Source: Microbacterium hydrocarbonoxydans
GTDB taxonomy: Bacteria; Actinomycetota; Actinomycetes; Actinomycetales; Microbacteriaceae
Direction: 5' to 3'
Assembly: GCF_900105205.1 (NCBI RefSeq)
Contig: NZ_FNSQ01000005.1
Location: 2,294,001-2,358,000, forward strand
Length of the DNA stretch: 64,000 nucleotides
Part shown: positions 1-64,000 of the stretch, piece after piece
How positions within the stretch are numbered: position 1 is the first letter of the stretch
How the letters are laid out: each line of letters opens with the position of its first letter
Made by a program: the position numbers and the translations under genes
The notes under the pieces: generated by a model
Databases searched by the model: none
Seen by the model: only the letters and a program-made list of their open reading frames with translations
Told to the model about the DNA's origin: nothing

Positions 1-10
1 GCGTCGATGC

Positions 11-988
11 TCAGCGGGTCGTGCCGTGCACCTTCGGCAGGGCGCCGCCCGCGGCCGCGTTGCGGTCGGGGCGGAAGTTGGAGAAGTCGGCACCGGGGAC
101 GTCCGCGACGAGGTCGAGCTCGTCCTCGATGAGGGCGGCCTCCCACTCTTCCGGGCCGACCAGGGGCAGACGCACGCGCGGGCTCGAGATGCGGCCGAGT
201 CCGTGCAGGATGTACTTCGCGGCGACGGTCCCGGGCACATGCGTCATGACGGCACGGACCAGCGGTTCCAGGCGCTTGTGCTCGGCCGTGGCCGTGGCGA
301 GGTCGCCGCGGTTCACGGCGTCGATGATCGTGCGGTAGGGCGTCGCGGTGATGTTCGCCGTCACGCCGATGAGCCCGGTGGCGCCGATCGCGAGGTGCGG
401 GAGCACGTTCGCGTCATCGCCGGAGAAGTACATCAGGTCGGTCTGGTTGAGGACCCGGCTCACCTCGGAGAAGTCGCCCTTGGCGTCTTTCACCGCGAGG
501 ATGTTCGGGTGCTTCGCGAGGCGCAGGATCGTCTCGTACTTGATCGGCACACCGGTGCGGCCGGGGATGTCGTACAGGATCACGGGAAGGTCCGTGGCGT
601 CGGCGACCAGGCGGAAGTGCGTGAGGATGCCGGCCTGCGTGGGCTTGTTGTAGTACGGCGTGACGATCATGATGCCGTCGGCGCCGGCCTTCTCGCTCGC
701 CTTGTAGAGCTCGATCGCGTGGGCGGTCTCATTCGACCCGCCACCGGTGATGATCTTCGCGCGTCCGGCGGACACCGACTTGCCGATCTCGACGAGCTTG
801 AGCTTCTCGGGGTCCGTCAGCGTGGAGGTCTCGCCGGTCGTTCCCGTCACGACGACGCCGTCAGCACCCGCGGTGATGACGTCGTCGATGTGCTTCTCGA
901 CGGCGGGCCAATCGACTTCGCCGTCGGCCGTCATCGGAGTGACGAGCGCGACGAGAACCTGTCCGAAGGGGTTGCCCGAATGCGTCAT
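11..988 (-). CDS. dapA: 4-hydroxy-tetrahydrodipicolinate synthase
   Basis: Condenses pyruvate with aspartate semialdehyde, the first committed step to diaminopimelate and lysine, in the cytosol. The 325-residue product has the family's usual length. It carries GTTGE near residues 49-53, the tyrosine of the YYNKP stretch near 113, YDIPGRTG near 139-146 and the Schiff-base lysine in AVKDAKGD (about K167). The reading frame stays open upstream, but homology begins at the ATG at 988, so the extension is rejected. It is last in a minus-strand series thyA, folA, SDR, EF-Tu-domain protein, dapA, with 28 nt separating it from the previous gene. In M. tuberculosis the same neighbourhood leads on to ribonuclease J, which would lie left of this window. 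Confidence 0.96.
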   Translation of the reverse strand: MTHSGNPFGQVLVALVTPMTADGEVDWPAVEKHIDDVITAGADGVVVTGTTGETSTLTDPEKLKLVEIGKSVSAGRAKIITGGGSNETAHAIELYKASEKAGADGIMIVTPYYNKPTQAGILTHFRLVADATDLPVILYDIPGRTGVPIKYETILRLAKHPNILAVKDAKGDFSEVSRVLNQTDLMYFSGDDANVLPHLAIGATGLIGVTANITATPYRTIIDAVNRGDLATATAEHKRLEPLVRAVMTHVPGTVAAKYILHGLGRISSPRVRLPLVGPEEWEAALIEDELDLVADVPGADFSNFRPDRNAAAGGALPKVHGTTR

Positions 989-1016
989 GCCCCCAGCGTA
1001 TCTGGTCAGGTGCCGC

Positions 1017-1448
1017 TCACCCAGACGAGGCGTGCACGATGACGTCGCCCCTGGCCACATCCACCCGGTCGCGCAACACGAGTCCGGACATCTGCCCCGG
1101 AGTGGTCTCGTCCGTGTGCGCGCGGAAGACCTCGATCCCGACGATCCTGGTGGTGCCCTGGGTACTGCCTTCGCGCAGGATCGCGATGTCGTCCTCGACG
1201 CGGAACACCCCGGAGGCCGCCATACCCGTGACCACCTGACCTCGGCCCGTGATCGTGAAGACGTCCTCCACCGGGAACCGTGCCGAGGTGAGGGACACCG
1301 AGATCGGCGCACCGGCACCCGGAAGATCAGCGCCCGAAGCGGGCGCGGACGTCAGGTCTTCGAGTCGTCTCGCTTCGGCCTCGTTGTACCGCCGCAGCGT
1401 CTCGTTCGCGTCCGCGGGCTCGCGCTTCCTGCCGAACAGCCATCCCAT
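1017..1448 (-). CDS. stand-alone EF-Tu domain-2-like protein
   Basis: Predicted 143-residue cytosolic protein. Residues from about 55 to the end resemble the beta-barrel domain 2 of translation GTPases, for example VFTITGRGQVVTGMAASGVF and a GLVLRD-RVDVARGD segment. No G domain precedes it. The N-terminus (MGWLFGRKREP) is short, basic and charged. I chose the ATG at 1448 because upstream codons in frame are arginine- and serine-rich and look noncoding. It sits 67 nt after the SDR gene and 28 nt before dapA, so co-transcription is likely. The role is unknown; small proteins of this kind are annotated only as EF-Tu domain 2 family. I infer no GTPase activity. Confidence 0.8.
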   Translation of the reverse strand: MGWLFGRKREPADANETLRRYNEAEARRLEDLTSAPASGADLPGAGAPISVSLTSARFPVEDVFTITGRGQVVTGMAASGVFRVEDDIAILREGSTQGTTRIVGIEVFRAHTDETTPGQMSGLVLRDRVDVARGDVIVHASSG

Positions 1449-1515
1449 GGGTCCGATCCTAGAGGCGACGACGTGTCGACCTCGGTGGCCCGGACCAGGA
1501 TGCCTCCGGGTGCGA

Positions 1516-2277
1516 TCAGACGCGTCCGCGCCGCGCGACTCCCGATGTGAGGGAACTCGGCAGCAGCCGCGCGAGGGCGACGATGGTCTTGTAGCGCAAC
1601 GACGGGACCGACACCGCCTTGCCACGGGCCGCGTCACGCAGCCCCTCGCGCACGACATCGCGCGCGTCGAGCCACATGAACGAGGGCACGCCCTCGTGTC
1701 CGGGGGCGAGACCCATGCGCTCATGGAACGACGTGTGGGTGAATCCAGGGCACACAGCCGTCACGGTCACGCGATCGCGCGCGTACTCTGCGTTCGCCCA
1801 GCGGCTGAACCCGATCAGCCAGCTCTTGCACGCCGAATACGTCGACCTGGAGATGAACCCCGCGACCGAGGCGACGTTGATGATCCGTCCGCCTCGACCG
1901 CGCATCGAACCGAGCGCTGCATGCATGAGCCGCATGGACGCCTCGACGTGCACGCGCAGATGCCGCACCTCGTCGTCGATGTCGTTGTCCGCGAACTGCA
2001 GGGGCAGACCGAAACCCGCGTTGTTGATCAACAGATCGACCGGGTCGGCCGCATCGCGGAGCCGGGCGGCCACCCGATCGACGTCGGCCTCCTCCGCCAG
2101 ATCGGCCGCGAGCACCTCGACCGCGACCCCGTATTCGCTGCGGAGTGCGGCAGCGGCCTCGTCGAGTGCATCCGTCGAACGGGCGACGAGGACGAGATCC
2201 GCCCGGCGTCGCGCGAGCTGCCTCGCGAACTCGAGACCGAGTCCCGCGCTGGCGCCGGTGATGAGTGCGGTGGGCAT
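1516..2277 (-). CDS. SDR family NAD(P)-dependent oxidoreductase
   Basis: Classical short-chain dehydrogenase of 253 residues. The dinucleotide-binding TGASAGLG lies at residues 7-14, NNAG at 85-88, and the catalytic Tyr147 and Lys151 in YSACK, with the usual serine a little upstream in the INVASVAG strand. The substrate cannot be told from sequence. The ATG at 2277 shares one base with the folA stop (TGATG), which fixes the start and implies translational coupling behind folA. Its linkage to thyA and folA makes a folate- or redox-related role possible, but that is only inference from position. Confidence 0.88.
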   Translation of the reverse strand: MPTALITGASAGLGLEFARQLARRRADLVLVARSTDALDEAAAALRSEYGVAVEVLAADLAEEADVDRVAARLRDAADPVDLLINNAGFGLPLQFADNDIDDEVRHLRVHVEASMRLMHAALGSMRGRGGRIINVASVAGFISRSTYSACKSWLIGFSRWANAEYARDRVTVTAVCPGFTHTSFHERMGLAPGHEGVPSFMWLDARDVVREGLRDAARGKAVSVPSLRYKTIVALARLLPSSLTSGVARRGRV

Positions 2278-2753
2278 CAGCGCTCGTATCCCAGGAAGCG
2301 GTATCGGATGCCGGAACGAGACGTCATCCACTCCCCCTCATCGACCAGACGCCACCCGTTCTTCGACGGCGCGTAGGCGTCTCCCGCGACCTCGAGGTCG
2401 AGTTCCGTGACCTCGAGGCGATCGGCGTCGGCGATCACGAGGCGGAAGATCTCGGCCCCGCCGATGATCCAGACCCGTTCGTGTCCCCGTACCGCATCGG
2501 TGATCGTCGCGGCACGACGAGCTCCCTCGGCCGCCCAATCCTGCTGGCGTGTGATGACGATGTTGTCGCGACCGGGAAGCGGCCGGAAGCGCTCCGGCAG
2601 CGAATCCCAGGTCTTGCGCCCCATGATCACCGGAGCGCCGAGCGTCGTCTCCTTGAAGTGCGCGAGATCCTCCGGAACGTTCCAGGGCATCCCGCCCTCC
2701 GCGCCGATGACTCCGCCGTGCGCCTCCGCCCAGATCAGGCCGACCCAGGTCAT
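2277..2753 (-). CDS. folA: dihydrofolate reductase
   Basis: Reduces dihydrofolate to tetrahydrofolate with NADPH, recycling the folate oxidised by ThyA. The product has 158 residues, typical of bacterial DHFR. It starts [10 protein letters not shown] and shows [15 protein letters not shown] (active-site loop, here with Glu in the usual acidic position), GRKTWDSLP and WIIGGAEIF. The ATG at 2753 overlaps the thyA stop by four bases (ATGA) and the stop overlaps the SDR start, so three genes are tightly coupled. Trimethoprim-class drugs target this family; nothing in the sequence indicates resistance. Confidence 0.96.
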
Positions 2754-3559
2754 ACCGCGACCGCCGCCCTGATCGGCGCGTGGTGCTGGTAGTCCTCGAC
2801 GATGAAGTCCTCGTAGCGGTAGTCCGAGATCGACTCGGGCGTGCGCCCCAGCCGCAGCGTCGGGTACGGGAAGGCGTCCCGCGTCAGCTGTTCGCGGACC
2901 TGCTCGAGGTGGTTGTCGTAGATATGGCAGTCGCCACCCGTCCAGACGAAGTCTCCGGGTTCGAGCCCGACCTGCTGCGCGACCATCAGCGTCAGCAGCG
3001 CATACGACGCGATGTTGAAGGGCACACCCAGGAAGAGGTCTGCGCTGCGCTGGTACAGCTGGCAGGACAGCTTGCCGTCGGCGACGTAGAACTGGAAGAG
3101 CGCGTGGCATGGTGCCAGTGCCATGTCGGGGATGTCGGCGGGGTTCCACGCCGACACGATCAGGCGGCGGGAGTCCGGCGTCGCGCGGATCTGCTCGATG
3201 ACCTGCGCGAGCTGATCGATGCTCGTGCCGTCCGGCGCGGGCCAGGACCGCCACTGCACGCCATACACCGGACCGAGATCGCCGGAGTCATCGGCCCACT
3301 CGTCCCAGATGGTGACGCCGTTCTCCTGCAGCCAGCGCACATTCGAATCGCCGCGGAGGAACCAGAGCAGCTCGTACGCGATCGACTTGAAGTGCACGCG
3401 CTTGGTCGTGATCAGCGGGAAGCCCTCGGAGAGATCGAACCTGATCTGTCGACCGAACACGCTCGTGGTGCCGGTTCCGGTGCGATCCGACTTGTGCGTG
3501 CCGGACTCCAGCACGTCGCGGAGCAGATCTTCATACGGCGTCGGGACGGCTGCGCTCAT
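2750..3559 (-). CDS. thyA: thymidylate synthase
   Basis: Makes dTMP from dUMP using methylene-tetrahydrofolate as both carbon donor and reductant, yielding dihydrofolate for the overlapping folA product. The 269-residue protein matches ThyA length. It contains the Arg-rich phosphate site (SDRTGTGT), the WDEWAD and [11 protein letters not shown] segments, the nucleophile Cys151 in [10 protein letters not shown], and the [13 protein letters not shown] segment (here [10 protein letters not shown]). The ATG at 3559 is followed directly by the conserved TPYEDLL. It is first in the minus-strand operon with folA and the SDR. A thioredoxin-like gene diverges 96 bp away. Confidence 0.97.
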
Positions 3560-3655
3560 GTCAGCCAGACTACCCGCCCCCGGGCCCGCGGAGCCGGATC
3601 GTCACGATGCGACACATCCGCCTCCGCCACGATCCATCGCCTCTATCCTCGAGGC

Positions 3656-4069
3656 ATGTCCCCCGCGCTCGCCCTGACTGCAGCCCTCGCACTGCTCGTG
3701 CTGGCGGCAGCGGCAGGCCTGACCCTGCGCCTCCTCGACGGACGTCGGCGCGACGGGGGCCGCCTGCGCTTCGACCCGGCGGACGCGGATGCCGCGGAAC
3801 TGGGCGCCCGCGCCACGCTCGTGCAGTTCAGCACCGAGGTCTGCACGCGATGCCCGCAGGTGCGCCGGATGCTCAGCGGCTACGCCGCCGCGCACGAGGG
3901 CCTGCGTCATGTGGAGGTCGACCTCACCCGTCGACCCGACCTGTCGGCGCGGTACCGGATCCTGCAGACGCCCACCACATTTCTCGTCGACGGCACCGGC
4001 ACGGTGCGCGCACGATTCAACGGCGTTCCACAGCGCGACGCCCTCATCGACGCACTCGCCGCCGTCTGA
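3656..4069 (+). CDS. membrane-anchored thioredoxin-family protein
   Basis: A 137-residue protein with one N-terminal hydrophobic helix (about residues 3-22) followed by a thioredoxin fold. The redox motif is CTRC in STEVCTRCPQVRRML rather than WCGPC, and a cis-proline loop (LQTPTTFLV) follows. It is probably anchored with the redox domain outside the membrane. The ATG at 3656 is chosen because the anchor starts there; the longer open frame upstream runs antisense through thyA. Twenty nucleotides separate it from the DUF4395 membrane gene, so the two are probably an operon and may act together in thiol redox at the membrane. The partner is unknown. Confidence 0.85.
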   Translation: MSPALALTAALALLVLAAAAGLTLRLLDGRRRDGGRLRFDPADADAAELGARATLVQFSTEVCTRCPQVRRMLSGYAAAHEGLRHVEVDLTRRPDLSARYRILQTPTTFLVDGTGTVRARFNGVPQRDALIDALAAV

Positions 4070-4089
4070 GGCGGAGGATCGGAGCACCC

Positions 4090-4656
4090 ATGACGACTCC
4101 CGCAGGCATCGACCCTCGAGGACCGCGGTTCGCGGCCACGATCACGACCGTGCTGCTCCTCGCGGCCACCTTCCTCGGACTGATCGGCATCTCGACGGCG
4201 CGTTCCTTCGGCTGGTTCGCCTACCAGCCTCTCGCCTCTGCGCGACTCGATTGGCACACCTGGGCCGTGTCCGCCGCCTCGCTGCCCGAACGCGCGCTCG
4301 ACCCGGGCTTCCTCCTCAGCCTCCTCGTGGCGCTGCTCTTCCTCTGGAGCGTCGTCTCCCCCGCCACCGCACCGTGGGGCGTCGTCTTCCGCCGGTTCGT
4401 GCGCCCCCGCCTCGCTCCTCCGACGGAGTTCGAGGATCCGCGTCCCCCGCGCTTCGCGCAGGGCGTCGGGCTCTTCGTCGTCACGGTCGGCCTCATGCTG
4501 CACCTCGCCGGCGTGCCGTGGGCGCTCCCCCTCGCGACGGCGGCGGCCTTCATCGCCGCGTTCCTCAACGCGGCGTTCTCGTTCTGCCTCGGCTGCCAGC
4601 TCTACCTGCTGCTGCAGCGCGCCGGCGTGCTCGGCCGCCCGGCATCCCCGGCGTGA
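4090..4656 (+). CDS. DUF4395 family membrane protein
   Basis: A 188-residue integral membrane protein with about four hydrophobic segments (roughly residues 15-37, 73-92, 125-145 and 148-178). The DUF4395 hallmark, a Cys-x-x-Cys in the last helix (SFCLGCQLYL), is present. No catalytic function is established for this family. Its position 20 nt behind a membrane-anchored thioredoxin-like protein suggests the CxxC is a redox partner of that protein; this is inference. The ATG at 4090 follows a purine-rich GGAGGATCGGAG stretch that can serve as the ribosome site. Confidence 0.85.
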   Translation: MTTPAGIDPRGPRFAATITTVLLLAATFLGLIGISTARSFGWFAYQPLASARLDWHTWAVSAASLPERALDPGFLLSLLVALLFLWSVVSPATAPWGVVFRRFVRPRLAPPTEFEDPRPPRFAQGVGLFVVTVGLMLHLAGVPWALPLATAAAFIAAFLNAAFSFCLGCQLYLLLQRAGVLGRPASPA

Positions 4657-4740
4657 GCGCTGTTCCGCCGCCGAGCGCCGCTCGGTAGGCTGGCCGGACA
4701 CGCGCCTCGCACATCCCGCAGCGCGAGAACCGGAGGAATC

Positions 4741-5166
4741 ATGCCCGTCACCAGCGAAGCGACCACCACCTGGACCGGCTCCCTGGCCGAGGGCTCGGGC
4801 ACCGTGGCATTCTCCTCATCCAAACTCGGCACCTTCCCGATCAACTGGAAGGCCCGCAGCGAGGGCAGCGACACGACGACCACGCCGGAGGAGCTGATCG
4901 CAGCCGCGCACGCCTCGTGCTTCAGCATGGCGCTCTCGCACGCGCTGTCGGAGAACGGAACCCCGCCCGAGCGCGTGGACACCAGCGCCTCGGTCACATT
5001 CAAGCCGGGCGTCGGCATCACCGGCAGCCACCTCAACGTCAACGCCGTCGTGCCGGGACTCACGCCAGAGGCCTTCCAGACCATCGCCGCAGAGGCGAAG
5101 GTCGGCTGCCCCGTATCCCAGGCTCTCGCAGGGATCGAGATCACCCTCGAGGCGACGCTGGCCTGA
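4741..5166 (+). CDS. OsmC family peroxiredoxin
   Basis: A 141-residue OsmC/Ohr-type thiol peroxidase, expected to reduce organic hydroperoxides in the cytosol. The two redox cysteines are visible: Cys60 in AAHASCFSMALS and Cys123 in VGCPVS. The N-terminal WTGSLAEGSG and the hydrophobic central helix also fit. The ATG at 4741 is preceded by AGAACCGGAGG. Which subgroup (OsmC or Ohr) is not settled by these motifs, but the length and HASC context favour OsmC. It ends against a perfect hairpin, so it is probably monocistronic. Confidence 0.92.
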   Translation: MPVTSEATTTWTGSLAEGSGTVAFSSSKLGTFPINWKARSEGSDTTTTPEELIAAAHASCFSMALSHALSENGTPPERVDTSASVTFKPGVGITGSHLNVNAVVPGLTPEAFQTIAAEAKVGCPVSQALAGIEITLEATLA

Positions 5167-5174
5167 TCGCAGTC

Positions 5175-5200
5175 GCGGCCGCGGTCGGCACCGCGGCCGC
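5175..5200. terminator. two-way terminator hairpin, osmC / membrane protein
   Basis: Perfect 11-bp stem (GCGGCCGCGGT with ACCGCGGCCGC) closing a CGGC tetraloop, between two convergent genes. No T-tract follows on either strand. Confidence 0.75.
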
Positions 5201-5241
5201 ACAGTCAGCGCGCGAGAGACCGTCCGCTCACCGCGCGACGC

Positions 5242-5679
5242 TCAGCTGCGTGCGAGACGGATCGCCTGGCGAATGCTCGCTCGCGCGTCCTTGCGACGGC
5301 CCGAGGCGTCCTGGACCACGCCCAGACGGTAGCGCGCCCGCCAGTCCTCGGGCGCCGCATCGGCTTCTGCGCTGTAGCGGGCGATCAGCGCATCCGCATC
5401 GGCGCGCGCGATCCGTCCGCTCGGCGTGAGCTCGGTCTCGACCGGGGGCATCCCGCCCTCGGCGTCCAGGGTGCGGCCGAGGCGATCGGCGGAGAAGCCG
5501 AACTGCATCTCCCGCACCAGCGCCCAGGCGCCGATCGGAGCGAGCACGATGAGTGCGATGCCCATTCCGATCGACACCGGTGTGCCGACGGCGAAGAACA
5601 TCACCGCGAGCCAGACGGCGACCGCGAGGTAGACGAGCAGCGCGGCGGCCATGAGGCCGACGCCGATGCGCGACATCAC
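5242..5679 (-). CDS. small membrane protein with a TPR-like tail
   Basis: A 145-residue protein with two N-terminal transmembrane helices (about residues 6-31 and 36-57). The soluble C-terminal half ends in a TPR-like helix pair (EDWRARYRLGVVQDASGRRKDARASIRQA). I cannot assign a function. A GTG at 5679 overlaps the dapB stop by four bases (GTGA), and the ATG at 5676 overlaps it by one; either start keeps it translationally coupled to dapB. Such a protein could tether or scaffold, but no partner is indicated. Confidence 0.75.
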   Translation of the reverse strand: MMSRIGVGLMAAALLVYLAVAVWLAVMFFAVGTPVSIGMGIALIVLAPIGAWALVREMQFGFSADRLGRTLDAEGGMPPVETELTPSGRIARADADALIARYSAEADAAPEDWRARYRLGVVQDASGRRKDARASIRQAIRLARS

Positions 5680-6416
5680 GAGCGGATGCCGATGTCGATC
5701 ATGCTCTCGAGGCCGACGAAGACGCCGACGGCGTCGGCCGCGAACGGGACGGCGAGGCGGATGCCGGGCGCATAGGCCAGCGCCGGCTCGACGGTGTCGT
5801 GCGTGAATGTGAGCGACTCACCGGGGCCGGAGAGGATGACCTCCTGCTTGGCCACGACACCAGGGCGCCGCAGCGAGTGGATCGGCACGCTGCCGACCTG
5901 CTGACCGCGGGCACGCTGATCGGCGTGCGGCGCGCTGACCGGGCCCTGTTCGGAGCGGGCGGCGGCGATGAGCTCTGCGGTGCGCACGGCGGTGCCGCTC
6001 GGAGAGTCGACCTTCGCCGCGTGGTGGGCCTCGACGATCTCGGCCGACCCGAAGAACGGCGCGGCCGCTGCAGCCAGAGCCGACCCCAGCACGGAGCCGA
6101 GCGAGAAGTTCGGGATGAAGACGACGCCGGATCCGGCATCCACCACCAGCGGGCGCACGAGTGCGATCCGTTCGTTCGACCAGCCGGACGTCGCGACCAG
6201 CACGTTGATGCGCCGTTCGACGGCGGCGCGCACGACGTCGACGCTGACCTGAGGAGTGGTCGCGTCGATGACCAGGTCGGCCCCCGCGATCTCCGCCAGA
6301 TCGCTCTGAGAGGTGAGCACGCGGCTCACCTCGAAGCCCTCGAGATCGTCGATCACCGCGTGGATGATCGACCCGAGCTTCCCGGTTCCGCCGACGAGTG
6401 CTACCTGCGTGGTCAT
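5676..6416 (-). CDS. dapB: 4-hydroxy-tetrahydrodipicolinate reductase
   Basis: Second enzyme of the diaminopimelate/lysine pathway after DapA, reducing the DapA product with NAD(P)H. The 246-residue protein starts with the Rossmann motif VALVGGTGKLG (residues 5-15). It has DATTP near 51-55, and the signature EAHHAAKVDSPSGTA near 129-143 with catalytic His131/His132 and Lys135. Its stop is overlapped by the downstream membrane-protein start. It lies on the same strand as thyA-folA-dapA but is separated from them by the divergent thioredoxin/OsmC block. Confidence 0.95.
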   Translation of the reverse strand: MTTQVALVGGTGKLGSIIHAVIDDLEGFEVSRVLTSQSDLAEIAGADLVIDATTPQVSVDVVRAAVERRINVLVATSGWSNERIALVRPLVVDAGSGVVFIPNFSLGSVLGSALAAAAAPFFGSAEIVEAHHAAKVDSPSGTAVRTAELIAAARSEQGPVSAPHADQRARGQQVGSVPIHSLRRPGVVAKQEVILSGPGESLTFTHDTVEPALAYAPGIRLAVPFAADAVGVFVGLESMIDIGIRS

Positions 6417-6475
6417 GCGTTCAGTCTATTTCTCGCAAGCACGCCGACCGCCGCGGCGGGCCGCAGCACACCGAA

Positions 6476-7078
6476 TCAGACCGGCATCGCGTCGGGGATG
6501 CCCGTACGGAGCTCCACCGGGAGGTGCCCCGTGTCATTGTGGGTCAGCAGTGTCCAGGGGCGGCCCTGCTTCTGAGCGATCACCGTGAGGCCGCAGTGCG
6601 CCTGGTTGAGGGTCATCCAGCGCCATTCCGGGGCCCCGAGGACCTCGCGCACGAACCACGAGATCACGAAGTTGTGTGTGATGAGGACCTCGTGCACGTC
6701 TCCTGGCTTGCGCACCAGGAACTCGTTGACCGCATCGAACATCTGCGCGCGCCCGGCATCGAGCTCCGCTTCGGTGATCGAGCCGAAGAAAGGCTCGTAC
6801 GACGCCGGGGTCTCCTCGGTCATCCCCGTCGGCACACAGTCGAACAGGAGCGCCGTCGGCTCGGGGTCGACAGACGGCAGGCGCGCCGCGATCGCTCGCG
6901 CTGTTTCGTTCGCGCGTAGCAGCGGCGAATGCCAGACGGCGTCGAGCGGCAGACCGGAGAGCCGGTCGGCGATGAGCTCCGCCTGCCGCTGACCGCGCGG
7001 CGAAAGTGGTCCGTCGGCGAGACCGTGTTCGGCGTCCTGATGTTCACCGTGTCTGACCAGATATATGTAATGCGTCAC
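6476..7078 (-). CDS. histidine phosphatase family protein
   Basis: A 200-residue phosphoglycerate-mutase-like phosphatase. The phosphate-pocket motif LVRHGEHQD carries the nucleophilic histidine at about residue 10. SPRGQRQAELIADRL, the SPLLRANETA segment with the second arginine, and the late histidine in VLITHNFVI complete the fold. The substrate is not evident; the family includes phosphoserine, sugar-phosphate and nucleotide phosphatases. The start is a GTG at 7078 directly followed by the conserved strand. It lies 59 nt upstream of dapB on the same strand and may be co-transcribed. Confidence 0.88.
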   Translation of the reverse strand: MTHYIYLVRHGEHQDAEHGLADGPLSPRGQRQAELIADRLSGLPLDAVWHSPLLRANETARAIAARLPSVDPEPTALLFDCVPTGMTEETPASYEPFFGSITEAELDAGRAQMFDAVNEFLVRKPGDVHEVLITHNFVISWFVREVLGAPEWRWMTLNQAHCGLTVIAQKQGRPWTLLTHNDTGHLPVELRTGIPDAMPV

Positions 7079-7158
7079 AAACTCGCTCGCTTCATCGACA
7101 GCGTCCGCCGGGATTCACTCCACCCTATGCCAGGGATGTGACAGGGGTGTGACGACGC

Positions 7159-8187
7159 TCAGTTGCCGGCGCGGGTGAGTTCGGCGACCTGGGCACGTGA
7201 GAGCGTGACCCCTGCGCCCTGCATCAGCTCATCGACGTGGTCCGTTGCGAACGTGTTGACGATCGGGGCGGCGATGGTGCGCTGCGCGAGCAGCCAGGCA
7301 ATCGACACCGCCGCGACCGGCACGTCCAGCTCCGTGGCGACCTGGTCGAGCGCGCGAAGGATCTTCGTGCCCCGCCGGTTGAGGTGGCCGCGCAGCTGCT
7401 CGCCCCGGACTCCGCGGGAGGCGAGCGCTTTGCTGCGATGCCGCCCCGAGAGGAACCCGTGCTCGAGGGCATGCGATGGCGTCACGGCGAGGTTCTGAGC
7501 CCCGGCCACGAGTCGCAGGTCTCCCTCGAAAGGCTGCCGGCGGATGAGGTTGTACGGCGAGTCGATGACCTCGATGCGGGGGTAGCCCGCTGACGCGAGG
7601 ATGCGCGCTTCGACGAGTCGCTCCGGCGCGAACCCGAATGCGCCGAGTGCACCGATCTTGCCGGCATCGACCAGCCACTCGACCGTCGCGAGCGTGTCTT
7701 CGAGGTTGGTGGTGCGATCGAGCGTCGCATCGAGGTAGAGCACGTCGATCCGCTCGACCCCCAGCCTGGTCAGCGATCCCTCGACCGCGCGGACGAGGTT
7801 GACCGACCCGAGACCGGGATTGTCGGCGTGCGCACCGATACGCACGCTGAGCAGGGAGCGATCACGCTGTCCGCGCGAGCGCAGCCACTGCCCGATGATG
7901 TGCTCGCTGCGGCCGCCGGAGAAGCCGTCGGCGGTGTGGATCGCGTTGCCGCCGAACTCGACATAGCGATCGAGGATGCCGTGACTCGTCTCGAGATCGA
8001 CATTCCAGCCGAACTCCGCGGCGCCGAGCATCAACGGGAAGGTGTCGATGCCCGTCTCGCCGAGCGGCACCCGGATGCTCTCACCGACGCCGGGTCCGAC
8101 GATCGGGATCGGGGCGGAAGGGTGCTCTGCCGAGTCGGACTGAGCGCGCTCAGCCGACGCTCCTGCGCCTACGCTGAACAACCGCAT
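7159..8187 (-). CDS. aldo/keto reductase family protein
   Basis: A 342-residue TIM-barrel oxidoreductase that should use NADPH. Family features include the early barrel strand with the DRYVEFGGNAIHTADGFSGG segment (the helix bearing the usual Asp/Tyr region), GRSEHIIGQWL, LTRLGVERIDVLYLD and AIAWLLAQ-like SIAWLLAQRT. The usual catalytic tyrosine position after HTAD reads phenylalanine (DGF instead of D-x-Y), so activity may be altered; this needs an alignment. The first 45 residues are not conserved. I chose the ATG at 8187, which follows GGGGGTGAGGGAT. It sits between pnp and the phosphatase gene on the same strand and is cut off from pnp by a hairpin. Confidence 0.82.
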   Translation of the reverse strand: MRLFSVGAGASAERAQSDSAEHPSAPIPIVGPGVGESIRVPLGETGIDTFPLMLGAAEFGWNVDLETSHGILDRYVEFGGNAIHTADGFSGGRSEHIIGQWLRSRGQRDRSLLSVRIGAHADNPGLGSVNLVRAVEGSLTRLGVERIDVLYLDATLDRTTNLEDTLATVEWLVDAGKIGALGAFGFAPERLVEARILASAGYPRIEVIDSPYNLIRRQPFEGDLRLVAGAQNLAVTPSHALEHGFLSGRHRSKALASRGVRGEQLRGHLNRRGTKILRALDQVATELDVPVAAVSIAWLLAQRTIAAPIVNTFATDHVDELMQGAGVTLSRAQVAELTRAGN

Positions 8188-8349
8188 ATCCCTCACCCCC
8201 GCGTCGATCGGTGCGAACCGACCTGCGTCACTGCCATGGATGCACCCCCCGGTGCGTACTTCGAGAGTAGGCGACAACGGCGAACTCGCCGACCAATCCG
8301 GGGAACGGCGCAAGAACTTCCCATAACGGTTTGATCACAGCGGATACGA

Positions 8350-8387
8350 CGAAGCCCGGACCGTCCGCGAGGACGATCCGGGCTTCG
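8350..8387 (-). terminator. terminator downstream of pnp
   Basis: An 11-bp perfect stem (CGAAGCCCGGA with TCCGGGCTTCG) continues, after one mismatch, into a further 5 bp (CGTCC/GGACG) closed by a GCGA loop. It lies 16 nt past the pnp stop. There is no T-run, as is common for actinobacterial terminators. Confidence 0.8.
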
Positions 8388-8403
8388 GTTCGAAGCGGCT
8401 CGA

Positions 8404-10680
8404 TTACTCGGCTGCGGCCTCTTCTGCAGGAGCGGCGTCCGCTGCGGGAGCGTCGTCGAGCACGGGCTCGAGCGACAGCTTGCCGCGGTCGTCGATCTTC
8501 GTGATCTTCACGAGGATCTTCTGACCGACCGACAGGACGTCGTCGACGTTCTCCACCCGCTTGCCACCGGCGAGCTTGCGCACCTCAGTGACGTGGAGCA
8601 GTCCGTCCTTGCCCGGGAGGAGCGAGACGAACGCACCGAATGTCGCGATCTTGACGACGGTTCCGAGGAACTGCTCGCCGACCTCGGGGTTCGTCGGGTT
8701 CGCGATCGCGTTGACCTGGGCGCGGGCGGCCTCGGCCGACGGGCCGTCGGTCGCGCCGATGTAGACGGTGCCGTCCTCCTCGATGGAGATCTGTGCACCG
8801 GTCTCGTCCTGGATCGCGTTGATCGTCTTGCCCTTCGGGCCGATCAGCTCGCCGATCTTGTCGACCGGGATCTGCACGCTGATGACGCGAGGCGCGGTCG
8901 GCGCCATCTCGTCGGGAGCGTCGATCGCCGAGTTCAGCACGTTGAGGATCGTCAGACGCGCGTCGCGGGCCTGGGTCAGCGCGCCGGCGAGGACCGACGA
9001 CGGGATGCCGTCGAGCTTCGTGTCGAGCTGGATCGCCGTGACGAACTCGCTCGTTCCGGCGACCTTGAAGTCCATGTCGCCGAGTGCATCCTCAGCGCCC
9101 AGGATGTCGGTGAGAGCGGCGTAGCGCGTCTCTCCATCGACCTCGTCGGACACGAGCCCCATGGCGATGCCGGCGACGGCTGCGCGCAGCGGCACACCCG
9201 CGTTCAGCAGCGACAGGGTCGATGCGCAGACGGAGCCCATCGACGTCGAGCCGTTCGAGCTCAGCGCCTCGGACACCTGGCGGATCGCGTAGGGGAACTC
9301 CTCGCGGCTCGGCAGCACCGGCACGAGCGCGCGCTCGGCCAGGAAGCCGTGCCCGATCTCGCGACGCTTCGGCGACCCGACACGGCCGGTCTCACCGGTC
9401 GAGTAGGGCGGGAAGTTGTAGTGGTGCATGTAGCGCTTGCTCGTCGTGGGCGACAGCGAGTCGATCTGCTGCTCCATCTTGAGCATGTTCAGCGTGGTGA
9501 CACCCATGATCTGGGTCTCGCCGCGCTGGAAGATCGCCGAGCCGTGCACGCGCGGGATGACCTGCACCTCTGCGTCCAGCGGACGGATGTCCGCCAGGCC
9601 ACGACCGTCCATGCGCACGCTCTCCGTGAGGATGCGACCACGGACGATCTTCTTCGTGACCGACTTGTAGGCCGCGGAGAACTCGAGCGGAGCGCCCGCG
9701 GGCAGGTTGCCTGCCTCGACCGCTTCGATGAGCTGCGCCTTGACGCGGTCCTTGACGGCGTCGTCTGCGGCCTGACGCTCCTGCTTGTCGGCGATCTGGT
9801 AGACGTTCACCAGGTCGTCGTAGGAGCGCTCTGCCACGAAGTCGTAGACCTCGCTGGAGTACGGCGGGAAGACCGGGTACACACCCGGCTCCTTCGACGC
9901 GGTGGCGGCGAGCTCTGCCTGAGCCTTGACGAGCTGGGCGATGAAGGGCTTCGAGGCCTCGAGACCCTGGGCGACGATCGCCTCGTCGGGCTTCGTGGCG
10001 CCGGCCTTGATCAGGTTCCAGCTGCCCTCGGTGGCCTCGGCCTCGACCATCATGATCGCGACGTCTTCAGAGCCGTCGGCCTTGGTGACGACGCGACCGG
10101 CGACGATGAGGTCGAACACGGCCTCGCTGACCTGCTCGGCCGTCGGGAACGCGACCCACTGGTCCGCGTGGTCCCCGTGACCCGGGATGAACGCGAGGCG
10201 CACACCGGCGACGGGGCCGGAGAACGGCAGGCCCGAGATCTGGGTCGACGCGGAGGCCGCGTTGATCGCGAGTGCGTCGTAGAACTCACCCGGGGCGATC
10301 GAGAGGACCGTGATGACGATCTGGACCTCGTTGCGCAGACCGTCGACGAACGACGGGCGCAGCGGACGGTCGATGAGACGGCAGACCAGGATCGCCTCGG
10401 TCGAGGGGCGACCCTCGCGACGGAAGAACGAACCGGGGATCTTGCCTGCGGCGTAGGAGCGCTCCTCGACGTCGACCGTCAGCGGGAAGAAGTCGAAGCC
10501 CTCGCGCGGGTGCTTGCCTGCGCTGGTGGCCGAGAGGAGCATGGTCTCGCCGTCGAGGTACGCGGCGACTGCGCCCTGAGCCTGCTGCGCGAGGCGGCCG
10601 GTCTCGAAGCGGATGGTGCGGGTGCCGAAGCGGCCGTTGTCGAGAACGGCCTCGGTGGCGGTGATTTCAGGACCTTCCAA
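8404..10680 (-). CDS. pnp: polyribonucleotide nucleotidyltransferase (PNPase)
   Basis: Degrades RNA 3' to 5' by phosphorolysis and can add 3' tails; it acts as a trimer. The 758-residue protein has two RNase PH domains (roughly residues 10-150 and 345-480) with the FFRREGRPS and RSFVDGL-type segments. A KH domain follows, with the GxxG loop in [15 protein letters not shown], then an S1 domain ([26 protein letters not shown]) and an acidic-alanine tail. The start is a TTG at 10680, supported by AAGGAG seven bases upstream and by protein alignment beginning MEGPEI. It stands alone: rpsO, its usual neighbour, lies about 18.5 kb away on the same strand. Confidence 0.97.
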
Positions 10681-10687
10681 GAGGTCT

Positions 10688-10693
10688 CTCCTT
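10688..10693 (-). promoter_or_regulatory. pnp ribosome binding site
   Basis: AAGGAG on the minus strand, seven bases before the TTG codon at 10680. It decides the unusual TTG start. Confidence 0.8.
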
Positions 10694-10892
10694 CTTTGTT
10701 TAGACTCGCGAATCCGTGTGACGCGCGAGCGTGTTCATGAAGGAGCGGATGCGGCCGGATACGGGCGCGCGGGCAATCCCGCGAATCTCACCTGCGCTGG
10801 CCACCAGTAGAAAGCCACCCGACATCGCGCCGAGGAACCCACCACAGGGGACCAGCTCTCCGCCGATCGCTCCATGAGTCGATATGCAATTG

Positions 10893-10916
10893 TGCGGTCG
10901 ACATGCGTCGACCGCA
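10893..10916. promoter_or_regulatory. 24-bp perfect palindrome in the pnp leader / ugd upstream region
   Basis: Ten-base arms TGCGGTCGAC and GTCGACCGCA flank ATGC. If pnp is transcribed from the nearby TAGGCT, this would form a hairpin at the very 5' end of its mRNA, about 215 nt before the start codon. It could equally be an operator for ugd, which starts 129 bp to the right. Confidence 0.5.
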
Positions 10917-11044
10917 TCCCAGCCTATCAGCGGCGCCCGCGAATCCCTCGTGATCGGCCGTGCCGTCGGTTCCGACATCGTCCGGTCATCCGCGGTTCAC
11001 CACCCGGTCGCCCGCGGGAGAGGAGCATCCGCTGTCCTGAGTGA

Positions 11045-12355
11045 ATGCGCATGTCAGTGATCGGATGCGGGTACCTCGGTGCCGTGCACGCCGCCGCGAT
11101 GGCCTCGATCGGACACGACGTCGTCGGCATAGACGTCGACGAGCGGAAGGTCGCCGCGCTCGCGGACGGTGTGGCGCCGTTCTTCGAGCCGCAACTGGGC
11201 GAACTCCTGCAGGAGGGTCTCGCGAGCGGGAGGCTGAGGTTCAGCACGGACATGTCGGATGCCGCGGGATCCGACATCCACTTCCTCGCCGTCGGCACTC
11301 CGCAGATCGTCGGCGGCCACGCGGCCGACCTCCGGTTCGTCGATGCGGCGATGTCGGCGCTCCTCGCCCACCTGCGGCCAGGCGACGTCGTCGCCGGCAA
11401 GTCGACGGTGCCCGTCGGCACCGCGGAGCGGCTCGCATCGCAGATGGCCGGGTCGGGGGCGACGCTCGTGTGGAACCCGGAGTTCCTGCGAGAGGGGTGG
11501 GCCGTGCACGACACGCTCACGCCCGACCGGCTGGTGGTGGGCGTCCCCTCAGGCCCGGACGGCGAACGCGCTGCCGACCTGCTCCGAGAGGCATACCGCC
11601 CGGCTCTCGAAGCCGGGACGCCCTTCCTGATCACCGACCTCGCCACGGCGGAGCTGGTGAAGGGCGCGGCGAACGCGTTCCTCGCCACGAAGATCTCGTT
11701 CATCAACGCGATGGCCGAGATCGCGGAGGCCGCCGGCGCCGATGTCACCCTGCTCGCCGACGCCATCGGCCATGACGGTCGGATCGGTCGCCGCTACCTG
11801 GGATCCGGTATCGGCTTCGGCGGCGGCTGCCTCCCCAAGGACATCCGCGCCTTCGCCGCACGCGCCGAAGAGCTCGGGCGGGGCGAGGCGGTCGGCTTCC
11901 TCCGCGAGGTCGACTCGATCAACCTGCGGCGCAGGGATCGAGCGGTCCGACTCGTCGTCGACGCCCTCGGCGGCCTCGTCTTCGGACGCCGGATCGCCGT
12001 GCTCGGCGCTGCTTTCAAGCCGTTCAGCGACGATATCCGCGACTCTCCGGCGCTCGATGTCGCCGTGCGGCTGCGTGGACTGGGCGCAGACGTCGTCGTC
12101 ACCGATCCCGCCGCCCTCGCGAACGCGGAGGCCGCGCATCCGCAGCTCGGCTATGCGGCCGAGCGCGATGACGCTCTCCGGGATGCGGATGCCGTGGTGA
12201 TCGTCACCGAGTGGGACCTCTACCGCCGCGACCTGACGCCGGAGCACGCCGGGTCGCTCGTCGCGGGACGGATCGTGATCGACGGCCGCAACTGCCTGGA
12301 TGCCGCCGCCTGGCGTGCGGCCGGGTGGAAGTACCACGGCATGGGGCGTCGCTGA
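11045..12355 (+). CDS. UDP-glucose/GDP-mannose dehydrogenase family protein
   Basis: A 436-residue nucleotide-sugar dehydrogenase that oxidises a UDP-hexose (probably UDP-glucose) twice with NAD to the uronic acid, feeding envelope polysaccharide synthesis. The N-terminal Rossmann motif is VIGCGYLGAVHA. KSTVPVGT, WNPEFLREGWAVHD and KGAANAFLATKISFINAMAE follow, then the nucleophile Cys262 in GGGCLPKDIRAF and a C-terminal Rossmann domain with AFKPFSDDIRDSP. The ATG at 11045 (MRMSVIGCGY) is the closest start to the conserved strand. It converges on a glycosyltransferase-SGNH gene, which fits a small envelope-sugar cluster. Confidence 0.9.
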   Translation: MRMSVIGCGYLGAVHAAAMASIGHDVVGIDVDERKVAALADGVAPFFEPQLGELLQEGLASGRLRFSTDMSDAAGSDIHFLAVGTPQIVGGHAADLRFVDAAMSALLAHLRPGDVVAGKSTVPVGTAERLASQMAGSGATLVWNPEFLREGWAVHDTLTPDRLVVGVPSGPDGERAADLLREAYRPALEAGTPFLITDLATAELVKGAANAFLATKISFINAMAEIAEAAGADVTLLADAIGHDGRIGRRYLGSGIGFGGGCLPKDIRAFAARAEELGRGEAVGFLREVDSINLRRRDRAVRLVVDALGGLVFGRRIAVLGAAFKPFSDDIRDSPALDVAVRLRGLGADVVVTDPAALANAEAAHPQLGYAAERDDALRDADAVVIVTEWDLYRRDLTPEHAGSLVAGRIVIDGRNCLDAAAWRAAGWKYHGMGRR

Positions 12356-12374
12356 CCCGACTCGCACCACCGGA

Positions 12375-12397
12375 CGTCGCGGCGCTCGGCCGCGACG
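12375..12397. terminator. two-way terminator, ugd / glycosyltransferase-SGNH gene
   Basis: Perfect 9-bp stem (CGTCGCGGC with GCCGCGACG) around a 5-nt loop, between two convergent genes whose stops are 43 bp apart. Confidence 0.75.
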
Positions 12398-12398
12398 C

Positions 12399-14338
12399 TC
12401 AGCCGACCTCGACGCTCCGGGGCGCGGAGGACCGCCCGAGGTAGACGTAGTCGTCGTGCTTGGCCGCCCGGCCGTCACCGGCGGCGCGCCCTCGCAGCCG
12501 GCGCCATGCCCAGGGAAGCGCGTGCCGTCGCCACCACAGCCCCGCGCCGATCCGCTCGTGCTCGTGCAGTGCGGCGTCCAGGGCACCCAGCGCCTCGGCG
12601 TGCGGGACTCCGAGCACCTCGCCCGCCCGGTAAGCGAGGAAGCGGTGCCCTCGACTGCTGAGATGCACGAGGTCCTCCCCCAGTTCTCCCGGTCCGGCAG
12701 CCTGGGGTGCAGGTCGGTGTCGATGAGTATCGCGCCCGTGCGCGTCGCGATGCCGGCGAGCGCGACGGCGAACGCCGCGAACCGTCGCGTATAGATCGAC
12801 GCCGCGCGCCGTCGAGGCAGGAACGGCGTGACGAGCACGACATCCGCTCCGGCGCTCCTCAGGCGCACCACTGCGTCTTCGAGCTCCGCGGCGAGCGCGG
12901 GCACGTCGACGGTCGGCTTCACGAGGTCATTCGCGCCGATGAGGATCGAGACGAGGTCGGGTCGGAGTTCCAGCGCCCTGGGCAGCTGGATGGTGCAGAC
13001 GTCGCGGACGCGCTTCGACCGGATCGCGAGGTTCGCGTAGTGGAGTCCACCCCTTGCGGAGAGCAGAAGTGCGAGTCGGTCGGCCCATCCCCGCAGGGCT
13101 CCATCGGGCGCCGGATCGCAGAGGCCTTCGGTGAGCGAGTCGCCGAGTGCGACGTAGCGGCGCCACGGTCGACGCTCGACCGGAGCCGAGGTCTCGGGAC
13201 GGGTGGCGCGGCGAGCGCTCAGACCGGAGTCGACGGCACGCAGCGCGCGCGCCTCCTCGAAGTGTCCGAGCAGCTGGTCGCAGACACTCGCCCAGCTGCG
13301 CTCCTGCACTGACAGGCATCCTGCGTCGCCGAAGGCGCGACGCTTGCGGGCGTCTCCGACGAGGTCGGCGACCCGCATCCGAAGGTCGTCGAGGTCACCA
13401 GGGCGGTAGAGCCAGCCGTCGATCCCCATCCGCACCAGATCGAGTGGTCCTCCCCGCCCTGTGGCGACCACCGGCACTCCGCTCGCATGAGCTTCCTGGA
13501 GGGTCTGGCCGAAGGTCTCGCTCTCCCCTGGGTGCACGAAGATGTCGAACGAGGCCATGGCCGCCGCAAGGCTGTCGCCCTCGAGATGACCGAGGAAGAG
13601 CGCGGACGGCACCTTCGCCTCCAGCTTCGCTCTGGAGGGGCCGTCACCGACGATCACGAGTCGGACCCCCGGGAGGTCCTGCAGGACGGCCAGGTCCTCC
13701 ACCTGCTTCTCAGGGGCGAGGCGGCCGACGTATCCGATCACCACGGGCGCATCCCACCCTGCGCGCAGCGCGGCGCTGCGCCGAGACGGCTGGAAGCGCT
13801 CGGCATCCACTCCCCTGCCCCAGCGCCGCACCCTGTCCACTCCGAGGGCGGCGAGCTGACTCGCGGACTCGGCCGAGGGCGCGAGCGTCAGCGTCGCCCG
13901 CCGGTGCAGCCTCGCGATGTGGGTCTGGGCGAATCCGGTCGTCGCCGGCACCCGGTACCGCTCGGTGTAGGCGGCGACATCCGTCTGGTAGGCGGCGACG
14001 GAGGCGATGTCGAGCTGCTCCGCGGCGAGCGCCCCTCGCCACCCGAGGGCGAACGGGGAGGCGAGATGCACGACGTCGGGGTGGAAACGCCGCAGCGACG
14101 CGGCGACTCTGCGGGCCGGTGACGTACCCACCCGCACTCCCGGGTAGCCCGGGAGTGCGAGGCTGGGAATGGGTTCGATCGCGACCTCGCCGATCGCCGT
14201 AGGCATGCCGACGGCATCCGGGGCGATCACGTGCGCCTCGTGCCCGGTGCGCTCGAGGTGTCTGAGGATCTGCAGCACGGATCCGGTCACACCGTTCATG
14301 TGCGGAAGGAAGGACTCTGTCACGATCGCGACTCTCAC
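12399..14338 (-). pseudogene. GT4 glycosyltransferase fused to SGNH/GDSL hydrolase, frameshifted
   Basis: Residues 1 to about 375 are a GT4 glycosyltransferase resembling actinobacterial mannosyltransferases of the MgtA/PimB kind (MRVAIVTESFLPHMNGVTGS, IGYVGRLAPEKQVEDL, HPGESETFGQTLQEAHASG). After a short linker with no stop or start codon comes an SGNH hydrolase: YVALGDSLTEG (nucleophile serine) near 400 and ILIGANDL. The frame then shifts: the catalytic block V (DLVHLSSRGHRF, Asp and His) reads only in another frame that runs to the stop at 12399. A run of five C at 12677-12681 would restore one frame with one more base. The GTG at 14338 is the start; the ATG two bases before it is out of frame. 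This may be a true lesion, a slippery tract or a sequencing error. Confidence 0.75.
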
Positions 14339-14477
14339 ATCCCCAGGATGCAGCGCGATGACGCCTCGGGAACGCGGAACCCCACCGGAGCACCAGAAGT
14401 TCACCGGATGCTGGATCGCCGGTCACCGGCTATCCCGCCGTCGGTTGCCGTTCACCTGCGGACCGCACTGTGGAGGT

Positions 14478-15050
14478 GTGCCCTCCGACCTGCTCTCCGG
14501 CCCGTGGAGCCTGGCGATCATGGTCCTGCTCGTCTTCGGCGACGCGTTCTTCGTGATCGTCCCTGGTGAGATCGCCGTCACCGCGCTCGGCGCACTGAGC
14601 TCGACGGCGGGTACCCCACCGCTCTGGAGCGTGGTGGTCTGCGCGGCCGTCGCCGCCGCTGCCGGAGACGTCTGCTGCTACCTGATCGGGCGCACGGTCG
14701 GCACCGAACGCTGGGCCTGGATGCGGGCTCCACGCGTGCAGCGCGCTCTGGGGTGGGCACGACGACGGCTGGACGGTGGCACGGCGACCGTGCTGTTCAC
14801 GGCGCGGTTCGTTCCGTTCGCGCGGCTCGCGATCAACCTGGTCGCCGGCGCCTCGCGTCTCCCGGTCGGCCGGTACCTCTGCCTGGTCTCCCTCGCCGCA
14901 CTCGGATGGGCGGCGTACCAGGCCTCCGTCGGTGCCGTGGTCGCAGTGCTCGTGCCAGGCGGCCCGGTGGTGGCCGTCGTGGTCTCGGTCGCGGTCGCAG
15001 TCGCCCTGGGCGCCGCGATCGACGTCGTGTCCCGCCGCCTGCGCCGGTGA
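14478..15050 (+). CDS. DedA family protein
   Basis: A 190-residue inner-membrane protein of the DedA/VTT superfamily, whose members move lipids such as undecaprenyl phosphate or phospholipids across the membrane (family knowledge). It shows the DAFFVIVPGEIAVTALGAL re-entrant-type segment, GDVCCYLIGRTVG, and the signature FTARFVPFARLAINLVAGAS with arginine, proline and glycine in place, then two C-terminal helices. The GTG at 14478 begins VPSDLLSGPW, but its GGAGG lies only one base away, so the ATG at 14520 is a possible alternative. It diverges from the glycosyltransferase gene and is followed by DUF5302. Confidence 0.85.
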   Translation: MPSDLLSGPWSLAIMVLLVFGDAFFVIVPGEIAVTALGALSSTAGTPPLWSVVVCAAVAAAAGDVCCYLIGRTVGTERWAWMRAPRVQRALGWARRRLDGGTATVLFTARFVPFARLAINLVAGASRLPVGRYLCLVSLAALGWAAYQASVGAVVAVLVPGGPVVAVVVSVAVAVALGAAIDVVSRRLRR

Positions 15051-15088
15051 TCTCGCATCGACACCAGGCGTGGCATAGGCTGGCGAGC

Positions 15089-15265
15089 ATGAGCACCGAC
15101 GATGGCGCCTCCTCCACCGAGGAGATGAAGCGCAAGTTCAAGGAAGCGCTCGAGAAGAAGAACGCGCACCACCGGCAGGGCGAGTCCCACCTGGATGGCG
15201 ACTCCGCCGTCCACGGCGCGGCAGCTCCGCAGACGCGGCGCGAGTTCCGACGCAAGAGCGGTTGA
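15089..15265 (+). CDS. DUF5302 family small protein
   Basis: A 58-residue, highly charged, probably helical cytosolic protein: acidic start, central EEMKRKFKEALEKKNAHH, and the C-terminal RREFRRKSG that marks DUF5302. Function unknown; the family is confined to actinobacteria. It follows DedA by 38 bp and is ended by a perfect hairpin. The ATG at 15089 lies just after TGGCGAGC; no strong ribosome site is present. Confidence 0.82.
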   Translation: MSTDDGASSTEEMKRKFKEALEKKNAHHRQGESHLDGDSAVHGAAAPQTRREFRRKSG

Positions 15266-15271
15266 CCACAC

Positions 15272-15307
15272 GGATGCGGGAGCCGACGACCGTCGACTCC
15301 CGCATCC
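15272..15307. terminator. two-way terminator, DUF5302 gene / dctA
   Basis: Perfect 11-bp stem (GGATGCGGGAG with CTCCCGCATCC), then a 1-1 mismatch and four more pairs (CGAC/GTCG) around GACC, between convergent genes. Confidence 0.78.
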
Positions 15308-15349
15308 CCTTCGGTGGAGCAGGGCTCAGGTGCTGCTCAGGCCTGTCTG

Positions 15350-16789
15350 TCAGCCCTGCGCGGCGCGAGCCCGAGCCCGCTCCTCCTTGGCTGCCATCTC
15401 ATCGAGCGCCGACTCCTTGAGCCCCTGGATGTCGACGGCTGCGCGCTCGTCCGTCATCCCGTGCTCGTCGACGCCGTCGAGCTGCGACTCCTCGAACGGG
15501 ATCGCCCCGCTCAGCACCTGCTGCACACGCTCCCGGTCGATCTGGCGGGTCCAGGTGCCGATGAGCAGGGTCGCGACCGCGTTACCGGTGAAGTTGGTCA
15601 GCGCACGTCCCTCGGACATGAAGCGGTCGATGCCCACGATCACACCGACGCCGTCGACCAGGTCGGGTCGGTAGGCCTGCAGTCCGCCGGCGAGCGTGGC
15701 GAGCCCCGCCCCTGTCACGCCGGCCGCCCCCTTGCTCGCGATGATCATGAAGACGAGCAGGCCGATCTGCTCGCCGATCGACATCGGCTGCCCCATCCCG
15801 GTGGCGATGAAGAGCGAGGCCATCGTCAGGTAGATGGCGGTGCCGTCGAGATTGAAGGAGTAGCCGGTCGGCACCGTGATGCCGACCACCGGCTTGGAGA
15901 CGCCGATGTGCTCCATCTTGGCGATGAGCCGCGGCAGCGCGGATTCGGACGACGAGGTGCCCACGATCAGCAGGTACTCCCTGGCGAGGTACTTCACCAG
16001 GCTGAAGATGTTGACCCGCGTCACCGCGAACAGCAGCGTGCCCAGCACGACCACGATGAAGACGATGCACGTGATGTAGAACGCGACCATGAGCACGCCC
16101 AGGCTCCAGATCGCCGCGATGCCCGTCTTGCCGACGACCGCCGCGATGGCGCCGAACGCTCCGAGCGGTGCGAGCCACAGGATCATGCCGAGGATGCGGA
16201 AGACGAGCTTCTGCAGGTTCTTCACCGCATCCATGATGGGAGCGCCGCGTTCGCCGAGCCCCTGGAGCGCGAAGCCGACCAGCAGGGCGATGAACAGCAC
16301 CTGCAGCACGCTCTCGCCGGTGAAGGCCGAGAAGAACGTCGTCGGGATGATGCCGAGGATGAACTCCGTGGTCGTCTTGGCCTCGGTCTCGGTCGCGTCG
16401 TACGACGAGTTCGCCATGTCGAGACCGGCACCCGGGTGGATGATGTTGCCGACCACCAGGCCGATCGCGAGTGCGAACGTGGACATCACCATGAAGTACA
16501 GCAGCGCCAGGCCGCCGATCTTGCCCACGGTCGCCGCCTTCGCGATCGAGCCGACGCCCACCACGATGGTGCAGAAGATGATCGGCGCGATCATCATCTT
16601 GATGAGCGAGACGAAGCCCTTGCCGATCGGCTCCAGACTCTGACCGACCTCCGGCCAGATGAGCCCGACAGCTGCTCCGAGGACGACCGCGATGATCACC
16701 GACACGTACAGCCAGGTGTGCCGGTCCCACGCCTGCTTGCCTCGGCGCCAGTGGAATCCGGGAAGGGAGAACCCTGTCGTGATGGCCAT
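15350..16789 (-). CDS. dctA: C4-dicarboxylate:cation symporter (DctA type)
   Basis: A 479-residue member of the dicarboxylate/amino acid:cation symporter family (DAACS), importing succinate, fumarate, malate or similar acids. Diagnostic features are the serine-rich re-entrant loop GTSSSESALPRLI, the substrate/cation motif GYSFNLDGTAIYLTMA, and ASKGAAGVTGAG with the second hairpin. The ATG at 16789 has a perfect AGGAGG five bases upstream (16795-16800), so the longer open frame is rejected. The C-terminus carries a charged tail ending in an alanine/arginine-rich helix. A DcuS/DcuR-like two-component system is transcribed divergently 161 bp away and probably controls it. Confidence 0.92.
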   Translation of the reverse strand: MAITTGFSLPGFHWRRGKQAWDRHTWLYVSVIIAVVLGAAVGLIWPEVGQSLEPIGKGFVSLIKMMIAPIIFCTIVVGVGSIAKAATVGKIGGLALLYFMVMSTFALAIGLVVGNIIHPGAGLDMANSSYDATETEAKTTTEFILGIIPTTFFSAFTGESVLQVLFIALLVGFALQGLGERGAPIMDAVKNLQKLVFRILGMILWLAPLGAFGAIAAVVGKTGIAAIWSLGVLMVAFYITCIVFIVVVLGTLLFAVTRVNIFSLVKYLAREYLLIVGTSSSESALPRLIAKMEHIGVSKPVVGITVPTGYSFNLDGTAIYLTMASLFIATGMGQPMSIGEQIGLLVFMIIASKGAAGVTGAGLATLAGGLQAYRPDLVDGVGVIVGIDRFMSEGRALTNFTGNAVATLLIGTWTRQIDRERVQQVLSGAIPFEESQLDGVDEHGMTDERAAVDIQGLKESALDEMAAKEERARARAAQG

Positions 16790-16950
16790 GTTTTCCTCCT
16801 TGAGCATGAACGTCTTCGTCACATGAGCGTCGGCTGCGTCGCCGTCGGTACGTTCACCGTCCTCGACTTCCCCTCGGCACGCCATTTGTGGTCGTATTGG
16901 TCCCTACCGAGATCACGACCCCCGCGATCACCGTCGATCGGAAGGATGCG

Positions 16951-18222
16951 ATGAGACCCGCCCGCAGCACGGCATCACGGGTGTTCCTCGTGCTCATCGC
17001 CGCAGCGGTCGTGGTCGGCGCCCTCGTGGCCGTCTTCCTGGTCGTCGACGCGCAGCGCGCCACCCACACCGAGGCCGAGCGGGTCACTGCGGCGACAGCC
17101 GTGACGCTCGCCGCGTCGCCGCTCGTGGTCGAGACGCTCAGGGATCTGGATCCCGACGATGCGACCCGCACGCTGGAGCCGTACGCCCTCGACGTCGTCG
17201 CCGGGGCCAGCCTCGACTTCGTGACCATCATGCTGCCGGACGGCACCCGGATCACCCATCCCGACGTGGATCGCATCGGCGAGCGCTATCTCGGCACGAT
17301 CCCCGACCGACCGGTCGCCCACACAGAGGTCTTCACCGGGACGCTCGGGCCCTCCGTCCGCACGATCGTCCCCGTCCGGACGGCGGACGACGAGCTGATC
17401 GGCTGGGTGTCTGCGGGGGTGACCATCGAGTCGATCTCGGAGACCCTCGTGCGCCGCCTCCCCCTGTCGATCGGCATCACCGTCGGCCTGATCGCGCTCG
17501 GGGTGCTCGGAGCCCTCGTCGCCCGCCGGGTGACCAGGCGGATCGCCGGCGACCTGCCGCCCGGACAGGTGCGCGACGCGGTGGCATCGTACGAGTCGCT
17601 GCGCACTCTCGGGGACGCGCTGCGCGCCCAGACGCACGAGCACGGCAACCGCATGCACACGGCGGTCGCTCTGATCGAGCTGGGACGCAGCGGCGAGGCG
17701 ATCGAGATCCTGACCGAGACGTCGCGGCAGAGCCAGTCCCTCGTCGACCAGGTGACGGCGCGCCGGGCCGGAGATCCCGCAGTCGGGGCGCTGCTGCTCG
17801 GCAAGGCGTCGCAGGCCAAGGAGCGGGGCATCGACTGGCACGTGCGCATCGAGCCCGAGACTCCGAAGTCCCCGTTGACCCCCGTCGAGAGCGTCGCGGT
17901 CCTGGGGAATCTCATCGACAACGCGATGGATGCCGCCTCGCTCGCGGACGACCGCTGGGTCAGGGTGACGCTGGAGGCCGCCGACGCAGGCGGCATCGTG
18001 CTGGAGGTCTCCGACAGCGGCCCTGGCGTCGCGCCGGAGTTGCGCGAGCGGATCTTCGCCCAGGGCTTCTCGACCAAGCCCGCCGGAGCGCAGGGACGTG
18101 GTGTGGGTCTCGCGCTGGTCCATTCCGTGGTGCTCGGCGCCGGCGGCACGGTCGAGGTCTCCTCCGGCCCGACGACCTTCCGCGTCGTGCTCCCGCCGCC
18201 GAGAGGGGCGACGAAGCAGTGA
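16951..18222 (+). CDS. sensor histidine kinase, DcuS/CitA type
   Basis: A 423-residue membrane kinase. It has an N-terminal helix (about residues 10-33) and an extracytoplasmic PAS/Cache-like domain (TPLDFVTIMLPDGTR-type strand; here SLDFVTIMLPDGTR, and TGTLGPSVRTIVPV). A second helix (about 168-192) leads to a short PAS-less linker. The SpoOB-type phosphorylated histidine lies in RAQTHEHGNRMHT (about residue 230). The HATPase domain follows, with NLIDNAMDA (N box), SDSGPGV and GRGVGLALV. The ATG at 16951 has GGAAGG five bases upstream. Position beside dctA implies sensing of C4- or tricarboxylates; the exact ligand is not visible. It overlaps the regulator gene by four bases. Confidence 0.9.
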   Translation: MRPARSTASRVFLVLIAAAVVVGALVAVFLVVDAQRATHTEAERVTAATAVTLAASPLVVETLRDLDPDDATRTLEPYALDVVAGASLDFVTIMLPDGTRITHPDVDRIGERYLGTIPDRPVAHTEVFTGTLGPSVRTIVPVRTADDELIGWVSAGVTIESISETLVRRLPLSIGITVGLIALGVLGALVARRVTRRIAGDLPPGQVRDAVASYESLRTLGDALRAQTHEHGNRMHTAVALIELGRSGEAIEILTETSRQSQSLVDQVTARRAGDPAVGALLLGKASQAKERGIDWHVRIEPETPKSPLTPVESVAVLGNLIDNAMDAASLADDRWVRVTLEAADAGGIVLEVSDSGPGVAPELRERIFAQGFSTKPAGAQGRGVGLALVHSVVLGAGGTVEVSSGPTTFRVVLPPPRGATKQ

Positions 18223-18914
18223 TCCGCACACTCCTGGTCGATGACGACCCGCTGACGCTCGAGCTGCACCGCACCTACCTCGAGCGGATCGAAGGCTTCG
18301 TGGTGGGCGGCGAGTGCACGGGCGCTCGCGCGGCCGTGCATGCCGTGCTCGATCGATCGACGGCCGAGCCCTTCGATCTCGTGCTCCTCGACATCACGAT
18401 GCCGGACGGCTCGGGCATCGACGTGCTGCGGGCGCTGAGGGCGCGCTCCGCCTCCGTCGATGTGATCGCGATCACCGGGGTCAGGGATGCGGAGACCGTG
18501 CGGCAGATGGCGGCCCTGGGCGTCTACCAGTACCTCGTCAAGCCGTTCCCGTTCGCCAGGTTCCAGGAGCGTCTGATCGACTACCGCACCCATCGGGAGC
18601 AGGCTCGAGCGACCGCCGGCGAGGCCACCCAGGCCGAGATCGACGCGCTGCTGGGTCGCGCGACCGGGACGGTCGCCGTTCCCAAGGGACTGTCGGCGGA
18701 CACGCTGCAGAGGGTGACGAGCGCAGTGCGTCGCGGCCCTGCACTGTCCGCCACCGAGGCTGCCGAGCTACTGGGCATGTCCAGGGTCGCGGTACGGCGA
18801 TACCTCGAGCACCTCGCCTCGACGGGCGTGCTCGTGCGCAGCGCGCGCTACGGCGCCCGCGGACGACCCGAGACCGAGTACGGCTGGAAGCGACGCGAGG
18901 ACGAAGCCGACTGA
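18219..18914 (+). CDS. response regulator, DcuR/CitB type
   Basis: A 231-residue response regulator, partner of the kinase it overlaps (GTG start inside GTGA). The receiver domain has DDD at residues 8-10, the phosphorylated Asp58 in VLLDITMPDG, threonine in AITG, and lysine in YLVKPF. A winged or simple HTH follows near the C-terminus (LSATEAAELLGMSRVAVRRYLEHL), ending in the RYGARGRPETEYGW segment typical of the CitB/DcuR family. Expected targets are dctA and its own operon. The gene ends 13 bp from the convergent flavin oxidoreductase gene. Confidence 0.92.
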   Translation: MIRTLLVDDDPLTLELHRTYLERIEGFVVGGECTGARAAVHAVLDRSTAEPFDLVLLDITMPDGSGIDVLRALRARSASVDVIAITGVRDAETVRQMAALGVYQYLVKPFPFARFQERLIDYRTHREQARATAGEATQAEIDALLGRATGTVAVPKGLSADTLQRVTSAVRRGPALSATEAAELLGMSRVAVRRYLEHLASTGVLVRSARYGARGRPETEYGWKRREDEAD

Positions 18915-18927
18915 TCTCGACGCGCCG

Positions 18928-20280
18928 TCAGCGCGGGAGCCGTCCTTCGTGCAGCAGCTGCTCGGGGTCTGTCTCGCCGCGCAGCGCGCGCAGCCGATCG
19001 ATCGCCGCGGAGTCGCCGCAGCCGTCGAGGGTCTGGTCAGGGCCGAGGAAGGTCGGGACGGTGTGCGGTGCGAGCGCGTGCGCCAGCACGTCGCCGAAAC
19101 CTCGCACGCTCGCGTCCCCTGGTTCGGCGGGCACCCCGGGGAGATTCGGAACGAGCGCATGCACGAGCCACCGCGCGTCGACGAGCGAGGCGAAACCCGC
19201 GCGTCGAGGGGCGTCGAGTGCACCGCCGAGCATCCGCAGGTCGATGCCCATGATCGGCCACTGCTCCGGACGTCCTCGGAACTCGACGAGAGCATCGATC
19301 GTGTCGTCGTCGAGTGCGGACAACGCCGCGGACGCCCCTCGACCCGGCGTCGGCTCGGTCGGCTCCGGACTCGCGTCGGCGATGGTCCGAGGAGTCGTCG
19401 CTCCCGTCATCTCCCGCTGTACGGTGCCCGCGGCCCTGATGCGGTCGATCAGCGCCTCGGCGGGCCCCTGAGTGGACAGCGCCTGGACGGTGACGAAGCT
19501 CCGCCCGCGGATCTCGGCCGGAAGCTGCGGGGCGTCGGGCATGCGCATCGAGTTGAGGAACACGTTCAGCGACGACGGCGCATCGGCCACGAGATCGCGC
19601 ACGGCGCGGATCACCGCCGTCGCGTCCGCAGCATCGAACGTCAGCCCTGCGCCCCACACCGACGGCGCGGGGACGAGATCGATCTCGAGCGCAGTGACGA
19701 CCCCGACGACACCGCCGGCACCGCGGATCGCCCACATGAGGTCGGGATCGCTGTCGTCGTCGACCCGCTCGTGCGTGCCGTCTGCGCGCAGCAGCCAGAC
19801 CGCACGCAGGTTGTCCGACCCGAGGCCCGCCGTGCGGCTGGACCAGGAGTGGCCCCCGCCGAGCGTGTACCCCGCGACGCTGACGACGGGACTCGTGCCG
19901 GCCGGCGCGACCCAGCCCGTGCCCTCGAGCGCGTCGACCACGGTTCCCCAGCGCACCCCGCTGCCGACGCGCACGATGCCGGCGCCCAGGTCGACGGACA
20001 GCTCGTCGAACGCGGTCATCCGCACGATCACGGCGCCGGCGAGGTCGCCGGAGGCTCCGTGACCGCTGGGCTGCACCGCCAGCGTCACGCCCGCATCGCG
20101 GGCGGCGTGCAGCAGGGTGCGCAGGTCGTCGACGTCGGCGGGAGCGGCCACACCGGCCGGATGCTGCTCGACGGCCAGGTTCCACGGCCTGCGCGCCGCG
20201 TCGTACTGCTCGTCGTCGGGAAGGAGGAGAGATCCGCTCAGCGCGGTTCGCGCGTCGTCCAGGACAGAGAGAGGGGCCAT
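18928..20280 (-). CDS. FAD-binding oxidoreductase (PCMH/BBE type)
   Basis: A 450-residue flavoprotein of the vanillyl-alcohol-oxidase/berberine-bridge group. The N-terminal half is the PCMH FAD domain: AAPADVDDLRTLLHAARD, VQPSGHGASG (the histidine is the candidate covalent FAD site), then GGGHSWSSRTAGLGSDNL. The C-terminal half is the substrate cap, ending without a clear BBE motif. Substrate unknown. The start at 20280 (MAPLSVLDD) is plausible but no strong ribosome site precedes it. It lies 73 bp after the FMN reductase gene on the same strand and may belong to the same flavin-oxidation operon. Confidence 0.85.
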   Translation of the reverse strand: MAPLSVLDDARTALSGSLLLPDDEQYDAARRPWNLAVEQHPAGVAAPADVDDLRTLLHAARDAGVTLAVQPSGHGASGDLAGAVIVRMTAFDELSVDLGAGIVRVGSGVRWGTVVDALEGTGWVAPAGTSPVVSVAGYTLGGGHSWSSRTAGLGSDNLRAVWLLRADGTHERVDDDSDPDLMWAIRGAGGVVGVVTALEIDLVPAPSVWGAGLTFDAADATAVIRAVRDLVADAPSSLNVFLNSMRMPDAPQLPAEIRGRSFVTVQALSTQGPAEALIDRIRAAGTVQREMTGATTPRTIADASPEPTEPTPGRGASAALSALDDDTIDALVEFRGRPEQWPIMGIDLRMLGGALDAPRRAGFASLVDARWLVHALVPNLPGVPAEPGDASVRGFGDVLAHALAPHTVPTFLGPDQTLDGCGDSAAIDRLRALRGETDPEQLLHEGRLPR

Positions 20281-20353
20281 GACGTCACCGTACGATGCCC
20301 CTCGGACATTGTCGATGCCACCATGGCCCCACCGCGGGGAACGACGCGAGCGG

Positions 20354-20998
20354 TCACTCCCCCGCGAGGCCCCCGAGCATGTGCCCGAAGGAACGTCCCT
20401 CGCCGAGATAGGTCGCAGGATCGTACGGGTCCTCGACGGTCGCCGTCTCCCGTCGGGCGATCGCGTCCGCGAGCTCGCGCGCGCCCTTCTCCACCCGCTT
20501 CGCGAGCGGGGCCACCTGATCGGCGGCTGCACCCCAGTCGCTCGACGCCGCGAACACGCCCGTCGACACCGCGTCGGCGTGCAGGTAGGCGAACAGCGGA
20601 CGGATGGCGTAGTCGATCGCCAGCGAGTGCCGCGCGGTTCCGGCGTTCGCGCCGATCAGCACGGGCTTGCCGGTGAGCGCGTCGGGATCGAGCACGTCGA
20701 TGAACGACTTGAAGAGTCCGTTGTAGCTCGTCGAGAAGATCGGCGTGACGGCGATGAGGCCATCCGCCGACACCACGGTGTTGATCGCGGTCTCGAGGGC
20801 GGCCGGTGCGAAGCCGGTGAGCAGGTTGTTCGTGATGTCGTGCGCGTAGTCGCGCAGCTCGATCACGTCGACGCTCGCTTCGATGTCGTGTCCAGCCAGG
20901 GCCTTCACGGTCTCGGCCGCGAGACGATCCGCGAGCATCCGGGTCGACGAGGGATTCGACAGACCGGCGGACACGACTGCGATCCGACGCATCGTCAT
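20354..20998 (-). CDS. LLM-partnered FMN reductase, CE1759 family
   Basis: A 214-residue flavodoxin-fold NAD(P)H:FMN reductase. It starts RRIAVVSAGLSNPSSTRMLADRL (phosphate-binding loop of the flavin) and has TPIFSTSYNGLFKSFIDVLD and ANAGTARHSL. The CE1759 family is defined by pairing with CE1758-type luciferase-like monooxygenases. That partner lies immediately upstream: only one base separates the partner's stop from this ATG at 20998. The expected job is to supply reduced FMN to the monooxygenase. The C-terminal FGHMLGGLAGE tail is typical of the family. Confidence 0.9.
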   Translation of the reverse strand: MTMRRIAVVSAGLSNPSSTRMLADRLAAETVKALAGHDIEASVDVIELRDYAHDITNNLLTGFAPAALETAINTVVSADGLIAVTPIFSTSYNGLFKSFIDVLDPDALTGKPVLIGANAGTARHSLAIDYAIRPLFAYLHADAVSTGVFAASSDWGAAADQVAPLAKRVEKGARELADAIARRETATVEDPYDPATYLGEGRSFGHMLGGLAGE

Positions 20999-20999
20999 C

Positions 21000-22223
21000 T
21001 CACGCCTCCTTCCGGGCGAGACCGAAGGCCGCGCCGGCGGGCGCCGGCGAGTCCTGGTAGGGCGAGTCGCCGGTCAGGTTGTCGCCCCGGTTCGCACCAG
21101 GACGGGCCTGACGCGTGGGACCGTCTCCGAACTCCGCCTTCACGCGCGAAGCGTGAGTGGGTGCGTCGGGCACCGTGACAGGGCGGTCCTTCGCGAGCTC
21201 CTTGCGCAGCACCGGGACGACCTCAGAGCCGAGGATGTCGAGCTGCTCGAGCACCGTCTTCAGCGGCAGACCGGCGTGATCGATGAGGAAGAGCTGACGC
21301 TGATAGTCGCCGTAGTGCTCGCGCATCGCGGCGTAGCGGTCGATCACCTGCTGAGGGGACCCAACGGTCAGCGGGGTCATCTCGGTGAAGTCCTCCATGC
21401 TCGGCCCGTGACCGTAGACAGGGGCGTTGTCGAAGTACGGACGGAACTGATTCACAGCATCCTGCGACTTCGCGGCCATGAACACCTGTCCGCCGAGCCC
21501 GACGATCGCCTGCTCGGGCGTTCCGTGTCCGTAGTGCGCGAACCGCTGACGGTACAGCTCGATCAGGCGCTGGTAGTGCTCCTTCGGCCAGAAGATGTTG
21601 TTGGCGAAGAAGCCGTCGCCGTAGTAGGCCGCCTGCTCGGCGATCTCGGGCGTGCGGATCGACCCGTGCCAGACGAAGGGTGCGATACCGTCGAGCGGAC
21701 GCGGCGTCGAGGTGAAGCCCTGCAGCGGCGTGCGGAACTTGCCCTCCCAGTTCACGACGTCCTCACGCCACAGCTTGTGCAGCAGCGCGTAGTTCTCGAT
21801 CGCGAGCGGAAGGCCCTGACGGATGTCCTGGCCGAACCAGGGGTACACCGGGCCGGTGTTGCCGCGGCCGAGCATGAGGTCCATGCGGCCGTCCGAGACG
21901 TGCTGCAGCATCGCATACTCCTCGGCGATGCGGACCGGGTCGTTGGTCGTGATGAGGGTCGTCGAGGTCGACACGATCAGCCGCTCGGTCTGCGCCGCGA
22001 GGGCGGCGAGGAACGTCGTGGGGCTCGATGACCAGAACGGAGGGTTGTGGTGCTCGCCGATCGCGAAGACATCGAGTCCGACCTCTTCGCTGTGCTTGGC
22101 GATCGCGAGGGTCGCCTTGATCCGCTCCTGCTCACTCGGCGTCTCGCCCGTGGTCGGGTCGCGGGTGATGTCGCTGACCGACATGATGCCGAACTGCACC
22201 GGGACGCCTGCCTGCTCGCTCAT
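21000..22223 (-). CDS. LLM class flavin-dependent monooxygenase, CE1758 family
   Basis: A 407-residue luciferase-like TIM-barrel monooxygenase using FMNH2 from the neighbouring reductase. Typical segments are VGLDVFAIGEHHNPPFWSSS, STSTTLITTNDPVRIAEEYA, DGRMDLMLGRGNTGPVYPWF and GSPQQVIDRYAAMREHYGDY. The natural substrate of the CE1758 family is not known. The ATG at 22223 has GGAG five bases upstream; upstream in-frame codons are not conserved. The last 50 residues are a polar, Pro/Ala-rich extension. A promoter with a palindrome between its -35 and -10 lies 40-70 bp upstream, suggesting repression by a MarR- or TetR-like protein not encoded nearby. Confidence 0.9.
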   Translation of the reverse strand: MSEQAGVPVQFGIMSVSDITRDPTTGETPSEQERIKATLAIAKHSEEVGLDVFAIGEHHNPPFWSSSPTTFLAALAAQTERLIVSTSTTLITTNDPVRIAEEYAMLQHVSDGRMDLMLGRGNTGPVYPWFGQDIRQGLPLAIENYALLHKLWREDVVNWEGKFRTPLQGFTSTPRPLDGIAPFVWHGSIRTPEIAEQAAYYGDGFFANNIFWPKEHYQRLIELYRQRFAHYGHGTPEQAIVGLGGQVFMAAKSQDAVNQFRPYFDNAPVYGHGPSMEDFTEMTPLTVGSPQQVIDRYAAMREHYGDYQRQLFLIDHAGLPLKTVLEQLDILGSEVVPVLRKELAKDRPVTVPDAPTHASRVKAEFGDGPTRQARPGANRGDNLTGDSPYQDSPAPAGAAFGLARKEA

Positions 22224-22262
22224 GATTGCTCCGTCTTCTCCGAATCGGATGCCCTGCATCCG

Positions 22263-22292
22263 GTTCTATTCATTTGAATGTATCTGAGTCAA
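22263..22292 (-). promoter_or_regulatory. promoter with embedded operator for the LLM/FMN reductase pair
   Basis: On the minus strand, TTGACT (22287-22292) and TAGAAC (22263-22268) are spaced by 18 bp. The spacer contains most of a perfect 12-bp palindrome ATTCATTTGAAT (22268-22279). A repressor bound there would block RNA polymerase. This A/T-rich patch stands out in its GC-rich surroundings. Confidence 0.6.
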
Positions 22293-22332
22293 CGCGATGC
22301 GAGCAACTTTATTCCCCGAGTAGCCTCGGAGG

Positions 22333-23502
22333 ATGAACAGTGCCGGAGCCGACGCGACGACCCCCGCCACCGGATCCGTGCAGAAGCCCCGCAGACGGGT
22401 CCCCTTCTGGGACAACGCCCGCTACGCCTGCATCGTCCTGGTCGTCCTGGGGCACGCCATCCAGCGTCTCACGTACGACTCCGACATCGCGCTGGCGTCC
22501 TACCTCGCGCTCTACGCGTTCCACATGCCCGCCTTCGCGATCATCTCGGGCTATTTCTCGAAGTCGGGATCGCCGACGCGCGTGCAGATGGCGCGCGTGA
22601 TCACCGACATCCTCGTCCCGTACGTCATCTTCGAGTTCCTGTGGACGCTCACGAAGTGGCTGGTCGAGGGGCAGGTGGGCCCCAACCTCACAAAACCGTC
22701 GTGGACGCTGTGGTTCCTCCTCGCGCTCGGCATCTTCCGCCTGATCCTCCCCTATCTCGCGCTGCTGCGGTGGCCCCTGCTGTGGACCGTCATCATCTCG
22801 ATCGGGGTGGGGTACCTCCCCAACGTCGACAGCACGTTCTCGCTCTCGCGCACGCTCGGACTGCTTCCCTTCTTCACCCTGGGGTGGTGGCTGCGAGAGC
22901 GCGACGTCGTCGCACGCTTCCGGCTGCTGGACCTGCGTCCGTGGTGGATCCGCGCGGTCAGCGTGCTGATCCTGGGTGGCACGGCATTCGCCGCCTGGAA
23001 CTGGATCGATCTCTGGAAGGAGCTCGATCTGCGGCACTGGCTGTTCTACGAGGATGCCTACGCGGACCTCGGCGGCGAGCAGTGGTGGGCGGGCGGCGTC
23101 CGGATCGCACTGATGGTGCTCGCGGTGCTGCTCAGCGCGGCGTTCTTCGCTCTCATCCCGCGCGGGACCTACTGGTGGACGCGCTTCGGCCAGTACACGA
23201 TGTACGTCTTCCTGCTGCACTCGTTCGTGCTGTACCCGTTCCGCGAGTCCGGTGCGCTGCGCGACCTCGACCCGACCTGGTTGTGGCTGCCGCTGGTCAC
23301 CCTGCTCTCGGTCGTCCTCGCCCTGGCGCTCGCGACGAAGCCCGTCCGCTGGCTGTTCCGTCCTCTCGTGGAACCCCGCCCCCGCTGGCTCTTCGTCGAT
23401 CCCGCGCTCGCCACTCGCGAGGGCCACCGCAGCGACCCGACCGGCTCTCGACGCCCGCGGCCGACCGAGCGCCCCATCGAACGCCCCGGCGAGAAGAAGT
23501 GA
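22333..23502 (+). CDS. acyltransferase family membrane protein
   Basis: A 389-residue integral membrane O-acyltransferase (acyltransferase-3, fucose 4-O-acetylase-like). It has about ten hydrophobic helices and the early DNARYACIVLVVLGHAIQRL, whose histidine corresponds to the family's conserved catalytic-region residue. It would transfer an acyl group to a sugar or envelope polymer on the outer face. The ATG at 22333 directly abuts GGAGG, leaving no spacing; the GTG at 22378 (VQKPRRRVPFWDN) is an alternative. The stop overlaps the serine-hydrolase GTG by four bases, so the pair is probably functionally linked. Confidence 0.85.
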   Translation: MNSAGADATTPATGSVQKPRRRVPFWDNARYACIVLVVLGHAIQRLTYDSDIALASYLALYAFHMPAFAIISGYFSKSGSPTRVQMARVITDILVPYVIFEFLWTLTKWLVEGQVGPNLTKPSWTLWFLLALGIFRLILPYLALLRWPLLWTVIISIGVGYLPNVDSTFSLSRTLGLLPFFTLGWWLRERDVVARFRLLDLRPWWIRAVSVLILGGTAFAAWNWIDLWKELDLRHWLFYEDAYADLGGEQWWAGGVRIALMVLAVLLSAAFFALIPRGTYWWTRFGQYTMYVFLLHSFVLYPFRESGALRDLDPTWLWLPLVTLLSVVLALALATKPVRWLFRPLVEPRPRWLFVDPALATREGHRSDPTGSRRPRPTERPIERPGEKK

Positions 23503-24362
23503 CGCGCGCCGAACGGATCCGCGACAGGCTGGTCGCCCGAGCGGATGCCACGGGGTTCGACGCGCACGGCCTGCACGTCCTCGCCGGCGATGATGTCGCC
23601 GCGCACCGCTGGACGGCGGATGCACGGGAGGAGATCCACTCCGTCGCGAAGGGCGTGAGCGTCCTCGCGATCGGGCTGGCCGAGCACGAGGGGCTGCTCT
23701 CGCTGGATGATCCGGTGGGACGCCACCTCCCCGATCACGCACTGGGCGACGGCGTCGACGAGGTGACCCTCCGCCACCTCCTCTCGATGACCAGCGGTAT
23801 CGACCTCCCCTGGTCGGAGACGATGATGACGGACTGGCCGGATCTCGCCGCGGAGTTCCTCGCACGACCGTCGCGCGGACGCGTCTTCCAGTACTCCAAC
23901 GCCAGCACGTACACGGCGATGATGGCGCTGGCGGAGCAGGTCGGCGACATCGTCGACTACCTGCGGCCTCGGCTCCTCGAGCCGCTCGGCCTCGCCGACG
24001 TCGTCTGGGCGCGCTGCCCTCGCGGGCGCGTCCTGGGCGGCGAAGGGATCGCGCTGCGCACCGAGGAACTCGCCCGTCTCGGTCGCCTGATCAGAGACGG
24101 CGGGACCTGGGAGGGTCGCCGGCTCGTGCCGCGTGCCGTGATCGATGCCATGCGCTCGGACTGGGTGGTCGCCGGCCAGAACCCGGGCTACGCGCGATAC
24201 GCGCTCAGCGGGTGGGACGGCCCTGGCCCCGTCTGGCGACTGCATGGCGCCTATGGCCAGCTGCTGGTCTTCGCCGGCGACACGGTCGTCACGGTCACGG
24301 CCGACGATCACTTCGGTGCGGATGCCTTCGTGGCCTTCATCGCCGAGGTCATCGGGGGTTGA
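23499..24362 (+). CDS. serine hydrolase, class C beta-lactamase-like
   Basis: A 287-residue protein with the beta-lactamase/transpeptidase fold and no signal peptide that I can see. The SxxK nucleophile motif is HSVAKG (about residues 48-53) and the second motif is YSN in VFQYSNAST. HGAYGQ near the C-terminus takes the place of the KTG/HxG strand. The substrate may be an ester or amide of the envelope rather than a beta-lactam. The GTG at 23499 lies in GTGA with the acyltransferase stop. A pair of acyltransferase and esterase suggests addition and removal of an acyl group, which is inference. Confidence 0.85.
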   Translation: MTRAERIRDRLVARADATGFDAHGLHVLAGDDVAAHRWTADAREEIHSVAKGVSVLAIGLAEHEGLLSLDDPVGRHLPDHALGDGVDEVTLRHLLSMTSGIDLPWSETMMTDWPDLAAEFLARPSRGRVFQYSNASTYTAMMALAEQVGDIVDYLRPRLLEPLGLADVVWARCPRGRVLGGEGIALRTEELARLGRLIRDGGTWEGRRLVPRAVIDAMRSDWVVAGQNPGYARYALSGWDGPGPVWRLHGAYGQLLVFAGDTVVTVTADDHFGADAFVAFIAEVIGG

Positions 24363-24410
24363 CGCTCGCGACGCGCCCGACGGCGGTCGCAGCGGTCATC
24401 GCGGCGACGG

Positions 24411-25724
24411 TCAGTCGAACAGGCCGGCTCCCACGTACGACCCCGGCTTCGCGCCTGCCGGAATCGCCCAGATCCCCGAGCCTACGTGCCGGATGTACTC
24501 GTTCATCCGGTCGGTGGAAAGCCGCCTCTGCAGCGCGATGAACTGCTGAGGATCCCGCTGATACGAGAGGAAGAAGAGCCCGGCGTCCAGCCGGCCGAGG
24601 TCGTTGTTGCCGTTGACGTAGTTGAAGCCGCGGCGGAGGATGCGGATGCCGTCGTTCTGGCTCGGATGCGCCAACCGCACATGCGCGTTCGCGTCGATCG
24701 CCGACCCGCCGAAATCCGGCGCGGCGAACTCGTCACCGCCGGACAGCGGCGCGCCGACGCCCTTGTCCCTCCCGATGATGGTGTCCTGTTCCGAGAGTCG
24801 CACGCGATCCCAGGTCTCGATGAGCATCGCGATCTTGCGCGCGACGAGGTAAGAGCCGCCCGCCATCCAGGACGGCTCGTCGGAGGCCGCCACCCAGACG
24901 CTCTCGTCGAGTGCTGCGGTGTCGTCGGCGAGGATGTTCGCCGTGCCGTCCTTGAATCCGAAGAGGTTGCGCGGAGTGGCCTGATCGGACGTCGTGCGCG
25001 ACGTCTTGCCGAAACCGAGCTGCGACCATCGCAGCCGCGCACGCCCGAAGGCGATGCGGCTCAGGTTGCGGATGGCGTGCACCGCGACCTGCGGATCATC
25101 GGCGCACGCCTGGATGCAGAGGTCGCCGTGGGAGGTCTGCGGGTCGAGATCGTCACCGAGGAACGCCGGCAGGCGCTCCAACGACTCGGGGCGACGGCTC
25201 GCGATGCCGTACCTGTCGCCGTCCTCGTTCTGGAAGAGGCTCGGCCCGAGACCGAACGTGATCGTGAGACCGGATGCCGGGAGCCCCAGCGCCTCACCGG
25301 TGTCGTCAGGCGGCACCTCGGCGTCGCCGCCCACCGCCCCCGTCGCGCTCACCTCGAGCCCCTGCGTCATGCGCGAGGCGGCGTAGGTCCAGTCCTGGAG
25401 CAGCGTGATCAGGTCGTCGCGATCGGTGCGCGGCATCATGTCGAACGCTGCGAAGTGCAGATGCTCCTGCACGGGCGTCGTGATGCCCGCCTGGTGCGCG
25501 CCGAAGAACTCGTACGCGTTCTCGGCATCCGCCTCCGCTCTCGCCCTGCCGAGCGCGACACCTCCGGTGAGTCCTGCGCCCACGCCGACGGCGAGCGACG
25601 CGACTCCGCCTCCGAGCGCGAGCCCGAGCAGACCGCGCCTGCTGAGGCCTGTCGGCGGGGAGGCCGCGGCCGCCGACTCCTCAGGGGAATCGGCGGTCAC
25701 GGCATCCTTCGAGAGTTCATCCAC
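24411..25724 (-). CDS. efeB: deferrochelatase/Dyp-type peroxidase EfeB
   Basis: A 437-residue haem peroxidase of the DyP family, third gene of the efeUOB iron-uptake operon. The N-terminus has a twin-arginine signal (LSRRGLLGLALGGGVASL, about residues 28-50), so it is exported folded by Tat. The distal GxxDG motif is seen in LFGFKDGTAN near residue 255, and the proximal haem histidine should be in AHVRLAHPSQNDG. In known systems it oxidises ferrous iron or strips iron from haem. The start is a GTG at 25724, 21 bp after efeO. Confidence 0.94.
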   Translation of the reverse strand: MDELSKDAVTADSPEESAAAASPPTGLSRRGLLGLALGGGVASLAVGVGAGLTGGVALGRARAEADAENAYEFFGAHQAGITTPVQEHLHFAAFDMMPRTDRDDLITLLQDWTYAASRMTQGLEVSATGAVGGDAEVPPDDTGEALGLPASGLTITFGLGPSLFQNEDGDRYGIASRRPESLERLPAFLGDDLDPQTSHGDLCIQACADDPQVAVHAIRNLSRIAFGRARLRWSQLGFGKTSRTTSDQATPRNLFGFKDGTANILADDTAALDESVWVAASDEPSWMAGGSYLVARKIAMLIETWDRVRLSEQDTIIGRDKGVGAPLSGGDEFAAPDFGGSAIDANAHVRLAHPSQNDGIRILRRGFNYVNGNNDLGRLDAGLFFLSYQRDPQQFIALQRRLSTDRMNEYIRHVGSGIWAIPAGAKPGSYVGAGLFD

Positions 25725-25745
25725 CTGCGAGATCGTACCTTCGTG

Positions 25746-26978
25746 TCAGTCCAGGACCGTGCCGGTGAGCTGTGAGAGCGGCTCGGCGAGGGCATTGATG
25801 AGGTCGGTGAACTCGCGCTTGTCGGCATCGGTCAGCTCGCCGTAGCCGACGAACCCGTCTGCGAGGGATCCGTGCGCTGCCAGCGACTCCTCGAGAGCGG
25901 CGTATCCGTCTTCGATCTCCGCGACCAGTGCCTCTCCGTCGTCGCCCTGGGCTGCGGCGAAGTCCTGCACCAGCGAGAAGGCCATCTTGGACCCCTCGAC
26001 GTTCGCGGCGAAGTCGTAGAGATCGGTACCCGACCACCAGTCCTCCTCGCCCGAGATCTTGCCCGTCGCGACCTCGTCCAGCAGCGCGATGGCGCCGTTC
26101 GAGATGCCGCCGATCCCCTGATCCTCGAGTGCGGTCGTGAAGTCGTCCGAGTGCACGTAGTCGTAGAGCTCCTGCACATCGGCGAGCAGCTGGTCACCGT
26201 AGTCGGCGCGCTCCTCGGGGGTGGACGGAGCCCAGTCCTGCCACGCCGGAGTCTCGCCGTCGGCGTTGAGCGCATCCTTCGCGGGGACCCAGAGGTCCTT
26301 CTCGATGCGATGGAAGCCCGTCCAGTCGAGGCCCTCCGCCACGGCGTCGACCTCGCGGTAGTCGATGCGGGGGTCCAGCGTCCCGAGCGCTTCCGCGACC
26401 GGCTCGATGCGCTCGTAGAACGCGCGGGTCTGCGGGAACAGTGCGCGGGCCGTCTCGTCGTCCCCGGACTCGTAAGCGGCCACCAGCTCGTCGACCGAGG
26501 GCACGAGCTGTCCGACCTGATCCTTCACGAACGCCGCGTAGAGGTCGACCGCCTGCTGCTTCTGCTCGGCGTCCTCACCCTCCACCGCGACTCGCTCGCC
26601 GGTGACGGTGAACTCGGACTTGCCGACGCCCTCGCCGACCATGCCGGGCTTGCAGAGCGTGAAGTAGCTGCCCGGCTGGGCGACGACCGTGAGCGTCCGC
26701 GAGGCGGAGGGTGCGATGTTCTCGACCTCGCCGACGATGCGCAGTCCATCCTCGGCGAGCAGGTAGAACTCGGAGGTCTGTCCGCTCTCGTTCGACACGT
26801 CGAACGTGAGGGTGCCGCTCTCGGCCGTGGCCGAGGAGACCGTGCACGCGGAGTCGGTCGAGGAGACATCGAAGCTGGCGCCTGCCGCGACGTCGCTCTT
26901 GGCGACGCAGCCGCTGAGGACGAGAGCTGCGGCGCCGGCGGCGGCGACGGCACCGAGGATACGGAGAGAGGTGGTCAT
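25746..26978 (-). CDS. efeO: iron uptake system lipoprotein EfeO
   Basis: A 410-residue exported iron-binding protein. The signal ends in a lipobox (LVLSGC, cysteine about residue 24). A cupredoxin-like domain follows to about residue 130 (with YFTLCKPGM near its end). The M75 peptidase-like domain carries the HxxE metal motif in GFHRIEKDLW near 220. It presents iron to the EfeU permease. The ATG at 26978 overlaps the efeU stop by four bases. Confidence 0.94.
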   Translation of the reverse strand: MTTSLRILGAVAAAGAAALVLSGCVAKSDVAAGASFDVSSTDSACTVSSATAESGTLTFDVSNESGQTSEFYLLAEDGLRIVGEVENIAPSASRTLTVVAQPGSYFTLCKPGMVGEGVGKSEFTVTGERVAVEGEDAEQKQQAVDLYAAFVKDQVGQLVPSVDELVAAYESGDDETARALFPQTRAFYERIEPVAEALGTLDPRIDYREVDAVAEGLDWTGFHRIEKDLWVPAKDALNADGETPAWQDWAPSTPEERADYGDQLLADVQELYDYVHSDDFTTALEDQGIGGISNGAIALLDEVATGKISGEEDWWSGTDLYDFAANVEGSKMAFSLVQDFAAAQGDDGEALVAEIEDGYAALEESLAAHGSLADGFVGYGELTDADKREFTDLINALAEPLSQLTGTVLD

Positions 26979-27931
26979 ACTGCTCCTTGCTGGGTGAGAG
27001 TGGGGACCGATGGGTCCTGGACCACCGGTCCGGGCGCGGACGCGCGCGCGCCGGCGACCTTACGGGGGCGGAGGCCTCGGACGAAGAAGATGCCTACGAC
27101 GAGCAGGTACAGCGCCCATGCCGCGACCTGGAGCCACGTCATGCGCGGCATGAACCCGATCGTCGCCTGGAGGATCGCTGCCCAGGCGCCGCTAGGAGCG
27201 ACGACGTTCGACACGTCGAACGCCCAGCCGAACGGGAACGCGCCCCAGCCCAGTGCGACGGCGCCCGTGGCCGGGTCGAGAGGCGCAGCCGACGTGAACG
27301 GTCCGGGCAGGGCACCGGCCTCCTGCAGATCCATGATCGCGTAGGCGAGCACACCCGCGGCGACGATGACGAGGAACCCGCTGGTCCAGGTGAAGAATCG
27401 ACGGAGGTCCAGACGCACGGCACCGCGCGCGAGCAGCCAGCCGATCGTCACGGCGGCCAGGATGCCGAGGACGGCACCGAGCAGCGCCGACGGGGTGTCG
27501 CCGAGCGACTGGACCATCGACCAGAGGAAGAGCGTCGTCTCGATGCCCTCTCTGGCGACGGAGACGAAGCCGACGGCGATCAGCGCCCAGATGCCGCCGT
27601 GCGTGAGCGCCCTGTCGACGCCGCCCTCGAGGGTGGCCTTCATGGTGCGCCCTGCCTTCTGCATCCAGAAGATCATCCAGGTGACCATTCCGACCGCGAG
27701 CACGGAGAGGAGTCCGCCGATCAGCTCCTGCGCCTCGAAAGTCAACGCGTACGCGCCGAACGTCAGGACCGCACCGATACCGAGCGAGAGCGCGACGGCG
27801 AGGCCGACCCCCGCCCAGAGCCGGGGAAGTGCGTCGCCTCGGCCGATCCGCCGCAGGTAGGCGACGAGGATGCCGACGACGAGCGCCGCTTCGAGGCCTT
27901 CGCGAAGACCGATCAGGAAAGTGGGAAGCAC
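26975..27931 (-). CDS. efeU: FTR1-family iron permease EfeU
   Basis: A 318-residue membrane permease with about seven helices and the two REGLE iron motifs: LREGLEAALVVG near residues 9-20 and AREGIETTLFLW near 127-138. It imports iron delivered by EfeO. The start is a GTG at 27931. It is first in efeUOB, downstream of an 11-bp-arm palindrome that resembles a DtxR/IdeR box. The C-terminal tail (RPRKVAGARASAPGP) is cytoplasmic and variable. Confidence 0.93.
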   Translation of the reverse strand: MLPTFLIGLREGLEAALVVGILVAYLRRIGRGDALPRLWAGVGLAVALSLGIGAVLTFGAYALTFEAQELIGGLLSVLAVGMVTWMIFWMQKAGRTMKATLEGGVDRALTHGGIWALIAVGFVSVAREGIETTLFLWSMVQSLGDTPSALLGAVLGILAAVTIGWLLARGAVRLDLRRFFTWTSGFLVIVAAGVLAYAIMDLQEAGALPGPFTSAAPLDPATGAVALGWGAFPFGWAFDVSNVVAPSGAWAAILQATIGFMPRMTWLQVAAWALYLLVVGIFFVRGLRPRKVAGARASAPGPVVQDPSVPTLTQQGAV

Positions 27932-27951
27932 GGAGCGAACTCTCTGTAAGA

Positions 27952-27977
27952 CTGAGGTAAGGCATCCCTTACCTCAG
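27952..27977. promoter_or_regulatory. palindromic operator upstream of efeUOB, DtxR/IdeR-like
   Basis: Perfect inverted repeat with 11-base arms CTGAGGTAAGG and CCTTACCTCAG around CATC, 20 bp before the efeU GTG. The half-site AGGTAAGG matches the actinobacterial iron-repressor pattern TTAGGTTAGG in most positions, so iron-dependent repression is the likely meaning. A minus-strand TAATCT at 27980-27985 could be the -10. Confidence 0.7.
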
Positions 27978-28078
27978 AGAGATTAGCACCAGATCCGGGA
28001 CCTCCCGTGCACGCCCCCGTTAGGTAATCCAGCGCAACACTGCGTCCACCCCGTGCGTCGCCGATCTACGCTCGGTGA

Positions 28079-29083
28079 ATGGCTGATCTCTCGCTTCCCA
28101 TCCTCGACCTGTCCCAGCTGGATGCCGGCCCCGAGGCCGCGTCGCGGTTCCGCGACGACCTCAGGGCCGCGACCCACGACGTGGGGTTCTTCTACCTGAC
28201 CGGAACCGGCGTCTCCCCCGAACTCGAAGCCCGCCTGCATCGTGCGGCGCTGGACTTCTTCGCGCTGCCCGAGGCCGACAAGCTCGCGATCGAGAACGTC
28301 AACAGCCCGCACTTCCGCGGGTACACCCGCGTGGGAGGCGAGCGCACCCAGGGCAAGGTCGACTGGCGGGAGCAGATCGACATCGGCCCCGAGCGCGAAC
28401 CCGTCGAGGGCGGCCCTGCCTTCAACCGCCTCACCGGCCCGAACCTCTGGCCTGCGGCTCAGCCCGAGCTCAAGGAGGTCGTGTCGGAGTGGCACGACGC
28501 CCTCACCGAGATCGCCCGCAAGCTGCTGCGCGCCTGGGCGCTGACGCTCGGAGCGGACGAGTCGTACTTCGACGAGCCCTTCCGCGAGCCGTCGACCCTG
28601 ATCAAGATCGTCCGCTACCCGGGCACTCACGAGCCGGAGCCCCAGCAGGGAGTGGGGGCGCACAAGGATTCGGGCGTGCTGACGCTCCTCTGGGTGGAGC
28701 CCGGCAAGGGCGGACTGCAGGTGGAGCGGAACGGTGAATGGGTGTCGGCCCCGCCCGTTCCCGGCGCATTCGTCGTGAACATCGGAGAACTGCTGGAGTA
28801 CGCGACCGGCGGCTACCTCAAGGCCACGAATCACCGCGTGATCTCGCCACGGGCACCCGAGGAGCGCATCTCGATCCCGTTCTTCTTCAACCCCGCCCTC
28901 GACCAGCAGCTGCCGCTGCTCGAGCTGCCTGCCGATCTGGCCGCCGAGGCCACCGGTATCACTGAGGACCCGACCAACCCGATCCATGCCACCTACGGCG
29001 AGAACGCCATGAAGTCGCGGCTGCGCGCCCACCCCGACGTGGCAGCGATCCATCATCCTGATCTCGTCGGCGCGAAGGCCTGA
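28079..29083 (+). CDS. isopenicillin N synthase-like Fe(II)/2OG oxygenase
   Basis: A 334-residue cytosolic non-haem iron oxygenase. The N-terminal DIOX_N region (LPILDLSQL, FFYLTGTGV) leads to the double-stranded beta-helix with the iron ligands His and Asp in GVGAHKDSGVLTLLW (about residues 195 and 197) and the distal His in LKATNHRVISP (about 252). The RISIPFFF segment holds the co-substrate arginine and serine. The substrate is unknown; homologues across bacteria lack beta-lactam clusters and none is present here. It is a single gene divergent from efeUOB, and the iron palindrome lies about 100 bp upstream, so shared iron control is possible. Confidence 0.87.
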   Translation: MADLSLPILDLSQLDAGPEAASRFRDDLRAATHDVGFFYLTGTGVSPELEARLHRAALDFFALPEADKLAIENVNSPHFRGYTRVGGERTQGKVDWREQIDIGPEREPVEGGPAFNRLTGPNLWPAAQPELKEVVSEWHDALTEIARKLLRAWALTLGADESYFDEPFREPSTLIKIVRYPGTHEPEPQQGVGAHKDSGVLTLLWVEPGKGGLQVERNGEWVSAPPVPGAFVVNIGELLEYATGGYLKATNHRVISPRAPEERISIPFFFNPALDQQLPLLELPADLAAEATGITEDPTNPIHATYGENAMKSRLRAHPDVAAIHHPDLVGAKA

Positions 29084-29133
29084 CCCGGGCGGGGGCTGGA
29101 TGCGCACACGTCCGCCCCCGCCCCGGACATGAC

Positions 29134-29163
29134 GAAGGCCGCCCCACACCTGGGACGGCCTTC
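29134..29163. terminator. two-way terminator, oxygenase gene / rpsO
   Basis: Eight-bp stem GAAGGCCG/CGGCCTTC, one mismatch, then CCCA/TGGG around CACC, between convergent genes. A few A/T bases follow. Confidence 0.75.
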
Positions 29164-29204
29164 TCAAGAATGTTCTGCGCGATTGTACGCTGGCTCGCTC
29201 CGCG

Positions 29205-29474
29205 TTATCGGCGAAGGCCCAGGCGTGCGATCAGCGAGCGGTAACGCTCGATGTCGACGCTCTGGAGGTAGCCGAGCAGACGACGGCGCTGACCCACGAG
29301 CAGGAACAGGCCACGACGCGAGTGGTGGTCGTGCTTGTGCTCCTTCAGGTGCTCCGTGAGGTCCTTGATGCGCTGCGTCAGCATCGCGGCCTGCACCTCG
29401 GGGGATCCGGTGTCACCGGGGTGCGTCGCGTACTCTTCGATGATCGCCTTCTTGACGTCTGCTTCCAGTGCCAT
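29205..29474 (-). CDS. rpsO: 30S ribosomal protein S15
   Basis: An 89-residue ribosomal protein that binds the central domain of 16S rRNA early in assembly. It has the family sequence throughout: [39 protein letters not shown] segment (here [16 protein letters not shown]) and a basic end. The ATG at 29474 (MALEADVKK) follows AGAGGGG about ten bases upstream. It stands as a single gene here, 18.5 kb from pnp. In many actinobacteria the two are neighbours. Confidence 0.97.
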
Positions 29475-29530
29475 AGATTCGATCCCCTCTCTGCTTGTTG
29501 CGCGGCGCCCGACGCCTGATGCGTGGGCTC

Positions 29531-29558
29531 TCTTTATCCGCGGCCGATCAAACGGCAA
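29531..29558 (-). promoter_or_regulatory. probable rpsO promoter
   Basis: Minus-strand TTGCCG (29553-29558) and TAAAGA (29531-29536) are 16 bp apart, giving a leader of about 50 nt. A second candidate -10, TAGACT, lies at 29566-29571. Confidence 0.45.
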
Positions 29559-29658
29559 CCTGACGAGTCTACCAGGCATCCACCCGCTCGGATGACCGCG
29601 TGCGCGGCCGCCGCTCGCGTCTCGGATACGCTCGGATCATGCATGACAGGCACCCGGC

Positions 29659-30951
29659 GTGAGCTCTGCGCGCAGCCACCTGATCGATCTCAGCCCCCTC
29701 AGGGCCAGCCCGGCATTCGCCCGCATGTGGATCGGCTCGGTGCTCGCAGGCATCGGCGGCCAGCTCACGATCGTCACCGTGATGCTGCACGTCTTCGAAC
29801 TCACCGGCAGCACCTTCGCGGTGTCGATGATCGCCGTCGCTGGACTCGTTCCGATGATCCTCGCCGGTCTCTACGGCGGGATGCTCGCCGACGCATTCGA
29901 CCGGCGGAAGGTGGCGCTCATCGCGGCGAGCGTGACGTTCGCATCGACGGCGCTGCTCGCCGCACTCACATGGACCGGATCGGAGACGATCTGGTGGCTG
30001 TATGCGCTCAGCATCATCAACTCGGCGGCGAACTCGGTCGGCATGGCCACGCGCACGGCGATCATCCCCCGCCTCATCCCCCGCGAGAAGCTCGCTGCCG
30101 CTTCGGCGCTGAACGGCGTCGCATTCGGGCTCACGGTGATGGCCGGACCCGCGGTGGCGGGCATCCTCGTCGCGCTCACCGGATACGGCTGGACCTACAC
30201 GCTCGACGTGGTGCTCATGCTGTCGATGTTCCTCGGCCTATGGAGCCTTCCTGCGCTGCGCCCGGAGGGCGAGATCGTACGACCCGGCCTCGCGTCACTG
30301 GTCGACGGCTGGCGGTTCCTGCGGCGAGCGGGCAACATCCGGATGCAGTACGTCATCGACATCATCGCGATGACCTTCGGACAGCCGCTCGTGCTCTTCC
30401 CGGCCGTCGGAACGGTGATCCTCGGCGGAGGTGCGGTGACCACCGGCATCCTGACGGCCGCCGTGGCTGCCGGCACCTTCGCGTCGAGTCTGTTCTCGGG
30501 CCGGGTCGTGCAGTATCGCTGGCACGGACGCGGCATCGAGCGCGCGGTCGAGGCCTACGGGGCGTCGATCCTGCTGTTCGGCATCGTCCTGCTCATCGGC
30601 GCGATGTCCGGCTCAGCCACCGAGCAGGGCCCCGAGATCGGCCTGATCGTCGCGGCATGCGTCGCACTGGCGATCTCCGGCGCATCGGACAACGTCAGCT
30701 CGATCTATCGCAACACGATGATGCAGGCTGCCGTACCCGACGCCATGCGCGGGCGCCTTCAGGGCGTCTTCATCATCGTCGTCGCGGGCGGGCCGCGCAT
30801 CGGCGCCCTCTATGCCGGCACGCTGGCGACGCTCACGACGCTGTGGTTCCCTCCCCTGCTGGGCGGCCTGCTCGTGATCACCCTGGTCGCGCTGCTCGCA
30901 CGACGCAGCCCGCGATTCCGCGGCTACGACGCAGAGAACCCCGAGCCCTGA
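29659..30951 (+). CDS. MFS transporter
   Basis: A 430-residue major facilitator with about twelve helices, of the enterobactin-exporter-like/MFS_3 kind. The loop 2-3 motif is GGMLADAFDRRKVAL, and RLIPREKLAAASALNGVAF follows. The substrate cannot be predicted; members of this group export siderophores or drugs. A GTG at 29659 precedes the conserved start SSARSHLIDLSPLRASPAFARMW; no clear ribosome site is seen. The last codons and stop lie inside the stem of the downstream terminator. Confidence 0.85.
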   Translation: MSSARSHLIDLSPLRASPAFARMWIGSVLAGIGGQLTIVTVMLHVFELTGSTFAVSMIAVAGLVPMILAGLYGGMLADAFDRRKVALIAASVTFASTALLAALTWTGSETIWWLYALSIINSAANSVGMATRTAIIPRLIPREKLAAASALNGVAFGLTVMAGPAVAGILVALTGYGWTYTLDVVLMLSMFLGLWSLPALRPEGEIVRPGLASLVDGWRFLRRAGNIRMQYVIDIIAMTFGQPLVLFPAVGTVILGGGAVTTGILTAAVAAGTFASSLFSGRVVQYRWHGRGIERAVEAYGASILLFGIVLLIGAMSGSATEQGPEIGLIVAACVALAISGASDNVSSIYRNTMMQAAVPDAMRGRLQGVFIIVVAGGPRIGALYAGTLATLTTLWFPPLLGGLLVITLVALLARRSPRFRGYDAENPEP

Positions 30952-30969
30952 GGAGCCCGGGGTTCTCTG
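30932..30969. terminator. two-way terminator, MFS gene / YceI gene
   Basis: Perfect 12-bp stem CAGAGAACCCCG/CGGGGTTCTCTG with a 14-nt loop that contains the MFS stop codon. The convergent YceI gene ends 11 bp further on. Confidence 0.78.
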
Positions 30970-30980
30970 GATGAGTGAGA

Positions 30981-31535
30981 TCAGTCCTGCTGCAGAGCAC
31001 CCTGCAGGTCGAGGCTGATCGTGACGTCCTTGCCGACCAGCACGCCGCCCGTCTCGAGCGCGGCGTTCCAGGTCAGACCGAAGTCCTCGCGGTTGATGAC
31101 CGTCTTCGCCGACGCGCCCGCCTTGTAGTTGCCCCACGGGTCGGAACCGAAGCCGCCGAAGTCGAGCTCGAAGCTGACCGGCTTCGTGATGCCGCGGATG
31201 GTGAGGTCGCCGTCGACGAAGAGCTCGCCGTTCTCGGCACGTGCGCCGGTGGAGACGAACTCCATCGTCGGGAAGTTCTCGGTGTCGAAGAAGTCGCCCG
31301 AACGCAGGTGGGTGTCGCGACCCTCGTCCTTGGTGTCGATCGAGGTGACGTCGACGCTGGCCTCGACGCGAGCGTCGAGCGGGTTCTCGGGAGCGATGAG
31401 AGTCGCGCTCTTGACGCCGAAGGTGCCGCGCACCTTGGAGATCATCATGTGACGCACGCTGAAGGTGACCTCGCTGTGCGACGGGTCGAGCACCCAGGTG
31501 CCTGCGCGGTAGCCGGGGATGTCGATGCTGGTCAT
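30981..31535 (-). CDS. YceI family lipid-binding protein
   Basis: A 184-residue lipocalin-like barrel protein of the YceI family, whose members bind isoprenoid or polyprenoid lipids. Hallmarks are TWVLDPSHSEVTFSVRHMM, TKDEGRDTHLRSGDFFDTENFPTMEF and GDLTIRGITKPVSFELDF. No signal peptide is seen, unlike the periplasmic E. coli protein, so it is predicted cytosolic. The ATG at 31535 is preceded by CTCCAGAGGAGAAACC, a good ribosome site. An 18-bp palindrome 80 bp upstream may be its operator. Confidence 0.9.
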   Translation of the reverse strand: MTSIDIPGYRAGTWVLDPSHSEVTFSVRHMMISKVRGTFGVKSATLIAPENPLDARVEASVDVTSIDTKDEGRDTHLRSGDFFDTENFPTMEFVSTGARAENGELFVDGDLTIRGITKPVSFELDFGGFGSDPWGNYKAGASAKTVINREDFGLTWNAALETGGVLVGKDVTISLDLQGALQQD

Positions 31536-31614
31536 GGTTTCTCCTCTGGAGAGATCGGCCGCTCGTGCGGCAAACGGATGAGGGGCCGCGTCCGCGGCGT
31601 CCCCTACATCAACT

Positions 31615-31632
31615 TACATGCACACGCATGTA
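31615..31632. promoter_or_regulatory. palindromic operator candidate upstream of the YceI gene
   Basis: Perfect inverted repeat TACATGC-ACAC-GCATGTA, in an A/T-rich patch between the YceI start and the FKBP terminator. Size and symmetry fit a MarR- or TetR-family site. No such regulator lies next to it. Confidence 0.5.
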
Positions 31633-31672
31633 TTCCCGTGAATGCGGATTCTCTCTCCCTCGCATGCAGAAA

Positions 31673-31697
31673 GCGCCGTACCGGAGCGGTACGGCGC
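31673..31697 (-). terminator. terminator of the FKBP gene
   Basis: Perfect 10-bp stem GCGCCGTACC/GGTACGGCGC closing GGAGC, 17 nt past the stop, followed on the minus strand by TTTC. Confidence 0.82.
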
Positions 31698-31714
31698 CTT
31701 CCGAGTGGGACGGA

Positions 31715-32083
31715 TCAGCCGACGGCGACCAGATCGATGATGAAGATGAGGGTCTTGCCGGACAGGAAGTGCCCGCTGCCGACGGGGCCGTAGGCGAGGT
31801 GGGGCGGGATGACGAGTTCACGACGACCGCCGACCTTCATGCCGGGGATGCCGTCCTGCCAGCCCTGAATCAGGCCGCGGAGCGGGAACTGGATGGTCTC
31901 GCCACGACCCCAGGAGGAGTCGAACTCCTCGCCGGACTCGAACTCGACACCGGCGTAGTGCACGGTCACGGTGTCACCGGGCTTGGCCTCGGTGCCGTCT
32001 CCTTCGATGATGTCGCGGATCACGAGCTCCGCGGGAGCGGGGCCGGTCGGGGCGTCGAACTCAGGCTTTGTGCGATCAGTCAT
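31715..32083 (-). CDS. FKBP-type peptidyl-prolyl isomerase
   Basis: A 122-residue single-domain FKBP that isomerises proline peptide bonds during folding. Active-site segments are VTVHYAGVEFESGEEFDSSW, PLRGLIQGWQDGIPGMKVGG and PPHLAYGPVG. There is no signal sequence, so it is cytosolic. The start is the ATG at 32083 (MTDRTKPEFD), with GGGAG two bases away. An upstream in-frame ATG is rejected because the intervening residues are not conserved. It is probably transcribed alone. Confidence 0.93.
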   Translation of the reverse strand: MTDRTKPEFDAPTGPAPAELVIRDIIEGDGTEAKPGDTVTVHYAGVEFESGEEFDSSWGRGETIQFPLRGLIQGWQDGIPGMKVGGRRELVIPPHLAYGPVGSGHFLSGKTLIFIIDLVAVG

Positions 32084-32188
32084 AACTCCCATCCAACCCG
32101 AGGGCACCGACGCGGTCAACGCGATCGCGCCTGCTCAGAGCGAACAGCGCACTCCCCCGCCAGGACGACCTCGCATCGAAACCCTTGA

Positions 32189-32207
32189 CACCCGCCGACA
32201 GCGGGTG
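32189..32207. promoter_or_regulatory. inverted repeat overlapping a TTGACA box
   Basis: CACCCGC-CGACA-GCGGGTG, a perfect 7-base inverted repeat whose left arm overlaps a plus-strand TTGACA (32185-32190). No good -10 lies 16-19 bp on, so promoter status is uncertain. It immediately precedes a larger hairpin. Confidence 0.35.
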
Positions 32208-32225
32208 CACCCTGTTTACAGATCA

Positions 32226-32276
32226 ACTCAGCGCCCGGTAGACATGCAGGCATCGCCGCAGCACCGGGCGCTGAGT
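32226..32276. terminator. large hairpin downstream of the alpha/beta hydrolase gene
   Basis: Perfect 14-bp stem ACTCAGCGCCCGGT/ACCGGGCGCTGAGT with a 23-nt loop. The position 50 nt past the hydrolase stop suits a terminator, but the loop is longer than usual, and it could instead be part of a small RNA. Confidence 0.55.
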
Positions 32277-32325
32277 CTTGTCACGTCGGAGTCTCGTCAC
32301 CGCCAGCATCTCGACGCTCTCGCAG

Positions 32326-33027
32326 TCAGCGGATCGTCGGATGCAGCTCCTCGGCGAAGCCGATCAGCATCCCGGCGAGCTCGTCCGGACGACTGAGCGC
32401 GACGCAGTGACCGGCGACGATCTCATCCGCGACGATGCCGAGTCTCTCGAGGGCGAGTCCACGAAGGAACTCGGCGGGGAAGAAGCGGTCCTCCGTGCAG
32501 ACGATCATCGTCGTCGCCACGTCGGGCCACGATTCGAGCGGCCACGGCGCTGACATCGCCGCCTGGGATGGGTGTGCTCTCTCCCGACCCAGCGACTCCT
32601 CCGCGAGCGCGCGCGGCACGTCGTGATAAAAGCCCACGAACGGGTCGGGGTTGCCCGTGAGGCCTCCATCTCGCGCGGCCTGGGACACGACCGCCGCAGC
32701 GAATCCCGTGCGATCCCACCACTGGCCCGGGGTCTCACCAGGACTCGGGATCATGGCCGCGAGCAGCACCAGTCCGTCGGCTGCGATCCGCTCGGCGACG
32801 AGCGGCGCGGTGAACCCTCCGAAGGAGTGCCCGACCACGATGCCGCCTCGCTGGTCCCCGACGGCGGCTGCCGCGGCATCCGCATAGTCATCGAGCGTGA
32901 GCGTGTCATCATCGCCCGGGAGGTCAGGGGCGACCACGTCATGACCGCGGGCCGCGAGCGCCGCCGCGACCAGGTGCCATGACCACGCGGTGTCACCCGC
33001 ACCGTGGATCAGGACGAAGGTGGTCAT
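32326..33027 (-). CDS. alpha/beta hydrolase
   Basis: A 233-residue alpha/beta-hydrolase fold enzyme without a signal peptide. The oxyanion segment is LIHGAGDTAWSWH, the nucleophile elbow GHSFGG (serine near 70), the acid probably the Asp in CTEDRFFP and the base the His in VAGHCVAL. It most resembles esterases of the plant methylesterase/hydroxynitrile lyase type; the substrate is unknown. It follows the PrsW gene by 18 bp on the same strand, so the two may be co-transcribed. Confidence 0.87.
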   Translation of the reverse strand: MTTFVLIHGAGDTAWSWHLVAAALAARGHDVVAPDLPGDDDTLTLDDYADAAAAAVGDQRGGIVVGHSFGGFTAPLVAERIAADGLVLLAAMIPSPGETPGQWWDRTGFAAAVVSQAARDGGLTGNPDPFVGFYHDVPRALAEESLGRERAHPSQAAMSAPWPLESWPDVATTMIVCTEDRFFPAEFLRGLALERLGIVADEIVAGHCVALSRPDELAGMLIGFAEELHPTIR

Positions 33028-33045
33028 CGCGGCGAGCCGATCGGT

Positions 33046-34518
33046 TCAGTAGGCCAGGAGCCCTGCCCTGGCGGCCCTCGTCCTCGCGAGCAGAGCCTGC
33101 TCGTCCGCCGGGGCCATCGGGTCGCGACCGGTGATGGCGCGTTGGCGGACGGAGGCGAGCATCGTCGCGTCCTTGATGAACTCGCGCATCAGCGGACGCC
33201 GGTCGCCGCGCAGCTGCGCCGCCCACGCGAGCCCGGTCTTGCGTCCCGCGGGAGTCGCGAGCATCGTCACCTCTTCCGGCGTGAACCACCCCGCCGCCGC
33301 GTAGTCGCCGAGGCGTGCCTTCGTCAGACGCGACTCCTCACGACGAAGCGCGATGATGCCCAGGATGAAGCCGATGAACAGCGGCACCTGGAGCACGAAG
33401 TAGAGCAGGAAGAAGTTCACGAAGGATGAGCCGTTCCACAACGCGTGAAGGACCATCGCGCCGAGCATCCCGAGGACGCCGAACCCGAGCGCCGAGCCGG
33501 TGGAGGCGTGACGACGCGCGGCCAGACCGATCGCGAGCCCCGTCAGAGAGGTGAACATCGCGTGGGCGAACGGCGACATCACGGCGCGCAGGATGAACGT
33601 GACGGTCAGCTGACCTCCCCCGCCCTCGATCAGGCTGACCGCGAAGTACTGGATATTCTCGGTGAACGCGAAGCCGGCTCCGACCAGCGCTCCGTAGACG
33701 ACTCCGTCGACCGGACCGTCGAAGGACCGACGGGCGATCAGGAAGATCAGGAAGACGCCGACGCCCTTCCAGAGCTCCTCGACGATCGGGGCCTGGACGA
33801 CTGCGCCCGCCACCTCTCCCCTGAGGCCGAACAGCATGGTGAGGCCGATGTCGACGAGCAGAGTGAGCCCGACGGCCGCGATCGCGCCCCACGCGACCGC
33901 GAAGAACACGAGGGACTTGGGCTCTGGTTCCCACCGATCGATCATCCGCACGACGAAGAACACGATCGCGAGCGGCACGAGGGCGAGCACCAGGCCGATG
34001 ATCGAGGCGAGCGGCCCGAGGAAGAGCCCGAAGTAGGCGATGAGGGCGAGCATGAGCAGCCCGAGGAAACCGAACAGCGAGAAGAGGGCGATGCGCCCGC
34101 CGCGGCGGGCGGGCGGCAGCGCGGGCAGCCCCTGCGCCGGAGAGGGTGCCGCCGGTGCCGGCGGAGAGTACGGCGTCGGCTGCGCCAGCACGGACGCGTA
34201 ACCGGGGCGCTGGGCGAACGCGGCGGGAGTGTAGTTCGACTGCGCGTACTGCTGAGCGGAGTACTGCTGCGGTGCGTGAGCCTGCTGCTGGTACCCCGGT
34301 TGTTGGGTCGGCTGCTGCTGCGGATACCCGGGCTGCGGCGCGTACTGCGGGTGCGGCGGCTGCGGCGGCTGGCCCTGGGGCGGCTGCGGCTGGCCCTGGG
34401 GCGGCTGCGGCTGGCCCTGGGGCGGCTGCGGCTGCGCATACTGCGGAGGCATCGGCTGCTGCTGCGGCGCGGGCGGCGGCGTGTACGGCGATGGCTGGGT
34501 CGGTCCTCCGGAACTCAT
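33046..34518 (-). CDS. PrsW family intramembrane metalloprotease
   Basis: A 490-residue membrane protein. The first 150 or so residues are a Pro/Gln/Tyr-rich cytoplasmic region with a PQPPQGQ repeat. About eight helices follow, with the PrsW motifs APIVEELWKG (glutamate pair), GFAFTENIQYF and histidines in MSPFAHAMFTSLTG and LHALWNGSS. A soluble tail of about 100 residues closes it. The family cleaves anti-sigma factors or other membrane proteins; no anti-sigma factor is nearby. The ATG at 34518 (MSSGGPTQP) is preferred, with another ATG four codons upstream. Confidence 0.86.
   Translation of the reverse strand: MSSGGPTQPSPYTPPPAPQQQPMPPQYAQPQPPQGQPQPPQGQPQPPQGQPPQPPHPQYAPQPGYPQQQPTQQPGYQQQAHAPQQYSAQQYAQSNYTPAAFAQRPGYASVLAQPTPYSPPAPAAPSPAQGLPALPPARRGGRIALFSLFGFLGLLMLALIAYFGLFLGPLASIIGLVLALVPLAIVFFVVRMIDRWEPEPKSLVFFAVAWGAIAAVGLTLLVDIGLTMLFGLRGEVAGAVVQAPIVEELWKGVGVFLIFLIARRSFDGPVDGVVYGALVGAGFAFTENIQYFAVSLIEGGGGQLTVTFILRAVMSPFAHAMFTSLTGLAIGLAARRHASTGSALGFGVLGMLGAMVLHALWNGSSFVNFFLLYFVLQVPLFIGFILGIIALRREESRLTKARLGDYAAAGWFTPEEVTMLATPAGRKTGLAWAAQLRGDRRPLMREFIKDATMLASVRQRAITGRDPMAPADEQALLARTRAARAGLLAY
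34367..34429 (-). repeat. three perfect 21-bp tandem repeats in the PrsW gene
   Basis: Three identical 21-bp units, each encoding seven residues (PQPPQGQ permuted), in the disordered N-terminal region. An array with whole-codon units can change copy number without a frameshift. Confidence 0.85.
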
Positions 34519-34607
34519 AGCCCACAGCATATGGGGAACAATCAACTTCCCTCGGCTCTGGTGACTTCCTCCAGGCATTCCGGTACACCACCGGATACCG
34601 TAGGAGT

Positions 34608-35474
34608 ATGCGGTTCGCTCATCTGCGTCGTGCCGACTCCCCCGCTGTGCATCTCGCAGTGGTGGAGGGTGCCGATGCCATCCTCGTCTCCGATCTCCTC
34701 TCCGACCCCCCTGCGACCCTGCAGCAGCTGATCGAGGGCGGCGAGCAGACCCTCGACGCTCTGCGCTCGGCTCTCGACGGCGACGTGCCGCGGCATCCGC
34801 TGGACGGCTGGGACTACGCATCCGCCGTGATCGCTCCCCCTGCCGTGCTTGCCGTCGGCCTCAACTACGCCGCGCACTCGAGCGAGCTCGGACTGAAGAC
34901 GGATGCCGCGCCGACGGTCTTCACGCTGTGGCCCAACTCGCTCACCGGCCACGAGCAGACCACCTCGTGGCCGCGCTCGCTCAGCGAAGCCGTGGACTAC
35001 GAGGCCGAGCTGGGCGTCCTGATCGGCACCCCGGCCAAGGACACCGCAGAGGCGGACGCCCTCTCGCACGTCTGGGGGTACACGGTCGTCAACGACATCA
35101 CCGCCCGCAACGTCCAGTTCTCCGAGGCGCAGTGGTCGCGGTGCAAGTCCTTCGACGGCTTCACTCCCACCGGACCGTTCGCCGTCACCGCGGATGAGAT
35201 CGCCGACCCCCAGGATCTGCACATCTGGGCGGTCGTCGACGGACAGACCGTCCAGGACGCCAGCACGGATCAGATGGTGCGGTCGGTCGCGAAGCTCATC
35301 GCGCACCTCTCGCAGTCGCTGACGCTGTTGCCCGGCACGCTCATCTCCACGGGAAGTCCCGGCGGCGCCGGCTACTCCCGCGACCCGCAGATCTTCCTTC
35401 GCGATCGCTCGACCGTCACGGTCGGCATCGACGGGATCGGCGAGCTCACGACCCACTGCCGAGTGCTGGACTGA
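34608..35474 (+). CDS. fumarylacetoacetate hydrolase family protein
   Basis: A 288-residue FAH-fold enzyme that hydrolyses, decarboxylates or isomerises beta-diketo acids using a divalent metal. It shows AVGLNYAAHSSELG (catalytic His region), the metal ligands in the VDYEAELGVLIG segment, and GYTVVNDITARNVQ, KSFDGFTPTGP, STGSPGGAGYSRDP. The true substrate is not evident and no aromatic-degradation genes surround it. The ATG at 34608 diverges from the PrsW gene and the gene ends at a strong hairpin. Confidence 0.88.
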   Translation: MRFAHLRRADSPAVHLAVVEGADAILVSDLLSDPPATLQQLIEGGEQTLDALRSALDGDVPRHPLDGWDYASAVIAPPAVLAVGLNYAAHSSELGLKTDAAPTVFTLWPNSLTGHEQTTSWPRSLSEAVDYEAELGVLIGTPAKDTAEADALSHVWGYTVVNDITARNVQFSEAQWSRCKSFDGFTPTGPFAVTADEIADPQDLHIWAVVDGQTVQDASTDQMVRSVAKLIAHLSQSLTLLPGTLISTGSPGGAGYSRDPQIFLRDRSTVTVGIDGIGELTTHCRVLD

Positions 35475-35497
35475 TCCGCTCCGCACCCGCTGACACG

Positions 35498-35534
35498 ACG
35501 AGGGGCCCGGGCGCGATCCGCCGGGGCCCCTCGT
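35498..35534. terminator. two-way terminator, FAH-family gene / aspA
   Basis: Perfect 11-bp stem ACGAGGGGCCC/GGGCCCCTCGT between convergent genes, loop of 15 nt that can pair further. Confidence 0.78.
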
Positions 35535-35544
35535 GCGTGCACGC

Positions 35545-37005
35545 TCAGATCTCGATGAGGTCCTCGGACGCGATCACCGGGATCGCGGCCGTGATGGCCT
35601 CGAGGCCGGACAGCCGTGCCGGCGACAGCTGCTTCACGACCTCGTCACGAGACATGAGGCCGGCCTCGACCACCAGGTCTGCGACGTTGCGGTTCGTCAG
35701 GAGCGCCGTCTTGGCGAGGGCGGCGGCCGCGGCGTACCCGATGAACGGGGTCAGTGCGGTGATGACGCCCACCGACGCCCCGACCATCGCGCCCAGGCGG
35801 TCGCGGTTCGCCGTGATCCCGTCGACGCAGTTGACTCGGAGGGTCCACATCGCCTGACGCATCCAGGTGATCGACTGGAAGATCGAGTGGGCGATGACCG
35901 GCTCGAAGGCGTTGAGCTGCAGCTGCCCCGCCTCAGCCGCCATCGTCACGGTCATGTCTGCACCGGCGACCGCGAACGCCACCTGGTTGACGACCTCGGG
36001 GATGACCGGGTTGACCTTGCCGGGCATGATGCTGGAGCCCGCCTGCATCGCCGGCAGGTTGATCTCGCCGAAGCCGGCCTGCGGACCGGACGACAGCAGT
36101 CGCAGGTCGTTGCAGATCTTCGAGAGCTTCATCGCGTTGCGCTTGAGCGTGGAGGAGAACGACATGAACGAGCCGGTGTCGCTGGTCGCCTCGACGAGGT
36201 CGCCGGCCGTGACCAGGTCGAGCGCGGTGATCTCACGCAGGTGCTTCAGGACGACCGGCGCGTAGTCGGCGTGCGTGGTGATGCCCGTGCCGATCGCGGT
36301 GGCGCCCATGTTGATCTCGAACATCAGCGACGCGTTCTCGGTGAGGCGCGTGTGGTCGTAGCCCAGCGTCGACGCGAAGCCGTGGAACTCCTGTCCCAGG
36401 GTCATCGGCACGGCATCCTGCAGCTGCGTGCGACCGACCTTCAGCACGTCGTGGAACTCGTGCGCCTTGTTCAGGAACGACACCCGGAGCAGGTCGAGCT
36501 CCTCCAGCAGCGAGCGCAGGGTGAGGGACAGGCCGATCTTGACGGCCGTCGGGTAGACGTCGTTCGTCGACTGGCTGCGGTTGGTGTGGTCGATCGGAGA
36601 GAGGAAGCCGTAGTCGCCCTTCTCACGTCCCGCCATCTCGAGCGCGATGTTGGTGATGACCTCGTTCGCGTTCATGTTGGTCGAGGTCCCCGCCCCGCCC
36701 TGGATGACGCCGACCGTGAACTGGTCGTGGAACTCGCCGTCGATCACCCGCTGCGCCGCACGGTCGATCAGGTCGGCGCGCTCGGCGTCGAGGACCCCGA
36801 TCTCGCGGTTCGCGCGAGCGCTGGCCTGCTTGACCATCGCGAGGGCGACCACCAGGTCCGGATACACCGAGATCGGGCGCTTCGTGATCGGGAAGTTCGC
36901 GTCGGCGCGGGCGGTGTGGATCCCCCAGTACGCGTCGACGGGAATCTCCATGCTCCCGAGCGAATCGGTCTCGGTACGGGTGAGGGCAGGCGCGGCAGAA
37001 GCCAT
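35545..37005 (-). CDS. aspA: aspartate ammonia-lyase
   Basis: A 486-residue fumarase/aspartase-superfamily enzyme that interconverts aspartate with fumarate and ammonia. The signature GSSIMPGKVNP lies near residues 323-333, with GGAGTSTNMNANEVI, HTNRSQSTNDVYPTA and GRTQLQDAVP as the other conserved regions. The length and the TETDSLGSMEIP start favour aspartase over fumarase C. The ATG at 37005 has AAGGA seven bases upstream. It lies on the same strand as the phosphodiesterase gene, 93 bp away. Confidence 0.93.
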   Translation of the reverse strand: MASAAPALTRTETDSLGSMEIPVDAYWGIHTARADANFPITKRPISVYPDLVVALAMVKQASARANREIGVLDAERADLIDRAAQRVIDGEFHDQFTVGVIQGGAGTSTNMNANEVITNIALEMAGREKGDYGFLSPIDHTNRSQSTNDVYPTAVKIGLSLTLRSLLEELDLLRVSFLNKAHEFHDVLKVGRTQLQDAVPMTLGQEFHGFASTLGYDHTRLTENASLMFEINMGATAIGTGITTHADYAPVVLKHLREITALDLVTAGDLVEATSDTGSFMSFSSTLKRNAMKLSKICNDLRLLSSGPQAGFGEINLPAMQAGSSIMPGKVNPVIPEVVNQVAFAVAGADMTVTMAAEAGQLQLNAFEPVIAHSIFQSITWMRQAMWTLRVNCVDGITANRDRLGAMVGASVGVITALTPFIGYAAAAALAKTALLTNRNVADLVVEAGLMSRDEVVKQLSPARLSGLEAITAAIPVIASEDLIEI

Positions 37006-37098
37006 GTCACATCCTTGTGGGTAGTGGCGAGTGTGAAGTGCGGGGGATGCTCCCAGTCTACGCCCGCGCACATGCGCCGCCAGGGATACGACGCCCTG

Positions 37099-38013
37099 TC
37101 ACCGTTTGCGCGAGAAGGCCTCGAGCCTCTGCTCGGGCGTCAGAGCGGCCATCCTGGCGAGCCAGGCCTCGGAGAAGTACTCCCCCGTCGGCGCGTCGAT
37201 CACCGGCACCACCGTGTGCGTGATGGTGTCCGGTCGCACATGCACGATCTCGAATGCCTGCGCGGCATCCATGCCGTTCACCTGGGCGGCCGGTCGCGCG
37301 ACGTTCATCGTGTAGCAGGTGGCGGACGACACGCTCACCGGCACCCCGGCGAACATGCCGTGCGAGGAGTAGTGCAGATGGCCGGCCAGGATGCCCCTGA
37401 CGTCGGTTCCTCTGATCACCTCGGCGAGCTCGTCCTGATGGCGCAGCTCGAGGATGTCGAAGAGCGGCAGGTGGCTGGGAAGCGGCGGATGATGCATCGC
37501 GAGCAGCGTGCCGTGCGGAGCAGGCTCGCGAAGGACCTCGGCGAGCCACGACAGCTGGGCGTCGTCGAGATCGCCGTGGTGCCACCCCGGCACGCTGGTG
37601 TCGAGCGCGATCAGTCGCAGCCCGTCGAGGTCCCACACGCCCGTGACCGGTTCCTGGGTCGGTTCGAGGTCGAGGAGCCCGGCACGCAGAGCCGGCCGCT
37701 CGTCATGGTTTCCGGCGACCCACACCACCGTGGTCCCGAGTTCGGCGGCCACCGGCTCCACAGCGGCGCGCAGTCTGCGATAGGCATCCGGCTCCCCGAG
37801 ATCGGCGAGGTCGCCGGTGATCACGATCGCCGCAGGATGCGGGTGCACGGCACGGATCGCATCGAGGGTGCGAGCGAAGTTCGCCTCCACGTCGTATCGC
37901 CCGCCCAGCGGAGCACCACCCGCAAGGAAGTGCGGATCGCTGACGTGGATGATGACGTGCGACGGCGGCTGATAACGACCGAACACGTACTGCCCGCCGG
38001 ACTGCTCTGACAT
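37099..38013 (-). CDS. metallophosphoesterase, class III phosphodiesterase-like
   Basis: A 304-residue calcineurin-fold phosphodiesterase. All metal motifs are present in order: ISDPHF-type HVSDPHFL, ITGDLADLGE, VAGNHDE, AMHHPPLPS and GHLHYSSHG. The family includes CpdA-type cAMP phosphodiesterases and glycerophosphodiesterases; which applies here is not decided. The C-terminal residues (PEQRLEAFSRKR) are variable. It diverges from a TetR gene 82 bp away, a common regulator-target arrangement. Confidence 0.87.
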   Translation of the reverse strand: MSEQSGGQYVFGRYQPPSHVIIHVSDPHFLAGGAPLGGRYDVEANFARTLDAIRAVHPHPAAIVITGDLADLGEPDAYRRLRAAVEPVAAELGTTVVWVAGNHDERPALRAGLLDLEPTQEPVTGVWDLDGLRLIALDTSVPGWHHGDLDDAQLSWLAEVLREPAPHGTLLAMHHPPLPSHLPLFDILELRHQDELAEVIRGTDVRGILAGHLHYSSHGMFAGVPVSVSSATCYTMNVARPAAQVNGMDAAQAFEIVHVRPDTITHTVVPVIDAPTGEYFSEAWLARMAALTPEQRLEAFSRKR

Positions 38014-38095
38014 GCTCTCAGCCTAGGCCGAGGCCCGACACCCGGTCAGCCGGCGCGCACCACGTCAGCTGTAGTACCGGCGATAGGATGCTCGG

Positions 38096-38662
38096 ATGGC
38101 GAAGAACGAGATCAGACGACGGCTCCTCGCAGATGCGGGCCTCCGGGTGCTCGCCGCCGACGGGTCGCGCGGCCTCACCCACCGCGCCATCGACCAGGTC
38201 GCCGGAGTGCCGGTGGGAACGACGTCGAACTACTTCCGCACCCGCGACGCGCTGGTGGAGGGCCTCGTCGAGCGCATCGGAGAGCGTCTCGCGCCCAGCG
38301 ACGAGGACCTGGCCCGCCGCTCGACGGAGCGTCCGAGCACGGAGCTCTTCGCCGACTACGTGCGGGACATCGTCCGTCGCCTCACCGCAGACCGCGACGT
38401 GACCTTGGCGCTCTTCGAACTGCGTCTCGAGAGCAGCCGACGCCCCGAGGTCGCCGCGGTCCTGGGCGCGTGGCAGCGAGCCGGTTTCGACGGCGATGTC
38501 GCGTTCAACGTCGCCGCTGGCCTGCCTGGCGGACGCAGGGAGATCGCGCTGTTCCACTATGCGATCGACGGCCTGCTCCTGGACCGGCTGACGACGCCCA
38601 TCGACCCGGACACGTCGACGGACGAGATCGTCGACGACCTCGTCAGCGGTCTGCTGCGCTGA
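38096..38662 (+). CDS. TetR/AcrR family transcriptional regulator
   Basis: A 188-residue repressor. The N-terminal HTH reads LADAGLRVLAADGSRGLTHRAIDQVAGVPVGTTSNYFRTRDAL, with VPVGTTSNYF as the recognition helix. The C-terminal ligand domain is unclassified. The likely target is its own promoter and the divergent phosphodiesterase gene, whose start lies 82 bp away; I see no convincing palindrome there. The ATG at 38096 follows TAGGATGCTCGG. Confidence 0.88.
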   Translation: MAKNEIRRRLLADAGLRVLAADGSRGLTHRAIDQVAGVPVGTTSNYFRTRDALVEGLVERIGERLAPSDEDLARRSTERPSTELFADYVRDIVRRLTADRDVTLALFELRLESSRRPEVAAVLGAWQRAGFDGDVAFNVAAGLPGGRREIALFHYAIDGLLLDRLTTPIDPDTSTDEIVDDLVSGLLR

Positions 38663-38716
38663 TCGCGGTGCGTCCGTCCCGGCCGCCTGCAGCGGAAGCC
38701 CTGGACGCGATCGCTC

Positions 38717-39048
38717 TCAGTGCCCGACGACGATGATGAAGATGCCGGCGACCACGGCCGCGGCGCACAGCGCGAAGCATCCGTACGCGCCGAACAGGGC
38801 CACGCGCCGCTGCCCCTCGGTGAGCGGGCTCTTCTTCGCCGCCTTCGCCGCCTGCTTGGCGGCGCGCTTGAGTTCCTTCTCGGTGATGACCGTGATCGCG
38901 TCCGTGAACTCGGCGGGGCTCACCACCGGCGCATGTCCGCTGCGGACCAGCAGTCGCAGCCCGAACGCGTAGAAGGTGACGACGGCGCACGCGCCCACGA
39001 GTGCCGCCAGGAACACCTGGACGAAGGCGCCCCAGTCGATGTCGACGC

Positions 39049-39052
<4 letters not shown>
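38717..39052 (-). CDS. small membrane protein coupled to the Pit transporter
   Basis: A 111-residue protein with two transmembrane helices (about residues 8-33 and 83-108). A cytoplasmic basic helix joins them (ITEKELKRAAKQAAKAAKKS). No family is recognised. The GTG at 39052 lies within GTGA of the Pit transporter stop, so it is translated with that gene. The transporter's own tail carries a similar Ala/Lys helix. A role as a small accessory subunit is inferred from this arrangement only. Confidence 0.75.
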
Positions 39053-40413
<1,361 letters not shown>

Positions 40414-40475
40414 CGTTCGCTTTCGGTCGTTGAGGAAGAGGGAGGTGTCGACGTGATCGACGTGATGAACGAAGA

Positions 40476-40508
40476 GTTCACCGTGGGTTTGACTTCCGTT
40501 AACCGGCC
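40476..40508 (+). promoter_or_regulatory. PHO-box-like direct repeats
   Basis: Three consecutive 11-base units: GTTCACCGTGG, GTTTGACTTCC and GTTAACCGGCC. The GTTCACC units spaced by 11 match the PhoP-binding PHO box described in Streptomyces. It sits between the divergent Pit transporter and oligopeptidase B genes. Phosphate-starvation control of one or both is inferred. Confidence 0.62.
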
Positions 40509-40568
40509 CCGTTGAATCCTCCCACCCTGTCGAGTGCCGGTCAACTCGACCTGGGCTAGCGTGGAGGC

Positions 40569-42665
40569 GTGACTGATGCCCCGATCGCAGACCGCCGTTC
40601 GACACTCCGCACTCACCACGGCGACACCTTCGACGATCCGTACGAATGGCTGCGCGAGAAGGATGCTCCGGAGGTGATCTCACACCTGGAAGCCGAGAAC
40701 GCGCACACCGAAGCCCAGCTCTCGCATCTCGCCGGCCTCCGCGAGACGCTGTTCCAGGAGATCAAGGGCAGGGTGCAGGAGACCGACCTCTCCGTGCCGA
40801 CCCGGCGCGGCGACTGGTGGTACTACAGCCGCACGGAGGAGGGCGCCCAGTACGGCATCCACTGCCGCACCGCCGCCGCGGAGGGCGACTGGACGCCGCC
40901 CGTGCTCGAGCCGGGCGTCGCCGTGCCGGGCGAGGTCGTGCTCCTCGACGGGAACGCGGAGGCCGAGGGGCACGAGTTCTTCTCCCTCGGAGCCTTCGAC
41001 ACCTCGGACGACGCGACGATGCTCCTCTGGGCGACCGATCACGAGGGCGACGAGCTCTACACGGTGCACGTGCGCGACCTCGCGACCGGCGAAACGCTCG
41101 CCGACGAGATCCCCGACACCGGGGGCGCGTTCTTCACCCCGGACGGCACCGGCATCCTGTACACGACCCGCGACGACGCGTGGCGGCCCGACACCCTCTG
41201 GCTGCACCGCCTCGGCACGCCGGTGTCCGAGGACGTGAAGCTCTTCCACGAGCCGGACGAGAAGTACTGGCTGGGCGCCGGTATCACCCGCAGCCGCAAG
41301 TACCTCGTCATCGCGGTCGGGTCGAGCATCACGAGCGAGGAGTATCTCGTCGACCTCGCAGGCGACCTGACGGCACCCCCTCGGATCGTCTGGCCGCGAC
41401 GCGAAGGCGTCGAGTACTCGCTCGAGCACGCCGTGGTCGACGGCGATGACCGGCTCTACATCCTGCACAACGACGGCGCGCTGGACTTCGAGCTCGTCTC
41501 GGTCGCAGCGTCCGACCCGCAGGGCGAACGACGCGTCGTCCTCCCCCACGAGCCGGGACGACGGCTGCTCGGCATGGATGCCTTCCGCGACTTCGCCACC
41601 GTCGAGTACCGACGCGAGGGCCTCGAACGCGTCGGACTCCTCGATTACGCGACGGATGCCGTCGAGGACATCGTCTTCGACGAGCCGCTGTACTCGGCCG
41701 GCGTGAGCGGCAACCCGGAATGGCATTCGCCCTACCTGCGACTCGGATACACCTCGTTCGTGACCCCGGGCACCGTCTACGAGCTGAACCTCGAGACGCG
41801 CGAGCTGGAGCTGCGCAAGCAGGTCGCGGTCCTCGGCGGCTACGACCCGCTGGACTACGACCAGCGCCGCGCGTGGGCGACGGCATCCGACGGCACCCAG
41901 GTGCCGATCTCGCTGGTGTGGAAGCGGTCCTTCGGCGAGCCGGGCGCCGGCACGCGTCCCGTCCACCTCTACGGATACGGCTCGTACGAGCACTCGATCG
42001 ACCCGGGCTTCTCGGTGGCCCGTCTCTCCGAACTCGATCGCGGCATCGTCTTCGCTGTCGCCCATGTCCGCGGCGGCGGCGAGATGGGCAGGCAGTGGTA
42101 CGAAGACGGCAAGCTGCTCAACAAGCGGAACACGTTCACGGACTTCGTGGCGTGCGCCCAGCACCTCATCTCCGAGGGGATCACGACGCCCGACACCCTC
42201 GTGGCAGAAGGCGGCAGTGCCGGCGGTCTTCTCATGGGTGCTGTGACGAACCTCGCACCCGAGCTGTTCGCAGGGGTGCTCGCGGCCGTGCCGTTCGTGG
42301 ATGCGCTGACCACGATCCTCGACCCCTCGCTTCCCCTGACGGTCATCGAGTGGGACGAGTGGGGCGATCCGCTGCACGGGGCCGACGTGTACGAGTACAT
42401 GAAGTCGTACTCGCCGTACGAGAACGTCCGTGAGGGCGTCGAGTACCCGCGCATCCTCGCCGTGACCTCCCTGAACGACACGAGGGTGCTGTACGTGGAG
42501 CCCGCGAAGTGGGTCGCGGCGCTGCGTGTCGCCGGTGCCTCGGACGCGCTGCTCAAGTGCGAGATGGTCGCGGGACACGGCGGCGTCAGCGGACGCTACA
42601 ACTCCTGGAAGGAACGCGCGTTCGAGCTGGCCTGGATCCTCGACACGGTCGGCCTCGCGGACTGA
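40569..42665 (+). CDS. ptrB: oligopeptidase B (S9A prolyl oligopeptidase family)
   Basis: A 698-residue cytosolic serine peptidase that cuts short peptides after basic residues. The first 70 residues and the seven-bladed propeller (about 70-400) cover the catalytic alpha/beta-hydrolase domain. The nucleophile lies in EGGSAGGLLMG (serine about 549), the aspartate in TSLNDTRVLY (about 637) and the histidine in VAGHGGVSGRY (about 670). The GTG at 40569 follows GTGGAGGC. It is the largest single gene of this island and appears monocistronic, sharing an upstream region with the Pit gene. Confidence 0.93.
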   Translation: MTDAPIADRRSTLRTHHGDTFDDPYEWLREKDAPEVISHLEAENAHTEAQLSHLAGLRETLFQEIKGRVQETDLSVPTRRGDWWYYSRTEEGAQYGIHCRTAAAEGDWTPPVLEPGVAVPGEVVLLDGNAEAEGHEFFSLGAFDTSDDATMLLWATDHEGDELYTVHVRDLATGETLADEIPDTGGAFFTPDGTGILYTTRDDAWRPDTLWLHRLGTPVSEDVKLFHEPDEKYWLGAGITRSRKYLVIAVGSSITSEEYLVDLAGDLTAPPRIVWPRREGVEYSLEHAVVDGDDRLYILHNDGALDFELVSVAASDPQGERRVVLPHEPGRRLLGMDAFRDFATVEYRREGLERVGLLDYATDAVEDIVFDEPLYSAGVSGNPEWHSPYLRLGYTSFVTPGTVYELNLETRELELRKQVAVLGGYDPLDYDQRRAWATASDGTQVPISLVWKRSFGEPGAGTRPVHLYGYGSYEHSIDPGFSVARLSELDRGIVFAVAHVRGGGEMGRQWYEDGKLLNKRNTFTDFVACAQHLISEGITTPDTLVAEGGSAGGLLMGAVTNLAPELFAGVLAAVPFVDALTTILDPSLPLTVIEWDEWGDPLHGADVYEYMKSYSPYENVREGVEYPRILAVTSLNDTRVLYVEPAKWVAALRVAGASDALLKCEMVAGHGGVSGRYNSWKERAFELAWILDTVGLAD

Positions 42666-42707
42666 CCGCGGGGCGTGACCGGCGGGATCCCCCTGCACGT
42701 CCGAGAA

Positions 42708-42772
42708 CAGGACGACCGTCCGGGATCAGGAGGATCTCCGGCAGACCGTCCTGATGCGGAGCGGTCGTCCTG
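42708..42772. repeat. 65-bp palindromic element, copy 1
   Basis: Outer perfect inverted repeat CAGGACGACCG/CGGTCGTCCTG (11 bp) encloses an inner ATCAGGA/TCCTGAT (7 bp). It is 78 percent identical (51 of 65 positions, ungapped) to copy 2 on the other side of the DUF559 gene, with identical spacing of both arm pairs. Confidence 0.85.
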
Positions 42773-42880
42773 ATCCGGGCCGCGCGCTACTCGCCCTCCA
42801 CATTCGGCGCTCGCGGCTGTTCGCTCCACATCGACGGCGCACGGGGCCCGCGGGACCGTGCGCCTGCGCAGACTGGGAGC

Positions 42881-43714
42881 ATGAGGTTGGAGGAGTGGCT
42901 GAACGGGCGCGATGGGGCTGCGCACACCTCCGACATCTACGCGGCGGGCTTCAGCCGACACGCCGTCTCCACAGCCGTCGATTCAAGACGGGTGCTCCGG
43001 CTTCGCCGGTCCTGGATCGCCTCGAAGTCCTGCGATCCTCCGATCCGCGCCGCCATCTCGATCGGCGGACGCCTCACCTGCGTGTCGGCCGCACGACGGC
43101 TGGAGCTCCGGACGCCGGCCGATGACCACGTCCATGCCGCCGTCACACCGACAGCGGCACGATTCGATCCCGACGGGATGCGCGTGCACTGGTCATCCGG
43201 GCCGGCGCCGGTCGGCCGTCATGCCGTCGTCGACCCGCTGATCAACGTGCTGTACGAGGTGGCGCGATGCCAGGAGCCTGCCACCGCGCTCGCGATCTGG
43301 GAGTCCGCTCTCCGCAAGCGCCTGATCGCACCGGAGGTTGTGTCGCGCATCGAATGGCGCAGCGCACGGGCGTCACGAATCGCCGAGGTCGCCGGCGTGC
43401 TGTCCGATTCAGGGCTGGAAAGCCATTTCGTGATGCTGATGCACGCGATCGGCGTGCGCGTCACGCAGCAGGTGTGGGTCGACGGGCATCCGCTCGATGC
43501 GCTGATCGGCGATCTGCTGGCGGTCCAGCTGGACGGGTTCGCCTTTCACAGCGGCGCGGCGGAACGCCGTCGGGACATCGAAGCGGATGCACGGCTGCGC
43601 CTGCGTGGCTACAGTGTGCTCCGATTCGACTACCACCAGGTGCTCTTCCAACCCGAGCTGGTCCAGCCCCTCGTGCGCGCGGCAGTCGCCCAGGGGCTGC
43701 ATCTGCGTGGGTGA
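42881..43714 (+). CDS. DUF559-type nuclease-like protein with AbiEi-like N-terminus
   Basis: A 277-residue protein. The N-terminal third looks like the winged-helix start of AbiEi-like proteins (EEWLNGRDGAAHTSDIYAAGFSRHAVSTAV, residues 4-33). The C-terminal 100 residues match the DUF559/Vsr-like PD-(D/E)XK fold: Glu180 in SGLESHF, Asp206 in PLDALIGDL, Asp218 in AVQLDGFAFHSG, a charged helix, and LRGYSVLRFDYHQVLFQP. The usual acidic residue before Asp218 is Gln216, so catalysis is uncertain. Such genes are plentiful in actinobacteria without a proven role. This one is bracketed by two copies of a 65-bp palindromic element. The ATG at 42881 follows CTGGGAGC. Confidence 0.8.
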   Translation: MRLEEWLNGRDGAAHTSDIYAAGFSRHAVSTAVDSRRVLRLRRSWIASKSCDPPIRAAISIGGRLTCVSAARRLELRTPADDHVHAAVTPTAARFDPDGMRVHWSSGPAPVGRHAVVDPLINVLYEVARCQEPATALAIWESALRKRLIAPEVVSRIEWRSARASRIAEVAGVLSDSGLESHFVMLMHAIGVRVTQQVWVDGHPLDALIGDLLAVQLDGFAFHSGAAERRRDIEADARLRLRGYSVLRFDYHQVLFQPELVQPLVRAAVAQGLHLRG

Positions 43715-43733
43715 GTCCGCATGCGACCGAAAT

Positions 43734-43798
43734 CAGGACGACGGTCCCGCATCAGGAGGATGCGCCGCAGATAGTCCTGATCTCGGACGGTCGTCCTG
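43734..43798. repeat. 65-bp palindromic element, copy 2
   Basis: Arms CAGGACGACGG/CGGTCGTCCTG (10 of 11 paired) and the same inner ATCAGGA/TCCTGAT at the same offsets as copy 1. It starts 20 bp after the DUF559 stop, so it might also end that transcript. Confidence 0.85.
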
Positions 43799-43807
43799 TT
43801 TTCGGGC

Positions 43808-43918
43808 GGTGGACGCAGTGGATGCCGCGGCAGTGACGCCGGTGGATGCAGCGACGGCAGACGCAGCGGATGCTACGGAGGCGGGTGCCGTGGCGGTGGC
43901 TGCCGTGGACGCTGCGTC
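43808..43918. repeat. low-complexity GTGGAYGCNGC tract
   Basis: Degenerate repetition of GTGGATGC/GCAGCG-like units. Read on the plus strand it gives Val-Asp-Ala-Ala strings with no start or homology. It lies between copy 2 of the palindromic element and the pfkA stop. Confidence 0.5.
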
Positions 43919-43938
43919 ACCCCGCGGCGACCGCAGGA

Positions 43939-44967
43939 TCAGCCGAAGAGGGCGGCAGCCTCGTCGTAACGACTGCGCGGCACCGTGTTCAGCTCGCCGA
44001 GAGCCTCGGCGAACGGGACCCGCACGATGTCGGTGCCCTGCATGGCCACCATCTGCCCCCACGCCTTGTCGACGATGGCGTCGGCGGCGTGCAGTCCCAG
44101 GCGTGTCGCGAGGACTCGGTCGAACGCCGACGGCGAGCCGCCGCGCTGGATGTGGCCGAGGATCGTCGCACGCGTCTCGATCCCCGTGATGCGCTCGATG
44201 GCGGGCGCCAGCTGGTCGCCGATCCCGCCCAGCCGCGGACGGTTGAAGGCGTCGAGGCCCTTGTCGCTGTAGGCCTCGTCCATCCCGAGCAGCTTGAAGC
44301 CCTCGGAGACGACCACGAGCGGCGCGCGGCCGCGATCGTGCGCGCTCGAGACGAGCTCGCAGATGTCGTCGATCGACATCGGTACCTCGGGGATGCAGAT
44401 GGCGTGCGCTCCGGCGGCCATGCCGGCGTGCAGCGCGATCCAGCCGACGTGGCGCCCCATGACCTCGGCGACCATGCAGCGCTGGTGGGAATCGCCCGTG
44501 GTGCGCAGTCGGTCCATGGCGTCCGTGGCGATGTTCACCGCCGTGTCGAACCCGAAGGAGTAGTCGGTGGCGCGGAGGTCGTTGTCGATCGTCTTCGGCA
44601 CGCCGATGACGTTGATGCCGTCCTTCGCGAGGCGGTCGGCGGCGGCGAGCGTGCCCTCGCCGCCGATCGCGATGATGCCGTCGATCTTGTGTCCGTACAG
44701 GGTCTTGGCGATGTTCTCGGCGCCGCCGCGCTCACCCTCGTAGGGGTTGGTGCGGCTGGTGCCGAGGATCGTTCCGCCGACCTTCGACAGTCCCTTCACC
44801 TCGTGACGGGTCAGGGGGAAGAAGTCGCCGTCGACGACACCTCGCCATCCGTCGCGGATACCGACGAACTCGAGGTCGTACGTGGTGGTGCCCTTGAGCA
44901 CGATGCCGCGGATGACCGCGTTGAGTCCGGGGCAGTCGCCGCCGCTCGTCAGAATGCCGATCTTCAT
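43939..44967 (-). CDS. pfkA: 6-phosphofructokinase
   Basis: Phosphorylates fructose 6-phosphate, the committing step of glycolysis. The 342-residue protein starts MKIGILTSGGDCPGLNAVIRG and has the ATP loop IGGEGTL (residues 101-107). The catalytic PKTIDND spans 124-130 with Asp128, and AEVMGRHVGWIALH and GGSPSAFDR follow. Glycine at the second position of the EG pair together with lysine before TIDND matches the group III pattern associated with ATP rather than pyrophosphate; this should be confirmed by assay. The long leader between it and the helicase gene holds hairpins. Confidence 0.94.
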   Translation of the reverse strand: MKIGILTSGGDCPGLNAVIRGIVLKGTTTYDLEFVGIRDGWRGVVDGDFFPLTRHEVKGLSKVGGTILGTSRTNPYEGERGGAENIAKTLYGHKIDGIIAIGGEGTLAAADRLAKDGINVIGVPKTIDNDLRATDYSFGFDTAVNIATDAMDRLRTTGDSHQRCMVAEVMGRHVGWIALHAGMAAGAHAICIPEVPMSIDDICELVSSAHDRGRAPLVVVSEGFKLLGMDEAYSDKGLDAFNRPRLGGIGDQLAPAIERITGIETRATILGHIQRGGSPSAFDRVLATRLGLHAADAIVDKAWGQMVAMQGTDIVRVPFAEALGELNTVPRSRYDEAAALFG

Positions 44968-45132
44968 GCTTGCCTCAGACGGGTTCGGGAAAAGGGGGAA
45001 CTAGGCGACGCTGCCTGCGATCGACACTAGCGCTACGGAGCGACTGCGCGCCATTCGAGGCGATGAAAACGAAGGATCTTGCGGCCGATTCGCGACGATT
45101 CCTCAGAAATGCCGATTCACTCCGCCGACAGA

Positions 45133-45176
45133 CAGAAATCGGCGTCAAGAATCTGCATTCTTAACGCCGACTTCTG
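45133..45176 (-). terminator. 44-nt near-perfect hairpin after the helicase gene
   Basis: Two 20-base arms, 18 of 20 paired as DNA (the two exceptions form G-U pairs in minus-strand RNA), around a four-base loop. It lies 16 nt past the helicase stop. It is longer and less GC-rich than other terminators here. Its distal arm can also pair with GCCGATT near 45106-45112. Confidence 0.7.
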
Positions 45177-45191
45177 AGGTCAGAGGAGCAG

Positions 45192-47336
45192 TCAGGACGC
45201 CCCGAGAGCCTCGCGCAGGAGGTGCATGAGGGCACCGAGCTGCACAGGCTCCGCGGCCGCCTCGTCCAGGGCCTCCCCGTCGAGCGCTCGCGCCGCGAGT
45301 CCCTGCTTCTGATCGATGAGCTCCGCGATCTTCGCATCGACGGTGTGCGCCGCGATGATGCGCCAGGCGGTGACCGGCTCGTCCTGCCCGATGCGGTGCA
45401 CGCGGTCGATCGCCTGCGTCTGCTCGGCCGCCGTCCATGACAGCTCCGCGAGCACGACGTTCGACGCTGCCTGCATGTTCAGGCCGACACCCGCGGCAGT
45501 CAGCGAGCACACCGCGATCCCCACCTCGGGATCGCTGTTGAAGTCGTCGATCGCCTGCTGGCGCGCGGTGGAGGTCTGGTCGCCGCGGATCGACACTGAG
45601 CGGATGCCGGCGGATGCGAAGTGCGCCTCCGCCTGATCCATCACGTCGATGTGCTTGGCGAAGAAGACGACCTTGCCCACCGAGCGCTGCAGCTGAGCCG
45701 CGTAGTCGGCCGCGAGGTGCGCCTTCGCCTGGCCGATCCGGCGCACCATGGTGAAGACGTTGTCTCCCCCGGTGCCGGCGGCCTTGGACTCCTCGAGCTC
45801 GTTCTGAGCCACGAGTCGGACGATGTCGTCGTCGATCTCGCCGGGCGCGAGACCGCGATCGCCGCGCGCCTCGATGATCCGGCGGTACCGGGCCGCGAGC
45901 CGCTCGCCGAGCTCGCGCTCGGCCTGACGGATGCCCCGACCGAACTCGTCGTCCAACTGCACGGGCAGATCCGCGATGAGCTTGTCGGGGAGGTCGGCAG
46001 CGACGTCCTTCTTCTTGCGCCGGACGATCCCCATCGAGATCACCGCCTCGCGGGCCTCCGGGTAGAACGCCTTGTCTGCGGGCGTGAAGCCGGTGGCATC
46101 CAACTTCTCCATCAGCTCGGGGCCGGGCTTCTCACCTGTGGTCCAGCCGAGGAAGCGCCAGATCGCGTCGAAGTCCTCGACGTCGTTGATCAGCGGCGTA
46201 CCCGTGAGCGCGAGCATCAGCGGGTTGCCGCCCGGCGTGCGCTCCCGCACCCGGTTCGCAAGCGAGAGCACGTTCTGCGAGCGCTGCGAGCTGAGGTTCT
46301 TGATGAAGTGCGCCTCGTCGACGACCATGCCGCGGAGGCCGATCGATGCGAGCCAGGACATGTGGCGATCGAGGATCTCGTAGTTGACGATGAAGACGTC
46401 GGCGAACGCGTCGATGTCGTCGCCGTCTCCCTGAATCACGGTGGCACGACGCTGCGGCGTCCAGCGCTCTACCTCGCGCGCCCAGTTCATCTTGACCACG
46501 TTCGGCACCACGACCAGGAGCGGGTAGGCCCCGGCCACCGAGGCCGCAAGCACGGACTGCGCGGTCTTTCCCAGACCCGGCTCATCGGCCAGCAGGAAGC
46601 TGCGGTGGCCTTCGCGCACGGCTTCCAGGAACCGCGACTGGTGCACCATGACCTCGAGCCCCTTGGGCGAGAGGTGGTCGTACTCGGGCGCGGGCGGCAG
46701 ATCCATGCTCGCCGCGCCACCACCGGCGCCGGTCTCGAAGGCCTTGTAGAGGGGGCCCATGAGCTCCCAGCCGTCGAGTCTGCGGCGCGGGGTCGTGCTG
46801 GCCCGCGGTGTGAGATCGGGGGCGAGGAACGGATTGGCGAGCTGACGCGCCTCCACAGAAGGCGGGGTCACCTGGCGCTCGGCGATCGCCGCGGAGACGA
46901 CCGGCGCCTGCACCGGGGCGATGTCGGCGATGATGAGCTCTTCGGGGGCGAGTTCAGCCCCCGACTCGAGCAGCCAGTCGCGGCGCATGCGCTTCGCGAC
47001 CGGCGACGTGGCCTGGTCGGCCTCGAGAAGCTGGATCAGCGAGGTGTCGCGCGCCGCCGTCTTGGCGAGGATCGTGGCGACGCCGTCGAGACGCTTGAGG
47101 AGCTCCGCGCGTGCGGCGTCCGCGATCTCGGTGTCGGCCTTCACCCTGGCACGCTCCTCGCGCACCAGGAACGCGATCACCTGGAACTTGACCCGATTGG
47201 TCGGGCCCAGCTTCCCCCGCTGCGACTTCGCCTCGATCTCGCGCACCTTGCGCGCGAGGATCGGGATGAGGGGTGCCTCATCATCGCGACGGGACGTCTT
47301 CTTGCGCCGTGTTGCGGCAGTTGCCGTGGTCGGCAT
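45192..47336 (-). CDS. SNF2-family DEAD/DEAH box helicase
   Basis: A 714-residue superfamily-2 ATPase. After a 230-residue lysine/alanine-rich N-terminal region come Walker A in LADEPGLGKTAQSVL, VVPNVVKMNW, the DEAH box VVDEAHFIKN, LTGTPLIND, then the second RecA domain with VVFFAKHIDVMDQ and VHRIGQDEPV. The Rad5/SMARCAL-like order and lack of a nuclease domain fit a DNA-translocating remodeler of unknown role. AGGAGG lies three bases before the ATG at 47336. It stands between pfkA and ribF, within the conserved backbone, and is not a usual member of it. Confidence 0.9.
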   Translation of the reverse strand: MPTTATAATRRKKTSRRDDEAPLIPILARKVREIEAKSQRGKLGPTNRVKFQVIAFLVREERARVKADTEIADAARAELLKRLDGVATILAKTAARDTSLIQLLEADQATSPVAKRMRRDWLLESGAELAPEELIIADIAPVQAPVVSAAIAERQVTPPSVEARQLANPFLAPDLTPRASTTPRRRLDGWELMGPLYKAFETGAGGGAASMDLPPAPEYDHLSPKGLEVMVHQSRFLEAVREGHRSFLLADEPGLGKTAQSVLAASVAGAYPLLVVVPNVVKMNWAREVERWTPQRRATVIQGDGDDIDAFADVFIVNYEILDRHMSWLASIGLRGMVVDEAHFIKNLSSQRSQNVLSLANRVRERTPGGNPLMLALTGTPLINDVEDFDAIWRFLGWTTGEKPGPELMEKLDATGFTPADKAFYPEAREAVISMGIVRRKKKDVAADLPDKLIADLPVQLDDEFGRGIRQAERELGERLAARYRRIIEARGDRGLAPGEIDDDIVRLVAQNELEESKAAGTGGDNVFTMVRRIGQAKAHLAADYAAQLQRSVGKVVFFAKHIDVMDQAEAHFASAGIRSVSIRGDQTSTARQQAIDDFNSDPEVGIAVCSLTAAGVGLNMQAASNVVLAELSWTAAEQTQAIDRVHRIGQDEPVTAWRIIAAHTVDAKIAELIDQKQGLAARALDGEALDEAAAEPVQLGALMHLLREALGAS

Positions 47337-47544
47337 GCTCCTCCTGAGCGTGAAGGCCGGAGCATCCGGGGATGCGTCGGCCGTTCTCGGTGTCCGCGTG
47401 TGGCGTGAGCCAGGACCGTACGAACAGTGTCTCCGGTGATCGTCGACGAGCGAATGACGCGCGAGGATCGGGGACCACCGACGCCCATTCTATGGCATGA
47501 CGACAGGGCGACGCGGATCAGGACACGGAGAGTTCCCGCGGAGT

Positions 47545-48498
47545 TCAGCCGCTGACGCGCGCGAGCACCCGCTCGGCGTCGGTGACATCAGCCGCCATCT
47601 GGTCCTTCAACTTCTCGATCCCCTCGAAGGCCACCATTCCCCGCAGCCGCTCGACGAACTCGACCGTCACGTCGTGGCCGTAGAGATCCAGATCCTGCTC
47701 GCCGATCACGTGCGCCTCGACCTGCCGCTCGAGCACGTCGTCGAACGTCGGGTTGGTGCCGACCGAGATCGCCGCGCGATGCCGGAGTCCCGTGTGATGG
47801 TCGACGAGCCAGCCAGCATAGACGCCGTCGGCCGGCACGAACGAGTCGACCGATGCCGAGAGGTTCGCCGTCGGGAATCCGAGCTCCCTGCCGCGCTTGA
47901 GTCCGTGCACGACCTCTCCGCGCACGTCGACGTGGCGGTCGAGCACACGGGCGGCGGCGGCGACGTCCCCGTCCATGAGGAGTTCGCGGATCCAGGTCGA
48001 CGACACCCGACGGTCTGATCCGTCGAGGAAGACGTCGTCGACGACCTCCACCGAGAAGCCGTGCTCGGGCCCGAGCCGTCGCAGCAGCTCGGGGGTCCCC
48101 GCTCCCCCGTGCCCGAAGCGGAAGTCCTGGCCGACCAGCACGGTCGCGACCTGCAGAGCATCCACGAGGATGCCGGTCACGAAGTCCTCGGCGCTGCGCG
48201 ATGCGAGCTCCGCATCGAAGGTCAGCAGAAGCGTCGCGTCGAGGTCGAGCTCGCTCAGCAGCTCCAGCTTGCGCTCGACCGTGACGACGTTCTCGGGGCA
48301 CCGGTCGGGCCGCAGCACGGCGAGCGGGTTGCGATCGAACGTGACGGCCACCGACCGGGTTCCCGTCGCATCCGCGATCTCCTTGAGCCGCCGGATCACG
48401 GCGCGGTGGCCGGCATGCACACCGTCGAACTTGCCGATCGCGACCACGGAGGGGCCGAAATCGGCCGGCACGTCGTGAGGGTCGCGGAAGACGATCAT
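47545..48498 (-). CDS. ribF: bifunctional riboflavin kinase/FAD synthetase
   Basis: Converts riboflavin to FMN and then FAD. The 317-residue protein has the N-terminal nucleotidyltransferase domain: VVAIGKFDGVHAGHRAVI (with the HxGH motif), VGQDFRFGHGGAGT and SSTWIRELL. The C-terminal flavokinase domain shows HGLKRGRELGFPTANL and NPTFDD. The ATG at 48498 overlaps the stop of the preceding membrane-protein gene by four bases. In the actinobacterial backbone ribF lies between truB and rpsO, as here, but the helicase, pfkA and others intervene before rpsO. Confidence 0.96.
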   Translation of the reverse strand: MIVFRDPHDVPADFGPSVVAIGKFDGVHAGHRAVIRRLKEIADATGTRSVAVTFDRNPLAVLRPDRCPENVVTVERKLELLSELDLDATLLLTFDAELASRSAEDFVTGILVDALQVATVLVGQDFRFGHGGAGTPELLRRLGPEHGFSVEVVDDVFLDGSDRRVSSTWIRELLMDGDVAAAARVLDRHVDVRGEVVHGLKRGRELGFPTANLSASVDSFVPADGVYAGWLVDHHTGLRHRAAISVGTNPTFDDVLERQVEAHVIGEQDLDLYGHDVTVEFVERLRGMVAFEGIEKLKDQMAADVTDAERVLARVSG

Positions 48499-48941
48499 GC
48501 GGCGACCTCGGCTGCGGTGGCTTCCTGCCGAGCGGGAGACGGACGGTGCGTGCGCAGCCACCAGATGCCGAACACGGGAAGGACCAGCGGGATGAACAGA
48601 TACCCGCGGCCGAACATCGACCAGACGGTGTCATGCGGGAAGAGATCGGGGAAGACGATGCTCAGCACTCCCACGACGAGGACGCCGGTCAGCTCGAAGA
48701 CGATAGCCACCCAGGCCACGGCGTACCAGCCTCGACGATCCGCGAGCACGAGCGCCAGCGTCGCGAGGATGTAGACGGCGGCCGCGAGGGCGGACAGGGA
48801 GTACGCGAGCGGTGCCTCGTCGAACTGCCGGAAGATCTGCACGAAGCTGCGACCGGTCGCAGCCAGCGCCATGACGGCGTACACGATGACGAGGACGCGG
48901 CCGATGCCGGTCATCCGGGAGGTGGGTGCGGTGGTGCTCAT
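48495..48941 (-). CDS. small four-helix membrane protein
   Basis: A 148-residue membrane protein with about four helices (near residues 13-35, 48-66, 72-97 and 108-126) and a polar C-terminal tail. No family is recognised. Its stop overlaps the ribF start (ATGA), and it follows another small membrane gene, so it belongs to the truB-ribF transcript. Possible links to riboflavin uptake cannot be supported: no RibU/RibM-type signature is visible. Confidence 0.78.
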   Translation of the reverse strand: MSTTAPTSRMTGIGRVLVIVYAVMALAATGRSFVQIFRQFDEAPLAYSLSALAAAVYILATLALVLADRRGWYAVAWVAIVFELTGVLVVGVLSIVFPDLFPHDTVWSMFGRGYLFIPLVLPVFGIWWLRTHRPSPARQEATAAEVAA

Positions 48942-48995
48942 AGCCCCACCATTCTAGGTCCGGGCCGAGTGCCGCGGATGCGCGAGGGACCCCGC

Positions 48996-49364
48996 TCAGG
49001 CCACCTGGATGGTCCAGATCACATGCATGCGCCACACCATGATCGCGACCGCGAGAGCCGCGACGCCGAGGATCACCGTGCTCCATCTGCTGCGCTCCAT
49101 GAGCGCCCACAGCACCGCGCCGATCGGCAGCAGTACAGCGGAGACGAGGTAGACCCAGTACTCGAGCAGATCGCCGGTCGGGGGGTTCCCCGCCAGCGGG
49201 GCGACGATCGCCGCAACGACCTGGACCACGAGCAGCAGCTCGACGAGCGCGAGCGACCCGACCGAGAAGTCGCTCGGTCGACGGCCCGCGAGTCCGAGAG
49301 CGACGCAGAAGAGCCCGGCTGCCGCGGCCACCGCGATCTGCACGATGGTGAGCCAGAGGATCAT
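48996..49364 (-). CDS. small four-helix membrane protein
   Basis: A 122-residue, almost entirely hydrophobic protein with four helices (about residues 4-26, 36-57, 67-88 and 95-116). The ATG at 49364 overlaps the truB stop by four bases, giving translational coupling behind truB. Function unknown. It is not obviously homologous to the next gene, though both are four-helix proteins of similar size. Confidence 0.75.
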   Translation of the reverse strand: MILWLTIVQIAVAAAAGLFCVALGLAGRRPSDFSVGSLALVELLLVVQVVAAIVAPLAGNPPTGDLLEYWVYLVSAVLLPIGAVLWALMERSRWSTVILGVAALAVAIMVWRMHVIWTIQVA

Positions 49365-50254
49365 CGCGCGACCTCCGGCATGTTCATCGCACTCTTGAGG
49401 TCGTCGCCGCGTCTCTCGACGACTCCGACGAGGACGCCGTCCTCGTCGATCGCCGCAGCGCGGCTGCCGTCGAGCCTGGTCGACTGCCCGACGAGCCTCT
49501 TGCCGTGCCTGAGGTCGGTGGCCTCGGCATTCGAGACGGGCAGCACGTCGAGCACTCGCGCCGCCGCGGCCGCCGGGGTCAGCAGCGCTGCCTCATCGAT
49601 ATCGTCGATCACCGCGGCATCCGCGACATCGAAGTCACCCACCTTCGTCCGTCGCAGCGCGGTGAGGTGGCCCCCCACGCCGAGATCGGCACCCAGGTCG
49701 CGGGCGAGCGAGCGGATGTAGGTGCCGGAGGAGCAGTCGACGACGACGTCGAGATCCCTGAATCCGTCGGCGGTGCGCTCGGCGAGGACGTCGAAGCGCG
49801 AGACGGTCACCTCGCGAGCCGCGAGGACGACCTCTTCGCCCGCGCGGACACGATCGTACGCGCGGCGACCGTCGACCTTGATCGCCGACACCGAACTCGG
49901 CACCTGCGAGATCCGACCCGTCAATGCGGCGATACCCGCCGCCACTCGCTCCGGCGTGACGCCGAGCACGTCGGCCTCCGACGCGGTGGTGACGATCTCT
50001 CCGTCCGCGTCGTCCGTACCGGTCGTCTGTCCGAGCCGGATGGTCGCGTGGTAGGTCTTGTCGGCACCCACGATGTAGGTGAGGAGGCGCGTCGCGCCCT
50101 CCACGCCGATCACGAGCAGACCGGTGGCCATCGGGTCGAGAGTACCTGCATGCCCGACCTTCCGCGTCCCGAGGGCGCGGCGGGTGCGGGCGACCACATC
50201 ATGGCTGGTCAGTCCAGCGGGCTTGTCGACGAGGAGGATGCCGGGCGAGACCAT
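49361..50254 (-). CDS. truB: tRNA pseudouridine(55) synthase
   Basis: Makes pseudouridine 55 in the T loop of tRNAs. The 297-residue protein has the motif GHAGTLDPMATGLL with catalytic Asp40, the N-terminal GILLVDKPAGLTSHDVV, YHATIRLGQTTGTDDADG and CSSGTYIRSLARDLG. A C-terminal PUA-like region completes it. The start at 50254 is an ATG (MVSPGILLV). It heads a coupled run truB, two small membrane genes, ribF. A MutY gene diverges 85 bp away. Confidence 0.96.
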   Translation of the reverse strand: MVSPGILLVDKPAGLTSHDVVARTRRALGTRKVGHAGTLDPMATGLLVIGVEGATRLLTYIVGADKTYHATIRLGQTTGTDDADGEIVTTASEADVLGVTPERVAAGIAALTGRISQVPSSVSAIKVDGRRAYDRVRAGEEVVLAAREVTVSRFDVLAERTADGFRDLDVVVDCSSGTYIRSLARDLGADLGVGGHLTALRRTKVGDFDVADAAVIDDIDEAALLTPAAAAARVLDVLPVSNAEATDLRHGKRLVGQSTRLDGSRAAAIDEDGVLVGVVERRGDDLKSAMNMPEVAR

Positions 50255-50339
50255 TGCTCCAGCCTACGATGCGAGCGCCCGGTGCTCTGTCGTGGGCCTC
50301 GCGGGACCCTCCCCGGCGCCGGTCGCTTAGGCTGTCGAG

Positions 50340-51239
50340 GTGCCATCGACTTCGCCTCCAGACGCCGCGGAATCGCTGCCTCTGACGTCGTGGTACCGGC
50401 GCACCGCCCGGGATCTGCCCTGGAGACGCCCGGAGTTCCACGACCGGTTCGGCGCATGGGGCACACTCGTCAGCGAGTTCATGCTCCAGCAGACTCCGGT
50501 GAACAGGGTGATCCCGCACCTAGAGGCCTGGCTCGATCGGTGGCCGACTCCGACGGCCATGGCCGGGGCCACACCGGCGCAGGTCGTGCAGCAGTGGGCG
50601 AATCTCGGGTACCCGCGCCGCGCCCTGTGGCTGCACCGCGCAGCCGTCGAGATCGTTGACAGGCACGGCGGCACCGTACCGCGAGACGTGGACGCTCTCC
50701 TCGCGCTCTCCGGGATCGGCGACTACACGGCCAGGGCCGTGGCCGTGTTCGCCTATGGCGACAGGCATCCGGTCGTCGACACGAACACGCGACGCGTCCT
50801 CGCTCGCGCCGTGCAGGGCCAGGCACAGCCCGGCTCCCCGTCGCGCCGCGACCTGCAGCTGATGGACTCGCTGCTTCCCGCTGACGATGCCGCCTCCGCG
50901 GTCTTCAACGCCGCCGCCATGGAGCTGGGGGCGACGGTGTGCATCGCCAGGACTCCGCGTTGCGAGAGCTGCCCGCTGGTCGGCACGTGCGCCTGGGTCG
51001 CCGCCGGGCGCCCCGACACCGGGGACACCCGCCGCCGGCAGGCCGCCTTCGAGGGATCGGATCGTCAGGCGCGGGGTGCGGTGCTGAGGCTCCTGCGCAC
51101 GGCGTCACCCGATGCGGTGCCGGTCTCCGCTGTCCTGCCCGACTGGCCGGATGCGCTGCAGCGCGATCGTGCGATCGATTCGCTGATCGCCGACGGACTC
51201 GCCGAGGCAGACGGCGAACTGCTCTCGCTCCCCCGCTGA
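50340..51239 (+). CDS. mutY: A/G-specific adenine glycosylase
   Basis: Removes adenine mispaired with 8-oxoguanine. The 299-residue protein has the catalytic Glu46 in SEFMLQQTPVNRV, the helix-hairpin-helix LSGIGDYTARAV and Asp147 in VVDTNTRRV. The four iron-sulfur cysteines are C201, C208, C211 and C217 in a C-x6-C-x2-C-x5-C pattern. It lacks the full C-terminal Nudix-like domain that recognises 8-oxoguanine in E. coli; a short winged region replaces it, as in several actinobacterial homologues. The start is a GTG at 50340. Confidence 0.92.
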   Translation: MPSTSPPDAAESLPLTSWYRRTARDLPWRRPEFHDRFGAWGTLVSEFMLQQTPVNRVIPHLEAWLDRWPTPTAMAGATPAQVVQQWANLGYPRRALWLHRAAVEIVDRHGGTVPRDVDALLALSGIGDYTARAVAVFAYGDRHPVVDTNTRRVLARAVQGQAQPGSPSRRDLQLMDSLLPADDAASAVFNAAAMELGATVCIARTPRCESCPLVGTCAWVAAGRPDTGDTRRRQAAFEGSDRQARGAVLRLLRTASPDAVPVSAVLPDWPDALQRDRAIDSLIADGLAEADGELLSLPR

Positions 51240-51243
51240 CCGG

Positions 51244-53409
51244 TCAGACGAACTGCCCGATGCGGTGCGCGAGCACCGTCAGCTCCACTCTGGTGCGAAC
51301 CTCCAGCTTCGCGAAGACGCGTCCCAGGTGCACCTCCACCGTGCGCACCGACACGTGCAGCGCGGACGCGATCTCGCGGTTCGGCGACCCGCTGACCACC
51401 AGCATCGCCACCTCGAACTCGCGAGCCGTCAACATCGACTCCCAGACCCTGCGGCATGAGGCGAGCGGATCCCTGGACGGACTGAAGGGATGTTCTCCGG
51501 TGTCGACGTTGCCGAGCCGGACGGAGATCGCACGAGCCCACGCATCCGCCCCCGCGTCCTCGAGCAGGTTGCGGGCCATCGCCAGGTGCGCTCTGCCGGC
51601 CTCTGTGTCACCCTTGATCAGCGAGCGAGTGCCGATCATGGCCTCCACCCTCCCCCGAGAGAAGGGAGAGGTCAGCGTGCGGGCCGCAGCGACGACCAGC
51701 GGTGCCTCGGAGCGCCACTCCTCATCCGAGCAGCTCGTGATTCGGACCCTCAGCTCTTGCGCGAGGGTGACCTCCGGCGGTTCGATGGTGCGCTGGTCCC
51801 ACATCGCACCCCCCGTGACCACGACGGCCTCATCCAGCCCCGGGACGACGAGCGTCGGCTCGGGAGCACCCCGATCACGCCACAGCCGCATGCACAGCGC
51901 CGCTTCGTCCGATCGCCCCGCGAGAAAGGCCTCGACGGCGCGGTCGACGAGCAGATCGATGCGCAGCGGTGTGGGAAGCGCCGCAGTGAGCGCTTTCGCC
52001 ACGGGTCCGAGGTGTCCCAGCACAGCCAGATCGAGCCGTCGTGCCATCACCACGCCGAGTCCCGCGAACGGCAGGGCGACGGGCAGGTCGACGGCTGCGC
52101 GTCGCATCCGCTCCCTGGCAGCACCGATGTCGCCCCGCCAGATCAGGAGCAGGACCTCCGTGACGGCGCGATAGGCACCGACCAGCGGACTGCGCTCGAA
52201 CCCCGCGACGAAAGGATCGACCTCCGCCCCGAGGCCGACGTCAGCGACCGCGAGCAGTCGCAGGCCACGATCCACGTCGCCCTCGATCGCCGCCCGGAGC
52301 GCCTGCAGCATCGCCCCCGTCATCGGCCCGGCGCTGTGCACCTCGTCGAACTCCCGATCCCCTGCGACGAGCCACGCGAGGGCGACGACCGGGTCACGGA
52401 GTTCGCGGTCCGCGCTGGTCTTCGCCGATCCCTCCCTGAGCGCGTCGAGCCAGGAGCGCATTCCTCGGCGATCCCCGCGCTCGGCGCACAGCACGGCGGC
52501 GAAGGCAGCCGCTCGCGCCCAGGCGTACCAGCGCTCCGGGTCATCGCCGTGGGGGTGCAGCACCGCCGTCTCGACCTCCGGGACTCCTCCGCGAAGGTGC
52601 GCCTGCGCCACGAACAGTCCGCCGAGACCGTGCAGGCGCACGAGCTCGTCCGCATCCGGGAACAGGGCGCCGAGCGTCTCTGCTGCGGCGACCGCGTAGC
52701 CGGCAGCGATCGCGGCGACTCCGGCGACGAGCAGCGCCTCGTCGCGGTGTGCGCCCGTGCTGTGCGCTGCGGCCTCGGCAGCCAATCCGAAGGCGCGCTC
52801 GCTCAGCCCGGCTTCCGAGTGCTCCCGCGCCACCCGGACGAGCTCGTCCGCGATCGCCGGATCGCGGACCGTCGATGCTCTCGCGGCGTGCCAGGCTGCG
52901 TCGATGCTCTCGCCTCGGGCCACGAAGAGCCGGTGCAGCCTCTCATGCACCGCGACGACAGCGGATGACGAGCTCGTCGCCTGCAGCCAGATCGCGAGTC
53001 GAGGGTCGGCGATCCTCGCGCGACCGGCGTGCAGCTCGAGCAGACCGCCGATCCGGGCCTCGGAGAGCTTCCGTGCGGAGCGACCGTCGAATTCGATCAA
53101 CGGTCCGAGCCGGTCATCGAGGGTGAGAGACGCCGCGAGAAGCGTCGCCCTGTCTCGCTCAGACAGGTCGAGCCTCGCGAAGAGCAACTCGATCGGCGTC
53201 ACCAGGGGCAGCGGCGACGGCAACGGACTGAGTCCTTGGCGCTGCTCCCCCTCCAGCTGCTCTGCGATGGCCGCGACGGACGCGGGGTCGGCAGTCACCT
53301 GCACGACCAACGACGCGACCACGTGCGGCGCGCAGCTCAGATCACGCCTGATCAGCTCCTCGAGAACAATCTCGACGATGTCCGGCGACACCGCAGTCCC
53401 CCCGCGCAC
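51244..53409 (-). CDS. LuxR-type regulator lacking an ATPase core
   Basis: A 721-residue cytosolic protein. The last 65 residues are a LuxR/FixJ HTH (LTAREFEVAMLVVSGSPNREIASALHVSVRTVEVHLGRVFAKL). The middle is alpha-helical, TPR-like. The N-terminus aligns with the part of large LAL/MalT-type regulators that follows the NTPase core (PLPSPLPLVTPIELLFARLDLSERDR), but no Walker A or B lies before it. There is no room upstream for the missing domain: rbfA ends 116 bp away. It may be a natural short form or an eroded one. The GTG at 53409 is the first start; a GTG six codons on is possible. It converges on mutY with 4 bp between stops. Confidence 0.82.
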   Translation of the reverse strand: MRGGTAVSPDIVEIVLEELIRRDLSCAPHVVASLVVQVTADPASVAAIAEQLEGEQRQGLSPLPSPLPLVTPIELLFARLDLSERDRATLLAASLTLDDRLGPLIEFDGRSARKLSEARIGGLLELHAGRARIADPRLAIWLQATSSSSAVVAVHERLHRLFVARGESIDAAWHAARASTVRDPAIADELVRVAREHSEAGLSERAFGLAAEAAAHSTGAHRDEALLVAGVAAIAAGYAVAAAETLGALFPDADELVRLHGLGGLFVAQAHLRGGVPEVETAVLHPHGDDPERWYAWARAAAFAAVLCAERGDRRGMRSWLDALREGSAKTSADRELRDPVVALAWLVAGDREFDEVHSAGPMTGAMLQALRAAIEGDVDRGLRLLAVADVGLGAEVDPFVAGFERSPLVGAYRAVTEVLLLIWRGDIGAARERMRRAAVDLPVALPFAGLGVVMARRLDLAVLGHLGPVAKALTAALPTPLRIDLLVDRAVEAFLAGRSDEAALCMRLWRDRGAPEPTLVVPGLDEAVVVTGGAMWDQRTIEPPEVTLAQELRVRITSCSDEEWRSEAPLVVAAARTLTSPFSRGRVEAMIGTRSLIKGDTEAGRAHLAMARNLLEDAGADAWARAISVRLGNVDTGEHPFSPSRDPLASCRRVWESMLTAREFEVAMLVVSGSPNREIASALHVSVRTVEVHLGRVFAKLEVRTRVELTVLAHRIGQFV

Positions 53410-53525
53410 AATCGAAACGTCGATGCCGAACCCCCCCAGCCCGTACGAGCATCCACTCGCTCAGGTGAGGGTAGCAACACCCACCCCGTTCTGGGGTCGT
53501 TCCTCAAGGAGGAATATCGCGCGAC

Positions 53526-53972
53526 CTACGGCTGCGGCTGGTCCTCGTCCTCGTCCTCGTCCTGACGCACGTACGGGTCCGCATCGCCTGCGTGCGAGGC
53601 GGAGGAGGCCAGCTTCGCCACCTCGGCGTCCCGCTCCTGGGCCTGACGCAGCAGGGCAGAGATGTGGTCGGCGTTCTCCGGCAGGGCATCGGGGATGAAC
53701 TCCAGAGTCGGCACCAGACGGGTGCTGAGCTGTCGTCCCACCTCGCTGCGCAGCATGCCCGTCGCCGAGGTCAGGGCGGCTCCACTGGAGAGGCGCTCCT
53801 CCTCCGTGCCGAGCACCGTGTAGAAGACCGAGGCGTGCTGGAGATCGCCGCTCACCCGGACATCCGTGATCGTGACGAAGCCGAGGCGCGGGTCGCGCAG
53901 CCCCTTCTCGAGCCGCTCGGCGAGGATCACACGAATGCGATCGGCCAGTCGGGCCTGTCGTTCACCAGCCAT
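53526..53972 (-). CDS. rbfA: ribosome-binding factor A
   Basis: A 148-residue 30S maturation factor with a KH-like fold. It shows RLADRIRVILAERLEKGLRDPRLGFVTITDVRVSGDLQHASVFYTV and the LVPTLEFIPD strand. A 35-residue acidic tail (DEDEDEDQ) extends beyond the core. The ATG at 53972 follows GAGGGAGAGAACA. It lies 71 bp behind infB and is separated from it by a strong hairpin, yet both belong to the nusA-infB group. Confidence 0.95.
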   Translation of the reverse strand: MAGERQARLADRIRVILAERLEKGLRDPRLGFVTITDVRVSGDLQHASVFYTVLGTEEERLSSGAALTSATGMLRSEVGRQLSTRLVPTLEFIPDALPENADHISALLRQAQERDAEVAKLASSASHAGDADPYVRQDEDEDEDQPQP

Positions 53973-53993
53973 TGTTCTCTCCCTCTACGTACC

Positions 53994-54030
53994 CTTCGGG
54001 CGAGGATGCATGACGCACCCTCGCCCGAAG
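53994..54030 (-). terminator. hairpin between infB and rbfA
   Basis: Perfect 12-bp stem CTTCGGGCGAGG/CCTCGCCCGAAG with a 13-nt loop, 14 nt past the infB stop and 22 nt before the rbfA start. It may attenuate or process the transcript rather than fully end it. Confidence 0.6.
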
Positions 54031-54043
54031 ATATCGAACTCGA

Positions 54044-56860
54044 TCAGCCGCGAGGCTTCTCGACCAGCTCTGTCGTCTCGATCTCGTCACCGATCTGGAT
54101 GTCGTTGAACTTGCCGAGGCCGATACCGGCCTCGTAGTCCGTACGCACCTCGGTGACATCGTCCTTGAAGCGGCGCAGCGACTCGATGGCGAGGCCATCG
54201 GCGATGACGACGCCGTCGCGGATGACGCGAGCCTTGGCGTTGCGCGTGATCGTTCCCGATCGCACGATGACACCGGCGATGTTGCCGAACTTCGAGGAGC
54301 GGAACACCTCGCGGATCTCGGCGACACCCGACTGGACCTCTTCGTACTCCGGCTTGAGCATGCCCTTGAGCGAGCTCTCGATCTCGTCGATCGCGTTGTA
54401 GATGACGGAGTAGAACCGGATGTCCACGCCTTCACGCTGAGCGCGCTCGCGCGCCTTCGTGTCGGGACGGACGTTGAAGCCCACGATGATCGCGTTGTCG
54501 ATCGTCGCGAGGTTGACGTCGGACTCGGTGATCGCACCCACACCGCGGTGGATGATGCGCAGCTGCACCGAGTCGTCGACCTCGATCTTGAGCAGCGACT
54601 CCTCGAGTGCCTCGACGGCACCGGAGACGTCACCCTTGATGATGAGGTTGAGCGACTCGACCTTGCCCTCTTCGAGAGCACGGGTGAAGTCCTCGAGCGA
54701 GATGCGCTTGCGGGCCTTGGCCAGCTGGGCGTTGCGCTCGACCGCTTCACGCTTCTCGGCGATCTGGCGGGCCATGCGGTCTTCCTCGGTGACGATGAAG
54801 ACATCGCCGGCACGCGGCACGGAGTTGAGACCCTGCACCTGCACCGGACGCGACGGGTAGGCCTCGAGGACCTGCTCGCCGTTCTCGTCGGCCATCGCAC
54901 GCACACGGCCGTATGCCGTGCCCGCGACGATCGCGTCACCGATGCGGAGCGTTCCGGACTGGATCAGCACCGTGGCGACCGAACCGCGCCCCTTGTCGAG
55001 CTTCGCCTCGATGGCGACACCGCGAGCGGCCTTGTTCGGGTTGGCGGTGAGGTCGAGGCCGGCGTCTGCGGTGAGCAGCACCGCGTCCAGGAGTTCCTGG
55101 ATTCCGGTGTTGGCACGCGCCGACACGTCGACGAACATGACGTCTCCGCCGTACTCCTCGGCGACCAGACCGTACTCGGTGAGCTGCTGACGGACCTTGG
55201 CCGGGTTGGCCTCGGGCTTGTCGACCTTGTTCACCGCGACCACGATCGGCACGTTCGCCGCCTGGGCGTGGTTCAGCGCCTCGACCGTCTGCGGCATGAT
55301 GCCGTCGTCGGCCGCGACCACGAGGATCGCCAGGTCGGTGACCTGCGCTCCACGAGCACGCATGGCGGTGAACGCCTCGTGACCAGGGGTGTCGATGAAG
55401 GTGATGGCGCGCTCGATGCCCTCGTGCTCGGTCCAGACCTGGTACGCACCGATGTGCTGGGTGATGCCTCCGGCCTCACCCTCGATGACGTTGGTCTGAC
55501 GGATCGCGTCGAGGAGTCGGGTCTTACCGTGGTCGACGTGACCCATGACGGTGACCACCGGGGGACGGATCTCGAGGTCATCCTCGCTCTCCGCCTCCAG
55601 CTCCTGCTCGAGGTTGAGACCGAAGCCCTCGAGGAGCTCCTTGTCCTCGTCCTCGGGCGAGACCATCTGGATCTTGTAGCCGAGCTCGGCACCCAGGACC
55701 TCGAACGTCGCCTCGTCCAGCGACTCGGTGGCCGTGGCCATCTCGCCGAGGTTGAAGAGGATCGTGACGAGGGTTCCCGGCTGCACCGTGTAGCCGGTCA
55801 GCGTTTCGATCTTGTCGGCGAAGTCCGCGATCGACGCGCCGCGGCGCATCCGGATGATCTCCCCGTTACCGCGGGTGACGTTGACGCCACCGACGACCGG
55901 GGCACTCCGCATCTCGAATTCCTGCCGCTTCGCCCGCCGCGACTTGCGCTGCTTGCTCTTGCCGCCGCCCTTGCCGAAGGCACCAGCGGTACCACCACCG
56001 GGACCACGACCGCGGCCTCCGCCGCCGCCGGGACGACCTGCGAAGCCACCACCGGGACGAGCACCGGGTCCGCCACCAGGTCCACCGGCACCGCCGGGAC
56101 GACCGGGTCCACCCGGACGCTGCTGGAACGGTGCGCCTCCGGGACGACCACCCTGACCGCCGCGCGGGGCGCCGGGACGGGGGGAACCGGGACGGGGCGC
56201 ACCCGGACGCGGGGCACCGGGACGCGGAGCCTGCGGACGCGGGATGTTGCCGGGGGTCGGACGCTGGCCCATCCCCTGCGCCGAGGCGAAGGGGTTGTTG
56301 CCGGGCCGGGGACCGGTCGGACGCTGGCCCATGCCCTGCGCCGACGAGAACGGGTTGTTGCCGGGGCGCGGGGCTCCGGGCTTGGGCGCTCCGCCGTCAG
56401 CGGGCTTCGCCGCGGCGGGGCCGGGCGTCGCAGCCGCGGGAGCGGCGGGCTCGGCCGGAGCCTCGGCGGCCGGGGCAGCAGGTGCTTCCGGCGCCGGAGC
56501 GGGCTTCGGGCCCGGCTTCGGACCGGGGGTCGGAGCGCCGGAGGCACTCGGTGCAGCAGCACTCGGTGCAGACGCACCGGGCTTCGCGGCTCCGGGCTTG
56601 GCAGCACCGGGCTTGGCAGCACCGGGCTTGGCTGCACCGGTTTTGGCCGCAGGCTTCGCCGCTGCGGGTGCAGCGTCTGCGGAGGCCTTCAGTGAGGCAT
56701 CCGATTCGATGGCAGCGCGAAGCTTTCGCGCCACCGGAGGTTCGATGGTCGACGAGGGGCTCTTGACGAACTCTCCGAGTTCCTTGAGCTTTGCAAGTGC
56801 GATCTTGCTGTCGACGCCGAGTTCGGCGGCGATCTCGTGTACGCGTGGTTTACCAGCCAC
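54044..56860 (-). CDS. infB: translation initiation factor IF-2
   Basis: GTPase that delivers initiator tRNA to the 30S subunit and promotes 50S joining. The 938-residue protein has the N-terminal IF2_N motif ([20 protein letters not shown]). A long Ala/Pro/Gly/Lys- and Arg/Gly-rich linker of about 290 residues follows, then a second IF2_N region. The G domain starts [13 protein letters not shown] near residues 437-449, with DTPGHEAF and NKVDK, followed by domains II-IV. The linker has four AAKPG copies and a doubled [17 protein letters not shown] block. The ATG at 56860 begins the conserved start. ylxR lies 95 bp upstream. Confidence 0.97.
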
Positions 56861-56955
56861 AATTCTCCTGTCTGGGGTCGGTCCACCCAGACAGGGCAGA
56901 CCACTAGTCGCGGACGGGTCTCATTTCGAGCCGTTCACTTTGTTTCCATAGCCGT

Positions 56956-57210
56956 TCAGCCTTTGTTTCTTGGTGGGTGCTGTTCGATGATCCGCGTGTC
57001 CAGATCGCTGGAGACGCGCAGTGCTCGTCCGAAGGCCCGTCGCCGCAGTGCGGATTCGATGCAATCGGGTGTCGGATGCACCCACGCGCCGCGCCCCGGC
57101 AGGACAGCACTCTCATCGAGGACGAGGATGTCGTTCTGAGACACCACCCTGAGAAGAGTGGAGCGGGGAGCACGCGTGCGACAGCCGACGCACGTTCGTA
57201 CGGGTTCCAT
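56956..57210 (-). CDS. ylxR: YlxR (DUF448) RNA-binding protein
   Basis: An 84-residue basic nucleic-acid-binding protein found between nusA and infB in many bacteria. Signature: VRTCVGCRTRAPRSTLLRVV, GRGAWVHPTPDCIESALRRRAFGRALR. In other species it acts as a nucleoid-associated or RNase P-interacting regulator (family knowledge). The ATG at 57210 follows CACCTGAGT-type leader on the opposite strand with no strong ribosome site (CAGGTGTAAG), close to a strong hairpin. Confidence 0.92.
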   Translation of the reverse strand: MEPVRTCVGCRTRAPRSTLLRVVSQNDILVLDESAVLPGRGAWVHPTPDCIESALRRRAFGRALRVSSDLDTRIIEQHPPRNKG

Positions 57211-57226
57211 CTTACACCTGAGTTCC

Positions 57227-57259
57227 CATCCGACTCGCGCGAGGGGCGCGAGTCGGATG
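57227..57259 (-). terminator. hairpin between nusA and ylxR
   Basis: Perfect 14-bp stem CATCCGACTCGCGC/GCGCGAGTCGGATG with a five-base loop, 10 nt past the nusA stop and 16 nt before the ylxR start. As NusA itself influences hairpin-dependent pausing, autoregulation is possible. Confidence 0.6.
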
Positions 57260-57269
57260 TCACGAGGGG

Positions 57270-58253
57270 TCAGTCCAGGACGCTGTCCGGCTGGATGTCG
57301 ATCTTCGCGCCGGTGAGCTTGGCGGCCAGGCGGGCGTTCTGCCCCTCCTTGCCGATCGCTAGCGACAGCTGGTAGTCGGGCACCAGGGCACGTACGGCCT
57401 TGGTGTTCGCGTCGAGGATGAACGCGCTGGTCACCTTGGCCGGCGAGAGAGCGTTCGCGACGAAGGGCGCGAGTTCCGGATCGAAGTCGACGATGTCGAT
57501 CTTCTCGCCCGCGAGCTCTTCGGTGACGGCACGGACGCGACGTCCCATCTCGCCGATGCAGGCACCCTTGGCGTTGATGGCCGGGTCGTTCGCCCGGACG
57601 GCGATCTTCGTGCGGTGGCCGGCCTCGCGGGCGAGCGAGACGATCTCGACCAGCCCGGCGGCGATCTCAGGGACTTCCAGCGCGAACAGCTTGCGGACGA
57701 GGCCAGGATGGGTGCGCGAGACCGTGATCTGCGGCCCCTTGAGGCCCTTCGCGACGCTGGTCACGTACACGCGGAGACGGGATCCGTGGGTGTACTCCTC
57801 GCCCGGAACCTGCTCCTCGGGAGGAAGGATCGCCTCGACGGCTCCGAGATCGACGTGGATCATGCGGGGGTTCGGTCCCTGCTGGATCACTCCAGCGACG
57901 ATGTCGCCCTCCTTGTCCTTGAAGTCGCCGAGCACGACGTCGTCCGCGATGTCTCGCAGACGCTGGCTGATGACCTGCTTGGCTGCGAAGGCCGCGATGC
58001 GTCCGAAGTCGTCGGGCGTGGCCTCCTCCTCGCCGATGATCGCGCCGTCTTCGTCCTTGACGACCTGCAGCACGGCGACGTGCCCGGTTCGACGATCGAG
58101 TTCGACGCGAACCCCTTCGGGGGTGGCTCCGTCTGCGGAGACGTGCTTCGAGTACGCGGTCAGGATGGCCTGTTCGATGATCGAGACGAGTTCATCGAAG
58201 GGAATCGCCTTCTCCTTCTCGATCCCACGCAAAAGACTCAGTTCGATATCCAT
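57270..58253 (-). CDS. nusA: transcription termination/antitermination factor NusA
   Basis: A 327-residue NusA that binds RNA polymerase and nascent RNA. N-terminal domain (SLLRGIEKEKAIPFDELVSIIEQAIL), S1 domain (about 110-180, VAGVIQQGPNPRMIHVDLG) and two KH domains (KIAVRANDPAINAKGACIGEMGRRVRAV and LAIGKEGQNARLAAKLTG). It lacks the acidic repeats of E. coli NusA, which is normal for actinobacteria. The ATG at 58253 follows a GAGC-rich leader. No rimP gene precedes it: the divergent amine oxidase gene starts 131 bp away. Confidence 0.96.
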   Translation of the reverse strand: MDIELSLLRGIEKEKAIPFDELVSIIEQAILTAYSKHVSADGATPEGVRVELDRRTGHVAVLQVVKDEDGAIIGEEEATPDDFGRIAAFAAKQVISQRLRDIADDVVLGDFKDKEGDIVAGVIQQGPNPRMIHVDLGAVEAILPPEEQVPGEEYTHGSRLRVYVTSVAKGLKGPQITVSRTHPGLVRKLFALEVPEIAAGLVEIVSLAREAGHRTKIAVRANDPAINAKGACIGEMGRRVRAVTEELAGEKIDIVDFDPELAPFVANALSPAKVTSAFILDANTKAVRALVPDYQLSLAIGKEGQNARLAAKLTGAKIDIQPDSVLD

Positions 58254-58384
58254 GACGGCTCCCTATTCAGCTCTCGTCGCGCGGGTGTGCACGCGCGACA
58301 TCCGTACCACGATACCCTGTGCCCACCGCCCGATGCCACGGAGGCGGCCGCACCGACGCGGTGCCAGACGCGCAGGAGGACCCA

Positions 58385-59740
58385 GTGACGACGTACGACA
58401 CCATCGTGATCGGAGCGGGGATGTCAGGGGTGACGGCGGCGCGGATGCTCGCCGACGACGGCGCGACGGTGCTCGTGCTCGAGGCCCGGGATCGCGTGGG
58501 CGGCAGGATGAACACCGATCGCTCGGCCGGATTCGCCGTCGATCTCGGCGCGTCGTGGGTCCACGGCATCGAGGAGTCGCCGCTGTGGGACCTCGTGCAG
58601 GCGCTCGGCATCCCCACTCTGGAGTACACGGTGGGCAGCTTCCAGGCCGGCGGGCGCACGATCGAGAACTTCGACGGCGAGGGCCGGCGGATGGATGCCG
58701 AGGCGACCGCGCGATGGGTCGACGACGTCGCCGAGGCCGACCGGATGCTCGGCGAGGAGATCGCCGCCTCCTCCCCCGGCGACACGTACCTCGATGTGAC
58801 CGAGCGCGCGCTCGACCGCTCCGGATTCGCCCCGGAGCGCATCGACGAGATCCGCGAGTTCTTCCGCCACCGTGTCGAGGAGCAGTGCGGCGCGTGGATC
58901 GGAGACCTCGACGCGCACGGCCTCGATGAGGACGCGATCGACGGTGACGAGGTGATCTTCCCGCGCGGGTACGACGAGCTGCCCCGGCGCACCTCCGCCG
59001 GACTCGACATCCGACGGGAACATGTCGTGACCCGCGTCTCGCGCCATGCCGATGGGGTCACCGTGTCGACGGACCGGGGCGAGTTCAGGGCCCGCAGCGC
59101 ACTGGTCACCGTGCCGCTCGGCGTGCTCAAGAGCGGTGCGATCGAGTTCGCCCCTCCCCTGCCCGCAGCCGTGGCCGAGCCGATCGAGCGACTCGGCATG
59201 GGCGTGTTCAACAAGGTCTTCATCCAGTTCCCCGAGCGCTTCTGGGACGAGGAGAGCTACGTGCTGCGCGCCCTGGGCGAGGCGGGCGAGCATTGGCACT
59301 CGTGGTACGACGTCTCTGCCGTCAGCGGGCGGCCCACCCTGCTGACGTTCGCGGCGGGGCCGTTCGGACGGAGGGTGCAGGACCTCGCTGACGAGGACAT
59401 CGTCGCGGACGTCGTCTCCGCCCTCCGGGTGCTGTACGGGGACAGCGTCGGCGCGCCGACGGCTCACTGGATCACGCGATGGGGGCAGGATCCGTTCTCG
59501 AACGGCTCCTACTCGCACCTCGCCCTCGGCTCGTCGCACCACGATCACGACGAGCTCGCAGGTCCGGTCGACGGCGTCCTGCACTTCGCGGGCGAAGCGA
59601 CGTGGGGCGAGGAGCCTGCGACCGTCGGTGCGGCGTTCTATTCAGGGCATCGGGCGGCGGAGCGTATCCTCGGGCACGAGATCGACCTCGCCGAGTTCGC
59701 GGCCCGGATCAGGGAGCGGGAGCAGAACCCAATTCGTTGA
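58385..59740 (+). CDS. flavin monoamine oxidase family protein
   Basis: A 451-residue FAD amine oxidase. Dinucleotide-binding motif DTIVIGAGMSGVTAARML at the N-terminus with VLEARDRVGGRM, the GASWVHG segment, and a C-terminal FAD motif LHFAGEATWGEEPATVGAAFYSGHRAAERI. It resembles polyamine oxidases; the amine substrate is unknown. No signal peptide. The GTG at 58385 has AGGAGG about six bases upstream, which excludes the earlier ATG. Its 3' end overlaps the convergent LOG-family gene by 32 bp. Confidence 0.9.
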   Translation: MTTYDTIVIGAGMSGVTAARMLADDGATVLVLEARDRVGGRMNTDRSAGFAVDLGASWVHGIEESPLWDLVQALGIPTLEYTVGSFQAGGRTIENFDGEGRRMDAEATARWVDDVAEADRMLGEEIAASSPGDTYLDVTERALDRSGFAPERIDEIREFFRHRVEEQCGAWIGDLDAHGLDEDAIDGDEVIFPRGYDELPRRTSAGLDIRREHVVTRVSRHADGVTVSTDRGEFRARSALVTVPLGVLKSGAIEFAPPLPAAVAEPIERLGMGVFNKVFIQFPERFWDEESYVLRALGEAGEHWHSWYDVSAVSGRPTLLTFAAGPFGRRVQDLADEDIVADVVSALRVLYGDSVGAPTAHWITRWGQDPFSNGSYSHLALGSSHHDHDELAGPVDGVLHFAGEATWGEEPATVGAAFYSGHRAAERILGHEIDLAEFAARIREREQNPIR

Positions 59741-60749
59741 TCGCCCCGATCAGCCGGAACAGATTCCCGACGTGCCACTGGTCCAGGTGCAGAGCCAGGC
59801 GCGGCAGATGCAGCACATCGTCGTCCGCGACCTCGGGCTGACGGGGCATCGAGCGCTCGATGCGACCGCTCACCAGCATCCCGGCGAAGCGATCGTTCAG
59901 CTCCGCGATCTCCGCGTCCGTCGGCTCCGCACGGAGCCTCAGCACGAGCGTGTCGCCCACCCACCGCAGCGAGTCGTAGTTGCGCCAGAAGCCCGCGATC
60001 ACCCCTGCCGCCGACTCGACGGAGTCCGTGATGACGACGCGATCGAAGTCGCCTTCGGAGATGACGCCGGTCGGGGCGAGATCCTCGTCGATGAAGCGCT
60101 TGAGTCCGTTCCAGAAGGTGCCGCCCGGCTCGTCGAGGAGCACGATCGGCGTCGGCTCCGCCTTGCCCGTCTGCTGCAGGGTGAGCAGCTCGAACATCTC
60201 GTCGAGGGTGCCGAACCCGCCGGGAAGGCAGATGAAGCCGCTGGATTCCTTGATGAGCATGAGCTTGCGCGTGAAGAAGTACTTCATCGCGACGACGTGC
60301 TCGCTCGCCTCGATCAGGCTGTTGGCCTTCTCCTCGAAGGGAAGCCGGATCGACACCCCGAGCGACAGCGCGGGCCCTGCTCCCTCGGCCGCCGCCTGCA
60401 TGATCCCGGGGCCGGCTCCGGTCACCACCATCCATCCGTCGGCGGCCAGCGCGCCGGCGACGTTGCGCGCCTGCACGTAGAGCGGATCGTCCTGACGGGT
60501 GCGCGCGGATCCGAAGACGGTCACCTTGGGAACGCCCTCGAAGGGGGCGAACAGCCGGAAGGCGTCTCGCATCTCAGCAAGCGCCGCCGATGCGATCTTG
60601 AGATCGAGGCGGTTCGTGCCGTCCTCGCCGAGGAGCACGGCCGTGCGCATCATGCGCATCACCAGCCTGCGGTCGGTCCTCACCCCCGCCTCGTCGAGGA
60701 CGGTGTTGATCTCGGCGCTCAGCGATTCCGGCAGCGGTTCCTCGGTCAT
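59709..60749 (-). CDS. LOG family protein (TIGR00730-type Rossmann fold)
   Basis: A 346-residue protein with the lysine-decarboxylase-like/LOG fold. The signature PGGFGTLDEMFELL lies near residues 176-189, preceded by the nucleotide strand KVTVFGSARTRQDDP and VVTGAGPGIMQAAAEGA. LOG proteins cleave cytokinin or nucleoside monophosphates at the ribosyl bond; longer bacterial forms such as this act on nucleotides generally. The 80-residue N-terminal extension and long C-terminus differ from plant-type LOG. The start is ATG at 60749. Its 3' end runs 32 bp into the amine oxidase gene on the other strand. Confidence 0.88.
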   Translation of the reverse strand: MTEEPLPESLSAEINTVLDEAGVRTDRRLVMRMMRTAVLLGEDGTNRLDLKIASAALAEMRDAFRLFAPFEGVPKVTVFGSARTRQDDPLYVQARNVAGALAADGWMVVTGAGPGIMQAAAEGAGPALSLGVSIRLPFEEKANSLIEASEHVVAMKYFFTRKLMLIKESSGFICLPGGFGTLDEMFELLTLQQTGKAEPTPIVLLDEPGGTFWNGLKRFIDEDLAPTGVISEGDFDRVVITDSVESAAGVIAGFWRNYDSLRWVGDTLVLRLRAEPTDAEIAELNDRFAGMLVSGRIERSMPRQPEVADDDVLHLPRLALHLDQWHVGNLFRLIGAINELGSAPAP

Positions 60750-60874
60750 GCTCTCAGCCTGTCACGACGGGCTGCCGCGCGGGGATCCGCAACGCCGCCC
60801 GTGGCTGCTCACCACGCTCAGACCGCCGTGTCAACGCCCGTGCGTTCTGGCCACACCACGGCGAAGCTGAGCGC

Positions 60875-61378
60875 ATGACAGAGATCACTGGACCTGACGC
60901 ACTGGCACGGGTGAAAGACCTCGTGGAGGACATCGACTTCACGATGCTGACGACGACGGACGACGACGGCAACCTCGTCAGCCGACCGATGTCGACGAGG
61001 CAGATGGACGACGCCTGCGACATCTGGTTCTTCACCGCCGAAGACACCGAGAAGGTCGAGGAGGCGAGAGCGCACCGACAGGTCGGACTGTCGTACTGCG
61101 ACGCCAAGGGCATGCGCTATGTCTCCGTGGCCGGCAACGCGTCCATCGTGCACGATCGCGCGAAGATGGAGGAGCTCTACTCTCCGTCGCTGGACATCTG
61201 GTTCGAGGACGGGCTGGACACGCCGGGGATCGCACTCCTCAAGGTCACACCCACCGTCACGGAGTTCTGGGAACCGGCCAAGGGGAAGATCGCAATGGCG
61301 GCCGGAGCGCTGAAGGCGCTGGTCACGAAGGACACTCCGGACGACGACATCATGAACCACGGACACATCGTCTGCTGA
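60875..61378 (+). CDS. pyridoxamine 5'-phosphate oxidase-fold general stress protein
   Basis: A 167-residue split-barrel flavin-binding protein of the general stress protein 26 type. Visible are KDLVEDIDFTMLTTTDDDGNLVSRPM, WFFTAEDTEKVEEA and the barrel strand VGLSYCDAKGMRYVSVAGNA. It probably binds FMN or F420; which one is not determined. The ATG at 60875 follows GCTGAGCGC. It ends at a strong hairpin facing proS. Confidence 0.88.
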   Translation: MTEITGPDALARVKDLVEDIDFTMLTTTDDDGNLVSRPMSTRQMDDACDIWFFTAEDTEKVEEARAHRQVGLSYCDAKGMRYVSVAGNASIVHDRAKMEELYSPSLDIWFEDGLDTPGIALLKVTPTVTEFWEPAKGKIAMAAGALKALVTKDTPDDDIMNHGHIVC

Positions 61379-61393
61379 CGCGGCATCCGCAGA

Positions 61394-61437
61394 CGAAGAC
61401 GCCGCGCACCTCCGTGAGGAGCTGCGCGGCGTCTTCG
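61394..61437. terminator. two-way terminator, stress-protein gene / proS
   Basis: Perfect 15-bp stem CGAAGACGCCGCGCA/TGCGCGGCGTCTTCG with a further CCTC/GAGG pairing in the loop, between convergent genes. Confidence 0.82.
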
Positions 61438-61446
61438 CGTCGATGG

Positions 61447-63204
61447 TCAGCGACTGGTCAGTCGCTCCACCGCCTCGGCGATCGACAACGCGTCGCGGTC
61501 GCCGGTGCGCCGATCCCAGAGTTCGACCTCCCCGTCGGCGGCACCGCGCCCGACGATGACGATCTTCGGCACGCCGACGAGCTCGGCGTCGCCGAACTTC
61601 ACTCCGGGCGAGACCTTCGGGCGGTCGTCGTAGAGGACGTCGAGGCCGGCGGCCTCGAGGGTCGTCGAGAGGTCGGCGGCGACGTCGAAGGCGACCTGGT
61701 CACGACCGGCGGCCACGACCTGGACGTCGAACGGCGCGACGGATGCAGGCCAGATCAGGCCCTTCTCGTCGTTGTTCAGTTCGGCGATGATCGCCAGGAT
61801 GCGTGTGACGCCGATGCCGTACGACCCCATCGTGACAGTGACGAGCTTGCCGTTCTCGTTCAGCACCTTGAGCCCCAGCGCCTCTGCATACTTGCGGCCG
61901 AGCTGGAAGACGTGGCCGATCTCCATGCCCCGGGCGAGCTCGACCGGCCCTGATCCGTCGGGCGCGGGGTCGCCCGCTCGCACGTCGGCGATCTCGACGA
62001 TCCCGTCGGCGAAGAAGTCACGGCCTGCGACGACCGAGTGCGCATGCTTCTCGTCGAGGTTCGCACCGGTGATCCAACTGGTGCCCTCGCCGACGCGGGG
62101 GTCGACCAGGTAGCGGATGCCGGTCGCCGACTCCTCGCCGAGGACGGCGCCCGTCGGTGACCACGGGCCGATGTACCCCTTGACGAGCAGCGGGTTCTTC
62201 TCGAAGTCGTCCGTCGTGGCCGTCTCGACCACGGCCGGCGCGAACGCGACCTCGGCCCGCTTCTCGTCGACCTCACGATCGCCGGGGATGCCGACGATCA
62301 CGAGCTCGCGGCGACCGTCGAGGTGCGTCAGCGCGAGGACGACGTTCTTGAGCGTGTCCGCTGCCGTGTAGTCGCCGTCGAGGTGCGCGTTCGAGTGAGC
62401 CACGAGCGTCTCGATCGTCGGGGTGTTCGGCGAGTCGAAGATCACGGGAGCGGCGTCGGCGTCGAACGGGACAGCGTCGGGAACCGCCGTCGTGAAGGCC
62501 TCGACGTTGGCGGCGTAGCCGCCGGCGCTGCGCACGAAGGTGTCCTCGCCGACGGGCGTGGGGTGCAGGAACTCCTCGCTGCGTGATCCGCCCATGGCGC
62601 CGGCATCCGCCTGGACGATCACGTACTCGAGTCCCAGGCGCTGGAAGATGCGCTCGTACGCATCGCGCTGTGCCTGATAGCTCACATCCAGGCCCTCGTC
62701 GGACGAATCGAACGAGTAGGCGTCCTTCATCGTGAACTCGCGCCCGCGCAGCAGTCCGGCACGAGGACGCGCCTCGTCGCGGTACTTGTCCTGGATCTGG
62801 TAGATCGTCAGCGGCAGGTCCTTGTACGAGGAGTACAGGTCCTTCACCAGCAGAGTGAACGCCTCTTCATGAGTGGGCGCGAGCAGGTAGTCGCCGCCTT
62901 TGCGGTCCTGGAGACGGAAGAGCAGATCTCCGTACTCCTCCCACCGCCCGGTGGCCTCGTACGACTCGCGAGGCATCAGCGCGGGGAAGTGGACCTCCTG
63001 CGCTCCGGCGGCCGCCATCTCCTCGCGGACGACAGTCTCGATCTTCGCCTTCACGCGCAGACCGAGCGGGAGCCACGCGAAGATGCCCGCCGCCTGCGGT
63101 CGGATGTACCCGGCGCGGATCAGCAGCCGGTGGCTGGCGACCTCGGCGCCGGCAGGGTCTTCGCGGAGCGTGCGGAGGAAGAAGTTCGAAAGACGAGTGA
63201 CCAC
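61447..63204 (-). CDS. proS: proline--tRNA ligase
   Basis: A 585-residue class II aminoacyl-tRNA synthetase of the bacterial type. Motif 1 region ([15 protein letters not shown] [44 protein letters not shown] split over residues 71-115), motif 2 ([25 protein letters not shown]) and motif 3 ([13 protein letters not shown]) are all present. An editing INS domain sits between motifs 2 and 3. The start is a GTG at 63204. In the actinobacterial backbone proS precedes rimP-nusA; here four accessory genes separate it from nusA. Confidence 0.96.
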
Positions 63205-63247
63205 CGGGCAAGTCTACTGACCGGCGGTCACTCGATTGCGACCGTGG

Positions 63248-64000
63248 TCAGTTGAGGGCAGGAAGACCGTTGGGGATGACACCGCCGGCGTACAGGCTCG
63301 CCGCGAGCTCCTGCACGGCGGTGAGCGCGACCCGCTGCGGGAGCGGTCCGTAGGAGATGCGCGTGACGCCGAGCTTCTCGTACTCGGACGCGGCGAGCGT
63401 GCCGGGGAGCCCGATCACGCTGAGCTTGCCCTCGCCGAGTCCTTCGACGAGCTGACGAGTGGTGTTGGCGTCGAGCATCCCGGGGACGAACACGGCGGTG
63501 GCTCCTGCGTCGAGGAACGCGCGGCCGCGCTGGATCGCGTCGGCGACGCTCTCGGCGACGGGCCGGTGTCCGGCGCGCACGAAGGCGTCGGTGCGCGCGT
63601 TCAGCGCGAAGGGGACGCCCTCTGCCTCGGCGGCCTTGACGATCGCCTCGACGGCGGCGACCGACTCGTCAAACGGCTTGAGCCGGTCCTCGACGTTCGC
63701 GCCCACGACGCCGGCGCCGATCGCGAGGCGGGTGGTCTCCCCCGCGTCGCCGTAGCCGTCGTCCAGGTCTGCCGTCACGGGAACGGACACGGATGCCGCG
63801 ATGCGTCCGACCATGTCGATCATGATGTCGCGCGGAATCGTGCCGTCCTCGTAGCCGAACGAGGCCGCGATGCCGTGCCCGGCCGTCGCGATCGCCTTCG
63901 TCTCGGGGAGCATCGCGACCGCCTTGGCGGAAACGACATCCCATACGTTCACGACCCGGAGGATCTCCGGGTCTTCGTACAGTCCGATGAGGGTCTGGGC
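63248..64000 (-). CDS. PEP mutase/isocitrate lyase family protein, partial
   Basis: Member of the PEP mutase/isocitrate lyase TIM-barrel family, which cleaves or forms C-C or C-P bonds next to a carboxylate. The metal-binding motif is TADLDDGYGDAGE, with GVVGANVEDR and NARTDAF following. The frame runs open to the window edge and the extra residues (LIGLYEDPEILRVVNVWDVVSAKAV) match the family's normal N-terminal region, so the true start lies beyond 64000. The GTG at 63952 is not the start. The exact reaction is unknown. It lies 43 bp upstream of proS on the same strand. Confidence 0.85.
   Translation of the reverse strand, partial: AQTLIGLYEDPEILRVVNVWDVVSAKAVAMLPETKAIATAGHGIAASFGYEDGTIPRDIMIDMVGRIAASVSVPVTADLDDGYGDAGETTRLAIGAGVVGANVEDRLKPFDESVAAVEAIVKAAEAEGVPFALNARTDAFVRAGHRPVAESVADAIQRGRAFLDAGATAVFVPGMLDANTTRQLVEGLGEGKLSVIGLPGTLAASEYEKLGVTRISYGPLPQRVALTAVQELAASLYAGGVIPNGLPALN

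Follow-up and report, generated by a model that had tools for sequence, protein, structure and literature searches.

A DUF559-type nuclease gene of Microbacterium hydrocarbonoxydans is bracketed by palindromes that track the nuclease lineage

The question raised by this locus is whether a nuclease gene and the two palindromes on either side of it form a unit, or an enzyme and its target, as the first-pass annotation had suggested. The window, meaning the whole 64,000-nucleotide stretch that was analysed, covers C5:2294001-2358000 of the 3.59-Mb genome. The association between gene and palindromes stood up in the comparisons described below; mobility, binding and nicking are what we infer.

A nuclease gene and its two flanking palindromes

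The nuclease gene (42881..43714, plus strand) was defined from its open reading frame, Pfam and an AF2 model, and it encodes a protein of 277 residues. It is a free-standing reading frame with a prolyl oligopeptidase family gene (POP; 40569..42665, plus strand; PF02897 and PF00326) upstream and a convergent phosphofructokinase gene (PFK; 43939..44967, minus strand; PF00365) downstream. The protein scores 21.4 bits against DUF559 (PF04480), above the curated cut-off of 20.6, which places it in that family, and 30.6 bits against MTES_1575 (PF18741), under the 38.2 cut-off of that model. These are its only Pfam matches. The AF2 model (pLDDT 91.1) predicts a two-part architecture. Residues 1-176 (42881..43408, plus strand) have a predicted AbiEi-antitoxin-like fold and are a predicted DNA-binding module. 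Residues 177-275 (43409..43705, plus strand) are predicted to form a Vsr-like nuclease domain with the Vsr-type catalytic fold, its nearest neighbor being the homing endonuclease I-Bth0305I. The invariant residues of this domain are E180, D206, Q216, D218, H223, D232, and D236. The usual DUF559 motif has a glutamate at the position of Q216, so the catalytic activity of the window protein cannot be assumed. A profile search of PDB sequences with the protein gave weak matches only, 3hrl and 3r3p among them. NCBIfam held no match for the protein or for its same-genome paralog in locus L119, and tblastn of the protein against PLSDB gave no evidence of plasmid carriage. The genome contains six PF04480 matches in all, counting the window gene.

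One explanation for such a gene is a defence or addiction cassette, in which invading DNA is what the nuclease cleaves and the palindromes serve as decoys or control sites. The predicted AbiEi-like part is compatible with this role, as is a weak PADLOC AbiEi match (E 6e-4) of the L119 paralog. The window protein itself has no PADLOC match. Pfam identified the three neighbors scanned as the POP peptidase, PFK, and an SNF2-type helicase, and neither an AbiEii nucleotidyltransferase toxin nor a cytosine methyltransferase is among them. A defence cassette is thus very improbable.

The flanking palindromes were delimited by repeat search, alignment, and R1, a covariance model built from 15 palindrome copies of this genome. 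Alignment of these 15 copies gave the 13-bp half-site consensus CCGAGAWCAGGAC, and each palindrome consists of two direct half-sites 19 nt apart, a center of about 15 nt, and two inverted half-sites 19 nt apart. The upstream copy (42701..42779, plus strand, 79 nt) has its first half-site, CCGAGAACAGGAC, at 42701..42713 and its second, 19 nt past the first, at 42720..42732 (both plus strand). The third lies inverted at 42748..42760 and the fourth, also inverted and 19 nt past the third, at 42767..42779 (both minus strand). The downstream copy (43727..43805, 79 nt) is a near-palindrome with a marginally higher score on the minus strand; its half-sites are at 43727..43739 and 43746..43758 (plus strand) and, inverted, at 43774..43786 and 43793..43805 (minus strand). 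The repeat search aligned the two copies at 77% over 75 nt in direct orientation and at 80% over a longer inverted match of 86 nt. Across 79 nt they are identical at 59 positions direct and 64 inverted, and their arms are complementary at 29 and 30 of 39 positions.

The first-pass annotation had drawn two 65-mers, at 42708-42772 and 43734-43798, with 51 of 65 identical bases. Its coordinates and identity count are exact, and the actual element is longer, at 79 nt. The annotation had also stated that the 64 kb contain no further sequence of this kind, which is correct for the window, where R1 at E <= 1 matches these two sites only; 18 further sites lie in the rest of the genome. The R1 E-values of the two copies are 8e-17 and 1e-16, both copies belonging to the training set of the model. 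These values, together with the same bracket around homologs in other species, make a chance origin very unlikely. Between 42500 and 44000, Rfam gave two weak matches, both far below gathering scores, and no canonical promoter or terminator was found, the terminator result being weakened by a loop limit of 8. Past the downstream palindrome, at 43806-43906, imperfect GCAGCGGATGC-like repeats abound.

Bracketing and specificity among relatives

Homologs of the window protein at E <= 1e-10 were found in 114 of 119 Microbacterium genomes, and R1 matches in at least 85 of the 119. The per-genome R1 counts are lower bounds, with at most 38 candidates scored per genome. All 40 genomes that have a close homolog (E <= 1e-67) contain R1 matches. 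At least 45 of the 79 genomes scored without a close homolog still contain them, which means that the palindromes persist after the gene is lost or are the partners of other nucleases. In G107, one of these 79, the terminal part of the gene (81% identity over residues 244-274) is present next to a palindrome where a contig ends. R1 favors its own genome because it was built from its copies, and other palindromes with a similar layout match it as well, at 17 of 60 second-tier loci. At the 30 closest-homolog loci (the window locus included, and L020, a second entry for the window gene, left out), the gene is flanked by R1 matches (E <= 0.05) both upstream and downstream in 25 cases, on a single side in three (L033, L036, and L042), and on neither side in two (L034 and L045). 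None of the five paralog loci of the same genome matches R1. At L031 the reading frame as drawn extends into the downstream palindrome. The first-pass annotation had proposed to ask whether the palindromes cluster beside DUF559 genes, and they do, with the closest homologs in other species, and the window gene among them, flanked on both sides in 25 of the 30 loci; the opposite outcome, a scatter unconnected with DUF559 genes, was not observed.

The palindromes could instead be operators, with the AbiEi-like part bound at the upstream copy to repress the gene's own promoter, the other copies regulatory, and the nuclease turned regulator. The predicted AbiEi-like fold and the conserved half-site spacing described below fit protein binding of this kind, and promoter binding through inverted repeats has been described both for AbiEi, whose repeats are 23 bp long, and for Rv2827c (PMC7319586). 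The position of the second copy past the stop codon in 25 of the 30 loci argues against operators, as do the invariant acidic residues and histidine kept in the nuclease domain and the location of the dispersed copies given in the next section. We regard operators as unlikely.

Flanks were also compared by aligning the 300 nt upstream with the 300 nt downstream of each gene. Scores exceeded the gene-body null maximum of 24 at 80 of 95 genus loci. The closest homologs contribute 26 of their 30 loci to this total, the second-tier genes 52 of their 60, and the paralogs two of their five (L016 and L019 only). The matched flank sequences vary from gene to gene. A second set of 80 named genome loci, some from genomes shared with the first set, had 79 usable members (L292 was too short). 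The flanks of 59 exceeded the 99th percentile of 474 control windows, which were taken from random positions within these loci instead of being centered on real genes between convergent neighbors; 52 exceeded the control maximum, and 20 fell at or below the 99th percentile. The 59 matches were direct in 37 cases and inverted in 22. Genes of the DUF559/MTES_1575 type are frequent among actinobacteria, with PF18741 matches in 65 of 149 sampled genomes. For stand-alone genes from Actinomycetota, flank scores exceeded a cross-locus null at five of the ten loci that were usable (12 tried) and at 11 of 20 more, or 16 of 30, and the other 14 of these 30 loci outside Microbacterium had no matched flanks above the null. 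These loci were picked by gene size, about 280-390 codons from stop to stop, and several came from one genome; L191 and L194 were left out as wrong reading frames, and L211, cut by the contig start, was kept among the 20. The link thus reaches beyond the window gene to many other DUF559-type genes flanked by their own palindromes. Since so many relatives are bracketed by different palindromes, each enzyme likely recognizes, and may spread, its own repeat. The listed relatives of the window gene carry generic names.

The relationship between nuclease and palindrome was measured among genus units, 63 of 94 of which have matched flanks scoring 33 or more. Palindrome similarity above 22 was found in both of the two pairs with protein identity above 80% and in 79% of 28 pairs at 65-80%. 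The fraction was 11% of 175 pairs at 55-65% identity, 10% of 266 at 50-55%, 4 of 110 at 45-50%, 7 of 586 at 40-45%, 2 of 694 at 35-40%, and 0 of 92 at lower identity. Shared ancestry of the flanks can explain part of this trend, and a Mantel test of nuclease against POP plus PFK distances gave a weak correlation of 0.24 with eight duplicate genome records included. The comparison within genomes is the stronger test of specificity. In 17 pairs of different units from the same genome the palindromes are unrelated (SW 8-13; shuffled null median 9, maximum 16), and the median palindrome SW reaches 32.5 in the 30 pairs whose units come from different genomes and encode proteins that are at least 65% identical. 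These data show that the palindrome sequence tracks the nuclease lineage rather than the genome. The bracket and its specificity are nearly certain. The L119 paralog (C5:1623565-1624365) is associated with an unrelated palindrome motif, GGCAAGTCCG, further copies of which occur in five other regions (C5:50299-50435, 151490, 1286687, 3009133, and 3406628).

The palindromes also share a geometry. Among the 63 matched segments, the 55 of 130 nt or less were used, and 41 of these have a direct 6-mer repeat at a lag of 18 or 19 nt, where about 1.3 would be expected per lag. When similar palindromes were linked, 24 sequence types resulted, the largest with 23 members. The 18-19-nt lag is present in 18 of the 24 types, compared to a mean of 1.1 and a maximum of 4 of 24 in 200 shuffling trials. 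One spacing in unrelated palindrome sequences suggests one protein geometry. The lag was found in none of 11 palindromes compared from other actinobacterial groups.

Dispersed copies and the turnover of sites

R1 gives 40 matches in its own genome, corresponding to 20 distinct places that each match on both strands. Two are at the gene and the other 18 are solo copies. The surroundings of 15 of the 20 sites were inspected by eye from lists of reading frames; all 15 are intergenic, the majority being found at the 3' ends of genes or where two genes converge. Thirteen of the 18 solo copies were compared with the gene-flanking copies of the same genome, and all 13 scored SW 29-54; the best flanks of the 29 homologs from other species scored SW 11-41 against the same copies, 27 of them at 29 or less. 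This comparison is biased because the solo copies were found through their likeness to the flanking copies, though the result still fits what recent spread within the genome would give. Two short solo arrays of three copies each, at C5:497386-497727 and C5:1327336-1327881, have near-constant spacings of about 128 and 230 nt, respectively, which suggests that they arose by tandem duplication of palindrome plus spacer.

The states of orthologous sites were read at two gaps. The POP-PFK gap hosts 24 of the 30 closest homologs. It was read in 40 further genomes, six of which have a close homolog elsewhere, and 36 were judged. Seventeen have short gaps of 11-299 bp without an R1 match, a few with other hairpins (L145, for example). 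Three have a solo R1 palindrome (L157, L161, and L162), one has a weak match (L142), and L177 is in an undefined state. The other 14 contain another gene: ten of a second MTES_1575-like type (N2), three of type N3, and one other. Two of the ten N2 genes were scanned with Pfam and both match PF18741 below cut-off. L169, the one N3 gene scanned, has no Pfam nuclease match, and the N3 genes are possibly a further Vsr-like family. Both N3 genes tested have matched flanks. The flanks of nine of the 12 genes tested at this gap match with scores of 32-52, and those of L152, L153, and L179 score 28, 26, and 17; these 12 were scored without a null of their own. The N3 genes (L163, L169, and L178) encode about 325 residues, look nuclease-like by eye, and share an 'ESDGYGKY' motif. 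Different Vsr-like or nuclease-like genes occupy this gap according to species (L148, L152, L153, L156, L159, L163, L169, L173-L176, L178, and L179), several of these genes carry their own palindromes, such as TGTCCCACTT..AAGTGGGACA, and this convergent gap is a landing hotspot.

The second site, a gap between histidine kinase and reductase-like genes, was read in 30 genomes. It is 614 bp with three solo copies in the M. hydrocarbonoxydans genome and 23 bp in the best-scoring relative, G013. Eight relatives have 1.2-1.4 kb in this gap, all eight with another DUF559-type gene whose end matches score 25-57 (L353, L355, L356, L360, L361, L363, L364, and L370). Twenty others, G013 included, have 243 bp or less, one with a weak R1 match (L365) and a few with other hairpins; L352 was not judged. 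The genes in this convergent gap are of a DUF559-type subfamily with an EADGxENH-like motif, and most have CTGTCGGGAG-type palindromes.

Relatives therefore exhibit three states, bare, solo-palindrome, and gene-bracketed, which are interleaved on a tree of 90 loci (82 without duplicate genomes). The empty sites in relatives that the first-pass annotation had proposed to look for exist in both forms, without the gene and without the element. The solo palindrome of G064 (L157) scores SW 56 and 63 against the palindromes that bracket the gene of a close relative, G027, and does not match the palindromes of the other unit in G064. Orphan palindromes of this kind remain in the POP-PFK gap of G020 (L161) and G064, neither of which gave a close nuclease homolog. 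The pairs L162/L167 and L157/L032 differ in state and lack clean ends, and we did not detect a clean insertion junction or target-site duplication, the marks of an insertion sequence or MITE, in close pairs or in an all-against-all comparison of the loci.

These site states bear on the idea that the palindromes are ordinary bidirectional terminators kept by selection, with the nuclease a passenger in permissive convergent gaps. The strong predicted hairpins, the location at 3' ends, and a TTTT within half-site 4 of the downstream copy agree with termination, and the palindromes may have an added role as terminators. Several orthologous convergent gaps of 6-32 bp have no such palindrome, the terminator scan above is weak evidence in the same direction, and the palindrome sequence follows the nuclease lineage and not the genome. 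There is little chance that termination is the whole explanation.

A second idea is REPIN-like movement, in which the palindrome is excised and inserted in hairpin form, with this nuclease or an unlinked enzyme doing the cutting, and the gene is a resident, domesticated helper. The concentration of 24 of the 30 closest homologs at one locus fits a resident gene. The same two sites host different nuclease lineages in different species, so gene cassettes turn over too. Nucleases of the PD-(D/E)XK type hydrolyze DNA without a covalent intermediate, which leaves strand transfer unexplained. A Y1 (RAYT-type) transposase was also not found: PF01797 has no match in the genome, in a search that found matches in 5 of 14 genomes as a control. 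The layout otherwise is that of a REPtron, one resident gene with two flanking copies and dispersed extragenic copies (PMC3733652, PMC3116915). We consider such movement doubtful, at about the level given to operators.

Known systems and a proposed explanation

The best reading is a partnership like that of REP/REPIN elements with RAYT (TnpA-REP), in which an unrelated nuclease of the Vsr type takes the place of RAYT and would bind and cut the palindrome and lead to its copying. As in REPtrons, extragenic palindromes are dispersed in one genome and bracket one resident gene (20 sites, two of them at the gene), and each gene lineage has a repeat sequence of its own. The RAYT protein belongs to the Y1/HUH transposases, whereas the bracketed gene here encodes a predicted AbiEi-like part and a Vsr-like nuclease and has no PF01797 domain. 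REPs are 20-40 bp long, whereas the palindromes here contain four 13-bp half-sites in about 79 nt. REP families carry a GTAG or CGTC tag on 20-40-bp hairpins, and the CGTC-tagged families have been reported without a dedicated transposase (PMC3733652). They resemble the present elements as dispersed palindromes without RAYT and differ as short hairpins mostly of alphaproteobacteria, a likeness that is drawn from their description (PMC3733652).

Other systems share one part of the protein. I-Bth0305I is a Vsr-like homing endonuclease; the window gene differs in its free-standing position between two genes and its AbiEi-like fusion, and its presumed target appears to flank it instead of containing it. 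The AbiEi antitoxins of the type IV toxin-antitoxin system AbiE share the fold predicted for residues 1-176 and bind inverted repeats (PMC7319586), but the window protein has an extra nuclease domain and no toxin partner among the neighbors scanned. Unlike the very-short-patch-repair endonuclease Vsr, it has no cytosine methylase among those neighbors, and no mismatch role is indicated. VsrA of Caulobacter crescentus, a Vsr-like protein that also has a DUF559 domain, is linked to DNA damage in cells, triggering the SOS response in a methylase mutant, and is tied to a solitary cytosine methylase in Caulobacter (PMC12907096). The string 'palindrom' does not occur in the searched part of that source. 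Among the titles listed by our search of the open-access literature, none reports a tie between DUF559 genes and flanking palindromes.

The co-occurrence, the specificity, the shared geometry, and the turnover at sites agree with the view that an enzyme and its target are kept together, as RAYT and REPIN are. We propose that the protein binds and cuts its own four-half-site palindrome and that repair copies the palindrome, and we give this partnership an even chance of being correct. The AbiEi-like part would read the half-sites, and the Vsr-like nuclease would nick or cut at the palindrome, either as a double strand or as an extruded hairpin. Repair of the break, by gene conversion or another form of copying, would spread the palindrome to other intergenic sites, and at times the whole cassette would be copied into such sites. 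Recombination between the two palindromes would delete the gene and leave a solo copy. This division of labor among AbiEi-like binding, Vsr-like cutting, and copying by repair is in our judgment evenly poised between right and wrong.

More broadly, and somewhat less probably, the stand-alone AbiEi-Vsr nucleases could be undescribed, phylum-wide selfish elements, each maintaining and spreading a private multi-half-site palindrome. Convergent gaps would then be battlegrounds where rival cassettes land, scar, and replace one another, and the RAYT/REPIN way of life would have been invented a second time, independently, with a homing-endonuclease fold. The cognate palindromes give DUF559/MTES_1575 genes a testable substrate and account for a class of intergenic repeats. 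They also add a second case in which populations of repeats go with a single resident gene, this time one for an unrelated enzyme, and they supply many natural pairs of nuclease and target from which DNA recognition could be learned.
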